NCBI GenBank assembly: GCA_032622095.1
Contig: CP136061.1
Location: 20,896,991 to 20,960,990 of the forward strand
Direction: 5' to 3'
Source of the DNA: Siphonodentalium dalli
Taxonomy: Eukaryota > Mollusca > Scaphopoda > Gadilida > Siphonodentaliidae
Length of the DNA stretch: 64,000 nucleotides
Part shown: positions 1 to 64,000 of the stretch, in pieces
Numbering within the stretch: the first letter of the stretch is position 1
How the letters are laid out: each line of letters begins with the position of its first letter
Position numbers and translations under genes: made by a program
The notes under the pieces: model-generated
Seen by the model: the letters and a program-made list of their open reading frames with translations, nothing else
The model's database searches: none
Told to the model about the DNA's origin: nothing

Positions 1-400
1 TAAAATCCAAGATGGCTGCTGGTGGACATGTTTTTTGGCCGAACGACCCCAAAATTACTCGTTCCCATCTACATGTCAATATTAACATCCATGACAAATT
101 TCATGATGATCAGACGAACAGTACGACCTGTAGCCCGTGCTAATGGATTGAATTTTGAAATCCAAAGATGGCCACTGGCAGCCATGTTTTTTTGCCGAAT
201 GACCCCAAAATGACTCGTTCCCATCTACATGTCAATGTAGCCATGACAAATTTCATAATGATCTGACCAAAGGTACGACCTGTAGCCCGTGCTAAAGGAA
301 ATTGTTGACGAGTCACGCACACATGCACAATTGCACCAACACACACATGAACGACGGATACCAAGCCATGGCAATAGCTCAAACTTTACAAAGTAAAGTT
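1..400. repeat. Dispersed repeat, inverted partner at 60870-61110
   Basis: Two short internal near-duplicates (around 40-140 and 200-300) share 'cccatctacatgtcaat' and 'gtacgacctgtagcccgtgc'. The 240-400 part matches, in reverse orientation, 60870-61110, including 'gccatggcttggtatccgtc' and 'aaatttgtcatggctgt'. It is a diverged interspersed repeat with no coding capacity that I can support. Confidence 0.7.
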
Positions 401-672
401 GAGCTAATAAGGTTTACCAGTCACACAAGTCAATATGTACAGCATTCTAAGTGGTATGCATAGCTTGAGCATATTTGTACTCATAATCCTGAATCACCAT
501 ATTGCTTTCATCCATCTGCCCAACTCTACGTTTCACAGTCACAGCTACCTACCTTCATTTGGGGGATGGTGCTCAGGAGTGGTGCCATGATTTCCCTGAT
601 GCAGGGGCTATGATCCCCTGACAGGGGGGGGGGGCTATAACTACAAGGCTGACCTTCACAAATATCCCAGAC

Positions 673-1018
673 ATGGATAGCCGAACGGTTAGCCCGGTGG
701 ACTTGTAATGCTATCAACACAGCATTGTGAGTTTGCGCCCAGCCGCTGAATATTGAGTCCCCCTCAGCAGTGGCTTGGACAGATTATATGGTGTGTGATT
801 GCAGAGTCATACACTGTTTAAATCTAGCACCAAGTTGTGACCCTAGAGCAAGGTCACTTGTACTGTATCTGCTTCGTCTTGTGTGTGTGTATGTCTCTGT
901 AAAACGAGCCTGTAAAATGGCAGCATGCATTGCTTAACAACTGGGGTAATAATGTGTTAAAAGCACTTAGAGACTCATGTGTTTAAGTGCTATATAAAAA
1001 CTATATATTATTATTATT
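673..1018 (+). mobile_element. tRNA-derived SINE
   Basis: The head reads 'ggatagccgaacggttagcc' with an A-box-like segment, then a degenerate B-box region 'gtgagtttgcgcccagc', as in SINEs derived from Ser/Leu-type tRNAs. A body of about 250 bp follows, ending in 'taagtgctatataaaaacta' and a tattattatt tail. That tail style is common in invertebrate SINE2 elements. No intact tRNA is predicted. Confidence 0.65.
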
Positions 1019-1019
1019 G

Positions 1020-1090
1020 GTGATGCCAGCTTGCTGTGCAGGGTAGTATCACTAAATTCACCCTCTGGGGACCTCATTCCAGCACCATAT
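1020..1090 (+). repeat. 'aaattcaccctctggggacc' palindromic repeat family, partial
   Basis: It contains 'cactaaattcaccctctggg' followed by 'gacctcattcc'. This sequence and its reverse complement recur at 2545-2615, 37025-37310, 48948-49330, 62395-62465 and 63505-63885, typically as two arms around 'gcgggatagcgtcac'. Confidence 0.7.
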
Positions 1091-1283
1091 TTTGAGGCCA
1101 ATTTAGTGGTGCTAAATTGGTAAGTGGATTTTTAACAGGAACATGACATACCTCTGTTTTCTTTATGTTTGCCAGTTCTTCCTCCTGGTACGTTAAAGGA
1201 GCTGGAGCTTTCTCAGACTCTATATGTTTCTTGTATCCAGAGTGAGAGACATCACTCTGTAAGAGAGAATAGATTATCTTTTA

Positions 1284-1467
1284 TAACCCTTTCATAGTGG
1301 GAGCTGAGATGGTGCAGCATTAAAGATCATGTGCCAGTGCATTCTCTTATATATGCACTGCTTACAAGGTCAAGGTAAATATTGTTATACAAATGCATTC
1401 TCTTATATATGCGAGGCATCCTATGGGAGACTCATATATATAAGAGAATACATTAGCACAGGGTTAA
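1284..1467. mobile_element. Small TIR element with remnants of the 'gcattctcttatatatgc' hairpin
   Basis: The left end is 'taaccctttcatagtgggag' and the right end 'cacagggttaa'. Inside are 'gtgcattctcttatatatgc' and a second imperfect hairpin at about 1393-1455. The left end resembles, in reverse orientation, the right end at 55160-55205 ('ctcccgtcatgaaagggtta'), so both belong to one TTAA-associated family. This copy is degenerate. Confidence 0.55.
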
Positions 1468-1807
1468 TTGTTTTATTATTGTTTTAACACTTTCTATACT
1501 AAATGGATTCTCCCACTCAGTTATAAAAGTATACAATGGAATGGTCTACTATTTATCTGAAGGTATTTTCATAAAAAATAAGCACACAGCAAATAAAACA
1601 AGTGCAAGTTCAACAAACAACCTGTGGTTGTCTGTTAAACTTATTATCTGAACATTTCCAAAGGCAACTACTCGTCAATGAGTATTTAGTAAAGTTAAGC
1701 CAGAGTGATCATTTAATCTAAATTGCAGACAAGAAAATTACTGTGATCTGAAAAGAGTTTTGTTTTATTTTTGATGAAGCATATCTCTGAATTGGAAATT
1801 TGATATT

Positions 1808-2095
1808 TAAATAATGGGGGAGGAGGTGGGGCTCAAAGATATGTTAGGGGGAAGGGGTGGGGCTCAAAGATATGTTAGGGGGAAGGGGCAGTGCTCAAAG
1901 ATATGTTAGGGGGAAGGGGCAGGCTAAAAGATATGTTAGGGGGCGGGGCAGGGCTCAAAGATATGTTAGGGGGAAGGGGCAGGGCTCAAAGATATGTTAG
2001 GGGGAAGGGGCGGGGCTCAAAGATATGTTAGGGGAAGGGCAGGGTTCAAAGATATGTTAGGGGGAAAGGGCGGGTCTCAAAGATATGTTCTGCCT
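1808..2095 (+). repeat. G-rich 31-bp minisatellite, about nine units
   Basis: Units of about 31 bp share 'ggctcaaagatatgttaggg' followed by ggaaggggc. Copies vary by one or two bases or small deletions. Each unit junction has several runs of three to five G, so the + strand is very G-rich. Confidence 0.9.
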
Positions 2096-2544
2096 TATGA
2101 TATGCGCGATAGCATGAGTAATATCAAACAGTTCAGAATACAATGTCAATTTTCATATTAAATGCAATAAGATGATAAACTGAAAACAGGACTACACAAT
2201 GTCTTTATCATTATAAAAGTATACAATGGAATGATCTACTATTTATCTGAAGGTATTTTCAGGAAAGATAAGCAGAGAACAAATAATACAAGTGCAGAAG
2301 GTGTCCTATTATTGGAGGAAACTATCAATACTTACTGATACTGAGCCAAACAACTCATCAGCTATGTGTCCTCCTCCGAACTCCATTTTCAGTGTAGCTC
2401 TAGTTGCTGCATATAACATTTTCTGCCTCACCTTTATTAACAGAGATAAATATATTCATAGAAATATATGAAATGGGAGTGGTGTAGATGTTTAAATGCA
2501 AATTTAAAGATGAGGCCAAAGCAGAAGGAGGTCACAAAAGGGTG

Positions 2545-2615
2545 AATTGGTGATGCTAGCCAGCTGTGGGGTAGCACCACTAAATTCACCCTCTGGGGAC
2601 CTCATTCTGCAAATG
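2545..2615 (+). repeat. 'caccctctggggacctcatt' repeat copy
   Basis: A second copy of the family seen at 1020-1090, with 'gggtgaattggtgatgctag' on the left and 'aaattcaccctctggggacc' on the right, forming an imperfect inverted repeat around 'gtggggtagcaccac'. Confidence 0.7.
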
Positions 2616-2900
2616 TCAGACACACTATTTCAAGGCTTGCATTCTGGATGTAGTACTGATCTATTCAGCCCTGGGAATTAGGTTAGGAAATATATAGGCA
2701 AAGCCTAGGTAAAAGCAGAGGCAAAATTAGTTTGTCTAGGAAATAATATTGCAATAATATTGCTCATGTAAAATGGAGTTCACTGGGTTACCAAATGATT
2801 GTCTCAACGGAGAATAGAAATACCTCTTTAGCTAAAAGACTTCCTTTCCTACAGGATAGCTACTCATCAATGAGTAGTTAGTATAGAAAGTAAGAAAGGG

Positions 2901-3290
2901 TTAACCCTTTACCCAACAAACCGGCCAAAACCGGCCAAATAAAGCTAAAATATCTTCGGTCTGTCTAAATAGAACCATACACATATGGATATCATTGGAA
3001 CCGGCTCCTTGACCACATTGTGATAGTTACAGTTATGCCCTGTGCCAATGCATTCTCTTATATATGCGAGTCGACCATAGGTCGCCTCGCATATATAAGA
3101 GAATGCATTGGCCTAAACAAAATCTTTTTTTAACACTTTTTATCATTGGTTCTTACATTCTTTAACAATTTTATAATTTTTAATGTGTTAAGCCAATGCA
3201 TTCTCTTATATATGCGAGGCGACCTATGGTCGACTCGCATATATAAGAGAATGTATTGGCACAGGGCCGTTCTGTTGGGTAAAGGGTTAA
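2901..3290. mobile_element. TTAA-flanked MITE, family A (copy 1), two hairpins
   Basis: It is bounded by TTAA on both sides with termini CCCTTTACCCAACA and its inverse TGTTGGGTAAAGGG. TTAA duplications plus CCCT-type termini suggest a piggyBac-type non-autonomous element. It carries two 67-nt hairpins, at 3045-3111 and 3193-3259, which are inverted copies of one another. No transposase is present. Confidence 0.9.
3045..3111. repeat. 67-nt hairpin module (representative copy)
   Basis: A 26-nt arm beginning ccaatgcattctcttatata pairs perfectly with the opposite arm. An inner six-base pairing (tcgacc with ggtcgc, one mismatch) closes on an ATA loop. Near-identical modules lie at 3193-3259 and in the other family A copies (3621-5999, 39494-39885, 58651-59954), and also at 55391-55457 and 61620-61686 inside elements with different termini. 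Confidence 0.95.
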
Positions 3291-3489
3291 AGCTATTTAG
3301 AACTGAACAACTCACAGCTGAGAAATCTGGTGACCATGTTATAAACAGCCATTGATAACCTTGTTCGTTCTTTGAATCTAATCTGTATAACAGGTAAGTT
3401 GGTTGTTTGTCCTCCACCATACTTAATACCATCATGTCATAATGTACACAGGTCAAGGAAGAAAAATACACATAAATACACAGAAGATA

Positions 3490-3620
3490 AACATTTAAAG
3501 TGATGTGAAACACTCCGGCAGGGTGATCTAATAGAAATGGAGAACAAAGTTACTCAAAGTAGTTATTTTTACAAATATTAATCCAAATTGACAACACACA
3601 CCCTCATTCTTATATATTAA
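3490..3620 (+). repeat. Dispersed repeat, second copy at 44083-44460
   Basis: The segment 'gtgatgtgaaacactccggc' to 'cattcttatatattaa' matches 44083-44205. In the 44-kb copy the sequence continues without a MITE, so family A copy 2 at 3621 interrupted this repeat. After the MITE, 4020-4190 continues the match, for example 'ctacattcctcgagttggca'. Confidence 0.75.
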
Positions 3621-4019
3621 TTAACCCTTTACCCAACAAACCGGCCAAAACCGGCCAAATAAAGCTTCAACAGCCTAAAATATCTTCGGTCTGTCTCAAT
3701 AGAACCATACAAATATGGATATCACTGGAACCGGCTCATTGACCACATTGTGATAGTTACAGTTAGCCCTGTGCCAATGCATTCTCTTATATATGCGAGT
3801 CGACCATAGGTCGCCTCGCATATATAAGAGAATGCATTGGCCTAAAAAAAATCTTTTTTTAACACTTTTTACCATTTTTTCTTACATTCTTTAACAATTT
3901 TATAATTTTTAATGTGTTAAGCCAATGCATTCTCTTATATATGCGAGGCGACCTATGGTCGACTCGCATATATAAGAGAATGCATTGGCACAGGGCCCTT
4001 CTGTTGGGTAAAGGGTTAA
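3621..4019. mobile_element. TTAA-flanked MITE, family A (copy 2)
   Basis: It has the same termini and two hairpins as copy 1, with TTAA at 3621-3624 and 4016-4019. The paralogous repeat at 44083 lacks the insertion, which supports mobility. Confidence 0.9.
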
Positions 4020-4584
4020 AAGCAGAGTCTATTTATTGCGAAATTGTTTCATTAGTTTATCGTGGACCTGTAACGAGAAGTAAATATTTCAGACAATGTT
4101 TTCTATGGAGTCACCTTGAGAATGCTACATTCCTCGAGTTGGCATAGCGCTGGATTACTCATTTATCAATTTCACGCACCTGAAAAAGTCCCTAATATTC
4201 TTTAAAGGTGCATTCAGGATTCCAACCTATTTTACTTTTTATTTAGATTCTAGTGTAGAAAACAACATGTTTGGAACACTAAGTGCTACAAGAAAGACAC
4301 TACTCTGTTGATACTGAATGTGCAATGCATTTATTTCGTATCAGTATGATGTATTATAGGAACACCAAAAATTATTTTTATATGTTTATAGTTTATACGT
4401 CATTTTTGGTTTTCAATATAACAAGCAGAAAATGATGTTAAATCAATATGTTCATGTTGTTGTTGTTGTTGTAACTGGAGGTCTGGAACCCTTCATGAAT
4501 GCATCTTTAATGACTGTGAATGCAATTCAAAAGTCAATACATTCCAAAACTGAAACTGCTTTTGAGAAACACAAATTTTGGTGT

Positions 4585-4984
4585 TTAACCCTTTACCCAA
4601 CAAACCGGCCAAAACCGGCCAAATAAAGCTTCAACAGCCTAAAATATCTTCGGTCTGTCTCAATAGAACCATACAAATATGGATATCATTGGAACCGGCT
4701 CCTTGACCACATTGTGATAGTTACAGTTATGCCCTGTGCCAATGCATTCTCTTATATATGCGAGTCGACCATAGGTCGCCTCGCATATATAAGAGAATGC
4801 ATTGGCCTAAAAAAAATCTTTTTTTAACACTTTTTACCATTTTTTCTTACATTCTTTAACAATTTTATAATTTTTAATGTGTTAAGCCAATGCATTCTCT
4901 TATATATGCGAGGCGACCTATGGTCGACTCGCATATATAAGAGAATGCATTGGCACAGGGCCCTTCTGTTGGGTAAAGGGTTAA
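4585..4984. mobile_element. TTAA-flanked MITE, family A (copy 3)
   Basis: TTAA at 4585-4588 and 4981-4984. Nearly identical to copy 2, as expected from the tandem duplication, with two 67-nt hairpins. Confidence 0.9.
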
Positions 4985-5624
4985 AAGCAGAGTCTATTTA
5001 TTGCGAAATTGTTTCATTAGTTTATCGCGGACCTGTAACGAGAAGTAAATATTTCAGACAATGTTTTCTATGGAGTCACCTTGAGAATGCTACATTCCTC
5101 GAGTTGGCATAGCGCTGGATTACTCATTTATCAATTTCACGCACCTGAAAAAGTCCCTAATATTCTTTAAAGGTGCATTCAGGATTCCAACCTATTTTAC
5201 TTTTTATTTAGATTCTAGTGTAGAAAACAACATGTTTGGAACACTAAGTGCTACAAGAAAGACACTACTCTGTTGATACTGAATGTGCAATGCATTTATT
5301 TCGTATCAGTATGATGTATTATAGGAACACCAAAAAATCTTTTTATATGTTTATAGTATATACGTCATTTTTGGTTTTCAATAACAAGCAGAAAATGATG
5401 TTAAATCAATATGTTCATGTTGTTGTTGTTGTTGTAACTGGAGGTCTGGAACCCTTCATGAATGCATCTTTAATGACTGTGAACGCAATTCAAAAGTCAA
5501 TACATTCCAAAACAATTTTTAGTAAAGTCTTCCTGGAAATATTTGATTTGTTGAATCACAGAGAAAATATGTGATGGAATAGCCTGGCATTGAAACTGCT
5601 TTTGAGAAACACAAATTTTGGTGT

Positions 5625-5999
5625 TTAACCCTTTACCCAACAAACTGGCCAAAACCGGCCAAATAAAGCTTCAACAGCCTAAAATATCTTCGGTCTGTCT
5701 CAATGGAACCATACACATATGGATATCATTGGAACCGGCTCATTGACCACATTGTGATAGTTACAGTTATGCCCTGTGCCAATGCATTCTCTTATATATG
5801 CGAGTCGACCATAGGTCGCCTCGCATATATAAGAGAATGCATTGGCCTAAAAAAAAATTATAATTTTTTCTTACATTTGTTAACAATTAATATGTGTTAA
5901 GCCAATGCATTCTCTTATATATGCGAGGCGACCTATGGTCGACTCGCATATATAAGAGAATGCATTGGCACAGGGCCGTTCTGTTGGGTAAAGGGTTAA
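5625..5999. mobile_element. TTAA-flanked MITE, family A (copy 4)
   Basis: TTAA at 5625-5628 and 5996-5999 with the same termini. The spacer between its two hairpins is shorter than in copies 1-3. Confidence 0.9.
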
Positions 6000-6488
6000 A
6001 CTGAAGTGGAGTGCTTTCTATCATGAGACTTATCAGACTATACGAAAAATTTGTTGTTACTATATGTTGCATAATTTGGTAACCACAGTGTTATGCCTGT
6101 ATGTATATGTACATGTACATTATATAAGTCTGTTTTAAGTTTCTCTTTCCAGTTCAACAATTATCAGCAACATTGGAATAATACAGTGCACAAACATATA
6201 TGTGGTTCACCAACAATTCAAACTACAATTTATAATTGATGTGTATGAAAGTTTGGCATCAGAAATGATCCAATAACAAAACAATTTGCAATGATAAAAG
6301 GATATCTTCTTGCCAAGATCCTTGAGGATTCTCACTGGACAGTAGAACTAACTCCTCTGAAAAATATAAAGATATTCTAAGTTAGACTTCAGAAATACAT
6401 GTATCTTATGTTTAGATTGAGTTTATGAAGTTTTACATGTAACTGTAATGAGTGAAGACAAATTATATAACATCGTTAATACACCACT
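6000..6488. other. Unassigned AT-rich intergenic sequence
   Basis: I see no gene or clear repeat here, only short simple patterns such as 'tgtatatgtacatgtacatt'. Confidence 0.5.
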
Positions 6489-7080
6489 GTGCACATGTTA
6501 CAAGGACATATTAATATTAGACCAGGGAAAAGCCCAGAGGGCGACTGCACAAGTTACATGGACATATTAATGTTAGACCAGCGACATACCAGCCTAGATG
6601 GTGACTGTGCACATGATACATGCCATTGTACTAACTTTCTGATATGTTGTCCGTACCTGTGCACACACCACATTACTACAGTGTGAGACTGAGTATCCAA
6701 TAGCCATCCATATGGATATTTTAGTAAAAGTAATCAAATGTAATCATGATTACAGGTACATTTGAAAGTAATCGATTATGATTACGATTACTTGTAATCA
6801 AAAAATGTCATGATTACTGATTACAGGTGATTACTCCAATTTTTGTAATTGATTACTTTGATTACGATTACTGATTACGATTACCCCAACCCTGATACAT
6901 GGACATATTAATGTTAGACCAGGGACCAGCCTGAAGGGTGACTGTGCACATGTTACATGGACATACATGTACATGTATTAATGTTAGACCATGGACCAGC
7001 CTGGAGGGTGACTGTGCACATGTTACATGGACATACATGTATTAATGTTAGACCAAGGACCAGCCTGGATGGCGCCTGCA
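6488..7080 (+). repeat. Degenerate left block of the 58-bp satellite
   Basis: Several diverged copies of the unit 'ggacatattaatgttagacc' plus 'agggaccagcct' occur at about 6505, 6563, 6900, 6960 and 7025. A GATTAC-rich tract (6735-6890) interrupts them. The main array lies at 9833-11626. Confidence 0.8.
6735..6890 (+). repeat. GATTAC/TAATCA-rich cryptic simple repeat
   Basis: Words such as gattac, taatca and attgatta alternate on the same strand in a 150-bp tract with local palindromes such as taatcatgatta. It has no coding sense. It interrupts the satellite copies. Confidence 0.75.
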
Positions 7081-7651
7081 CACATCAAACTCCATGCAGA
7101 GTTTACCTCCCTTGATGTGCACAGTTGCCCTCTAGGTTGGGCCCTGGTCTAACATAAATATGTCTATGTCACATGTGTGCACAATCTCTACCAGATCGCA
7201 CCAGTCATACTTCCTTTCTGACTGTCACCGGCCGGGTACTGGTCTGTGTTTCTATATATAGCATGGGGTTTTCCAGCAAAAATGGCGAAATCTTGTAGCG
7301 AAAACCAATGACAAATTTACTATGTTCTTTGTGAACAATTCCCGCACTAAAACAAATAACGACAGAATGGAAAATAGAGCGGTAGTTTTGATGAAGATTT
7401 TCGCAAGTTACTCGTCAAAATTGCAGCAAATTAGAACTCTTGTGTTTGTCTTGCCGTGCGAGTTGTGACAATGTCATACATGTGTGTTTAGATTTTTATG
7501 TTGATAACATAATCAGAGAACCGAATCACACCATTTCAAAATATAGTTCTTTGGTTTTAGTCGGACTTTTCAAACTTACACAAAAAGTTACACAAATTCT
7601 ATTCGATATTTTGTGTGTTTAACAAGGGCAGCATGTTGTTCTGTTCGCTTA

Positions 7652-9724
7652 GGCCTAAAAAAAAAAGACGTTTGTTTCCGCTAACCCGACCGACCCTATT
7701 TTAAACCCCCGACCCTAAACTTTTTATTGCCATTGCAAAAACAAAAAAAATCGGACCCAAAAAAAACAAAAAACAATTTTATTTTTTTTCAATTTAGGTC
7801 CCAATTCATATCATAACAAGATGCAAAACATTAATATATTTATATATATTGCCATAAGAAATTTAAGTTTACAAAAAGATTTAAGTTTAACAGTTGGAAT
7901 CATACCGTACTGTAAAGTATGTTTGGCTTTATCTAGCTTTCATCTGTGAAAACTTCAAATAGTTTGAGTTCAGGTTTGTTATCATTCAGCCTTCAGGAAC
8001 ATTAACAATTTGATCAAATCAACCTGGTTATCAGGTGGGATATCATAATACCAAATGAAAAATTAACATAGGGATTAGTACTATAAATAGTAATTACTAA
8101 CTTAATAGACATTGTTTCTGTACTACATGATCATAGTCCATTGAACCAAAAGATATCTGACAATATCGTATAAGCATTTCCAATCCATACATATAAAACA
8201 AGAGATCAACTGTCATCCGGTGCATACCCTCTTAGCGCATACCGCCTGATGTGGGCATATCTATAACTTATGATTGCTATACTCAGACAGATGGACCCAA
8301 AAAATCAGCATTTTCATGTAAACAAAGATGAATAACTATAAAACAAAAAACCAAAACAAAACAGTTGAATGTGCCATTAAATGTCCTGATAGTGGTGAAC
8401 ATCCATACAAAATTTCATTGAGATCTGAGCATTACTGTTCAAGTTATGACCTCAGAACAGACGTCGGATGGACCAAACAGCCAACATTTCCAGAAAAACA
8501 AAGATGAATAACTCTAGAATGGAAAAGCGGAACAGAACAATGGAACCCTCTATTGAATGTCCTCATAGTGGTGAACATCCGTACCAAATTTCATTGAGAT
8601 CCCAGCACAACTGTTGAAGTTACGACATGAACAGACACCAGACGGACCAAAAAGCCAATATTTCCAGATAAACAAAGATGTATAAGTCTAGAATGGAAAA
8701 TTCGAACAAAACGATGGAACCCTCTTTTTAATGTCCTCATAGTAGTGAACATCCATACCAATTTTCATTGAGATCCCAGCACAACTGTTGAAGTTACGAC
8801 ATGAACAGACCCCAGACAGACCAAAATGCCAACATTTCCAGATAAACAAAGATGAAACACTCTAGAATGGAAAATCCGAACAAAACGATGGAACCCTCTA
8901 TTTAATGTCCTCATAGTAGTGAACATCCATACCTAATTTCATTGAGTTCCGAGTACTACTGTTCAAGTTATGACATGAACAGACATCGGACGGACGTATG
9001 GATGGACGCACGGACGGACAGTTGCAAAACAGAATACCTCTTCTTTTTTTTAAAGGGGTATACAAAATTTCCAAAGTTATGTTTGAGAAACTTGATCAAA
9101 TTGACCTCTCAGTAAAATTCAAAATACTGACTCTGCCCTAGATTAGCTCTAAATGCAATGGATTTTCAAAAAATTTCCAGGGTGAGAACCCCCACCATCA
9201 GCAGGGGGGGGGGGGGGTCACCCCTCCCAAACCTTCCTCCGCTCAGGCCTTCAGGTTATGCCTTTGGCATATCATTGCCCAAAAACAGGTGTCCTCAAAA
9301 AATACCTAGATCCTTCACTGAATGTGGAGGAGAAGGTGGTGTTCTGAAGCCATCATTAAGAGATCGGTACAAGACGGTCACTCCAATATGTGAACAGTGC
9401 AGTGGTGCTGGACTGACTCCAGTTGTCGCCAGACCATATGGGAAATATTAGGATTATCAAAGACTATATTAGTATATAGACTAGTATATATGTAAACATT
9501 AAAGCATATGTAAGATTGAATTGGAGTTTATAGTTTCTCTGTCATCTGGGTTAACATGATTGGGGCTTAGAAGTGCATAGTTTGGGTTATTGACAAGTAT
9601 TATACAGTTATTTTTAAAAATACTGAAAAAAAAAAAGTTAACCAAAAACAAAAGTTAAGCCTACCTACCTACCCTAATTTTTTTCAGCTCGTTATCGGAA
9701 ACAAACGTATTTTTTTGTTAGGCC
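7652..9724. mobile_element. Harbinger-like non-autonomous DNA transposon with TTA duplication
   Basis: Termini GGCCTAAAAAAAAAAGACGT (left) and GGCCTAACAAAAAAATACGT (right, inverted) each continue into TTGTTTCCG, giving TIRs of about 29 bp. TTA lies on both sides (7649-7651 and 9725-9727). The empty site at 57880-57882 shows a single TTA. A 3-bp TTA duplication and GGC-type ends fit PIF/Harbinger. No transposase reading frame is visible. Confidence 0.9.
8300..8995 (+). repeat. About 175-bp tandem repeat, four units
   Basis: The words 'aatttcattgag' at about 8411, 8587, 8761 and 8935 give a spacing of 174-176 bp. Each unit also has 'aacaaagatgaataactcta' or a close variant, and 'gaacatccatacc'. 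The array ends in 'gacggacgcacggacggaca'-like sequence. It lies inside the Harbinger-like element. Confidence 0.9.
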
Positions 9725-9832
9725 TTAGTATATATCTTAATATCGCGGAAGTCCACCAAATGTGGGTAAAATGCCGCCGGTATCAGCGGTCTTACCGAGT
9801 CATCAAGGGAGGTAAACCCTGCATGCAGTTTG

Positions 9833-11626
9833 ACATGTTACATAGACATATTAATGTTAGATCAGGGACCAGCCTAGAGGAAGACTGTGCACATATTACA
9901 TGGACATATTAATGTTAGAGCAGGGACCAGCCTAGAGGTTGACAGTGCAGATATTACATGGACATATTAATGTTAGAACAGGGACCAGCCTAGAGGAAGA
10001 CTGTGCAGATATTACATGGACATATTAATGTTAGAACAGGGACCAGCCTAGAGAGCGACTGCACACATGTTACATGGACATATTAATGTTAGACCAGGGA
10101 CCAACCTAGAGGAAGACTGTGCACATATTACATGGACATATTAATGTTAGAACAGGGACCAGCCTAGAGGAAGACTGTGCACATATTACATGGACATATT
10201 AATGTTAGAACAGGGACCAGCCTAGAGGTTGGCAGTGCAGATGTTACACAGACATATTAATGTTAGACCAGGGACCAACCTAGAGGAAGACTGTGCACAT
10301 ATTACATGGACATATTAATGTTAGAACAGGGACCAGCCTAGAGGTTGACAGTGCAGATGTTACACAGACATATTAATGTTAGAACAGGGACCAGCCTAGA
10401 GGTTGACAGTGCACATATTACATGGACATATTAATGTTAGAACAGGGACCAGCCTAGAGGTTGACAGTGCAGATGTTACACAGACATATTAATGTTAGAA
10501 CAGGGACCAGCCTAGAGGAAGACTGTGCACATATTACATGGACATATTAATGTTAGAACAGGGACCAGCCTAGAGGTTGACAGTGCACATATTACATGGA
10601 CATATTAATGTTAGAACAGGGACCAGCCTAGAGGTTGACAGTGCAGATGTTACACAGACATATTAATGTTAGAACAGGGACCAGCCTAGAGGAAGACTGT
10701 GCACATATTACATGGACATATTAATGTTAGAACAGGGACCAGCCTAGAGGTTGACAGTGCACATATTACATGGACATATTAATGTTAGAACAGGGACCAG
10801 CCTAGAGGTTGACAGTGCAGATGTTACACAGACATATTAATGTTAGAACAGGGACCAGCCTAGAGGAAGACTGTGCACATATTACATGGACATATTAATG
10901 TTAGAACAGGGACCAGCCTAGAGAGCGACTGCACACATGTTACATGGACATATTAATGTTAGACCAGGGACCAGCCTAGAGGAAGACTGTGCACATATTA
11001 CATGGACATATTAATGTTAGAACAGGGACCAGCCTAGAGGAAGACTGTGCACATATTACATGGACATATTAATGTTAGAACAGGGACCAGCCTAGAGGTT
11101 GGCAGTGCAGATGTTACACAGACATATTAATGTTAGACCAGGGACCAGCCTAGAGAGCGACTGCACACATGTTACATGGACATATTAATGTTAGACCAGG
11201 GACCAGCCTAGAGGAAGACTGTGCACATATTACATGGACATATTAATGTTAGAACAGGGACCAGCCTAGAGGAAGACTGTGCACATATTACATGGACATA
11301 TTAATGTTAGACCAGGGACCAACCTAGAGGAAGACTGTGCACATATTACATGGACATATTAATGTTAGACCCGGGACCAACCTAGAGGAAGACTGTGCAC
11401 ATATTACATGGACATATTAATGTTAGAACAGGGACCAGCCTAGAGGAAGACTGTGCACATATTACATGGACATATTAATGTTAGAACAGGGACCAGCCTA
11501 GAGGTTGGCAGTGCAGATGTTACACAGACATATTAATGTTAGACCAGGGACCAACCTAGATGAAGACTGTGCAGATATTACATGGACATATTAATGTTAG
11601 AGCAGGGACCAGCATAGAACGCAACT
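9833..11626 (+). repeat. 58-bp satellite array, about 31 units
   Basis: The unit is 58 bp with the core 'ggacatattaatgttagaac' then 'agggaccagcctagag'. Three tail variants alternate: gaagactgtgcacatatta, gttgacagtgcagatgtta and agcgactgcacacatgtta. In 10330-10870 a three-unit cycle of 174 bp repeats about three times, which is a higher-order pattern. There are no unique spacers and no open frame through the array. Confidence 0.97.
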
Positions 11627-12362
11627 TTGGAGATATCTTCTCCCTACCAGTAACATATTTCACTTCTCCCAATTTTTGTCCCAGGGAGAAAGTGTCTTCT
11701 CTGTAATATAAATGTTCCAGAATCCATATTTATATTTACATTGTATTTTCTGATTATAATGGAGTCCTTACTTATTATATTTGTTTTATAAATGGGCTTA
11801 AAAATTGTATTCCATAATACTTACTGGTTCATAGAATGGTGATGTTGAGAACTTGGGGTGTAAATTGAACTTGAAGCTCAAGTTCAATTTACACACCAAC
11901 ATCATGATTTATATAACTGCTTGGTAACAGTCTACTTCTCTTTAATAATCAAACAGGGAGAAGTGACTTCTCCTAATTTGAAACATCCAGACTGGTCCCT
12001 GTGTTAGTCTGAACTTAGAACTTGGCACATATTAGGCAGTGCGGTTTCCAATTATTTGTAAACACAAAATTGGCAGAAATCCTTACCCCTTTCTTCAACC
12101 TAAGGCCATTTGTTCAACTTTCATCTTTTATGACTTGCCAATGAGTATTTGGAAGAGAAAGGGCTATACATGGTGTGCCATTTTGATCCTGTATTATAAA
12201 ATGGGACAACAATGGTTGGAAAGCTTACCATTCTCAATTCCAATCTTTATAATCCTGATACTTCCATCCTTTGCGCTTGCAAAAAAGTTCTTCAGATCCT
12301 GTGAGGCTATAAAATAAAACATCTGCATTAGTATTAATGAGACACATATCTGGTTACTTGCT
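11627..12362. other. Intergenic sequence with one short palindrome
   Basis: It contains a hairpin at about 11860-11902 ('gtgtaaattgaacttgaagc' with its inverse). An open frame of 92 codons at 12039-12317 has no recognisable domain and is probably chance. Nothing else is supported. Confidence 0.5.
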
Positions 12363-12366
12363 TTAA

Positions 12367-13002
12367 AGGGGTACTGTACCCCAATTTCAATAAATTCCCG
12401 GAGACAATAGCGATCTAATATGAATATTATATTATAAAATAACTAATTCGAGTCGACGATGTCTACTGAAAAAGTTCCGGTTAACAGGCTATCGTAAAAG
12501 TAACATTGAATTATTTAATATAAAATAATTTATGGCTGGAGTCATAAAATGGAGAATTATTACTTTACGAGTTACCGTTCTTGAAATCGCATGTGTTGCG
12601 TGTCTTTTATCGACGGCCGTTCGCGAACATTATTGAGTTGCAAACAAAACATGTTACCTGCAAAAGGAAGGCCCGTTATAACCGATTCGGAAAAAGGAGA
12701 AAGAAACAAGAGTCATAAAGCGTCAAGTATTTTTATAGGGAGTGAGATTGTTTGATGGAAGAGATTGAAGGCGTACTGTGAGCAATGAACTTCCGGTTCT
12801 TCGTGCGACCTGCGTCTTCTCCGGTGAAGGTCAAATCATGGCGCGTAGTTTGAAATCGTAATATTTTTGTTTTCAAGATCAATATTTTCTTCGCTAAATT
12901 AGGTTTATACAAAACTCATATAACACGAACACAATCTAACTTGAAAGTTATTTCAATGGGAGTAAATAAAAAAAATCGCCTATTTCTGTGTACAGTACCC
13001 CT
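12367..13002. mobile_element. TTAA-flanked element, family C (AGGGGTACTGTACCCC ends)
   Basis: TTAA at 12363-12366 and 13003-13006. The termini AGGGGTACTGTA and TACAGTACCCCT are inverted repeats. The interior shares 'gagtcataaa' type sequence with the element at 55997-56579. TTAA duplications occur in piggyBac and Kolobok superfamilies; I cannot separate them here. Confidence 0.85.
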
Positions 13003-13824
13003 TTAAATACACCAGAAATTTATTTCAGATGCGGTTGTTGAATTAGATGAGGAACCATGCATGAATTTCCAACAGTAACAAATGGAGAAGTGACTTCTCC
13101 AAATTTTAATTCTCTAAGCTGGTCCGTTTTTACACCAGAGACACTCGCCCCAGAAATATGGCCTGGGTGAGCTGTCTTCGGCCCGACTTGTCTTGAGGTA
13201 CTCTGGCCTGAGCGGTCTGTATCTGTATTTTGTCAAGTGCAGGATCCTCTCGGATGTGTAAGCACGCTGGTTGGGAATTTGGATTGGTGTTAGATGTTGT
13301 GTCATCCAGGCTCCAGCGCTGTTGTTAAATCATGCACACTATCCTCCTCCAGTTTGTTCCAATGCAGGATAGTTCTTGGATAGAATGAATTTCGAAATTC
13401 CACAGTGTTCGTCTTGATAATTAAATTTCGAAAGACCTTGAGTTATTGCACTCATATTTATCCATTATGTGGATGAATTATAGCCTTCAAATTTCCGTGC
13501 GAATACCCATCTACCGCTCTTGTACTTTGGTCTTATTAAATCTTTCGAGTCTATTTCTGAATCTTCGGCCCAAGCCATTCCCATAAGGGTTTTTCGTCAT
13601 TTCAACTGCTGGGCTATATGATGACGTCAGTTATACAAATGGAGGATAGACTGCATAGAGGGTTAATTTCACCAGGAAATCACTCCAATGCACATACATG
13701 TAGAAATCCCCAACACCTGGAAAACAGCGATAACATTGCCCAGATCCACAAATCAGATGACCTACCCTTTGTAGCAGTCATGTTGTAAATATAGAAGGCT
13801 GATGACCTCTCTGCTCGAGAGGTC

Positions 13825-13945
13825 TAGATCTCTTGGTCACAGTCGTTAGACGCTTTGTGTGATCACCAAAGTTAAGCAACGTCAAGCTTGGTTATAGTCC
13901 TTGGATGGGTGACCGGCTTGGGATTTCAGGTGCTGCCAACTTTTG
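13825..13945 (+). repeat. 5S rRNA-derived sequence (pseudogene or 5S-type SINE)
   Basis: The stretch 'gatcaccaaagttaagcaac' followed by 'gtcaagcttggttatagtcc', 'ttggatgggtgaccggcttg' and 'ggatttcaggtgctg' matches the internal and 3' half of animal 5S rRNA. The 5' part (13825-13860) is diverged, and several conserved bases differ (cgtcaagcttgg instead of cgtcgggcccgg). It is therefore not an intact 5S gene. It could be the head of a SINE3-like element or a dispersed pseudogene. Confidence 0.85.
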
Positions 13946-14365
13946 GTGCAACTCCCGCACTTCTCTCTCTCATTCTGTTACACCTTCACAAAGCTTAACT
14001 GTATTTGAACCAGCTTTGCCATTGCTAAACAGCTTATCATGTTGAACCATGCCATCCTTACCAACTGAACCTCAGTGATTTCCCAATGGCCTGAATGGGA
14101 GTATTGGGACCACAGTATAAATGAGGCACTAGGACCTGATTTTCATGTCGATAATAGTGTCTTGTTCTATCAATTATATTTCCGTAATCAATACGCTAAT
14201 AAACATTTGATATAGGCCTATTTTCCAACCCCTTAAATTTGTGAATATCGATTATTGATGTTATTCAGTCAATTAAATAATACTATTCATTAATTAGCGC
14301 CAACATGTACTCCAGAAAAACGCTCTGTATGTCCCGATTGCGCAAATTAAATCGCGGGGATCTAC

Positions 14366-15349
14366 CAGGTCGGGCACACATCAAAAACGGTCTACGTAGC
14401 TCGTTTTGTCTACTGTAGCCCAATTGAGCTACGTTTTTAATGTGATTTACACGCCTCCTGCGATTATCGCCATACCACGACAAAAGCGCATTTCGAATTT
14501 TCGTGCATTAGTTGTGTACCACTATCATGTCTACAAAGAAGCAAAAAACTCAACGACTCACCACGGCTTTAATACCTTTTGAGCGATTCAAAATCGATTT
14601 GTTTTGGTCAATTTACCATGAAAAACCGTAAGAAATGATATTCAAAATCTCTTGATCAAAATGTAAATCTTCATCAAATCTGAGGTAGTTCCGGTCGCAA
14701 TTGTGTTCGTAAACATCCGTGTGCAGGCGATAATCTGATTGGTTATATTTAGCCGGGGATTAATGGTACGTTCTTAATGGGATTTCAGTGTAACATCTAT
14801 CTGTTGGAATGTACAGAACGACAAATGGACAACCATATTTGTATAACTGTAATGTTACGCGAGGTGCTTCCAAATTTCAAAGTAGAGTTGTGAATTGTGT
14901 TTCCGTAGGTTGCCTTCTCTGAATGGCGGTCGCCAAACAATTAACAAATACTCGTCTCCGAGTGAAGCTGTTCGCTTTATCCAATCAGGTGAGCCACATA
15001 AACTGGACGTTCTTGACCTTCAAAAATAAATATCCTGCAAAAACAAATGGATTGTTCCCTACTTTTTATGGCAAAATCTTATATTTTCGGGAAAGTCACT
15101 ACCAAACGCTAACAGGTCTTAATTAAAACATCGTTAATTGCGCCTAAGCCGCGGTGAGTCGTTGGTTTTTTTGCTTCTTTGTAGACGCAATAGTGGTACA
15201 CAACTAATGAACGAAAATTCGAAATGCGCTTTTCCCGTGGTATGGCGGTAATCGATGGAGGTGTGTAAATCACATTAAAAACGTAGCTCAATCGGGCTAC
15301 AGTAGACAAAACGAGCTACGTAGACCGTTTTGGATGTGTGCCCGACCTG
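14366..15349. mobile_element. Foldback element D1, about 200-bp inverted arms, 5-bp TSD
   Basis: The termini are CAGGTCGGGCACACATC and its inverse, flanked by TCTAC at 14361-14365 and 15350-15354. Arms of about 200 bp pair, sharing for example 'acgtagctcgttttgtctac' and 'gtggtacacaactaatg'. The interior has no supported gene. The ends and TSD length match element D2. Confidence 0.9.
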
Positions 15350-15376
15350 TCTACGCAAACTGGGACCTACTTCAAT

Positions 15377-16587
15377 CAGGTCTGGCAAATGTGAGAATAC
15401 AGCTACAATAGCTGTATTCAGCTAACCTAGCTGTATTCAGCTATAAATTATACTCTCAAACCGGCTGTTTTTCGATAATAAACTAGAAGCGCTAATTTGC
15501 GCATCAAAATTAGGCTACCATATTCTCCGGTCACCCTCAACCAAATCAAAATCGTCGCTTGTGTTCTGACAAAGTGTTGCCTTTTGTCGACACGGCAATT
15601 CTGATTTTGTGTGAAAACTTACTACGGTGGTCGATGTCAGTAAATATTCTGGGGACTATTTTCTGCAAATGCATTCATTAACTAACTTATAAAATAAAGA
15701 TCAAATTCATCCCAAACACTCGTTTACTTCTTCCCGATGCTAAACCGGTAGGGGGCGTTAGAATGGTGTACCTATATCGAGCATTTAGAATTACATACCA
15801 CTAGCGGTTTGTGAGCGATACTGGTAACTATTCATAACGGTATATACAGATATTGTGCGGCATATTGCAAATGTATGGCACAACATAGGGACAACTGAAA
15901 TAAAATGCGACTTATATAATTTCTGAAGTATTTCAAACATGAAGTTCTGGTCATTAGCGAGTCAGAAGTATTCAATCTGTTCTGTCGGGAAAATATATAA
16001 TGTGTGAAAACTTACTAAACATAACATTGGTATTTGTATTTTCGCGATTCGACATACATGTATGCGTTTCCGTATTTTTGGAGAGAATCAGCCCATGCAG
16101 TGAGTGGAACTCGCTCGGTTAAACTCTGGCTAGAGATGTTCCCCTTTCTACCTGTTTTAACGCACCAACCAAACTGAGTTTTAGCAGCATCATATTGATA
16201 CTTCCGGGAATGATTAAGATGTTCCATCTTCGGTGATAAATATTGTATTTAATGTATTTTTCAAGGTATTCCGCATTGCATAAGAGAGTTATTAACCGTT
16301 ATGACCGACATCGACCGCCGTAGTAAGTTTTCACACATAATCACCATCGTCGTGCCGACAAAAGGCAACACTTTGACAGAACACAAGCGACGATTTTGAT
16401 TTGGTTGAGGGTGACCGGAGAATAGGGTAGCCTAATTTTGATGCGCAAATTAGCGCTTCTAGTTTATTATCGAAAAACAGCCGCTTTGAGAGTATAATAT
16501 ATATCTGAATACAGCTAGGTTAGCTGAATACAGCTATTGTAGCTGAATACAGCTATTGTAGCTGTATTCTCACATTTGCCAGACCTG
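15377..16587. mobile_element. Foldback element D2, about 260-bp inverted arms, 5-bp TSD
   Basis: The termini are CAGGTCTGGCAAATGTGAG and its inverse, flanked by TCAAT at 15372-15376 and 16588-16592. Arms share 'cgcttgtgttctgacaaagt', 'ggttgagggtgaccggagaa' and repeated 'agctgaatacagct'. It is probably the same superfamily as D1. A 5-bp duplication with CAGG ends may fit a hAT subgroup, but this is uncertain. Confidence 0.9.
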
Positions 16588-16592
16588 TCAAT

Positions 16593-17212
16593 TTTACAAA
16601 TCGCCACACCGGTTTTTTTTCCCAATGGCTAATGTCAATGACAAAATTCAAAGAAATTCTTTGTAAAACTCTGTGTATCTGGGCGACAAACTAAAATATA
16701 TTAATCACATTACCTGTTATTCCAGTCTGGTGTGACATTTCCTTGTTCTAGGTTCTTTAAAACAATTAAACGATGACGAAAACAGATGTTACTCATAAAC
16801 GCGGAAGTAACTTTCAAAAGAGGAAACACACCTACACGATTTTTCAAAATTTCGTGCAGCGGAATTGGAACCGGATTATTTGAGCTGTGCGAGCCGGAAC
16901 AAACAAAATACAATACAACGTCGCTCACGGCTCAGACCATAAACTATAAACTATACAAATATAGATTTATGTGTCGATTTATTTGCATAAGCTATAATCT
17001 ATAAGTAAGTTTCATTTCATTGCATTTCCTGTAGAAACAGCGTTGGACATCACAAATTATTTTGATCATTCTGTTTTGCGCGCAAATGATTTACGATTTA
17101 GACTCACCCTTTCTATACTAAATTGATTATTGTAATAGTATAAATGGTATATTGTTCATTTGGATAGTTGTTAACCAGACAAAATGTTAATACAACTGCA
17201 TACGAATTCATA
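16593..17212. other. Unassigned intergenic sequence
   Basis: Overlapping 72-codon frames occur on both strands at 16710-17004, but neither has a recognisable domain. I see no clear repeat or RNA gene. Confidence 0.45.
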
Positions 17213-17216
17213 TTAA

Positions 17217-18131
17217 AGGTACTCAATCTGATTCGATGGTCCCCATATCATCAGATTCCAACAACAACAATTCCAATTTTTAAAATGCCGCTTCACTTAT
17301 CAGAATGGATTCATTGCCCAGTCAACTATAGTATAAAATTTCCAAAATGTGTTATTTATTAACATTTTGTTCAACGAATTTTGGCCGGATTGCAAATATC
17401 TAACACCCAAATCCTGAAATCCAATTGACTTTAGAGTTATCCATCTTCATCCGCAATTTGATCCGAGACCGTCGGCTTGACGAATAATTGCCAGGCCGCC
17501 AAAAATTACATATCTCGGGGGAAAAATCGATATCTTATCACTCTGAGCTTTGATGGGTGGGTTACTCGATTCGAATCAAATAATTTTACCACCCCCCCCC
17601 CCCTCCCGAGGACAAAGAAATAGTAATTTGGGAGCGTTAATTATGATTATGCATCTTTAATAGTTCCCATTATTTTTGCATGTCTTAAAGATGCATAATC
17701 AGAATTAACGCTCCCAAATTACTATTTCATTTCCTTCGGGGGTAAATAATATTTGATTCGAGTCGAGGAACCCAGAATGATCAGATATCGATTTTTTAAA
17801 TCTGTTATTTTTCACCACCGATAGTTTTAGTGGCCCAGTAAAAAGTCGACGAGAAGACGGTCTCGGACCAAATTGTGGGTGAAAGATGAATACATGTAAT
17901 TCTAAAATCAAGTGGCCTTTTTGTGTCAGATATTAGACAAACCGGCAAAATTTCGTTCAACCAAATGTTGATAAATAACAGGTTTTTGGTAATTTTATAG
18001 GCCTATACTATAGTTGTCTATGGCTAGCATTATTTTTGGGCAATTAATCGATTCTGATAACTGAAGCGGCATTTCATAAAATATTGTTGGAATCTGATCA
18101 TATGGGGACCATCAAATCGGATTGAGTACCT
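17217..18131. mobile_element. TTAA-flanked element, family B (AGGTACTCAAT ends)
   Basis: TTAA at 17213-17216 and 18132-18135. The ends AGGTACTCAATCTGATTCGA and the matching inverse form long arms that include 'gattccaacaacaac' and 'tttgattcgagtcgaggaac'-type blocks. The centre is a second palindrome around 'agatgcataatc' (17640-17720). Related copies lie at 50568-50946 and 61761-62238. Confidence 0.88.
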
Positions 18132-18135
18132 TTAA

Positions 18136-19100
18136 ACAATACAAATATCAATGATGAGATAGGACTGCAAGTAATACACATGTTTTCTATTAAACAAAAT
18201 GCGCGTGGAATGGTGCTGGCGGGAATGTTAGCGAGTTTTCAAGATAATTAACTCTTGAAAATCTACGAAGACAACACCTTCAGCGTAATTTGATGAAAAG
18301 ATTTAATTTTATTATTCCCCCTACCCTTATACCAACGTTCAAATTTGGAGTCAGTTTCCTGAAAAAGGAGTGAAATCAAGTGACATGTGCATGCGATGGC
18401 ATTTCCAATGTAAGGCTAATATGTCAACACTATAAATTGTTGGGGAAGGAAAGTTCAACTAATTTTACACATTAAACCACCCATCGTTTTTTTTTATTTT
18501 TCCCCAAAATGAATGGACAAAAAGCCTCAAAATGACATTGTTGGAACAAGTTAAGACAGGATTCAAAGGGTCATAAGTTGATTTTCTTCAACAACGTTCT
18601 GTTAATTCCTCTACAATTTGTTCAATCTAGTATACATAAATGGTTAGAAGAAAAGCAGAGCATATTGAGTTACATAACCTCAGATTTTGCATTTAATCAC
18701 GCGAGTTCAGTGTCAGAGGCAAATTCGGCTGTCCACACAATGGAACACACATTTCTTTTGAGAATATTTTTTCTTTTTTATCATAGAACAGATGGACAAA
18801 TTATTCATTTGTGTGTGTAATATAGTGATGAAATTACTAAACAGTGAAAAAGCCCTTCATTTTGCTCTAGTTTAAAAAAAAATATAACCATAAAATACGG
18901 AATTTGGATCATTCTGACGGGTACTGCGTTATGCAGTATATATAGGTCCCTATAGATTTGCGTAGATCTCCGTAAGTCACTCAATTCGCGTAGGTTTTTT
19001 AATTGGGTTGGTTTTGGGGTAGCTAGCCCCGGGATTGTCGAAAGGGCCTCATGTTTTTGCTTTTATTAGAAATACGAGGGGGGAAAAGGATAGCATTTTT
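18136..19100. other. Unassigned intergenic sequence
   Basis: AT-rich sequence with an 80-codon frame at 18578-18820 that has no recognisable domain. No repeat pair was found in the window. Confidence 0.45.
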
Positions 19101-19109
19101 CTGTTTGGA

Positions 19110-19430
19110 TTAGGGTTTCTTTTTTCTCTTCTTCTTAGAGTTAGGCTTTTCTGTCGAAGATTGTGGAGATTTCAGTTGTTGTTGTTGATGTTGTTGGATG
19201 ATATCTGCAATTCTTTGCTCTTGTTCTTTTTGAATTCGTTCTAGTTCTCTTTTTTGCTTTTGATCTTCTCTCAGGCGTTCTTCATCTTTTTCTCTCCATT
19301 TCTTTTCTTGTTCTTCTTTCCAATCTTCGAAAAGGTTGTTGTTGGTGCTGGTGGAGCTGGGGGACACCGGGATGTGCTGGTAATCCGGTGTCCGAGGTGT
19401 AAAACTGTCCAGTTCCCCGCAGTAATGCAA
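19110..19430 (-). CDS. Possible terminal exon, Lys/Glu/Gln-rich coiled coil, unknown gene
   Basis: The - strand reads about 105 residues ending in TAA. It starts near HYCGELDSFTPRTPDY, continues with a Ser/Thr/Pro stretch, then a charged coiled-coil-like segment (EEQEKKWREKDEERLREDQK and RIADIIQQHQQQQL), and ends in the basic tail KKKRKKKP. The composition is protein-like and not explained by a repeat. The frame has no ATG at its 5' end, so it would be the 3' part of a gene or the last exon. The upstream edge coincides within a few bases with the end of a foldback element (about 19423-20488), so the exon may be cut by it, or an acceptor such as 'ggacag' inside it may be used. I do not recognise the family. 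Low complexity means a chance open frame is possible. Confidence 0.4.
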   Translation of the reverse strand: MHYCGELDSFTPRTPDYQHIPVSPSSTSTNNNLFEDWKEEQEKKWREKDEERLREDQKQKRELERIQKEQEQRIADIIQQHQQQQLKSPQSSTEKPNSKKKRKKKP

Positions 19431-20488
19431 TATATAGTAGGTCTACATGATTTATTGACTGATAAAATGGATTGAGACCACTAAATGATCATGTTAGATG
19501 TTACTTTGCATATATTTTTTATAATTAATTTCCGAAATCTGATGGGTTTGTTTGCTTAGTGATACTTAGAGGATGAAGCCTAACTAAAATTACGTGATTT
19601 CTTATCCGGAAAGTAAGAGGATTATCTTACTGGCTTCGGGATAAGATATTAATTAGAGGATTACTGAATATATTTTTGCATTGATTTAGGTCCCCGTAGT
19701 AATGGAAGGGTGCATGCTTTATAGAATAAGTAATGCCTAATATATTATCAATAAGTGAACATATTATATGATATTGCGTTGTTTTTTTTAAATTAAATAT
19801 CTAATTATATATTTTGTTTAGCTTAGATGAAAAAAATAATAAGAATTACCATCCAGTTAATTAAGTTATTTTAAGATTAATTTTGTTTAAGTTAGGACAA
19901 GTGATCAGTACGTTACTATACATAACTGATTTAACTGAATGGTAAGTTTACACAGCCCAACTACATGGGTGACCACATTGTTTGCGAGACTGGGTGTTTT
20001 CTTTGCGAAAGGGATCTGTCCTCTTTGAAGATTCATTTCGGCAATGTGTGTTGTGAAAAGGATCTGTCCTCTTTGCAATTTGAACGGAAAAGTGTTTATC
20101 CATAGCATTGTAAAATCGTGGCATAAACACAGTGGATTAAAACTTTCTCCATATACAATTTTAATGGAAAAGTCTTTATCCATCGCATTTTGTTTCTGAA
20201 TAAAAAATGTTTCTGAAGCATTAGTTGAATCAATCAATACAATCAGTTATCCTCCAATTAATATCTGTCCACGAAGCCAGTAAGATAATCCTCTTACTTT
20301 CCGGATCAGAAATCACGTAATTTTAGTTAGGCTTCATGATCCTCTAAGTATCACTAAGCAAACAAACCCATCGTTTTCGGAAATTAATTATAATAAAAAT
20401 ATTGCAAAGTAACATCTAACATGATCATTTAGTTGTATCAATCCATTTTTATCAGTCAATAAATCATGTAGACCTACTATATATTGCT
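19423..20488. mobile_element. Foldback element E, about 225-bp inverted arms
   Basis: 19423-19650 and 20262-20488 are inverted copies, sharing 'gcaatatatagtaggtctac', 'aaacccatc' and 'aagtaagaggattatcttac'. The middle (about 600 bp) has internal repeats of 'ggatctgtcctcttt'. Target duplication is not clear. The left end abuts the - strand open frame at 19110-19430. Confidence 0.85.
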
Positions 20489-20490
20489 CC

Positions 20491-21225
20491 GAATTCAGGA
20501 TAAGTCCCGTTTTTGAAGGCATGTAACTCGAAAAATACCGTTTTTTGCTGAGTTTTAGTATGTTGTTAATTAATGGTTTATTTACTTATTTTAGCAAAAA
20601 TAATTATTTTGCTATTAATTCCGAGTTTGGCATTTTTCTCATAAATGCGCTGGACTACAAGCCCAAACTTTGGTAAATAGAGACAAGTTATATCTGTTCT
20701 AAGGGATATAAATAAGTAATAGCCGCCATGGTTGTCTATCGTCCAAAACTTGCGGTTGTCCATTGTCATAATTTATGCACATAATCCTTAATCTTCAAAT
20801 ATTTGTTGAAGTTGGGACATTTTCAAGTGAGCTTATTATGAGTCGATGGACAATTCTTTAGATCATATATGGATAGATTTAGTTCAAATGCATATTCAGC
20901 GTTTATATAATGGTATATATCAAATAATATAAAACTATATAATTCATTAATTTAGCTGGATATATACACATATGTACAGTAAAAGTGGATATAATAACAA
21001 ATATGTATTCCGGCATATATAGTATGGTGTGATCCGATTTAGTGATTCCTGGAAATGTAATTTTTTTATCAGCTGACCGGAAACGAAAACTTGCACGTTT
21101 TAATTTTCGACGCACGATGCTTTGAAATTTGACAATCATTTACCTATAGTATAAAATAAAGATATAAGCATAGCCATTGATAGGTTCTTTACATTACTAT
21201 ATGTTTGATAGATAGAAAAAGGTTG
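20491..21225 (+). promoter_or_regulatory. DDX20 upstream region (promoter not resolved)
   Basis: About 0.73 kb lie between the foldback element and the DDX20 start codon. The sequence is AT-rich with several short open frames on the - strand that have no recognisable content. The in-frame stop TAG at 21181 limits the 5' extension of exon 1. I see no convincing TATA box with fixed spacing. The position makes it the likely core promoter and 5' UTR, which is inference only. Confidence 0.35.
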
Positions 21226-21412
21226 ATGGCATCTAAAATTGCACATAAAATTGAAGAGAAAACAAGAACTGATGACATTTTTATATCTGAAAATGTCGAT
21301 TTTGCGGGGCTGTTGTTGTCGGAAAATGTTCTGAAAGGTCTTCATTCTGGTGGCTTCGTTCGACCGTCACCAATTCAGCTGAAAGCCATACCGCTAGGCA
21401 GATGTGGCCTTG
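21226..21412 (+). CDS. DDX20: DDX20 exon 1 (start codon, Q motif)
   Basis: This exon encodes residues 1-62 and the first base of codon 63, starting [12 protein letters not shown] chose the ATG at 21226 because it is the only ATG in frame after the stop at 21181; the frame also has a TTG at 21205, which is unlikely to be used. The Q motif is [10 protein letters not shown], with the adenine-recognising Gln at residue 51. It is followed by [10 protein letters not shown], a DDX20-typical stretch. The exon ends after the first base of an Asp codon, and the donor is gtaatt. The N terminus is shorter than in vertebrates, which have an extra Ala/Pro-rich leader; a missed upstream exon cannot be excluded. 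Confidence 0.9.
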
Positions 21413-21617
21413 GTAATTTTTAGAAGAAAACAATTATATTAACTTCGAAATTCGAATGAGATCCGCGATTTTTCAAGATTCAATATTGATTTCGAAAATT
21501 TTGAGATGCAAATTGCAATGTTGATCTTGTGTAATTTACTGTAAAGTAAACAGTAGTCTGTGAACCCGACTATTCTAAAACAGCTAGTCGTTCACAACAT
21601 AGTTACTGGAGGACTTA

Positions 21618-24600
21618 AAGTCCCAAAAATAAGGTTTTAATCAAATTTATAAATCGGTACAGTCATTCAGGCAGTAAAGGGTCTCTTTTTATGTTTGTGC
21701 TGCACCTGTCTGTATGCAAGTACAATGGATAAAAATTTATATGTCATTTTGTTCATAAATCCTAGCTCTATCATACATCTTATGTGATGTTCACAAATAT
21801 TGCTCTTTCTTTTTAAAATACGCGATCAAAGATAGCACGAAATCCAGGCAATAAGGGGTCAATTCAGGCAGTAAGGGGTCACCTTTCGTTTGAACTGTAT
21901 GTATCACAATTGATGGCTGTTCGTGTGTTATTAAACCACAAATAACATGTGGAAGATGTATTTATTCCAATTAAAAGTTTTTTATCTAACACAAACTTGT
22001 TTACTATAAATTGATTAAACTCCATTTCAGCATCATCGGAATGTAAACAAAACAATGTTCAAAACAATTACCAAGGCACAGCTAGACGATACACGTGTAT
22101 GTCATCATCGGGGAAATTAATTCTATGTTTTTTATGATGATAATTAGCGCTTTTAGAATCACAATCATGTTTTTATTATTTTTTTATAGTGGAACTTAAA
22201 TTACATTTGTTCCCAACATAATATGGACCTCTGTACAGTTAATAGCATTCACTCACAAATCATATGTAGTAGTGTTACAGTGTGTGATTGAATGTTTTGT
22301 GTTCATAATACAAACATATACTAGTATATAATCAGAGCAGAGGTGGCAGCAGTTGGGGTGGATGGTTGGCAGTCAGGATAGGACAGCTCCATTCTTTCTA
22401 TGGGATAAACGGGGGTAAAGGCAACAAACTGATATAAAACACTGGAAAGTGGAAATTTACCAGAACAGAAGGTGGCGGACAAGATCATTTGATCATTTCT
22501 AGCACCTTCGGCGCTTGCATCCCAAATCCCAAGTGGATCAGTTATAATTCATTGCGGATTGTACTGTCTCGAGTCACCTCGAGTGGCAAATTTGTTGTTA
22601 TTGCCTATAACTTATTTAATTACTTATATATCTTTAACTCACATTTTTTACTCACATTTAATTGTCAATTATTTTATTGTTTATATGACCATGAATACCA
22701 AATGTGGTGTACTCATTTCATTGCATTGGTTGTGCAGCACTTACCAGTGCCAAATCTGATTGACATATACATGTATCCAAATAATATCATTGGTTTGTGA
22801 GCTAGTCCACTTATCGCTTTATTTGTGGATCATGATTCAATTTAGATTACATTTGTATTCAACATATACATCCAGAAAGAAGCAACGACAAAACTGGGAC
22901 TTGCAATTACTTTCCTTTTGCTCCGATCCAGAAAAACAAAGGTAAATGTTACAACCAAGGACGTCGCGAACGACAGTGAGTGTTGGGTGTGTGTCGCCAC
23001 TGACATGATACCCATTTTCACCAAGCACCCAACCCACCCTCAGTTGTGTGTTAATTTTAAATTTGTGCAGCCCCCTCCCAATATAATTGACCCCCCCCCC
23101 CCCCCCCCCCCAACAGGTCCCTCAAGAATTCCAACTGCTAGAATTTTTCAACCTGGCACCCTGTATAGTTAGAATTGTTCCAACTGCAGATAGCCATTCC
23201 AATCTAATTATTTTACCGACCATTGGAAAATATTTGACTGTTGGTCTAAAAAAACATTCACTCTTCATTCAATTCTGGTTGGAAAATTAAAGTATGAGAA
23301 CAATTTCAACCTATATTATGTCTTAAATTGCCAATGAAATGTTACTATGTTTTATTATTTCCAACGTATGCTAATCATTAGAATTCAATTGACAATGTTT
23401 TTATCCATTCCGTGATAGTACGTGCGATCGGCTGTCAACAAAAGCATGTGACCCGCTATTGACAACGGAAGTAGGTCGAAACAAATTAAATGTTTACACA
23501 ATAAGACAAATTTAACTTTTGTGGGGGTCTGGGAGTTGAAAAATAAATAATTTGTTAATATTTTACAGTGCTTAGTTTGGGTGTACTTTATTCTGTTTTT
23601 TATTGGCAGCAGCCGATCTGCAACTTGACATATTTTGTTGACCTACTTTCCTCCAATGCGTTTCCACTGTCCGTCAGAAAAATTGAATTAAATCGGAAAT
23701 TACCGTCAGAACTCGCCACAAATTGCACATGAACTCCAACACATATTCATTCTCAAGAATCAACAGGATTTTGGGAGATCAAGTGCATCTGTGACTTTTG
23801 CCACGACGATAAACAGCAACTGACCCGTTACTGCCTGTGACCCGTTACTACCTGAACGACTGTATCATATTAAAGTATCTCAAGTTATGAAAATATAAAA
23901 AAAATGGCTGGACAAACATACTTGTATCTCAAATAAAAGCACTAAACAACATAGACCTACTCAGCTACAAATTTGCAGTGATAAAATCATACCGGACACC
24001 AGATTTTAGAACGGTGTTTGAAAAACATTTCATCATTAGCTCACTCGTCGGGGAGTCGTCGCCATTTTATTTTCTATATACAGGGTTCTCGTATTTCCGT
24101 GGATCTAAGGAATAAATCCCCAAAATATTTGTAAATGTCATGCTTTATATATTTTTTTTAATAGTACATTTAAATTGATGTATTCTCTCTTTGTATGTCA
24201 AATATTAGGAAGAAATTCAAAGTATTACTACAAAAAATAAGCACTGGAAGTGACCACCCATAGGTAGTCAAAATTGGGTCAATGTTTCTCGTATTTTCGT
24301 GGTGTACTCGTGTTGGCTGACTGGTGCAGGCTGGATTCTCTTGGGATCATTTTGGTCTTCCAGAAAGCGGTTCTAAATAGATTGATACTTGTCTGCTATT
24401 ATTTGGCTGTCTGTTACTTCTGTATTTATGGTTTCTGTCGCAGAGTCAGTTGAAATATGGCACCACAAAAGGCAAAAACCTCAAAAATAAATACCTATGT
24501 ATTTCATTATTGTTGGGGAGCTAAACAAATTGCAATTTCAAAATTGTGATTGTACCATTAAATTAGGCATGTCAGACTCGAGAGTGTGGAAAACCAATTT

Positions 24601-25053
24601 TTTTTTAATTACAAACTCAATGGTATTACATATTTATTTTATGAAAACATATACTGATTTCAATGTGGGTGGGTGAGTATTAGCCTGGTAAGGTGGTTGC
24701 ACTGTCATCAACAGGTTGCAGAGTAGAAATGTGATACATTTGTTGTCATAAATACCTTGGATACCCGAAAACGCGACATCCACGGAAACATGAGAACCCA
24801 CGGAGATATGAGAAACTAGTATACTTGTTCAATCGGCAGTTGGAAAGACCGGTGTTCTGCAACTAATAGTATGTAGGAACACATGCACTTTTTTCAGAAC
24901 ACCGGTAACCTTCACACGATGCTTAGAAAAAAAATGGCGACATGGATGGCGACGAGTCACTTGTCGCTAATGGTGAAAATTGTTTCAAACTCTTAAAATA
25001 ATTTATTATGATACCGATTTATAAATTTGATTAAAACCTTATTTTTGGGACTT
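21618..25053. mobile_element. 3.4-kb TIR element in DDX20 intron 1, TA-flanked, with nested insertions
   Basis: A 42-bp perfect TIR begins AAGTCCCAAAAATAAGGTTT and ends cggta. TA lies on both sides (21616-21617 and 25054-25055). Inside are inverted pairs at about 21658-21690 with 23842-23870 ('caggcagtaa' type) and 24083-24104 with 24778-24799 ('gggttctcgtatttccgtgg'). A hairpin 'ccggtgttctg/cagaacaccgg' lies at 24850-24905. A further inverted pair lies at 24020-24075 with 24930-24990. No transposase frame was seen. Confidence 0.82.
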
Positions 25054-25826
25054 TATGTCACTGTTGAGGGTTCTAATCCGACATAGTATCGTTCAGACTT
25101 TGTATCACCAGCACCATGGGCATCACGAATCAACCATCGATGCCATGGTTAGTGCTCTGAGAACAATTCCAGGAAGTGATGACAGGGATGACATTAGGCT
25201 GGGCACACCATCTGACCGGGAGCTGACGTTAAAACTCAGCCTAAATGGCATTCATGTGTGCAACAATGTGAGCATGTTAAAAATCCCTACCATGGCAAAG
25301 CAGTCCTGGATTCAGGAAAACAAATCCTGGACAAATTGGGTGGTGCATCTACCGCTATTCTCAAAGTAATTGACCAGAAAAACGGGGTGATACCCCGGTC
25401 ATGACCGTGGTGATACCGGTAATAAACGGTAGCGGTATCGAGACGGTCACAGCGGTGGAGTTACGGTATCGGGCGGTAAGGATACCGCGGTCTGATAGCG
25501 GGCACCACGATAAATGTTTTGAATACCGCAGTGATTTTCATGGAACTCTTTGACGGGATGCATTTAGTGAACGTTCAGACAACAACGATTCAATCATAAG
25601 TGGAAAGATTTCCGTCGAGGCCGGAAGTAACCGATAGTTGGATTGCGCATGCTGACGACAATGTCGCAAGTCAAAAAATAGTTTTTATTTTAGATGCGAA
25701 ATCGTGGCGTATCCTTGATAACCTCCACTTGCGACGTAATCGCAGTCGTGTGTACGTAAAAATCGTAGCTGGAAATGTCGTAGGATAGTCAATCACATGC
25801 TTTATTCGTGGTTTATTTCTGAAAAT

Positions 25827-25828
<2 letters not shown>

Positions 25829-25860
<32 letters not shown>
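25829..25860 (+). repeat. Long uninterrupted poly-G tract
   Basis: About 31 consecutive G lie at 25829-25859. Shorter homopolymer G or C tracts occur near 9205, 17588, 23091 and 50618. Such tracts are often mis-assembled, so the exact length is unreliable. Confidence 0.9.
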
Positions 25861-25861
<1 letters not shown>

Positions 25862-26953
25862 GGAATAAATCCAAAATGATTTGAACTATGGAATAGCAAG
25901 AGAAATATGATGATATTGGAAAATCATCTATAAAAAAAATAAGTATATCGTCCCATGTGTTTATAAATGCGAGTTTATATTTTCTTTAATACAAGTGCAA
26001 TGTTCGTGTTTTTGACACATGATTCACGGCATTGGTATAATATCTATTAATTAAATGACGACTCCTGCTGGCTGGGTTGTCACACCGAAAGTTAAAACAA
26101 TACGTCTATAAGCCTTAATCAAGGATCTCATTAAATTCCACAGATAAAAGGAGAATCACTGTGATTTCCACGACTTCGTGTCAATGGCAATCGCTGCCTT
26201 AGAATGTCCATCTTACTTTATTGAATAAAAATATTAAAAAAAACACGTTCCGTCATAACTTGGTGCGTGGTGAAATTATTTCAAGGGCAGGTATGTGTTG
26301 GAAGACACCTCAGTGCCCGGATACCAGGCGATGGGTGGAGTTTACAATTTGATAGCCGATGTCGGCAACTTCAAAGTACCGGTAACGTATGTTCATGGCA
26401 TGATACTTTGTGTTGCACTCAGCCCTGCTGAAGATTACCATGACGACCTGTCGCATTCAGAACAAGCCCACGTGACATTTTTGTGACGTGTTTATCATTT
26501 AGTGTTTGGGGAAGTTCCCTTGATGACGTCATCGTGGGTCATATTGTCAAATTGTGTTCAACCACGTGCTTATGTTTTTGTTTGCTTCTTATAAATGTCA
26601 AATTGTAAGCGTCCACATTTATCAAATTTCCATGTTGACATATTACGGCAATAAACAATCTATCTATATACATGTAGCAGATGCATACGGACTGTTCCCA
26701 TCCCACATGTCTTTATAACAGGACGCGCATGTGTCGTCATAATCATCAGAATTATCTCACTTATAAATAACCATACACGACCTCCCCGTGTGCCTGTAAA
26801 AGTAGACGAATCTGGTTCCAATTAAGCCGTGTTTCCATGACGTTCGCGCATGATATCGTCAGGGTTATCTCATTATTAGGGATCACACAACCTGCTCACA
26901 AGAATAGTAATTCTTTTCTGCCGGTCTCGATATTGGCACCATATATTTCTGTT

Positions 26954-27726
26954 TTAACCCTTTGAACCCGAGAGACCGGAATACCGGTCCAATCCTTATA
27001 TTCCTATATCCCGGGAGACCGGAATACTGGTCCGGAAATCAGACTATATTTGACACGAAATTACAGCTCAATAAACGCACATATCAACTATAGTTGTACT
27101 TCTACTTTGCACACACGTGTCACATGTTTACCCAAGTGACTTTGATCGACAAACTGACAACAGAGGGTTTGTTTCTTTGCGCATGCGCAGAGGCCTATTT
27201 TGAGGGGAAAAAAACCCCCGCTTTTTATCGTCGGAAAAGGGGAAGTATTTCGTTAAAAATTTCGCGATCAAAGCCCAAATTAACTAGAATAGTGCTTCTA
27301 TACTTTGCGCGAATGAGTGACATGTTCATACCTCTGATTTTAGTAGCCAAATTGGAAACAGGGGGTCTGTTTCTTCGCTCAAGCACACAGGTGCATTTTG
27401 AGAAATGCGTTATTTTGTAGGCAAAGTGTAAGAATTTCGTTATAAATATATAGTGCGACCAAAGGAAGCCGCAATATATCTATATACATGTACATGTATA
27501 TTGAACGTGGAATAGACTGTCTCGTTGAAATACATTGTGACATATTTCACCGCACACTAGTCTTGTTCAGTTAGCATAGTAGATTGCCGTATATACTGAG
27601 CGTGTATACATGTATATACGTCCCAATTAAGAGCTTTATGAGTTACGTCGTCGGAACACTATCTAACGTCAGGCGCCTCGGGTTGGGGTCATTTAACGTT
27701 CAGGACGTCAGGGTTCAAAGGGTTAA
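26954..27726. mobile_element. TTAA-flanked element with CCCTTTGAACCC ends, nested
   Basis: TTAA at 26954-26957 and 27723-27726, with termini CCCTTTGAACCC and GGGTTCAAAGGG. The interior has repeated 'gagaccggaatac' near the left end and two diverged copies of a 'tactttgcgcgaatgagtga'-like segment. It belongs with the CCCTTT-ended elements but has its own termini. Confidence 0.8.
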
Positions 27727-28633
27727 TAATGCCAATAAAACCACACAAAATAAATCAAATTGCATTGGAGATTGATAAAGTTGGGAATATCGGTAAGAAT
27801 TGTTGTTTCCCCACCCGCACTATTATTTGGGTCACTCAGATAATTCTTACCTACCTGTACCCTGCATCGCAACTAAAACTGATATGCATTCTCATGTAGG
27901 TTTATCATCGACCTATGTCTATATGCATGCATACGTCGATGGGTCAACATGTATACATGCACGATGTTTCAAATCGTAAAATAAAAATAAATCCTATAAA
28001 GTTTAACGACAATAAACAGAGTCGAGGGTAAAAACTAAATTAGGTCGGATATATAGGATTTTCTAAGGAAGACGTTACCGTCTATCAATATCTATTGGTT
28101 ATACGGAGACGAGAAAAAAAATTCCACTCAAGAGATAGTTTTTGATGACTCAGACACTATTGGCAAAAGCATATTATACACATGGACAAATCACTATTGG
28201 CAAAAAAACATCATCGTCAATAATAAGTAAATAAAATAACCACAATAAATGAAGATTTCTTCAGTGTCCTTTGTTTTTTTCCAGCGCAAATTGTCCGTTA
28301 AAATCACCGCGGTATCGCGAACTGTGACCGCATGCATCGTGGTGTCACCGCGGTATGCGTGGTGTTGAAGCGTTAATAAGCGGTATCAGTACCACGGTAT
28401 TGGGGATACCGCGGTATCATACTGCGGTATTAACGGGGTGACACCGAGTTATAGATGGTCAATTACTTTAAGTATAACGGTACTCAATCCTAGTGACCTA
28501 TGGCCAGCATTGGTCTCTGCATTGAAAACTCTACAAACTCATCAAATCCGACCCCCAATTTGAATATCTAGTATGTCCTCATTATTTAATTCACATTGAA
28601 CTCAGTACTACATGAGTATCAATTCTCTTCCAG

Positions 28634-28728
28634 ATTTGATTGTTCAAGCAAAGTCAGGCACAGGGAAGACATGTGTTTTTACCGTGATCGCTCTGGAATC
28701 AATAGAATGTAACTCCACTGCAACCCAG
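28634..28728 (+). CDS. DDX20: DDX20 exon 2 (Walker A, motif I)
   Basis: This exon encodes residues 63-94. It follows the acceptor ttccag and begins by completing an Asp codon, giving the run [16 protein letters not shown]. Motif I, AKSGTGKT, lies at residues 68-75 and binds the ATP phosphates through Lys74. The exon ends on a codon boundary after a Thr-Gln pair, exactly where vertebrate DDX20 continues into its motif Ia strand. The donor is gtaacc. Phase and sequence agree with exons 1 and 3. Confidence 0.93.
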
Positions 28729-28849
28729 GTAACCTTATATAATGCTGTTCATATGCTATCTGATATTATAACTGAAAAATTTGTTACATTCCCTTTTTAT
28801 ACAATCCGTTTGAAAAAAAACCGGCCGTATTTAATATGTGATTGGTCTG

Positions 28850-29168
28850 TCTGTCTGTTCAGCCGTCCATCCATCCATTAGTAGTTTTGGTTTCCAGATG
28901 ATAACTTTAGTTTGGGTTAATTTATCGGAACTAAATTTGGTATGTCAGTTTTCCAGACCAAATTACAGGTCGATTTCAAATTTGGGTTCGTTCCGATTGT
29001 TTTGTACTGACTTGTGGCTCTTTTCGACTTAGAATTTTCAAAATTTGATGTTTCCGGATGATGACATTAGTTTGGGTTATTTTATTGGAACCAAATTTGG
29101 TATGTGAGTTTTTCCAGACCAAAATACAGACCTAGTTCGATTATGGGTTTGCAGACATTTTTTACTGA
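28850..29168 (+). repeat. Dispersed intronic repeat, two tandem half-copies
   Basis: The words 'gataactttagtttgggtta' and 'gatgacattagtttgggtta' mark two diverged copies (28895-29035 and 29050-29168). Both are preceded or followed by 'ctgacttatggctc'-like sequence. Related sequence occurs at 47660-47900. The left edge has 'ccgtccatccatccatt'. Confidence 0.7.
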
Positions 29169-29176
29169 CTTATGGC

Positions 29177-30113
29177 TAGTGTTGAAACGATTAGTGAATT
29201 TCAGAGTCGACTAGTCGAGGCCCAAAAGTCGCGTTGCATCGACTAGTCGGTACCCGATATCAAAACTTTCAAACATACCATTGTACGGAAAATTCATCGT
29301 ACATGGCGTACACTGATGACTGATGCAATGACGGTCTATTGCGTTGCGCATTTCCCTGCATACACACCAATTTATTTGGGAAATAATACTGTAAACATCT
29401 TGATATTTATCCAACACACTGAATGTAATTATATAATTAGACATGTGGTGGATAATGATTAGATACACGATCATTTATACAGGTTTTAAATTTAATATCA
29501 GCGTTCGAGATTATTTCGTTTAGTCACGTGATCACCAATAAACCGGTGCCGAGCGGTGTCACTATAAAATGTTAATGTTCCGACTAAATACGCCCTATAG
29601 TAACTGTATAGGCTACGTTGTAGAATACGATAGCCAGTTCTTAATGTCAGTATCATTTATATACGGTAGCACAAATGACGTCACCTTAACTTAAGCGACC
29701 TTCACCCAGCGTCGCATCATAATCCGACGGTGCGAGATCAATGGAAATATACACAGTGTTTGTATCAAAGCGGTCTCGGACAAACTACAAAGCCGCGTCA
29801 ATCATTGCCATCATGTCTTTGACCTCAAACGACGAGTGAGACATTGTGTTGTCAATTTCATTCGTCCAATCAATAGTCGGGCCACCGGTCCGTGTGTGTC
29901 TATACTAGTAACACTGTCAATTCCGGGTGCCACCAAACGTTATACTTACCATAACTTACGCGCAGTTAACACCGTGTATGCCGGAATCGATCTTGAAAAC
30001 GTTATACATGAAACTAATACACTATATTCCGACTAGTCGACGACAAAATTCAGAGTCGACGTTCTGACATTTCAGTGTCGTCTACAACTAGTCGATTAAT
30101 CGTTTCAACCCTA
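29177..30113. mobile_element. hAT-type MITE with perfect 8-bp target duplication
   Basis: Termini TAGTGTTGAAACGATTA and TAGGGTTGAAACGATTA (inverted) bound a 937-bp element. CTTATGGC is duplicated exactly at 29169-29176 and 30114-30121. TIRs starting TAGNG and an 8-bp duplication are typical of hAT. Repeated gactagtcgac-like words fill the subterminal regions. It is inserted inside the dispersed repeat at 28850-29168. Confidence 0.93.
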
Positions 30114-30872
30114 CTTATGGCTCTTTGACTAGAATTTTTTGTGTACAGTTCATAAAAGCACACTGGGCGTATTTTTGTTTTTAGGTGTGTCTTTCCATTC
30201 CTTCCACAGGGGCTTGTAACGCGCTCTACTGCCCCTCCACCCTCCTGCCCTTATGCGCTGCCCCTTTTTTTGTGTCTGCTGTACGTCATAGAAGAATCCA
30301 AGACACAAGAGGAGCGATAGGAGTTTGCTTGATTTACCATTAACTTGGGAACTACAAATTTAGTCAATCTATCTGAGCAATGGTATCGATGTTGACACAG
30401 ATGAATCGACAACGGATTCATGTTTGAGTACTGCTTAATTCCATTTCTAGTATTTCATTCATTTTTCCACACCAAATATTGTCTGTCAAGACTGTAATTT
30501 CACAAGGTTGGAGGGTCTCAAAATGAAATGGCGGACTAAACAGTAAATTTAACCCACCTGAAGTCTTTAAATAAAGTCTAAAATTTATAATACAATGTAC
30601 AAACTCATTAAACGCTAGATGGCGACATATCAGCAGATTTTTATTTTACAATTTGCAAAAGCCGATGTTCAACTACTATTTCCAATTTTTGTTATCCCAT
30701 TGGCTATTATCGAGTGATTCCGATTATCAGTTCATCACTGGCAAACTGATATTAGTTGATCGATGTCCCTTATTTCAATGAGATTAACTAACTACCCTGA
30801 TTAGAATGCTAAAGGTCCCTGACTGGCAAATGTGAATGAAACTTGGTCATTCCTTCAGGTTATGCTTTTTAG

Positions 30873-31041
30873 GTACTTGTTTTGGCTCCAACCAGAGAAA
30901 TTGCAATCCAGACATGGGAAGTGATCAAAATTATTGGTCAAGAGATACAGGAATTGGAAGTACATACCTTCATCGGAGGGTTGCCAGTGCAGGAGGATCG
31001 ACAGAAGCTGAAGAAATGTCACATTGCTATTGGAACTCCAG
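30873..31041 (+). CDS. DDX20: DDX20 exon 3 (motifs Ia and Ib)
   Basis: This exon encodes residues 95-150 and the first base of codon 151. The acceptor is tttttag. It begins [13 protein letters not shown], carrying motif Ia APTREIA, then an [19 protein letters not shown] segment and the start of motif Ib, GTPG(R). Its end splits the Gly codon of GTPGR, and the donor is gtatta. The RNA-contacting motifs Ia and Ib are complete once joined to exon 4. Confidence 0.93.
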
Positions 31042-31109
31042 GTATTAAATTATCAGAAAAGACTACACAGTAATTGTCTGGTTCGTAGAATATTATAAAT
31101 CAATTTATG

Positions 31110-31760
31110 GTTTATCGTTTGGCGGGGGATATAGAAATGGGCCCGTCCATCTGTGTGTGAATCTGCCCATCCGTCCATCTGTTAGTTCATCCATCCGTAA
31201 CAACTTTGAAGCTTATCTTGGTCATCGTCAGTCAGATTTTAATTATCTTTGGTATGTTGACGTCTTGATGAAGTAACATGGGGAAAGACTATTTACAAAC
31301 AGCAGTTTTTTCCATTGATTTTTTTCCAGACCCTTACTAGTATTATGTAAATGGGACTTAGTGTGAAAATGGATTTTACTCTTTGCATGACTAAATTCTT
31401 CAGGACAACCTACTGGCCACATCCCTCATCCAATTCATGATCACCAAACTTCATATTGATCTTTGGGGTGGTCTCTAGTTTTAAATGGTCGCCAACAGCC
31501 ATCTTGTTTATCGGAATTGTGTTTTATTTGTCCATCCATGCATATATCTCAACCAATGGTGATAGGATTTAAATGAAATGTTGTATGGAGCTTCATCATC
31601 ACGACTGCTTACAAAATAGGGGCAAATCATTGTTCACTTTTTCCATTTTAGAGTTATCCTTCTTTGTTTATCTGGAAATACAAAAAAAATTTGTCTGTTC
31701 AAGCAGATATCCCAGTCATGGGTTGTCCGATCTGAATGAAATTTGGTATGAATGTTTGCC
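31110..31760 (+). repeat. 'gggggatatagaaatgg' dispersed repeat in intron 3
   Basis: It begins 'tggcgggggatatagaaatg' followed by ccgtccatc-type runs and 'ttgaagcttatcttggtcat', the same head as at 38705-39200. The style is common in mollusc genomes. No coding sequence is supported. Confidence 0.55.
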
Positions 31761-32589
31761 ATAATGATTGCTTTTAAAGGACTGCCAAATGGCATTGTTT
31801 GCATTTTAATTTTGTCTCAGTTATCGACTTTAGTTTGTCAATTTTTCGCAATTTTGGTTTGTCCGGATTGATAACTCAAACAAATATGAACCAATTCTTT
31901 GGTATTCATGCATGTTTTATTTAGTTATCACAGGCCAGATTAAGACATTTTTCGAATTAAACCAGATCATAAAATTAATACAGTGAAACCTGCTTTGGGC
32001 GACCACTGCCAAGAGCGACCACCTCGCTTTAACGACCGGATTGGCTTTGTACGGACTGGTTTTACTATATAAATGACCTGCCGTGAGCGATCACCTGTCA
32101 AACGCGACCAGCGGTCGATGATTTGTGGTAAAAATGACAAAATTTACCCATTATGAACGGCCACCAGACATGAAAAATAAGTCTTTAACCAGTGCTTTTC
32201 CAACGTGAGCCCCAGATGCTTCAGTAGGATGCATTTCTTTGCAATCAGTTGCTTCATCACAGACTATGATTTGGGGATTCCCCACCGGGACATGTGGCTA
32301 AGCGGAATTCCCAGCAGGGGGGATATAACATTGGTTCATTTTAATCCAAAAGTAGTATTTGGGAACGTGGATTATAAAAACTTCATCACTCTTATTATTT
32401 TTGACGTGAATGTTGATGAAGTGTTTGACCTAACTAATGTATACAAAATGAAATACAAAAAAGATCCTAGATATTCCATAGTAGCATAAAATTGAGACTG
32501 CCTGGCTGTACTGTTGTTTTTAGCGATAGGCCCAGGGGTGGAGGTCAGGAAAAAAATCACGGATACAAGGTGGAAATTTTGTGTTTTTC

Positions 32590-32700
32590 AGTTTTCGGGA
32601 CCCACCACCCCGGGAGCGTAAGTTTTTTCCACCCAGGTCTGGGACACCCACCCGGGACCGTAAGTTTTTTCCACCCAGGTATGGAACACCCACCCTCAAA
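32590..32700 (+). repeat. About 50-bp tandem repeat
   Basis: Two to three units share 'gtaagttttttccacccagg' with 'gggacacccaccc'. The short frames across this region are not supported as genes. Confidence 0.7.
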
Positions 32701-32999
32701 ATTGATGAAAATCTTGTAAATTCTACTAAATAATGTGTTGTTGGCAGGGTAAGGGTCTCGCATTGTGTCTGCACCGGAACTGAGAGAACGCTGATCAAGT
32801 ACACCCACAAAAAATAAACAAACAAAGCACATGGCTGAAAATTTGCCAACAAAACTAATGACAAAACCTTTAAAATCCTAAATATTTATGGTTATAAAGG
32901 TAAAATACCAATTTAACAGGATAGTTGTGTCCCTTATTAGCAATAGGTTAAAATATGTGCATGTGTAAGGTAAAACACCAACAATTTGATTAAATAAAC

Positions 33000-33195
33000 A
33001 CAAATTTGATTTTGAGACAGTGCAAATTCTTTTGGGATTGCACATCTACTTGATACTCCATCGCCCTCAATGTGCTGAGGATTATGTGGAGGCTACATCT
33101 ACTTGATTGGGTGGGATTCGAACCGCAGCCCATGATGGCGAGCGCGCCTTGCGACTCAAAGTCCGACGTCAATACCACACGGCTAGACCCGAAGC
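33000..33195 (-). mobile_element. tRNA-derived SINE, minus orientation
   Basis: On the - strand, an A-box-like 'tagccgtgtgg' is followed by 'tcggactttgagtcgcaagg' and a perfect B-box GGTTCGAATCC. The tail runs to 'ttgagacagtg'-type sequence. A second copy in the opposite orientation lies at 33915-34035. Confidence 0.8.
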
Positions 33196-33914
33196 CACGA
33201 CAACTAGTTTTCACGGCTGGCTCAACCAATTTTTGTAGCTGGTTATCTAGCTAAGCCGGCTCAGTCGCTACATTCGTGGCTGACGTTATCATTCAGCGTA
33301 TTTCGTTTCAGAAATTGTCCTAATCCCCGGTTATAGACACCCGCTCGTTTTGGCGTTTGTTGTGAACCCGTAGAAGTCCAGACCACGTGCAATCTTTTGG
33401 TGTTGGGCTTTTCCATTATGGTGAAGTACATGAAGGAGTCCGTAAAGGACTGGCAGGGATTACTAATTATATGTAATTTCCCATCTATATAATCGGTATA
33501 AGCTACATTGGGACTTCTGTCGACTTCAGACGGCTATATCATCACTGGCATCTTGCGATATATGCATTCATCATTTGATGCTGAATCCGATAGTATTGAT
33601 ATATAATATTTCAAACTATTTTCTATTCTCTTCTATGGGTTATGTGCATATATTGACAAATGTCAGCGATGTCTGAAACTGAGTCGTGTCGAAATAAACA
33701 ATTTATAGTTTAAATATGGCTGGCGGCGGCTTGTAGCCAATATAGCTGGCGGCGGCATGTGATGGCGGCTTCGGGCTCTACACATGGCCACCGAAGCAAC
33801 CCCAAAAAGGAAGCTCAAATGGCTGCTGTATTCTGACGTCGCACTTAGGAAACTACATGTATATGCACATTTTAAGGTCTCTTTAGTATATATATAGGAG
33901 ATAGAGTGGCCATT

Positions 33915-34035
33915 TGAGCTTCTGGTCGTGTGGTATTTACGTCGGACTTTGAGTCGCAAGGCGTGCTCGCCGTCATGGGCCGGGGTTCGAATCCCACCCA
34001 ATCCAAAAAAATTGCACCGTCTCAAAAATTAAATT
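33915..34035 (+). mobile_element. tRNA-derived SINE, plus orientation
   Basis: It reads 'tggtcgtgtggtatttacgt' (A-box region), 'cggactttgagtcgcaaggc', then 'ggggttcgaatcccaccc' (B-box). The A-to-B spacing and long variable region resemble a Ser/Leu-type tRNA ancestor. The acceptor stem does not pair convincingly, so it is not a functional tRNA gene. Confidence 0.8.
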
Positions 34036-35933
34036 TGCTTCTAAAAATAGGCACCTGGTGTGTTGTATAGTCCCAAGCATGTTCTAAGGGCCAGCTCGGC
34101 TCGGCATGTTTCGGAGGCAATAAATATAACATTGCTACTGTGCTATATCTCCTATATAAATAAACACAGTTCCAGTCCTCTCCATATGGTGAAATCACTA
34201 GTGAGCAATGAGGAGCTCCCCTTAAAATCATTCTAGGCGAGTGGCGAGTAGCTCTCCTACAAAATGTCGAGGCGAGTAGTATCCCAGCAGGAGATGCCAA
34301 AAGCATCTCCCGAAGGCCTGAGGGGGGAGAGTACGGGAGGGGTCAGGGGGCCTCCCCGGGAATTTTTTTAAATTAGATGCTCTGAGATTGAATCTGGAGC
34401 CTTTTAATGCTCCAATCAGTGAACAACACGTTATTATGTGATTTAAGTCACTGTAGTCATGTATCGACATCGACCATTTACTTCAAGTGTTTTTTTGTCT
34501 TTTTGACAGCAAATCAATCTAATGAATGGGTCATACATGTACTTTACCGGTATTTATTTAATAGTACTAGGGTTTCCAGTGGGATTTCAAGGAATGAGGG
34601 AACCAAGAACTGCAATATGAATTTCTATGTTAGTTACTATTTATGTATTTTGTTGTATTGATGTTACATTATTTATGTTGTATGCAGTTGTATACAGTTT
34701 TATATGTTATATCACACTGTGACCACTCATGACATACTTCCGGTATTCACTCAAAACACGCAGGTATCCTCTATTTATAATAAGTTAAAAAAACCATGAT
34801 AAACTATGAGAATATGCAATTTTTTTCCTCGACCAAAACCGGACCCACCCCATGGTTTCAACTGTTAAAGGGAGAATTTGTGGACAAAAAATTAAAATAT
34901 AGAGCCCCCCTCACTTGTATAAGGCTATAACATGCACTACTATGTGAATCTGATTGTTTCAATTCATTTTGAAGCTGTAATTTGTCTTAGAAATGATTTT
35001 GGACACAAATTGCATGACATCAGAAAAAATCTGCATTCCGGGCTCGGGGACACCCACCCACCCGGTCCTTGTATCCTGTAATCTTTTTCCGACCCTCCCC
35101 CTGATAGGCCTATCATTAATCCAGTCGCTGCCTCATTGTGGCGAAGCATGAAAACGCTTAGGCCAACGTGTCAAACTTACTCAATGCGGGGATTTATTGT
35201 CTGCACCCGAAGCATAAAGGAACAGGTCAGGTCAAGGACACCCACTGTTTATGAATTTTCTGCTGTTCGCAGTTTTATTCGAAGATACTAATACATTCAA
35301 AATAATATAATATGTGAGACAGGAATGAAATAAAGACATGCAGTGACAACTGATGTATGTTTATTTATTCCCTTTTTATCAAGTTATCATGTTGGGAGTT
35401 GATTTGCGCCCCGGCAATCTGTCTTGTTCTTCCTACTGACTGTCACGACTCACGTGCCCGATGTGTTCTCTGATCGGCTGTTCTACTGCATTATTTAACA
35501 TGCATTTACCTGTAGGCCTATCAATCTCTTTTTTTGTTTTTCACTAATTTAAATTTAAAGTATACTTTACTAAAAAAAGATTAAACCTATAATCACAATC
35601 ATTTTCAACCAGTTTGTGTATAAAAATAATTCACTTGCTCAGACATCTAACACTGATGATAGAATAATCTGATGTCAGTTCAGTCGAAATTGGAACAAAC
35701 CTGTCGTCGACGACCACCTGTCATGAAATGGGTGGTCTCTCATAACAGGTTTCACTGTATACCTCAACGGAAAGCCACCTTGGCGCGGGATTCACTGGGT
35801 GGTGCACTTGTTTTTTCTATATCTAGACAAAGGTTTCATAAAGATGAATTGACAGAACATAATGATCTTATTTGACAAGTTGTACAAAAAGTTAATTGTT
35901 CTTATTGTTACAATATCTTTTTGCTTTTTTTAG

Positions 35934-36045
35934 GGAGAATCAAACAGTTGATTGAATTGAACGCTCTACAGACGAAGAATGTGCGGCTGTTTGTTCTAGA
36001 TGAAGCTGACAAGCTGTTGGAGGATAGCTTCCAGGAACAAATTAA
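35934..36045 (+). CDS. DDX20: DDX20 exon 4 (DEAD box)
   Basis: This exon covers residues 151-187 and two bases of codon 188. The acceptor is ttttag. It completes GTPGR and runs on as [20 protein letters not shown], then the catalytic DEAD at residues 173-176 (Walker B, Mg2+ and water activation) and [11 protein letters not shown]. The donor is gtaaac. Human DDX20 has the same arrangement, with one extra Gly after LLEE. Confidence 0.93.
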
Positions 36046-36114
36046 GTAAACAGATACTAATTAACTTGAAATTTCTTTTCTGAATTATCACACCACATTC
36101 ATTATTTATGAAAA

Positions 36115-36238
36115 TGATTCTTGATCAGATGCAGAAACTACGAAGACCTGAATACCAAGTTGGATCGCATTGCACACAGAGGGAGTCAAGTCAAGAATCG
36201 CTGAGAGAGGCATAGAAGAATCCCTTAGACATCACCCA
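36115..36238 (+). other. Unexplained 'tggatcgcattgcacacaga' segment in intron 4
   Basis: A stretch with a codon-like look (aactacgaagacctgaatac...) ends at a TGA within 30 codons. It matches nothing else in the window and does not continue the DDX20 frame. A MITE is inserted at its 3' edge. Origin is unknown. Confidence 0.3.
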
Positions 36239-36241
36239 TTA

Positions 36242-36868
36242 GGCCAAAAAAAAAAGTGTTTTGGTTCTCGGGCAATTTTTTTTCTTCAAATCAATGAGGG
36301 AGGGAGGGTTTTATTTTTATTTTTTATTTTTTTCTGCGCATAGTAAGCATAGACAAAGATACCTTCCTCTGTCTAGTAATAACCAGAAAGGTAGAGGGAA
36401 CTGTTATGCATATAAACTCATTTAGTCTTATATAAAAATGACATTGTACTACCAGTGTATGACTGGGATTACATAACAATATATAATGCCCCTGACATTA
36501 ACTACTGTTATTGTTGTCTACAAACTGATACCTCCCCATTCTAATATGTGATCCTGAATTTAGTCCTGTGCCTTTCAATTGTATAAAGTTACTATTAGTG
36601 TAAGTTGTTCACAATGACTAATTGTAAGAAGAGCATGAGGATCAGCTAATCATTTTCTTAATTGTAGTCATCTACTTCATGTTGTAAGCCTGCAAGTCAC
36701 TTTTTAACACATTACATGTTAGAGCTCAATGCACACTAATATTCAACACATATCTGCTATGGACATGTTGATAAAATCCACACAAAAAAGGCCTAATAAA
36801 AAGGCCTAATGCAGCCCTTTTTATTCAATGCGGCAGGGCCTGAGAACCAAAACTGTTTTTTTTTGGCC
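36242..36868. mobile_element. Harbinger-like MITE with TTA duplication (intron 4)
   Basis: Ends GGCCAAAAAAAAAAAGTGTT and GGCCAAAAAAAAACAGTTTT (inverted), both continuing to ttggttctc, are flanked by TTA at 36239-36241 and 36869-36871. The GGCC start and TTA duplication place it with the 7652-9724 element. Confidence 0.9.
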
Positions 36869-37019
36869 TTACAAGTAGAAACTAGGATTACCGTTGCTTA
36901 ACTTGGGTGATCTAATGAGAACCAGATCTCAACAAGCTGTCGCCTCTCTATTTGTATTGGGTTATCTTATAGCTATGTTGTCTACAGTTTGTCACCAAGC
37001 CTGAAAATAGTGTGTCTGT

Positions 37020-37315
37020 CATGTGCAGAATGAGGTCCCCAAAGGGTGAATTTAGTGAGACTCTGCTTAGGCCTCATCTTCTTGGAAGTATCTACCTCCT
37101 AATTTGCAGAAGATAAAATGCATAAGCGAGGTGACTAATGGTGAACATCACCAACTTCAACTGGGGAACTTCAATCTGAACTTAGGTCTCCCATAGCAGT
37201 TGAGGTCTAAGTAGAATGAGGTTCCCAAAGGGTGAATTTGGTGATGCTAACCCATAGTGCGGGATAGCGTCACAAAATTCACCCTCTGGGGACCCCATTT
37301 GGAAAATGAGAGAGA
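37020..37315. repeat. 'gaatgaggtccccaaagggt' palindromic repeat, intron 4
   Basis: Three copies of the arm lie within 300 bp: 37027 and 37214 in direct orientation and 37275 inverted ('aaattcaccctctggggacc'). The composite matches the arrangement at 48948-49330, including 'ttcaactggggaacttcaat'. Confidence 0.85.
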
Positions 37316-37609
37316 CACTATTTGCAGGCCTGTATGTCGCAGACATCATCACAATGGGAGCTAGCCAAAGTTGCCATAAGTTCTACTCTCAGTAGAGGTC
37401 ATCCCTAGAATTCACTTCCACAAAAAATATATGTAAGTGAGCTATAAGGCTGATTCCATCATTAGAGTATAAATACCATAAAAAAAAGGTCAGACTCGGT
37501 CAAAACAGATAAAAATAATATGTTTATCGGAATACCATCTCATCAATAATTTCATTATCACATGCCAATATAGTGCAAAGAATTGTACTTTCCAATATTT
37601 TATTCACAG

Positions 37610-37752
37610 CTGGGTTTACAATGCTCTGCCAGAAAATAAGCAGATTTTGGCGCTCTCTGCAACATACCCAGAATACCTAGCTCAACATCTCACCAAATAC
37701 ATGAGAAATCCAACCTTCATCCGACTCAACATCTCAGACCCAGCGCTACTAG
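37610..37752 (+). CDS. DDX20: DDX20 exon 5 (motif III SAT)
   Basis: This exon covers the last base of codon 188 to the first base of codon 236. The acceptor is ttcacag. It reads [20 protein letters not shown], where SAT at 204-206 is motif III, coupling ATP hydrolysis to unwinding. It then reads [20 protein letters not shown], a linker region well conserved in DDX20. The exon ends inside a Gly codon, and the donor is gtatgc. Confidence 0.93.
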
Positions 37753-38704
37753 GTATGCTAATTAATCACATTTTTGCTCAGGATTAATTTGATTGAGATT
37801 TATAATTTAAGTCATAGGATTATCTGGCAAGAGGTAAGTTCTTTATGTGGTTTGGTGGTTATGCTTAACTTTTTGCTTCTGGTGAATTTTTTTTAATTTG
37901 ATTGTTGTTTATATAGTGTAACTTATGTCTGAAGAGAGGAAAAAAATACACCCTTTGAGAATATACTTGATCCTTTGTTGTTACGACTTTTTGCCAGAGC
38001 TATTTCGTTGAATTTTTTGTCAAGATGAGACTCTCTAAAGTACACTTACTAGATCAACAGGAAATTCCAGAGACATAACACTTTCCCCAATAGCTATTCT
38101 TAAAATGTCTTATTCTCAAGAGCCATCAGACCTATTCAGCTTATATTTGATATGGATGTTCCTTGGGATTCAAATTTGTTCAAATGGGGTCACCGGGTCT
38201 AATAAGTACATGTCTTTCCCCTGTAGTAATTCTTAAAAAGTCTTCTCCTCAAGAGCTATCAGGTCTATTTAGCTTATATATAGTACGGAGGGTCCTTGGG
38301 TGACTAGGATACAGATTTTTGAAAATGGGTTCGACCATTCAAGAAATGGTGTTTGGTGTGTAGAATCCATGGATACCTTGGTTTCATATATGTTTAAATG
38401 GGGTCGGCCATTAAAAATGGGGCATGTCAGGTTGGAACTTTCCAAACGTTGGGAAAGCTTGATGTATCAGTTGTAAAATTCCAACTGATGTATCAGTTGT
38501 AAAATTCCAACATGACGGGGATGTGCACAATGAATTGTACAAACTTGGGAGTTTACTCCAGTAGGAGGGGACAGGCTATTGGCTACGTAGAGGGGGTGGG
38601 GGACACCAGGGTTAGCAGTGTGCACTTTTCAATTTCAAGGTGGCCACCCCACCTCTCAACAGAGGATCTCTAGCTATGTCCCGGGTTTAGAACTACTTGT
38701 TATC

Positions 38705-39200
38705 CCCCGCCAAATTTAAAATTTGCGGGGGATATAGTAATGGGTTCCGTCCGTCCATCCGTCCGTCCAGTATCTAGAACGAGTTCGCAAACCAGGTCCG
38801 GCCGGATATTTTCAGCAGAGTTATTGGACTTTATTTATTTTTTTGTGTGCAAATTGATGACGTCACAGGGCTCATTTCCACAAATGTCAACGGATTTCAA
38901 AGATTTTTGGTATATGAGTTCACATGACTAGTATCTAGAACGAGTTCGCAAACCAGGTCCGCCCGGATTTTTTCAGTAGAGTTATTGGACTTTGTTTATT
39001 ATTTTTAGTGCACATGGACGACGTCATATGGCTAATTTCCCCAAATGTCAGTCCTAAAATGAGTTTGCAAGCCAGGCTTTTTGACAAAATCCCACCTCTT
39101 GTTGAGAATGCACTTCCCCAACTGCACATTTCAGCAGAGAACGCAAACATTATTGACAATGCACTTCCCCAACTGCACATTACGGCGGGGGATACCGCCG
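38705..39200 (+). repeat. 'gcgggggatatagtaatggg' dispersed repeat, intron 5
   Basis: It starts with 'gcgggggatatagtaatggg' and ccgtccatccgtccgtcc, then two tandem half-copies of 'tagaacgagttcgcaaacca'. It ends in 'acattacggcgggggatacc'. It lies directly before exon 6. Confidence 0.75.
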
Positions 39201-39343
39201 TCTGCGACTGCTTGTTTTTCCTGACTGTCCTCAGAGTTCCAGTCTTCTCAGTCTTTATAGTCAGGTGAGAGAATCAACAGTCATTGACTAACTTGGGTCT
39301 CTGGCTCCAGACCACATACTTAATTCTGACTCATCTGTTGCAG

Positions 39344-39482
39344 GTATCAAGCAGTTTTCTAGAGTTGTACCATCCCATCATAATCCCACGGTGTTGTTTG
39401 GTTATAAGACTGACTTAGTAGTTGAACTCCTCACCTCCGTCAGCTTCAACCAATGCTTAGTATTCTCTAATCTACAAACGAT
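39344..39482 (+). CDS. DDX20: DDX20 exon 6 (motif IV)
   Basis: This exon completes Gly236 and encodes IKQFSRVV through NQCLVFSNLQT, the beginning of the second RecA-like domain. LVFSN (274-278) is motif IV. The acceptor is ttgcag and the donor is gtgagt. The last two bases start a Met codon completed by exon 7. A TTAA-flanked MITE begins only 11 nt into the following intron. Confidence 0.92.
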
Positions 39483-39493
39483 GTGAGTATGAT

Positions 39494-39885
39494 TTAACCC
39501 TTTACCCAACAGAAGGGCCCTGTGCCAATGCATTCTCTTATATATGCGAGTCGACCATAGGTCGCCTCGCATATATAAGAAAATGCATTGGCTTAACACA
39601 TTAAAAATTATAAAAAATTGTTAAAGAATGTAAGAAAAAATGGTAAAAAGTGTTAAAAAAAGATTTTTTTTTGGCCAATGCATTCTCTTATATATGCGAG
39701 GCGACCTATGGTCGACTCGCATATATAAGAGAATGCATTGGCACAGGGCATAACTGTAACTATCACAATGTGGTCAAGGAGCCGGTTCCAATGATATCCA
39801 TATTTGTATTGTACCTTATGAGACAGACCGAAGATATTTTAGGTTGTTGAAGCTTTTTTTGGCGGTTTGTTGGGTAAAGGGTTAA
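39494..39885. mobile_element. TTAA-flanked MITE, family A (copy 5), next to 5' splice site
   Basis: TTAA at 39494-39497 and 39882-39885. The orientation is opposite to copies 1-4. It has both 67-nt hairpins (39527-39593 and 39675-39741). It starts 11 nt after the end of DDX20 exon 6. Confidence 0.92.
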
Positions 39886-41594
39886 ATAAAAATTGTTAAA
39901 TAATTTATGACTGCTTGTTGTGTATTTTTATGGTAACATATTGCGGTGAAGGATCTAAGTTCATTTAATTCAGTTATACATTTATTTTCTGTGCCAGCAA
40001 GTATTAGATAGGCATGATGCTATGGTTAATTAAACAATGTTTTGTTTCAGATACCGTAACATTATTACTTGTATTTATCTTTCATAACAGATGTCCCTCT
40101 TTGATGATTATTATTTTATAATTCAACTTCCAAAACAGCACTCGCAAACTTCAAATAAGCCGTGCGATCGGCAGCGCATCTGCCATTTTCCACAATTGAA
40201 GGACTGCTTTCCTTATGTTCCTTGAATTATACAGTCTAATTTAGCTGTTAAACCTTTACCCAATATGTATAATAACAACATCATTGCCACGGCCAACATT
40301 GAAAGGTGATAACGTCACCATCATTAGCCAACGCAACTTTTCTAACATCAATTTATTTATTACGAACAAAATATTTATTTAACATTATTGATATTGTATA
40401 TCTTCATCAAATTTAGTTTATTAGGTAGATATAAACAATTTCCAGAGTTGTGAATGTCAAATCCTCCCAAAGTATATTACGGTGAATATTTATTAGGTTT
40501 TCTATATGATATTTTATAAATGTAATATAAACAAACAAAATATAAGTTTTTTTCTGCATGTACTGGTCAACAATTTCCCCGTCAGCAGAATACGCAACGA
40601 AATTTAGTGTGTTTATAATTTTTTTTATCGATGGCTACATGGTCAAATGATACATCAAATATATCATCAGGTCGCAAATTAATTTCAGAATATTTAACTG
40701 TGAATATAGTTACAAATATCTGCTTTATCATCTATATAATCACTCGTTTTTTTTTTAATCTGTCTGCAGTGACTCAAAATGGCACCTGTTATAATATAAA
40801 CGTTTTTTAATAAATAAATATTTTATTGGAAATAAAGTTGGAAAATTAAAATATATGTAAAATTAAACTATATTAAGAAACTGTATACACAGTTTCCCGA
40901 TTACATTGATTTTGTTGACTTGCAAGATAGCACTGACGCGTCCAAGTTTGTCGATTAAATTGCACACAATCAATGTAGCACAAAACCCTGTAAAACCCAA
41001 TAAAAATCTAAAAATTAATAACATAACAACCTTTTGATTTATTATATCAAATAAGAAGGGAAATTTTTGTGTTATAATGCAATATTTTTGTTGTGAACTA
41101 TGATGGAAAAATATGCAAAATGCCGGCCATCCTAATGCACTCTGGCGACTATGCGACAGGCCGTTCCTGGGCGCTCCATGTAATACGCAGCAGGCCGTTC
41201 ATGGACATTCTGCGCTAAAGGGTTTAGGGCACACTAAAATATCAACTGTTCACATGAGTAAGGCCACCAGGATTGTTGAAAGCTATTAAGTTTTATCGTC
41301 TTGTACATTTGCCATTTTTCCAGGTACAATCCCCGTGCTCAGGATTCGTGAATTTTAAAGAAATCTCAATTTCAAACTATCAATTTGAAATCATAAAATC
41401 GTTATCACTTACAACCAGTGTATGCTATAGTACTATAACAACAACTCTTTACCTTCACAATATGAGAGATATTTTCCAACTATATAAAAAAGTGGTTTTA
41501 GGGAGGTCAATGGAGAGTTTGACCAGGTTTGACAGGAAATATTTTCAAAAACCACACTGCATTATTTAGACTATGAACCCAACTAGGCCATTCG

Positions 41595-41755
41595 CTCAGT
41601 CTACTTAAGAAATAAATACACGGTGTAGAGGTGTGTATGGTCAAGTTGTACCACAAAAAACTGATTGTAGGACGACGCGTAGCGGAGTCCTACAATAAGT
41701 TTTTTGTGGTACAACTTGACCATACACACCGATACACCGTGTATTTATTTCTTTT
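41595..41755. repeat. Long near-perfect palindrome in intron 6
   Basis: Arms of about 75 bp, 'gaaataaatacacggtgta' to 'ttgtaccacaaaaaactgat' and the inverse, meet at 'ggacgacgcgtagcggagtcc'. It may be a small foldback element. There is no coding content. Confidence 0.9.
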
Positions 41756-42988
41756 GTAATACGACTGAAAGTTTATGGTCACAATTCGACTGAATAGTCA
41801 ACGAAATACTGCGCTTTTTCGGTCTCAGGTGAGAAAACATTTCGTGGTGTAATTCGTATTGGGCGTACTAGATTCTTTGCATGGAGTACTCCAGTAATTT
41901 GTTTGCGTGAATAATCGTTGTGATTGGCTAAAAAACGATGTGTTTTCAGCGGTGCCCGTGTCTTTCATTTAAATTGCACAGGAAATACGATTGCTGTCAT
42001 TTCTGTGTTGAACGTTGTTGGGACAACATGAATATTATCATCGACTATGGACCATTTTCCTTACACAAAGCGAAAAAATTACTAAACTAATCTTATTCCC
42101 CTTCTGTACTGGTGAACAAGCGCTTTCATTTTCAACTTGATTCCGAAATATCGAATATGATCGAGATTCGAATCGACGAATGCACAGCCCGGCCCCATGG
42201 ATTTATTTTGTCATTTAATATACTTATTAAGTAACTTTCTTTGGTCGTAACATATATCAGTTTATAATAACATCATTTAGACCATATTCATTGGCAACCA
42301 AACTGGTTTCAAGCGAAAAATCTCTAGAAAATTCGCAAGATTGTCAAGATGTAGCAAATTAATTAAAAGAGTTACGGGTGCAGGTGTACTCCGTTGATGC
42401 CCCGTTTGCGCGGAGTTAGAAAAGACGGGAAAAGTCGCGTGCGGCGATCTGAATAAACCGATTTTTTTCGTGGTACAATTGGAAAAAGTAGAATTGTACC
42501 ACAAAACTGGAACGAGATAGCCATGGTAACTCGGGCCACTGGCCAATCAGGACATGGCTTTTAAGCATAGTTAGGCAGGGTCGTATTACAATGTCAGTTT
42601 TTTTGGAAGCCATTTGCTATTATTTTGAGGGAAAAATCACCATAATACTACATAATGTCTGAAAAGATGAATCAGTATTGAATGTTTATGTCTGCCAGAT
42701 TATTGAAAAACGTGGTTGAATAATAGTTATTTTGTTTTATGTTGTTTTGGTCCTTCACACCATAAAACTAAAATAGGCAATGAAAAATGTTTGATTTATT
42801 TTTTCGCAGACAGCCATGATTTCAAATGGTAGATTGAGCGCATAATCTAATTGGATTCATAGTCTAGGTAATGCAGTGTGTTCTTTGAAAATAATTTCTA
42901 ATAACTCTCTATCGACCTACCTCAAATAATCTGGGTTTTTAAATGTTGACAGATCAGTATGTTCAAAGTGATCTTAAAATGTTTACAG

Positions 42989-43130
42989 GGCTCAGAATTT
43001 ATGTGATATTCTGAATGATAAAGGCTGGCCGTCGACGTGTATAGCTGGCAGTCTGGATCAGAAGGACAGACAGGAAGCCATGGCCAAGTTTAAAAGCTAC
43101 AAGTGTAGGGTCCTCATTTCCACTGATTTG
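42989..43130 (+). CDS. DDX20: DDX20 exon 7 (domain 2 core)
   Basis: This exon completes Met282 and encodes [20 protein letters not shown], then [20 protein letters not shown] and LISTDL to residue 329. This aligns with the AQHLADIL, AMAKLKHF and RVLISTDL stretches of human DDX20. ISTDL is the first half of motif V. The acceptor is tttacag and the donor is gtatgt, and the exon ends on a codon boundary. Confidence 0.93.
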
Positions 43131-43828
43131 GTATGTAGCTATCTGTGTCCAGTCTTTAGCATAGGTTTTAAATTATGATGTCAGAAGGCTCCTGAGGGCA
43201 GTTAGGTGAGGCGGTTGACATGTATTACAGAATAGTATATGTATATGTTTTTAAATAAGTTGCTATTTGTATTCTGACTCGATTGCCTCATCGTCTTTCA
43301 ATGAAAACAAAGATAACTATGGACTCACTGGATTCATTGTTATCCAAAATAATTGAACCATTAATAGTAAACATGGTTGACCGATCATTCTTTCACAATT
43401 CCTTCTTTACGGTTGCGACCCGATCGGCATCTTAATGCCTTCTAACTCATGCTATCTTTGGTTTGTGGCAATGAATTGAATACATGTTGGTCATTCAATG
43501 TATTTGAATCTATTAATCTACGACAGACAATATTTATTTCTTCCTCCGCATAATTTTTCTAGATTTCCGAAACGAACAGAACTGTTACCTGTCTATTTTC
43601 ACTACTGGTAGCTATTTTGACACCTGTGGTATCTTTCTCTTCGAGGAAATTATGCAATAAAAACTTGTTGTTTGATTCTTGTTTTGAACCCCTGTATATT
43701 TAATATATGTATATATTGTTCAGGTAATGTTTTGAATTGTTTGAAATTAAACATTGTTCAAAACAACAGTATATGCACTGACCGATTTACTCTCTTGATG
43801 AACCGATAGTCTGAAATCTGCAGTTACA

Positions 43829-43965
43829 GTAATGCTCTAATTAATCAACTCCTTAACCACAGCAGAATTATGGGTAACTCTTCAGGATTTAGTCGGAAAT
43901 ATGGCTTGTTGCCATTCATCGGAAAGCTCTCGCCGAGAGCTTTCCAATGAATGGCAACAAGCCAT
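43829..43965. repeat. Palindromic repeat in intron 7, relative at 60140-60295
   Basis: It holds 'tacagtaatgctctaattaa', 'caggatttagtcggaaatat', 'ggcttgttgccattcatcgg' and then the inverse of the last block. The copy at 60140-60295 keeps the outer arms ('ccttaaccacagcag' and its inverse), so the two are variants of one foldback family. Confidence 0.8.
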
Positions 43966-44082
43966 TACTGTATCTAATTGAATCATTGTGTGAAGTGGCA
44001 ACATTATGGAATTTTCCTTGTAAAAAGCTACATCATATTTCTTCTGTTCTATAAGCTAAATTGATTCAGCTCCATTAAAGTG

Positions 44083-44460
44083 ATATGAAACACTCCGGTT
44101 GGGTGATCAAATAGAAATAGAGAATAATCTTGCTCAAAGCAGTTATTTTTACAAATATTAATCCAAATTTACAGCATATACACACGTCATTCTTATATAT
44201 TAATTCAATGCAATGACTCTCGATGGCAAAATGATTTGCGTTAGTTTATTGTCGATTGTTGCGTCCCGCATCGAGATGTAAATATTTACAATTAAGCGTA
44301 GTTCAGACGGTGATATCTATGGAGTGGTATGGTCGATTTCTTTGAGATTTTCGGCGATGTTAGCAGAATGCTACATTCCCACAGTTGGCATAACGCCTGA
44401 GTACTAACTTATCAGTTTCACACACCCAAACAAGTCCATAATATGTCTTTAAATATTAAA
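44083..44460 (+). repeat. Dispersed repeat, uninterrupted copy
   Basis: It matches 3490-3620 joined to 4020-4190 but without the family A MITE, so it acts as an approximate empty site for copy 2. Confidence 0.75.
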
Positions 44461-44549
44461 TTCAAATTTGAGCTTTCTAATTCTATTACTAATATTTGTG
44501 TAAAGTATAGTGCACATTCACTCAGTTCTCTGCTGAGTCCAAAGCAGCA

Positions 44550-45800
44550 AATGAATTACAGACGATCCCACTTATTAACATAACGGATAAAAACATATCC
44601 CGTTTACAACCATATTATGTTTCTGCACCAAACCATTTACACTGTATTATATGTTAATTTCTACCCTCTAATAACATAAGATTTTGATAGACCACCGGTT
44701 ATAAACATAGAAATATGCAATAACATGTTAGCCACGCGGGTGAAACTATGCCCACAAGCCAGTTAATCGAGAGGCCATTATAGTTAATTATGTAATTCAA
44801 TCAATGCAAAGACGGCAAACAAAGAGAAACAAGCTGTGAATGACCACATGGGCGCTTAAGATACTGATAGGCCTGTCAGCTAATTGGTTTTTATCACTTA
44901 TAATCCGGCATGTGTGCTCTTTTTAATCCATTTACAATGGGACTTTAATGTACTTCGAATTCCGTGTCCGAAACATTCCAATGTCGCGACATTGCATCAC
45001 CCGATCACGCTTAAAATAAGAACCTAATTTGTAAGAATAGGAAACGGATGAGTATGTTTACTTAAACCCGGTGACATAGTCCCACGCTGTCTGATTCATA
45101 AAACTCAAGCCATACTTTCTCTCATCATAACCATCCAAAATGTCTAAACGTAAACGTAACGATTTGTCACTCAGAGTTAAATACGAAGTTGTTAAATTGC
45201 TTGAGCAGAAGCTTTACACACAGACTGAGTTAGCGAAGAAATTTGCGTGTTCACAAACGCAGATTTGATTTCGTACAACAAACGCGACGTGTTCACAAAA
45301 AAAATGTATGAAACGATGGTTTTATTGTTCATGTTTTACTGTCTGTTTGACTTATACCGGTAATAAAAATGAAAGTAAAGCTTGTTTTATTTTGTGGAAT
45401 TCCCAGCGGGAAATCCCCTATTCCACTCCAATGTACATATAGAGTTACTCCTCCTGACTTGTAACCGGATGTCGAAAATTGAAGCCGACTCGCAGCGCTT
45501 AAATTCACTTGTTTCTGGTTCTTTTTCATGCATAATACATGCATCAAAATTGATTCTACAATCATTCATCAAAGTTATGTTGTGTCAAGTTAATTTTGGT
45601 GACATAAAAAGAAGAATAGAAAAATTAATAAAACAACCGCCATATTCAATGATTGATGATGGCGACCGGAAACGTGGTCAAATGTCCATACAAAATACAC
45701 ACAAAATGGGCCAAATATCGGAATCCCGCACATAAACATACACGCTTATTAACATAAATACCTCTTGCACCGAGGCTATGTGATAAAACGGGATTAACTA
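44550..45800 (+). mobile_element. Tigger/pogo element remnant in intron 7
   Basis: The left end includes 'cagacgatcccacttattaa' followed by cataacgg, and the right part has 'cttattaacataaatacc' and 'aaaacgggattaact'. The only protein trace is an N-terminal HTH fragment at 45140-45268. The rest of the transposase is missing. Confidence 0.6.
45140..45268 (+). pseudogene. Tigger-type transposase N-terminal HTH fragment
   Basis: The frame gives 42 residues, starting MSKRKRNDLSLRVKYEVVKL and continuing LEQKLYTQTELAKKFACSQT before a TGA. This is the CENP-B/psq-type helix-turn-helix start of pogo/Tigger transposases (the TELAKKF..SQ block is characteristic). No downstream DDE domain was found, so it is a truncated relic. 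Confidence 0.85.
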
Positions 45801-46007
45801 TGGAACAATTTAGGAAGAAAAGTTTTTACAATAATCTCAGCTGATCTCTGAAATTGGCTGGCGATTATAAAATGTAACTTGGCAACTTAGACCAATAGAC
45901 CTTTCCACGCCAGACCTATTATAGGATATTCAAGTGATTGATAGCCTCCCTGGAGGATCATCGCCACCTAATTTTCTTATTATTATAAAGTTATCTATGT
46001 TTTACAG

Positions 46008-46113
46008 ACATCGAGAGGCATTGATTCTGAGAGAGTTAATCTTGTGATAAATCTTGACGTCCCTCGTGATCATGAGACGTATCTACATAGGATTGGTCGA
46101 GCCGGTAGATTTG
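46008..46113 (+). CDS. DDX20: DDX20 exon 8 (motifs V-VI)
   Basis: This exon encodes residues 330-364 and one base of codon 365. The acceptor is tttacag. TSRGID completes motif V, then [10 protein letters not shown] and motif [12 protein letters not shown] (356-365) with the arginine finger residues. The donor is gtgagt. All catalytic helicase motifs are intact, so the enzyme is predicted to be active. Confidence 0.93.
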
Positions 46114-46589
46114 GTGAGTCATCTTAATTATTACGCAGTGTAAATTCATGGTGACCATCCCCTGTGTTGTTGCAGCATATGGTCCAGTAATTAGGAGTTG
46201 GATTTGTGAACACTTGTATTTGCAGTAACAGCTTGTCTGGACAATTTCTTATACTTAGCAATGTTTGACAATTCATTCACTTTACATGAGTCCTACTTCA
46301 TTGAAATGTTAAATGCATATGTTCTATCTACATTTTCAAAAAAATCACTGGAACATGGTACATCATTGACATTTTGGCTTATTTTCACGTTTATATTGTT
46401 CAAAGAGGACAAAAAATTATTTCTTGATATATTTGCACATTTCAATATTATCCTGCTTAATTAATTTATTTAGACAACAAAACTGGGATCACTTGGCATT
46501 AAGAGCTATTGAAAATTTAAAAGCACATGTAGTTTTATATCAATTATTACAATCATGTTCATTCATATAACCACTCTATGTGTTTACAG

Positions 46590-46688
46590 GGTCATTTGGT
46601 GCAGCAGTAACTATTGCAGCTGACTTTGAAACGGTTAACTTGAAAAATATCGAGAAAAAATGCAACACTAGAATAAAGGAGCTACCTG
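46590..46688 (+). CDS. DDX20: DDX20 exon 9 (end of helicase core)
   Basis: This exon runs from the rest of Gly365 to one base of codon 398. The acceptor is tttacag. It reads SFGAAVTIAADFETVNLKNI, EKKCNTRIKELP, matching the last strand and helix of the second RecA domain in DDX20. The donor is gtgagt. A 214-bp palindromic MITE starts 27 nt inside the next intron. Confidence 0.9.
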
Positions 46689-46715
46689 GTGAGTCACCAC
46701 CTATTATGTTTAACG

Positions 46716-46929
46716 TTAACTCTTTCAGTGCCAAGTCCGATTTTTGTATCAACCCATATTTCCTTGATCATTTTTCAAATTTATTGATTATAATAATGTG
46801 ATACATTGATGGAAAGAGCTCTAGAGCTCTTTCCATCAATGTATCACATTATTATAATCAATAAATTTGAAAAATGATCAAGGAAATATGGGTTGATACA
46901 AAAATCGGAGTTGGCACTGAAAGGGTTAA
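46716..46929. mobile_element. Near-perfect 214-bp palindromic TTAA element, intron 9
   Basis: TTAA at 46716-46719 and 46926-46929. The two 107-nt halves are inverted copies with about two mismatches, centred on gagctctagagctc. The outer ends read 'ctttcagtgccaagtccgat'. The same ends occur at 62574-62754, and the related 'cagtgccagg' ends at 61278. It begins 27 nt after exon 9. Confidence 0.92.
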
Positions 46930-46934
46930 TATAT

Positions 46935-47105
46935 AGGGAATACATACATTACAGTTTTTGTTTGAGTACTACAATAGTTCATGAGTGCCTGGAAAGAAAT
47001 ATTGAATTTTCTCGTTGCAGCCACGAGTGATAATTTTATATTTCTTTCCAGACACTCATGAGATGTTTCAGGTATTGAAACAAAAAACTGTAGGTATTCT
47101 TTTTA
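46935..47105. repeat. Palindromic repeat, diverged relative at 56885-57060
   Basis: Imperfect arms around 'ctcgttgcagccacgag' end in 'taggtattctttttattata'. The 56.9-kb copy has the same layout around 'cgagcggcttgcagccgcgag' and the same 'ttctttttattatatgc' exit. Confidence 0.8.
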
Positions 47106-48947
47106 TTATATGCCCCTTATTTATGTTCAAAGTTAATAAATTAACTCTTATTTAATTAAATTATTAAATCGACTTAATTAAAGCAGCGATGTATACAATG
47201 TATCTAATTTATACGTCCATGATTGAAATAAGAGCATGTCAGTGTTTTCAAACAGATAAGAATCTAGGCCTGATGTTGAAATTGACACGCTGTAGAATTA
47301 TCGACTGATCAGGTGGCATCATAAATTTGTCGCCTTTGATTGGTTTGTCGACAGTGTACACTCACTGATCACTCGGTGGTATGTATGTTCCTGGTATAGT
47401 TGTTAGTTTCAAGTCAGCGAGCTACAGTGAAATATTGAAACCTACAGTGAAATAACAAAATGTGATTTCACTGTAGCTCCGAAGAGATAGAAAAGAGGAT
47501 CTATGTTACGCTAATTCACCGCTATTTTATAGGCAAGCATATAATAAATATGTTACGTATTACAATACTGTGAATGGCTTGGATTTTGTCGGGATCACTT
47601 TTTATACGCTCGTTTGAAAAAACTATCATATTATGTAAATGGGTCATCCATCCGTCTGCTTTTGGTTTGCGGATGATAACTTTAGATTGAATCGAGTGAA
47701 CTGAATCAAATTTGGTATGTTAGTTTACCATACCAAAATACAGATCAAGTTCGAATATGGGTTTTGTCCGCATGATTTTGACTGAGTTATATCCCTTTTT
47801 CAACTTATATTTTACCTGATATGCGATTTCCAGTTGATAACTTTAGATTGAATCAAGTGAACTGAATCAAGTTTGGTATACAGATAAAGTTCAAATATGG
47901 GTTCTCTCTACATGCCCCACTCTACTCCAGAAACAGGCGTATTATGCCACGCCCCGACTGCATGCTCTTGTTGTCGTTTCTTATAGAAAGGATATTTGGT
48001 GGGGTTGTGCCTTTGGATCTAGGTATCATATTTGTCCACATTAACGGGTCCAATAATAGCCGGTTTATGACATATTTTAGTAGTCAATATTGAAAAAATG
48101 GACCTCCTGTTATTTCTGTGCCAAAATGGTATCACACAATCAGTGCACTACCGGTAGCTTAATTTCACGTGAATTTGTTTTTGTCGAGGTACCAAGGTAC
48201 GTTCTCTGCTTAATTTTGATCCAGACTGTACTGTAAAGTCAATTATGATCAATAAAAGGAGAAATAACTCTTATCTCTTAGCCATAATGCTGATGCATTA
48301 TGGGTTGACAATGGGGGAAGTCTTGGAATGAATCTCTATGGAATGAATGAGCATCTCTATCAATGGTGGACACTCATAGGCCACAGCTGTTACGTATTCT
48401 TGTGGAAAATATTTTTTTTTTTGGCTCCTCTTCCAAATGGTGTATAATATTGAATATGTTGTGTATAGTGTTATCTGGGCATTCGAAAATTAAGTGGACC
48501 TTTAAAGTTGTGTCTTTTCATTTCCACTGCAGCTGCTGATTTTACATTCTTTAATCAAGGATGCTATATATTTACTGGCCACATGATACAACATCAGGTT
48601 TTGCAGAGTATCCATTCTAAGTAACTATGTCACAACCACAGATTATACATAAATTTGGGTTAAAAACACTAAATTAAGTAATTTTATTCAGCGAAATGAT
48701 TGTTTAATTTTTCCGTAACCGTACAAGTCTCAAAATTCTTGCTTGGGACATGGTGTGACATTGACGGCCTGGAGTTAATGTTCAACCAAGATGTGGAGTG
48801 ACGGGGTCAGACATAGGCTCCAAGCTGTCAAGTCACATTATGTTACTGTCAATCAACCGCTATCATGTACATGTTCAACCAACAAGACATTCATAGCATC
48901 TTGATATTTATTCTAAACCTTGAAATAGTTTGTCTGACATCTGCGGA

Positions 48948-49332
48948 ATGAGGTTCCCAGAGGGTGAATTTAGTGATTCTACCCATTACAGTGGGCTATC
49001 ATCACCAAACTCGCCCCTCTGGAGACCTCATTCTGCTTAGGTCTCATCTTCCGGGAAGTATCTATAGTATCAAATTAACATGGTTTTTAGTTACTTTCAC
49101 GCTTTTATTCAATTTCTATATCCCCTAATTTGCAGAACAGAAAATGCATAATCAAGGTGACTAATGGATGAACATACCAACTTCTACTGGGGAACTTCAA
49201 TCTGATTCTATGTCTCCCATAGCAGTTGAGGCCTATGCAGAATGAGGTTCCCAGAGGGTGAATGTTGTGATTCTAGCCCACCATGCATGATAGCGTCACT
49301 AAATTCATCCTCTGGTGACCTCATTCTGCCAA
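48948..49332. repeat. 'gaatgaggttcccagagggt' palindromic repeat, intron 9
   Basis: Two palindromic pairs (48952 with 49033; 49237 with 49325) are joined by 'ggggaacttcaatctgattc'. The arrangement matches 37020-37315. Confidence 0.85.
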
Positions 49333-50044
49333 TTCATGCACACTAAATCCAAGCTTGCCTATAAGTCTCTCCTCCATAACGTTATTCAACATAATCAATG
49401 TCCATCCTGAAAGTAGTCCGTCAACGAGACCATGAAATGGTTGTCTTGGTTTCCCTTATGCTGTCGGCTTGAGACATAAACATAAGATATATTGCGCTGG
49501 TCTCTGACCAATCAAAGATGCTGTTTCTTTCCACAACTTGGGATATCGGTTGGATTGATGTTGTTTTGGACCGAGTTCTGTCCCGAGTTCTGTCCCGTTG
49601 CTCTGCTATAACAGACTATGCCCAGAATCGTAGCGTGAGTTATCTTGCTTGTATGTCTTCGGATTTGGTCAAATGGATGCTGAGTGCAAATGAACATAGA
49701 GGGCAACCTTTCCCAAGTGTAATGATCAAACAGGTCCATTTATTGTCAAAGCAACAATATTTATAAGCCTTGTTTTGCGGAGAATTTTGAATTGTTGTTA
49801 AATCAGAAAAAGTATGTATTAACAATATATTAAATTGTCGTATCATCACTTTACCTCTTTCTATCATGCTAAATAATATATCAGTTTGAACACAGATTAA
49901 TCACATACATGTCAGCTGATTAATCACATGCAGGGGTCCATATGAATACCCAGGCTTCTTGTGTAAAAATTTAGTATGTCACCATCTGCGATTTTACTCT
50001 TTGCATGTCTAAATCCTTCGGCACCTCCAACAGTCAGAATTTGT

Positions 50045-50390
50045 CATCCAATTTATCCTAAATTTCACATGGATCTTTGGGGTAACCTCCAGATGGGAGC
50101 TAATTTCACATGGATCTTTGGGGTGACCTCCAGATGGGAGCTATTGAATTTGAATGATTTTCGTCAAAAAAACATCATTTGACATGCCCTAGAGTCATCA
50201 GTTTTCATCCCAAACTTCACATGAGTCTCCATGGTGACGTCCAGATGGGAGCTATCACATGAGTCTCCATGGTGACGTCCAGATGGGAGATATCAAACTT
50301 CACATGAGTCTCCATGGTGACGTCCAGATGGGAGCTATACTTCACATGAGTCTCCATGGTGACGTCCAGATGGGAGCTATCAATTTTTTT
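50045..50390 (+). repeat. About 45-55-bp tandem repeat, six units
   Basis: Two units of 'ttcacatggatctttggggt' plus 'gacctccagatgggagct' and four of 'cacatgagtctccatggtga' plus 'cgtccagatgggagctat' follow one another. The 61-codon frame within is repeat-derived. Confidence 0.9.
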
Positions 50391-50567
50391 CAAATTTTGT
50401 TAAAAAAAACTTGGCCGTCAGCAGCCATCTTTCGTTATTCTTAAACCTCCCATTAACTGCAATGCATAACAATTATCCACTCTGCAAGTTGAGCTGCAGT
50501 GTTATTTGACAGTTTAGTTTGTTTCTAAATGACTTATGTTCTACTTATTCAAATGAAATTTAAACAT

Positions 50568-50950
50568 CCACAATCCGATTAGCACCCCTAAATTACAATT
50601 TCTTTGGCTTCGGGTGGGGGGGGGGGGGGGTAAAAAATATTTGATTCGAGTCGAGGAACCCACCCATCAAAGTTATCAAACATTGATTTTTTAAATTGTT
50701 TATGTTTCACCACCTGGAATATTTTGCGGCCTGGCAAATAGTTGACGAGCCGACCGGCATACTCTCGATACCGAATTGCGTTGAACAAAATGTTGATATA
50801 GAACATGTTTTTGGAAAATTTTATACTAGAGTTGACAGTGGTTGACATTATTTTTAGGAAATTAATCGATTCTGATAACTTTTGAAGAGATGTCATTGTT
50901 GTTGGAATCTGATGATATGGGGACAATCAAATCGGATTGTGTACCTTTAA
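50568..50950. mobile_element. TTAA-flanked element, family B (left end degraded), beside exon 10 acceptor
   Basis: The right end reads 'aatcggattgtgtacct' then TTAA at 50947-50950, matching 18090-18135. The left end (about 50568) lacks the terminal 'aggtactcaa' and is truncated. It contains the family block 'tttgattcgagtcgaggaac'. It ends 31 nt before the first base of exon 10. Confidence 0.8.
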
Positions 50951-50981
50951 AAAAAAATCAAAATGTTTTCCTTTCTTTCAG

Positions 50982-53900
50982 TTCCCGTTACAAGCGAGAT
51001 CCTGAAGAGTGAACCGATAGCCTTGAGTGCTGTTGTTAGCAGTGAGCAGATAATAACACGAGGTGACGGGAACTACATTCAAGAGTCATGCATTAAGATG
51101 GATCCACTGCCTGCTAGAATCATGAATGGTGTCCATGGCAACGTATCACCAGATCTAAAGACTTCTGATGATGACACTTTCATTGAATCCATCATCGAGA
51201 ATTTGCAAAAGGACGGAAGTGACGAGAATTCCAGTGGGAGTGATAAAGACAGCATGCTAGAGAATATCAAGGACCAGATCATGGAAAGTGTTGACAGTGA
51301 TAACGTGGACAATGATGAACAAGAACTTAACACTAAAAATGACCGACAAATTGATGGAAATATCAACAATAATGCACAAGATGTGGAGGTTCAAAAATCA
51401 GCGAATGAGGTCGTTAATATTGGATCAAATAACTCTGAGAATCAACAGTCATCAGGTTCTGAGGAGCAGAAGATTGATACGGCGGCAGAGATAACGGTTT
51501 ATGGAGAATTAGATGACAAAAACAAAAAACATTCACAATCAGCTGATGCTGAGAAGACAAGTCAGGATGGAAGGCATACTAATCAAAAGAAGAAAGAGAG
51601 CATGACGAAAAGTTATAGTAAGAATCGGAAGCCGAGAAATCCTTCACGATCTGTGGCTTACTGGATGGAACAACTCCAGAGTGATAAGGCAGCTGAAGAT
51701 AAAGTTAAAGAAGATGAGGCGAAAGCGTCCAACAAAGATGAGATACCCGAGATATCGAGAGAGAGAGATGAGATGCCCGAGATATCTCCCGAGAAAGACG
51801 AGATGCCCAAGACATCGCCCGATAAAGATGAGATGCCCAAGATATCACCTGATAAAGATGAGATGCCCGAGAGAGATGAGATACCCAAGATATCTCCTGA
51901 GAAAGATGAGATGTCCAAGATATTGCCCGATAAAGATGAGATGCCCAAGATATCGCCCGAGAGAGATGAGGTATCTCCCAAGGAAGATGAGAAGCCTGAG
52001 ATTTCGCCCGATAAAGATGAGATATCTCCCAAGGAAGACGAGATGCCTGAGATATCGCCAGAGAAAGATAATTCATTGAGTAGTAAGATGGTTACACATG
52101 AAGAAGAGCTCTCTGATAAGGCTGATATGTCTCATCTTCCGCCAGACAACGCTCCATCAATTAATTATAATGAAAAGAAAGAAGAGAGCACTAAAGAAGA
52201 AAAAAAAGTTGGCAAAGACGTATGTCAGGATTTTATTAAGAACGAACTATCAGTGAGGGAAAAAGTAGTTTCTGCAAAGAAGAAATGTGCCATCAACACT
52301 GAAGGATTTGATATTGATTCCATTGTTACAAACATCATTACCGATGCTCTTTCGAATGCTGTTGCAATAGCAGTGAAGGAGGGAATCGTCGAATTAGCAA
52401 TGAGAGATGGGATAGCGGAGGCATCAGGCGTTATTGCTGGAAGCATCAATAACAACATGACCAATGAGAAGAGTGAAGTGAAAACAGTATCCGAGCACAA
52501 AAATGAACATAAAATTACACTGAATCCTGATGCTCCGGAATTTAAACCCTCAATCAGCTTCGCTCCTCCAGGTCAGAGTGTCAGGCTGGAGAAAGCAGGT
52601 ACAGCTTGTCGTAATATGAATTCTAATGCTGGTGGAAGTAAAAATAAGAAGGCTTCGTCTAAACAGAAAGTGAAATCTGATGAAAAGGATGATTCTGATC
52701 GCCACGCCATTGTGTATGATGACTTAGATATGTTCGGGAATACATCTGGTTGTTTAGATGTTGAATCGGATATGGCATATCAAGGTAAAAATGGCTCTCG
52801 AAAAAGACGGAATCGTAATACTGACAAGAAACAGCAGTCAAAAGAATCTCCTAAAGTGTCCCCTGAGAAAAAATGTGATGTGGAAAAGGAAGTTAGCAGT
52901 GAAGAAAATCGGAAAGATTCTAAAGTTGTAGCGGTATTAGTGAAGGAAAATGCATCGTCTGAGGAAAACGTCAGTGGTCGCAGAATTCTGAAACCCCAGT
53001 CTAGACTGAACAAAACACAAGATCAACGAGGCTTTACTCCACAAGATCAACAAGGCTTTACTGTAGATCAACGAGGCTTTACTGTTGTGAGATACGAGTA
53101 CAATAAAGGAAACGAATCTTCTGTCAACGATATCACAAATCAAGCACCAGAGACAAAATCCACGAATCCTGAATACCGAGACAAAATCTGTGAATTATTC
53201 CAGACGATTCCTGAGAAAGTTAACTTTTTGGATGCATCAGAAGCTCTCGGTGTTAATAAGTTGGTTGATTCTAAATCGTACAGTGATTTGATGGACGATT
53301 TGGATAATTCTACTGGGAGCTCGGAGAACCAATCATTTGTGAATGTTATTGATTATAAGTCCCCATCTTCTTCGGAATGTACGAAAAATAAATCAAATGT
53401 GAAGGCCTTCTTAGAAAGAGTTGAAAATATTTGGATGAAATATGAGTCTTCGGAAACTGAACGAACAGCTGATAAGAAATCTGCTGCTACAGAAGTTTCA
53501 GATAAACTCATTGGACAGGGGGAAAGTCAAAAACTTTCTGAGAAAAAATTGGAGATCAGTTCTGATGGCAATACAACAAAAAGTCCTTCAAAACAAGAAT
53601 CTACCTCCGAATTCACAGGTCCACCGCGATATCGATCTCCTGATAAGAGCTCAAAGGTCATGAATAAACTTGCTGATGCATCACAAATTACCCGCGGTAA
53701 TGCGGAATTAATTGTTTCTGATATGGTGGGAAACAAAAGAAAACATGTGGATGACAAATATACATCTGACACTGACTCAGGTGATATTCAGCCAGCTATA
53801 AGAACTGAAGTATTAAATAAAAGTGTCGTCCATGCTCCTGTCTCGGGTAAACCAGTTGAAGCTGGACCTCATAAAGACTCATCTCAGAATTATTCTACGA

Positions 53901-54847
53901 TGCTGAATTCAGATGGTTTGTTAGATCAATCTGATCCGGTACCAAGTCACATACCTACATCTCCTGTGTGCACTGGAACATTAACATGTGATGCGAGTAC
54001 CAGCACAGATATCAGCCTGCTCCTGTCTTATATAGAAAGTTTGAAAATGAGTGATTCGCTATCGGCCAACATTCCTAAGATTCTGTCACATGATAGAGTT
54101 GAGGAAGTTCCTGAACTTGAAATTCCGGAATATAGAGTTCCTGAAATTAAGCTTGATATTCCAGAATATAAAGTGCCTAACCTTGAAAACTTTACGAAGC
54201 CTTTGACGATTGACATCATTGAAGATGATGGGTGTGATGAGAGTTTGTGTAGTATCACACCAGGAAGTGTCGACTTGGCCGAGTTCCACTATAACAGTGA
54301 TAGAATGAACGAGTTGGACAAAGTCACCGAAGAACGCAATACAGAAAATTCCAAAGCTGAAGATGTGAAAGGTGAGAGTAAGGAAAAGAATAGAAGATCA
54401 AGAAAAAAGAGAAAAGAAAGGAAGAAATGGAAGTTTAATGAACAAGAGCAGATGCCTTATTATGATGGTTATGACCATCCGCCTATATACCGATCATTCC
54501 ATACCAGCCACGATTTCTCCAGAAGAGATAGAGAGGATCATTTTTGTCCGAATATGTGGTGTCATCACCAGCCAAGTGCTTGTGATAGGTACTCTGCAGC
54601 ATCACATGGTCACATGACCAGTTCTCGAGGCTATGGAAGTATGGAAGAATGTTTGAACAACTACAACAAGATGTGGGAAGGTTGGAGAAAGAATTATGAG
54701 GAGTATTATAATTATTACTATGGCAACGAGAACTGTGATGCTGAGGAGGAGAAACAGTCTCAAAAATCCAATCAGAATCTCCGTGTGCAGACTGATTACA
54801 TCAAGATGATGAATATGGGAAAAGGGAAGCATTCCTCAAAGATGTGA
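50982..54847 (+). CDS. DDX20: DDX20 exon 10 (giant C-terminal exon, PAM2, tail)
   Basis: A 3866-nt terminal exon encodes residues 398-1685 without interruption. It follows the acceptor ctttctttcag and starts VPVTSEILKSEP. The tail is rich in Asp, Glu, Lys and Ser. From the N side it has acidic Ser/Asn-rich sequence, an RDEMPEISPE-type decapeptide array (about 650-760), a helical hydrophobic stretch IVTNIITDALSNAVAIAV (about 845-862), a PAM2-like motif LNPDAPEFKP at 911-920, a short DQxGFT triple repeat (about 1078-1099), a PEYRVPEI/PEYKVPNL pair, a basic cluster RRSRKKRKERKK (possible nuclear signal), and an aromatic C terminus WEGWRKNYEEYYNYYYG (from about 1629) then TDYIKMMNM. The aromatic end resembles the YWRAYYRAWQEYY region of human DDX20, which supports that the exon belongs to this gene. 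The stop is TGA at 54845. No AATAAA was found in the next 1 kb. Confidence 0.9.
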
Positions 54848-54945
54848 TCTGTGCTTGTTTCATGTTGAGCATCAGATGATGTTTTTGATTTTTTTCGTTT
54901 TATGTTGAAGGCCTTTCAAACACTGAATTATCTTGGCCAGCCATT

Positions 54946-55205
54946 TTACCCTTTTATCACTGTAGCTTCCTGAAATTATGCGAAAACCATGTGCCAATGT
55001 ATTCTCTTATATATGCAAGTCGCCCATAGGGAGTCTCGAACATGTAAGAGAATACATTGGCCTAACAATATTTATATTAAGCCAGTTCAGTCTCTGATAT
55101 ATGCGAAGTTCCCAATGGGAAACTCGCATATATACCGGTAAGAGAATGCCCTGGCACAGGATCTTTAATGCTGCACCAGTGCTGCTCCCGTCATGAAAGG
55201 GTTAA
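54946..55205. mobile_element. TTAA-associated element with two degenerate hairpins
   Basis: The right end reads 'ctcccgtcatgaaagggtta' with TTAA at 55202-55205. The left end is degraded ('tttacccttttatcactg'). Inside are two diverged versions of the 67-nt hairpin (about 54992-55059 and 55083-55155). It lies just downstream of the DDX20 stop and may fall in its 3' UTR. Confidence 0.65.
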
Positions 55206-55323
55206 AGTGAATCATAATCTTCACGCCTTAAAATTAGTCATACCACTCATGATAAAATTATAAGGTATTTGTCTCAAGTCAATACGAAACATTGAAAGCA
55301 GTTCATAAATTTCTTTAACTTCA

Positions 55324-55591
55324 TTAACCCTTTGAGTGCCAGGCCCTTTGAGTGCCAGGTTGTTTTTTGTATCAACCCATATACCCTGTGCCAATGCATT
55401 CTCTTATATATGCGAGTCGACCATAGGTCGCCTCGCATATATAAGAGAATGCATTGGCCTAACTTTATTATTTATTTATTTATTTTTTTTAAATTTTTTT
55501 ACAATTTTAATAATTCATTCTTATATTCTTAACAGACTTATTTTGTATGTTTAGGGCCGATGAGATCGGCCCCTGGCACTCAAAGGGTTAA
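55324..55591. mobile_element. TTAA-flanked element, CCCTTTGAGTGCCAGG ends, one hairpin
   Basis: TTAA at 55324-55327 and 55588-55591, with ends CCCTTTGAGTGCCAGG and CCTGGCACTCAAAGGG. It carries one 67-nt hairpin at 55391-55457, identical in design to that of family A. The first 16 bp are repeated in tandem at the left end. Confidence 0.92.
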
Positions 55592-55996
55592 GTCATTATT
55601 GGGGATATTTTGTCCATATGTAAGTATTTCATCTATCTGTCCACCTATTTTCATCCCTGGAACATGAAAAAGTCAAGAGATTACTAGGCTTACTTTGAGG
55701 CCTGATTATGATTAGTCCAAGATTCCTTTGACGTAAACCAGCTAGTGAAATCGGTTTAATAATACTGGTTCACTTTTATGTTAAATTACACACCGAATAT
55801 GCCATGTAATTAGGGAGGAACTCACTTTTGATCCGTGTTTGTTTACGTTTACTTTGCAAACATTGTGATAAATATATTTTCTGCATTAAGTTACTACTTT
55901 CAGTTGACAACTCTGGTGGAGTTATGTTTTCTATGGAATAAACCTGGTTGCTTTCACATTTGTGACATTTCATTACAGTCATTGATTTATGCTTAA

Positions 55997-56579
55997 AGGG
56001 ATACTGTACTCAAAATGTTGTTGTTGGTTTCTATAGTCTCCGAGTCGGAGAATAAGGTAACAATTTTTCCATTAATTGAATGTCTGTTGAGTACGAAGTA
56101 GTGTTACGGATGGCAAATTTACCGGAATGCAAAAATACAAATTGTAGTTGTTGAGTAATTTTTGTACAGTTTTCAACCAAATGAATCAAATAAAAGTTAT
56201 ATTATATGCATACTAGTCCCATATAATCATTTCAGTTATTGTATCGTCGCTAGTCAGTGAGTGGCTTGAGTGTTCTCCCTGTATCATCATAATATTTTAA
56301 GCGATCGTGTGTGCGATCAGTTTAACAATCCAGTATCCCTCAATTACTTTATTTGATTACGGAAATTCGTAATTTAATTGACGCCATTTTATGGCTCCAG
56401 TCATAAATTCAATTTATATCAAATTATTAACTTTTAAATTATTAAATTTTAAGATAGCCTATTAACCTGAGCTTTTACAGAATACATCTTCGACTCAAAT
56501 TACTAATGTTTCTATATATTATCGATATTAGATCGTTGTTGTCACCGGAAATTTAATGAAAATGGCGAACAGTACCCCT
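55997..56579. mobile_element. TTAA-flanked element, family C (second copy)
   Basis: TTAA at 55993-55996 and 56580-56583. Ends AGGGATACTGTACTC and ACAGTACCCCT are related to those of 12367-13002. The interior shares 'tggctccagtcataaa' with the first copy in inverted orientation. Confidence 0.85.
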
Positions 56580-56884
56580 TTAAAGTCCACTATAGAAAGG
56601 GACAGGGAGAATGCTTGGAGATAAACCAGTGTTATCGCTACCGATTTCACTAGCTGGTTTACGTCATAACCAGTGTTATCCTTATTCACTAGCTCACTTC
56701 GAATGAAGCTTGGACTAGTTTATGATATGTTTTAGATTTTGATAAATTATTGGTGGTGGTCAAAGACAGATTTTACAATAAAAAACCTAGAATTCATGCA
56801 CAAAAGTCAGACCTGTCAAATTTGTTTTTACCTTTACAATTCTCATGAAAGAATTCTTCGATCCATGATGTCAGATTTATGATA

Positions 56885-57060
56885 TAGAGAATACCTACGA
56901 GTTTTGGTTGAATACCCGAATTATCTCATGAGTGGGTGCAAGGAAGTACAGAATTTCCACGAGCGGCTTGCAGCCGCGAGTGGAAATTCTGTAAGTCCTT
57001 GCACCCACGAATGAGATAATCCGGGTATTCAACCAAAACCCGTAGGTTTTCTTTTTATTA
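56885..57060. repeat. Long palindrome around 'ggcttgcagccgcgag'
   Basis: Arms of about 75 bp ('gggtgcaaggaagtacagaa', 'gaatttccac' and inverses). A diverged relative is at 46935-47105. Confidence 0.9.
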
Positions 57061-57447
57061 TATGCGCTATAAACCGCACCAAAACTGCTAATTTTGTCCT
57101 ACAGTTCACTTCAAATTGTTAGAAAGCTTCGACATTTGCATTTTGTTTACATTCCATCAATTGATTTGCTCACCACTGAATGATAAATATCGAGCATAGC
57201 CGCCATAAGAAATAGTCCCCATTGTTTTATTCTGAAATGATGCGAGAAAATTAATGTATACATAATTTAGTGATAAGAATATATTAAAACAAATGAGTTA
57301 ACATTATAACAATTAAATAACAGTTTATGAACCGTGAAAATCAATAATTAAAACAATATATAGTCCGGCTGTTATTGATACGCTTTGAAACTTAATGTGA
57401 TTCGCCGCTATAAACCGGAAGTGATCTCCGAAAAAGTAATACTATTG

Positions 57448-57520
57448 TGTTATCCATCGAGTCGGTCAGTGTTATCCATCGAGTCGGTCAGTGTTATCCA
57501 TCGAGTCGGTCCAGGCGATG
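57448..57520 (+). repeat. 24-bp tandem triplet
   Basis: Three direct copies of 'gttatccatcgagtcggtca' with short linkers. Confidence 0.9.
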
Positions 57521-57779
57521 GATATAACGCTCTACGCCACGGCAATTTCCCACTATGTAATGGGGAAGCATATAATAAAACCATGTATTTTTTAAATTAA
57601 TATTTTTATGTGATAGGTCTGTGGTTGGTAAACAGTAAAATCAGTGTTTCAAAGGGCTTTAAATTCTATAGGAATGTTCCCATCCAAATTGTTCACTCTG
57701 TGGGTACAAGTGGGTAGGCATAAATTAATATTATGTTCACAGACGTTGACAAGTCATAGATCGTTTCTCAGGGAAAGCT

Positions 57780-58340
57780 TCCATGCAGGGTTTACCTCCC
57801 TTGATGATTCGGTAAGACTGCTGCTACTGGCGACATTTTACCCACATTAGGTGGACTTCCGCGATATTAAAATATATACTAAGCGAACAGAGAAACATGC
57901 TGCCCTTGTTAAGCACAAAAAATCGAAAAAAAATTGTATACATTTTGGACATTATATTTGTAAAGTCCCACTAAAACTGAAGAACTATATTTTGAAACGG
58001 TGTGATTCGGTTCTCTGATTATTTTATCAACACAAAAGTATAAATATATGTCATTGTCGCAACTCGAACGGCAAGTAAAACACAAGAGTTCTAATTTGCT
58101 GCAATTTTGACGAGTAGCTTGCGAAAATCGTCAACAAACCTACCGCTCTGATTTTCCATTCTGTCATTCTGTTTTAGTGTGGGAATTTTTCTCAAAGCAC
58201 ATAGTAAATTTGACTTTGGAGCGATCGGGTTTCGCCATTTTTGCTGGAAAATCCTATTCTAAATATAGAAACACGGACTAGTACCCAGTCGGTTACAGAG
58301 TCAGAAAGGAAGCATGACTGGTACGCTCTGGTAGATATTG
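57780..58340 (-). repeat. Uninterrupted copy of the 7187-9826 repeat (empty site)
   Basis: This is the reverse-orientation partner of the 7-kb repeat. At 57880-57882 it has a single TAA (TTA on the other strand) where the other copy holds the 2.07-kb Harbinger-like element. Confidence 0.88.
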
Positions 58341-58479
58341 AAAAGCTTCATCCCCAAAATCCTGTGCCTCTCACATATTTATGACCTGCCTTGCATAAAT
58401 AAATAAATATTTAAATACTGCACGTCCAAATTCATGGTCAAATTGACAACACACAAAATGCACCAATGCCTTATTTCTA

Positions 58480-58572
58480 TAAAATTTCATAACTCATTTC
58501 TTTATAGAGCAATTCATGACATGAATTGCTATATAAAGAAATGAGCTGTGAAATTTTATGAATTTCATGTAT
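58480..58572. repeat. Palindrome 'aaatttcataactcatttct'
   Basis: Arms of about 40 bp around 'gcaattcatgacatgaattgc'. No gene lies in this stretch. Confidence 0.85.
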
Positions 58573-58650
58573 ATTGCATATACCAGTGAAAACCCTGTTG
58601 AAAAAATAGTTTGGTGGCTAGTAGTATTTAACCCTAAATGGAGAAGATGT

Positions 58651-59049
58651 TTAACCCTTTACCCAACAAACCGGCCAAAACCGGCCAAATAAAGCTTCAA
58701 CAGCCTAAAATATCTTCGGTCTGTCTCAATAGAACCATACAAATATGGATATCATTAGAACCGGCTCCTTGACCACATTGTGATAGTTACAGTTATGCCC
58801 TGTGCCAATGCATTCTCTTATATATGCGAGTCGACCATAGGTCGCCTCGCATATATAAGAGAATGCACTGGCCTAAAAAAAATCTTTTTTAACACTTTTT
58901 ACCATTTTTTCTTACATTCTTTAACAATTTTATAATTTTTAATGTGCTAAGCCAATGCATTCTCTTATATATGCGAGGCGACCTATGGTCGACTCGCATA
59001 TATCAGAGAATGCATTGGCACAGGGCCCTTCTGTTGGGTAAAGGGTTAA
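58651..59049. mobile_element. TTAA-flanked MITE, family A (copy 6)
   Basis: TTAA at 58651-58654 and 59046-59049, with the full two-hairpin layout and single-base differences in the stems. Confidence 0.92.
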
Positions 59050-59618
59050 GAGGCCGAGGTTATACATAATTTTATAGATGAAGTTTCCATGTATTCCTGA
59101 GTAATACTGTATGTATGTATGTAATGTATCAACACAATTTTCATTACACTTCTGTGAATTTTAAATTTCTGGTAAATGTGATGGCCACAGATGTCTGTGC
59201 TGAATGGAGGACTCCAATAATTATCTTGCATAAAAATATCTTCCTCCTCACAAAAATAAGTTGACATAAAAAAAAAAAAAATTTCCTGCCTCCCTCATCA
59301 CATTGAAAAAGAAATTCAGTGAGAAACAACTATTTTGTTTATCTGCCCTAAATTATTGGCCAAAAGCAATTATTAGTTTTTTCCATTTCTTTGTCAACGA
59401 TGGACAAAACAAAAGCAATAGTTTCTGCTGAAGTGATTTTCTTTGAATGTCAGATTCATTATGTACTGTTTACTGTTAACAGAAATAATATCTTGAACTG
59501 TTTCCGTAAAATGAATAATGTTTTTTTTTTATTATGATAACTGCAATATATTCATCAGGATAAAAATGTATTTGGTTTTCTTTTCTAATTTAAATTTGAA
59601 CAATTTTCCCTATATTTG

Positions 59619-59954
59619 TTAACCCTTTACCCAACAAACCGGCCAAAACCGGCCAAATAAAGCTTCAACAGCCTAAAATATCTTGGGTCTGTCTCAATAG
59701 AACCATACAAATATGGATATCATTGGAACCGGCTCCTTGACCACATTGTGATGGTTACAGTTATGCCATGTGCCAATGCATTCTCTTATATATGCGAGTC
59801 GACCATAGGTCGCCTCGCATATATAAGAGAATGCATTGGCCTAAAAAAAATCTTTTTTTAACACTTTTTACCATTTTTTCTTACATTCTTTAACAATTTT
59901 ATATATATAAGAGAATGCATTGGCACAGGGCCCTTCTGTTGGGTAAAGGGTTAA
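59619..59954. mobile_element. TTAA-flanked MITE, family A (copy 7), one hairpin lost
   Basis: TTAA at 59619-59622 and 59951-59954. The second hairpin is reduced to its outer arm ('atataagagaatgcattggc'), apparently through an internal deletion between palindromic sequences. Confidence 0.92.
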
Positions 59955-60139
59955 GTGACCCCCACAGAAGGAGAGGTAGACATGAGAATATGGCTGAACA
60001 ATGAATTGTTTCATGCAAAATATTCTTATATGGGTCATACACAATACCACATTTGATTATTAATAAATTTCTGTTATCTAGTCATATGGCACCTTATTCA
60101 ATTCAAATGTTTGGGTCAAACACGGACTGCTGTCTCAGT

Positions 60140-60310
60140 ACAGTAATGCTCTAAATAGTCGACTCCTTAACCACAGCAGGATTTAGTCAGAAATATAGCT
60201 CACTGAGAGGTTTCCGATGAATTGGAACAAGCCATATTTCCGACTAAATCCTGAAAAATTACCAATAATTCTGCTGTGGTTAAGGAGTCGATTATTTATA
60301 ATAATAATAA
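60140..60310. repeat. Palindromic repeat with 'ccttaaccacagcag' arms
   Basis: Relative of 43829-43965. The arms pair from 'gtcgactccttaaccacagc' to 'ctgctgtggttaaggagtcg'. Confidence 0.8.
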
Positions 60311-60869
60311 TGACCAGTTTTATATAGCGATTAACCAATTACTTGCTCTAACACGCTTGGTACAATATTACCCCAGTCATTTGTACAAGCCAACCAATTA
60401 CTGGCATTACTGTACCTTGAAGTAAAGAAAAGGCTATTTTTTTTAATTTATACAAGATTGACAAAATTTTTTGACAGAAGTCACTGGTTAGATTGCAGGC
60501 TTCATCTTTTATTTACATTTTGTTCTTATGTTTTCTCATATTGAAGGGACTCACGGCACTCACGGTGGATAAATGTGCACAAAAATATATGTTAAAACAT
60601 CACAAAGAAGAACATGGAGAAATAGATAAACGTGTTGAAACCTTTGTTATGTAAACAAAACATGTTTCAGTTATTTATAAACAAACATGATTTTCAGAAT
60701 ATTTTTCAATGGTTTGAGTTTTTCAATGTTTACCGTCAAGTATTGATTAAACTTGGTATTTTATTGGATTTGTATCGTTAATTCCATTGTAACAGCAATG
60801 TTTACATAACAATGGTTTGACATCAGAGAGTTATTAACAATGAAAATAAGAACAAATTCTAACTATTTT

Positions 60870-61110
60870 TAGCTCAACTTAACTTGTAAAATTTGAGCTA
60901 TAGCCATGGCTTGGTATCCGTCATCCGTGTGTGCGTGTGTGGAGACATCTGTCAACAATTTCCATTAGCACATGCTACAGATTGTACCTTTGGTCGGATC
61001 ATTATGAAATTTGTCATGGCTGTTCACATTGACATGTAGATGGAAACGAGTCATTTTGGGTCATTAGGCCAAAAAACATGGCCACCAGCTGCCATCTTTT
61101 ATTTCAAAAT
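60870..61110 (-). repeat. Dispersed repeat, inverted partner of 1-400
   Basis: It shares 'gccatggcttggtatccgtc', 'caacaatttccattagca' and 'aaatttgtcatggctgt' with the start of the window in opposite orientation. Confidence 0.75.
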
Positions 61111-61277
61111 TCAATTCATCTTTCAATTTATTGCTCATCACAAAAATGTTTACTTCTTCGCAAAGTTGAGATACAGTGTCATGTACACTTTCATTCATGT
61201 ATCTGTTGATGATAGTTGTTTTACAAACTTTTTTTTTTTTTTTTCACATTTACCCGCTGCGAGTGCCTTGAGCCCCT

Positions 61278-61738
61278 TTAACCCTTTCAGTGCCAGGGGT
61301 CGATCTCATCGGCCCTAATTTACGGTCTGTAAAATCGGCCCTAAAAAAATAAAAATCAAAAAAAAATTGGGTTGAATTTTTTTGGGTATGCTTAAGCATG
61401 CTATGGCGAATTTAAAAACAAACTGGATAAAACCTTAGGGGCATGTTATAACTCAAAACTATCACCAAGTATTCATAGTAATAAGTTTGATGCCCATGAA
61501 AAACGTAAGATTCCCTGGCACTAAACCTACAAAATAAGTCTGTTAAAGAATATAAGAAAAAAATATTAAAATTGTAAAAAATTCTAAAAAATAATAACAA
61601 TTGATGAAAAATTGTTAGGCCAATGCATTCTCTTATATATGCGAGGCGACCTATGGTCGACTCGCATATATAAGAGAATGCATTGGCACAGGGTATATGG
61701 GTTGAAACAAAAATCGGACTTGGCACTGAAAGGGTTAA
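61278..61738. mobile_element. TTAA-flanked element, CCCTTTCAGTGCCA ends, one hairpin
   Basis: TTAA at 61278-61281 and 61735-61738. The right end reads 'gacttggcactgaaagggtt'. It carries one 67-nt hairpin at 61620-61686. Its ends match elements that have a different centre (46716-46929 and 62574-62754). Confidence 0.9.
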
Positions 61739-61760
61739 ATATAGACTATTCATAGTTTAA

Positions 61761-62238
61761 AGGTACTCAACCCGTAAAGAGGGTCCCCATCTCAACAGAT
61801 TCCAACAACAACAATCCGATCAGAGGGTCCTATATTACTATTTCTTTGGCTTTGGGGGTAAAAAATATTTGATTCGAGTCGAGGAACCCATCAAACAAAG
61901 CTCAGTCATTAGATATTGATTTTTGAAAATTCTTATGTTCTCGAGATGAGTACTTATAACTGCCGTCAATTTGGTAACATGCTCGAGATTTTACGCCAAA
62001 ATTCTATTCAAACAGACAAGGATGGATAACTCTATAATCAAGTGGGTAATAATAACGAATTTTTTACTATCTTCTGGGCCAGAAAGAATTCCCGATAATG
62101 AAAAATAATAGATTTCTAAAATCGATATCTAACAAATCTGAGCTTTGATGGGTGACTTCCTCGACTCGAATCAAATATTTTTGACCCCCGAAGCCATTGA
62201 AATAGTAATTGAGAGGAGTTTTATCGGGTTGAGTACCT
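61761..62238. mobile_element. TTAA-flanked element, family B
   Basis: TTAA at 61757-61760 and 62239-62242, ends AGGTACTCAACCCG and CGGGTTGAGTACCT. It contains 'tttgattcgagtcgaggaac' and its inverse, as in the other family B copies. Confidence 0.9.
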
Positions 62239-62394
62239 TTAATGGATTTAAGATTTATATCGGTATATTTCGTGGGTCTGTTTTATTTTGTTTTTCATGT
62301 TTACATTGAGCCCTATCATGTCTTGCAGCCTCTATCATAGTAGAAGACAGTGGTGGATAAATTGGAAGAACATTTATTGCCAGCACCAAGTACA

Positions 62395-62465
62395 GCAGGC
62401 TAGCATCACTAAATTCACCCTTGGGGGACCTAATCGCCCTCTGGGAACCTCATTCTGCTTAGGCC
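62395..62465 (+). repeat. 'aaattcaccc...gggaacctcattctgc' repeat copy
   Basis: A rearranged copy of the 'caccctctggggacctcatt' family, with two successive arms and then 'ttaggcctcaactgct'. Confidence 0.7.
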
Positions 62466-62573
62466 TCAACTGCTTTCACTACGGGTTTTGTGATTGAAAA
62501 TGATTCTCGAAATAAATGACAATGAATATTTTTGCCAGAAACAAAACTGTTGTAGTTGGCATGCAGATATACT

Positions 62574-62754
62574 TTAACCCTTTCAGTGCCAAGTCCGATT
62601 TTTGTATCAACCCATATTTCTTTGATCATTTTTCAAATTTATTGATTATAATAAAATGATACATTGATGGAAAGAGCTCTTAGAGCCTTGGTACAATAAT
62701 GATCAAGGAAATATGGGTTGATACAAACATCGGACTTGGCACTGAAAGGGTTAA
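62574..62754. mobile_element. TTAA-flanked palindromic element, same ends as 46716
   Basis: TTAA at 62574-62577 and 62751-62754, with ends 'ccctttcagtgccaagtccg' and inverse. The centre is partly deleted compared with 46716-46929 ('gatggaaagagctctt' then a jump). Confidence 0.9.
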
Positions 62755-62976
62755 AGGCCAACTTAATTTTCGATTATTTTTTTTTATAGGCACTTGATAA
62801 ATGGTTTTAATTACGATCTATGCCATAAAATATTATTAAAATACTATAATCCATCACCATTTGAAACATTTGTGTCTCAGAAGATGCCCATAGAAAAATA
62901 TAAAACAGCTGAAATCATAGAATGATTACCCTAGTTTTGGCTCCAACAATGCAATAGAATTCAAACTAAAGATGAA

Positions 62977-63047
62977 TTTTCAATAGAAAGGGAATAACTC
63001 TATCTTTAAGATATAGAGTTATTCCCCCTCCATTGAAAATAATACAC
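62977..63047. repeat. Short palindrome 'ggaataactctatctttaag'
   Basis: Arms of about 33 bp ('ttttcaatagaaagggaata' and an imperfect inverse). Confidence 0.85.
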
Positions 63048-63499
63048 TTTTTACTACAATTTAGATGACAAAAACGCATTGGTAACTCAACAAAAACAAC
63101 ATGTTCGCAGTTTATTACACTGGATAAGTCGATAATACAATGTTTTGGAGCTTCCTCTTTCAAATGGTAGTGGGCCTTTAATATTTCCAATTCAGTGATC
63201 ATGTTTTATTTATGAAACTAGACAAGCAATATCATGGTGATCACACAAAAAGAAGATGTATGTTTATATTTGTGATGACACGTGCTGGGGAATCCCAGTT
63301 CGAACCAGGCATCATAATATATGGAATTCGAGGTGGAGAAATAAATCGATTTAAATTTTTTTAAATCTAATGGCTCTCAGCTTTGAACAGCGGGTTCCTT
63401 GACTCAATTCAAATATATTTCCCCCCGAAGCTTAAGAAATAGTAACCTCTAACCTTTAACCTTTGATGGAGACGGGCCTCAAAATATGGTGCTGAACAT

Positions 63500-63890
63500 T
63501 TGCAGAATGAGGTCCCCAGAGGGTGCAATTAGTGATGCTGCCCTGCACAGTGGGCTAGCCTCTCCAAATTCATCCTCTGCAGACCTTGTTCTTCATGGCC
63601 TCATCAGCTATGGGAGATCTGAACTCAGATTTAAGTTCTCAGATGGTGAAGATGGTGATGTGCACCCATTGGGCAGCTAGATTATGCATTGTGTCGTCTG
63701 CCAATTTGGGGATATAGAGAAACTAAACTAAAAAATAAAAAATAACTTTCTAAAGAAACAAAAAAACTTGTTAATTTGACAATAAAGATTCTTTCCAGAA
63801 AAGATGAGGCCTAACCAGAATGAGGTCACTATGTGGGATAGCGTCACTAAATTCACCCTCTGGGGACCTCATTCTGCAAATGTCGAGCAC
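63500..63890. repeat. 'gaatgaggtccccagagggt' palindromic repeat
   Basis: Direct arms at 63505 and 63820 and an inverted arm at 63850-63878 ('aaattcaccctctggggacc'). It is the same family as at 37020 and 48948. Confidence 0.85.
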
Positions 63891-64000
63891 CATATTTTGA
63901 GGACTGGATGTAGACTACCTTAATATAGACATTTTTGTCGTTGAATGTCAGATTTTTCCGCTGCACCTGGAGTTGTTGATTTGATATTACTTAAACTCAT

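Follow-up and report, generated by a model that had tools for sequence, protein, structure and literature searches.

How MITE families come by new ends or new centres is not yet settled. Gap filling and FoSTeST are reported for TIR transposons and offer a precedent (PMC8277862), and some Sola2 elements, the target sites of which are AWWT, are described as having near-identical 5' parts and different 3' parts (PMC3627910). In Siphonodentalium dalli, a 70-nt hairpin was located a short way in from the ends of at least four families of MITEs, small transposons that contain no genes. Its presence in families with different target sites suggests that transposons trade an internal part by recombination and afterwards multiply it. 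The window analyzed comprised 64,000 nucleotides of contig CP136061.1.

The conserved unit consists of CCCTGT, a near-perfect palindrome of 69-70 nt with a single T.C mismatch and an ATA loop, and CTAA. The RNA fold of the hairpin reached -55.1 kcal/mol (z -13.0) and the DNA fold -36.1 (z -13.4), and in both cases 0/200 shuffles were as good; the fold is far beyond chance. The first-pass annotation had described a 67-nt hairpin flanked by 'ccctgtg'. The hairpin is real, but the unit is slightly longer, and CCCTGT precedes the hairpin while CTAA follows it. Among 141 sampled full hairpins (168 hits minus those with a start beyond query position 4 or an end short of 64), CCCTGT with at most one mismatch was present upstream in 131 and downstream only in none. 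The orientation of the hairpin relative to CCCTGT is therefore kept, and only a minority of hairpins genome-wide had CCCTGT on both sides.

A blastn search of the window with positions 55390-55459 confirmed that 100% identical hairpins occur under all three named end types: 55390-55459 in the CCCTTTGAGTGCCAGG element, 59772-59841 and others in CCCTTTACCCAACA elements, and 61618-61687 on the minus strand in the CCCTTTCAGTGCCA element. The degraded copies in a fourth end type were also recovered, at 1392-1457 (88%), 54993-55062 (86%) and 55081-55155 (73%). The span first proposed, 55391..61686, does contain hairpins but is only part of the picture, since further copies lie elsewhere in the window. 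The families were named A (CCCTTTACCCAACA ends), BC (CCCTTTGAGTGCCAGG/CCCTTTCAGTGCCA ends), D (the fourth type) and E (GTGACCC ends). The inner ends and AT-rich spacers of the GAGTGCCAGG and CAGTGCCA types matched when compared by eye, and judging from this match they are a single family, BC, which also takes in the CCCTTTGAGTGCCAGG and CCCTTTCAGTGCCA elements. The seven A elements of the window carry two inverted hairpins each, although in one element the second hairpin survives only as a remnant (59903-59924). Hosts within the window have TTAA flanks and start with CCCTTT or near, partly mutated in the two D-type copies. The features are as follows:

55384..55463, plus strand: reference copy of the shared unit (CCCTGT, 70-nt palindrome, CTAA), from sequence, consensus and folding
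2901..3290, plus strand: A-type MITE (TTAA-CCCTTTACCCAACA), hairpins 3044-3113 (plus) and 3192-3260 (minus), TTAA on both sides
3621..4019, plus strand: A-type MITE, hairpins 3773-3842 (plus) and 3921-3989 (minus)
4585..4984, plus strand: A-type MITE, hairpins 4738-4807 (plus) and 4886-4954 (minus); its flanks are common to its neighbours, within a tandem duplication
5625..5999, plus strand: A-type MITE, hairpins 5778-5847 (plus) and 5901-5969 (minus)
39494..39885, minus strand: A-type MITE, hairpins 39524-39592 and 39673-39742; it lies ~1.7 kb downstream of a DDX20-like exon
58651..59049, plus strand: A-type MITE, hairpins 58804-58873 (plus) and 58951-59019 (minus)
59619..59954, plus strand: A-type MITE, one full hairpin 59772-59841 and the remnant arm 59903-59924
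55324..55591, plus strand: BC-type MITE with CCCTTTGAGTGCCAGG ends, left 16-mer doubled, single hairpin 55390-55459
61278..61738, minus strand: BC-type MITE with CCCTTTCAGTGCCA ends, single hairpin 61618-61687
46710..46929, plus strand: BC-type ends without the hairpin, whole element a near-perfect palindrome with 107-nt arms
62574..62754, plus strand: BC-type ends without the hairpin
1270..1467, minus strand: D-type MITE, decayed hairpins 1392-1457 and 1333-1356
54940..55205, plus strand: D-type MITE, decayed hairpins 54993-55062 and 55081-55155

The elements at 46710-46929 and 62574-62754 bear out the observation that CCCTTTCAGTGCCA ends also occur with another centre.

A genome-wide search with a 20-nt arm, allowing up to two mismatches, returned 259,456 forward and 258,688 reverse matches; the reversed pattern, used as a control, gave 2 and 3. 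CCCTGT joined to the first half of the hairpin (at most three mismatches) was found at 154,963 places (control 0), and a random set of 20 loci of 10 kb yielded 28 hairpins in 7 loci. An exact-match scan for the arm in IMG/VR and GTDB contigs found nothing, and no published description of the hairpin was recognised in the literature searched, mostly at listing level. Exact arm matches in the first part of contig 1 supplied loci L001-L008 and L029-L076, and exact occurrences of TTTTACCC supplied L077-L096; thus the family proportions among the 141 hairpins are not random. The divergence, target-site and orientation counts dropped overlapping loci (L003, L006, L008), copies or tandem repeats (L033, L036, L037, L059, L061) and segmental duplicates (L079, L080, L081, L083).

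Genome-wide, A ends were found 109,033 times (control 198), BC ends joined to the hairpin 18,158 times (control 0), and the GTGACCC ends of family E, a further host outside the window with another target site, 28,488 times (control 0). TTAA was present on both sides in 27/30 A, 3/5 D and 10/16 BC rows, the latter with one element counted twice and two rows without the hairpin. The ends of A, BC and D were CCCTTT...AAAGGG or near, with TTAACCCTTT or near as their start. By their TTAA target sites and CCC...GGG ends, these three are candidate piggyBac-type MITEs. In family E, identical flanking 4-mers, all of them AWWT as in Sola2-type elements, were present in 10/16 rows (L095 accounting for two rows) and absent from the other six. 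These different target-site classes make a single family with drifting ends unlikely.

The hairpin consensus was identical at 70/70 positions among A-left, BC and E, while the left flanks showed no clear similarity. In hand-named copies, A and E1 shared T-rich spacer words of up to 24 nt, where shuffled sequences gave no more than 16; E1/BC (30 vs 13) and A/canonical D (26 vs 15) also exceeded their controls, and A/BC (11 vs 18) and BC/D (13 vs 14) did not. Of 15 D ends, nine had the D-type core, four the canonical core and two neither, and BC ends occurred both with and without the hairpin.

Direct exchanges were few, with two clear chimeras among 177 classified hairpin hits (dropping only L003, L006, L008, L033, L036, L037 and L061). 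On inspection, the other off-diagonal rows were put down to wrongly labelled ends or to T-rich spacers that resemble one another. In both chimeras, parts of different elements are joined, as in FoSTeST. L073 combines a BC left end, the hairpin and an E core, and its right side is truncated. Its pattern (BC/E1) had 68 matches genome-wide, beside 6,567 with an E-type left flank. Seven of the 68, on five contigs, were 173-175 bp long, L073 being included and the one sequence read; 59 had about E spacing, with the left flank unread. The second chimera (L011:9344-9413), part of a tandem duplication of 520 bp, has an E end followed by a hairpin and spacer of D type. One chimera junction fits inside the palindrome. 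The L011 junction could alternatively reflect no more than unequal crossover of neighbouring copies, and its placement inside the palindrome depends on a base that may have mutated in the D copy alone.

Approximately 650 exact loci had CTGT on both sides of a single hairpin and look like elements whose two inverted hairpins were fused into one. Flipped cores numbered 1,285 genome-wide, and 27 of 34 compared places (among those listed, up to C1:113.3 Mb) coincided with double-CTGT loci. In-place core inversion was rejected, as one hairpin with CCCTGT on both sides largely explains the flipped cores. The two chimeras and the ~650 fused-looking loci indicate recombination at the palindrome. The suggestion that a module is common to different elements is thus supported by hosts differing in ends and target site and by two chimeras, and the target-site classes and chimeras disfavour the contrary case of one family whose ends simply diverged.

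The first-pass annotation had also considered that the hairpin is kept by selection, and had proposed to test whether its arms are more conserved than the surrounding MITE. The set in which hairpins at first appeared less divergent held copies chosen by exact arm matches. With these seed copies removed, singletons were 49/4455 in hairpins and 69/2735 in ends (p=8e-6), a difference driven by BC and E. When full-length ends were required for the non-seed copies, singletons were 47/4098 in hairpins vs 24/1783 in ends (p=0.52), and all differences 53/4098 vs 33/1783 (p=0.12). Purifying selection on copies was rejected, as was gene conversion that is still under way, since the pooled difference vanished. 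In BC alone (n=4), the opposite was found, the hairpins being more conserved than the ends (0/280 vs 8/176, p=0.0004). The arms of 111 canonical hairpins, a set that includes seed copies, had changes comprising 56 broken pairs and 13 G-U pairs, all one-sided; the two double changes were both unpaired, and none was compensatory. The hairpin mutates about as fast as the ends, which speaks against the individual copies being constrained, as a working microRNA would be, and leaves selection on individual copies unsupported. Selection acting on the copies from which each burst arose would still be compatible with these results.

We consider it somewhat more probable than not that a shared MITE core moved from one end type to another through template switching or crossover and was then amplified by the transposase of each type. 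The core would comprise CCCTGT, the 70-nt palindrome and a T-rich spacer, lying inside the ends of several non-autonomous MITE families, three of them putatively piggyBac-type (TTAA, CCCTTT-like ends) and one Sola2-like (GTGACCC/AWWT). The palindrome may invite breaks or stalled replication, repair may switch among the many copies and join the core to new ends, and each new combination could be amplified by a transposase recognising its ends. Given such amplification, the hairpin needs no function in each copy, and being so abundant it would be the most probable partner whenever a further exchange takes place. Tentatively, and with well under an even chance, the palindrome core may spread across superfamilies with different target sites by recombination instead of its own transposition, as a passenger that switches vehicles. 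Breakage of palindromes and repair from whichever copy is commonest would favour it.

Among the alternatives, the palindrome might be a subterminal transposase-binding or enhancer site, kept in source copies through better amplification. Its position ~25-160 bp from an element end, with CCCTGT facing outward in 44/45 adjacent same-class pairs, fits a selected terminal site, as do the 70/70 consensus and the less variable BC hairpins (n=4), and the end palindromes of piggyBac and piggyBat are described as bound by the C-terminal domains of the transposases (PMC11707139). However, those described palindromes are of 14-19 bp, the hairpin is common to families with TTAA and with AWWT sites, for which separate transposases would be expected, and some BC elements have it at one end only or lack it. 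Searches for PF13843 (116/649 first-look candidates scored) gave at least 128 piggyBac DDE matches in the genome, many without stops. In the upstream stretches of ten of these transposases (521 bp each, upstream side only), neither the hairpin nor inner end sequence matching A, BC, D or E was found; one (L097) had a TTAACCCTTT end followed by different bases. We regard this alternative as unlikely.

Less likely again, the core could be a small mobile element with palindromic CCCTGT...ACAGGG ends, possibly with a T tract in front, and several MITEs could have received it through independent insertions. E-like cores do occur in foreign flanks, mostly beginning at a T tract and ACCCTGT, which is seen on both sides in L012 and L068; L045 and L086 are foreign on both sides with a T tract clear on one, and L089, L091 and L094 are foreign on one side. 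The D-type copy at 1270..1467 has CCCTGT directly on TTAA at one side, also in keeping with such insertion. The foreign flanks of L012, L045, L068 and L086 would also be compatible with the transposase-independent parasite of MITEs suggested in the first-pass annotation. However, no target-site duplication was recognised by eye around the foreign-flank cores, L067 and L093 resemble truncated E ends, and exact TTAACCCTGTGCCAATGCATTC occurred only 327 times. The hairpin-less BC elements differ along their entire interior and thus are not simple empty sites. The same 327 occurrences do not favour CCCTGT as the end of an ancestral TTAA element, and for cores bearing a poly(A)-like tract (L011, L089, L094) retroposition was considered and rejected, as no target-site duplication was seen by eye.

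Common descent from one old MITE family, the ends of which diverged without exchange, appears improbable. The TTAACCCTTT-like start of A, BC and D and the spacer words shared above control by several family pairs agree with it, but it is opposed by the different target-site classes, by ends unlike beyond ~10 bp, by identical hairpins beside unlike left flanks and by the chimeras.

The reading given very little credence here is that the hairpin has been maintained as a precursor of small RNAs or miRNA-like molecules. The hairpin has the size of a miRNA precursor, as first noted, its stability fits, and MITE-derived miRNAs in plants are in print; against this, the arms mutate near the rate of the ends, the pairing expected of a microRNA is not kept across the 111 canonical hairpins, and no Rfam match at gathering thresholds lies in the window. 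Caution is needed with such hairpins, as fold alone does not make them microRNA genes. A Helitron 3' end leaves no target-site duplication, and its hairpin, near CTRR, is confined to one end. Hairpin ends of the Helitron or IS200/IS605 kind were ruled out for the families as a whole by target-site duplications, and the outward hairpins are paired.

Exchange of a shared core between end types, the reading preferred here, would if true mean that internal MITE parts pass between transposase systems, palindromes being the place. One tagged core with about a quarter million copies in two target-site classes is a natural experiment for reading and counting such exchanges. Families A, BC and D resemble piggyBac-type MITEs in their TTAA sites and CCCTTT-like ends and differ in the one or two 70-nt palindromes inside the ends. 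The GTGACCC family resembles Sola2-type elements in its AWWT duplications. Pack-TIRs, as reported, likewise arise as template-switch chimeras inside a TIR transposon that are then amplified by transposase (PMC8277862), but there non-TE sequence is captured, whereas here the core is common to MITEs of different target-site classes. Foldback4 and other modular MITEs, in the ModuleOrganizer account (PMC2955051), are also palindromic elements of variable internal modules; Foldback4 is described as one family with common ends, whereas here the ends differ and the core is common. The subterminal palindromes described for piggyBac and piggyBat also lie near transposon ends (PMC11707139), but those are short binding sites, while a 70-nt hairpin extends across target-site classes here.

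The hairpin unit is arranged as CCCTGT, a 69-70-nt palindrome and CTAA, and the palindrome (reference copy 55390-55459) contains a single T.C mismatch and an ATA loop. Its folding energy (-55.1 kcal/mol as RNA, -36.1 as DNA) was equalled by none of 200 shuffles. The hairpin-related MITEs (small gene-less transposons) of the window belong to three families:

A elements: seven, with CCCTTTACCCAACA ends and two inverted hairpins each (in one element, one hairpin is an arm only)
BC elements: four, two of which have a single hairpin and two of which lack it
D elements: two, with decayed hairpins

Together with a GTGACCC-ended family (E) found outside the window, these elements confirm and extend the first-pass annotation, which had described one hairpin shared by transposons with different ends. 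The BC-ended element at 46710-46929 is nearly all one palindrome (107-nt arms, 98% complementary), and 26954-27726 is probably a further TTAA element, ~770 bp long, which has CCCTTTGAACCC ends but lacks the hairpin. At 54847-55205, an open frame of 1298 aa stops ~100 bp before the start of a D-type MITE whose two hairpins are decayed. This frame had no Pfam match and may be the last exon of the DDX20-like gene. A DDX20-like exon, which points to an animal genome, lies at 37482-37787 (2oxc being the best match in the PDB, E 5e-15), and 28600-28881 matches part of a DEAD-box protein (E 4.5e-05, under the Pfam cut-off). The region 9833-11618 is a tandem array of ~31 copies of 58-bp units.

Genome-wide counts were taken over 2.227 Gb in 9 contigs. 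With at most 2 mismatches, the 20-nt hairpin arm matched 259,456 times in forward and 258,688 times in reverse orientation (2 and 3 times for the control), one match of each kind being contributed by every intact hairpin. A 48-nt pattern of CCCTGT and the hairpin's first half, with at most 3 mismatches, matched 154,963 times (control 0). Ends were counted for A (109,033; control 198), E (28,488; control 0) and BC, whose end joined to the hairpin occurred 18,158 times (control 0). The TTTTACCCTGT pattern, counted beside them, gave 92,410 matches, its two mismatches letting in A and BC contexts as well.

The left flanks of 141 full-length hairpins, a non-random sample without duplicates and with loose class boundaries, were assigned to E (44), A-right (29), A-left (27), BC (16), D-left (10), D-right (5) and others (10), left and right being the side of the element. 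Seven of 20 random 10-kb loci carried hairpins, 28 in total (A 9, D 7, E 5, BC 3, other 4). TTAA was present on both sides in 27 of 30 A rows, three of five D rows and 10 of 16 BC rows, the BC rows including one element twice, two rows without hairpin and loci L002 and L005, probably copies of one insertion. The E family displayed identical flanking 4-mers in 10 of 16 rows (one element accounting for two), all of them AWWT (AAAT, ATTT, ATAT). Since target sites differ between host families, a single family with drifting ends is unlikely to be the source of all hosts, and the claim that the hairpin resides in different elements stands.

The BC ends were found both with and without the core (CCCTGT, hairpin and T-rich spacer). 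D ends carried a D-type core in nine cases, the canonical core in four (one, L022:3410, with a loosely matching end) and neither in two. Spacers were compared by the longest shared word behind the hairpin in hand-named copies against 100 shuffles, E1 and E2 being two sets of E copies. Words in common were found for E1/BC (30 nt; shuffles 13), A/canonical D (26; 15), A/E1 (24; at most 16) and E2/canonical D (18; 13), and barely for E1/canonical D (16 vs 14). There was no sharing beyond the shuffles for A/BC (11 vs 18), BC/canonical D (13 vs 14), A/E2, E1/E2 and E2/BC. Thus, the common core extends beyond the hairpin in certain family pairs only.

The genome contains chimeras, and rearrangements at the palindrome. 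At locus L073, a left end of BC type precedes a canonical hairpin and an E core, and the right side is truncated. This order gave 68 pattern matches genome-wide vs 6,567 in the E order; among these pattern matches, of which L073 is the copy that was read, seven (L073 included) have the length of L073 (173-175 bp) and 59 have approximately the E spacing. In L011, a 520-bp tandem duplication joins an E end to a D-type hairpin. Position 24 of its palindrome is E-like and the sequence is D-like from position 30, therefore the junction would fit within the hairpin, unless a private mutation accounts for base 24 of the D copy. At about 650 exact loci a single hairpin has CTGT at both sides, an arrangement that a merger of an element's two inverted hairpins with loss of the spacer would produce; the one with flanks examined (C1:1989427-1989503, on contig 1) sits between A ends at C1:1989297 and 1989529. 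Among the flipped-core places listed up to C1:113.3 Mb, 27 of 34 coincide with such loci. At 3621-5999, A-type MITEs bound a tandem duplication of ~1 kb (98.7% identity over 531 bp), and the A element in the middle (4585-4984) shares its left flank with the third element and its right flank with the first.

Four locus pairs on contig 1 (L045/L079, L044/L080, L039/L081 and L067/L083) were 98-99% identical. The first three are in mirrored order (1.73-2.07 Mb vs 3.35-3.67 Mb), suggesting either a segmental duplication in inverted orientation or a duplicate introduced by the assembly. Locus L020 (1896-8641) is dense in TTAACCC/GGGTTAA motifs, spaced mostly 170-185 bp, in one orientation and then the other.

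Among the consensus hairpins, those of A-left, BC and E were identical over all 70 positions, whereas A-right agreed at 69 and D at 63-65 of them. The D hairpins often have TCTCCCATAGGGAGC in place of TCGACCATAGGTCGC with pairing kept, and eight paired double changes were found in nine of them. Two earlier comparisons of within-family divergence were biased, one by copies chosen for exact arms and the other by foreign or T-tract flanks. With ends required, seed copies (chosen by exact arm match) removed and D excluded from the pool, the hairpin was not more conserved than the ends (singletons 47/4098 in hairpins vs 24/1783, p=0.52; with every difference counted, 53/4098 vs 33/1783, p=0.12). 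By family, hairpins vs ends gave 22/1315 vs 9/684 in E (n=19), 13/1468 vs 7/608 in A-left (n=21), 12/1035 vs 0/315 in A-right (n=15), 28/481 vs 25/294 in D-left and 20/206 vs 8/132 in D-right; in BC (n=4) the hairpin was more conserved than the ends (0/280 vs 8/176, p=0.0004). In a set of 111 canonical hairpins that included the seed copies, changes were one-sided (56 broken, 13 G-U) or double and unpaired (2), and none was compensatory. With similar pooled rates and no compensatory changes, most copies therefore appear to decay freely after insertion. Either recent exchange or selection acting on the source copies must then account for hairpins being identical in different families. The proposal that the hairpin supplies small RNAs is unsupported so far.

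Long palindromes are natural sites of fork stalling or breaks. A stalled fork or break at the palindrome would be the trigger, an exchange joining the core to new ends would found each family, and a transposase recognising the new ends would amplify it. The genome contains at least 128 PF13843 (piggyBac DDE) matches, many without stops. Several groups have near-equal scores and no stops, which suggests from sequence that more than one piggyBac family was recently active. The upstream end of one such transposase family starts with TTAACCCTTT; the hairpin was absent upstream of piggyBac transposases in the ten stretches read. Cores also lie in foreign flanks (L012, L045, L068 and L086; one-sided at L089, L091 and L094) and may represent truncations, exchanges or independent insertions; the hairpin may be an independent parasite, although the case for this is weak.

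The target sites (TTAA vs AWWT) and the chimeras L073 and L011 support the hairpin as a module common to different elements. The E family agrees in target site with Sola2, for which AWWT has been given (PMC3627910), and gap filling and FoSTeST have been described for TIR transposons (PMC8277862). Modular evolution of MITEs is known, and the shared hairpin is a variant of it that stands out by crossing target-site classes and by its very high copy number.
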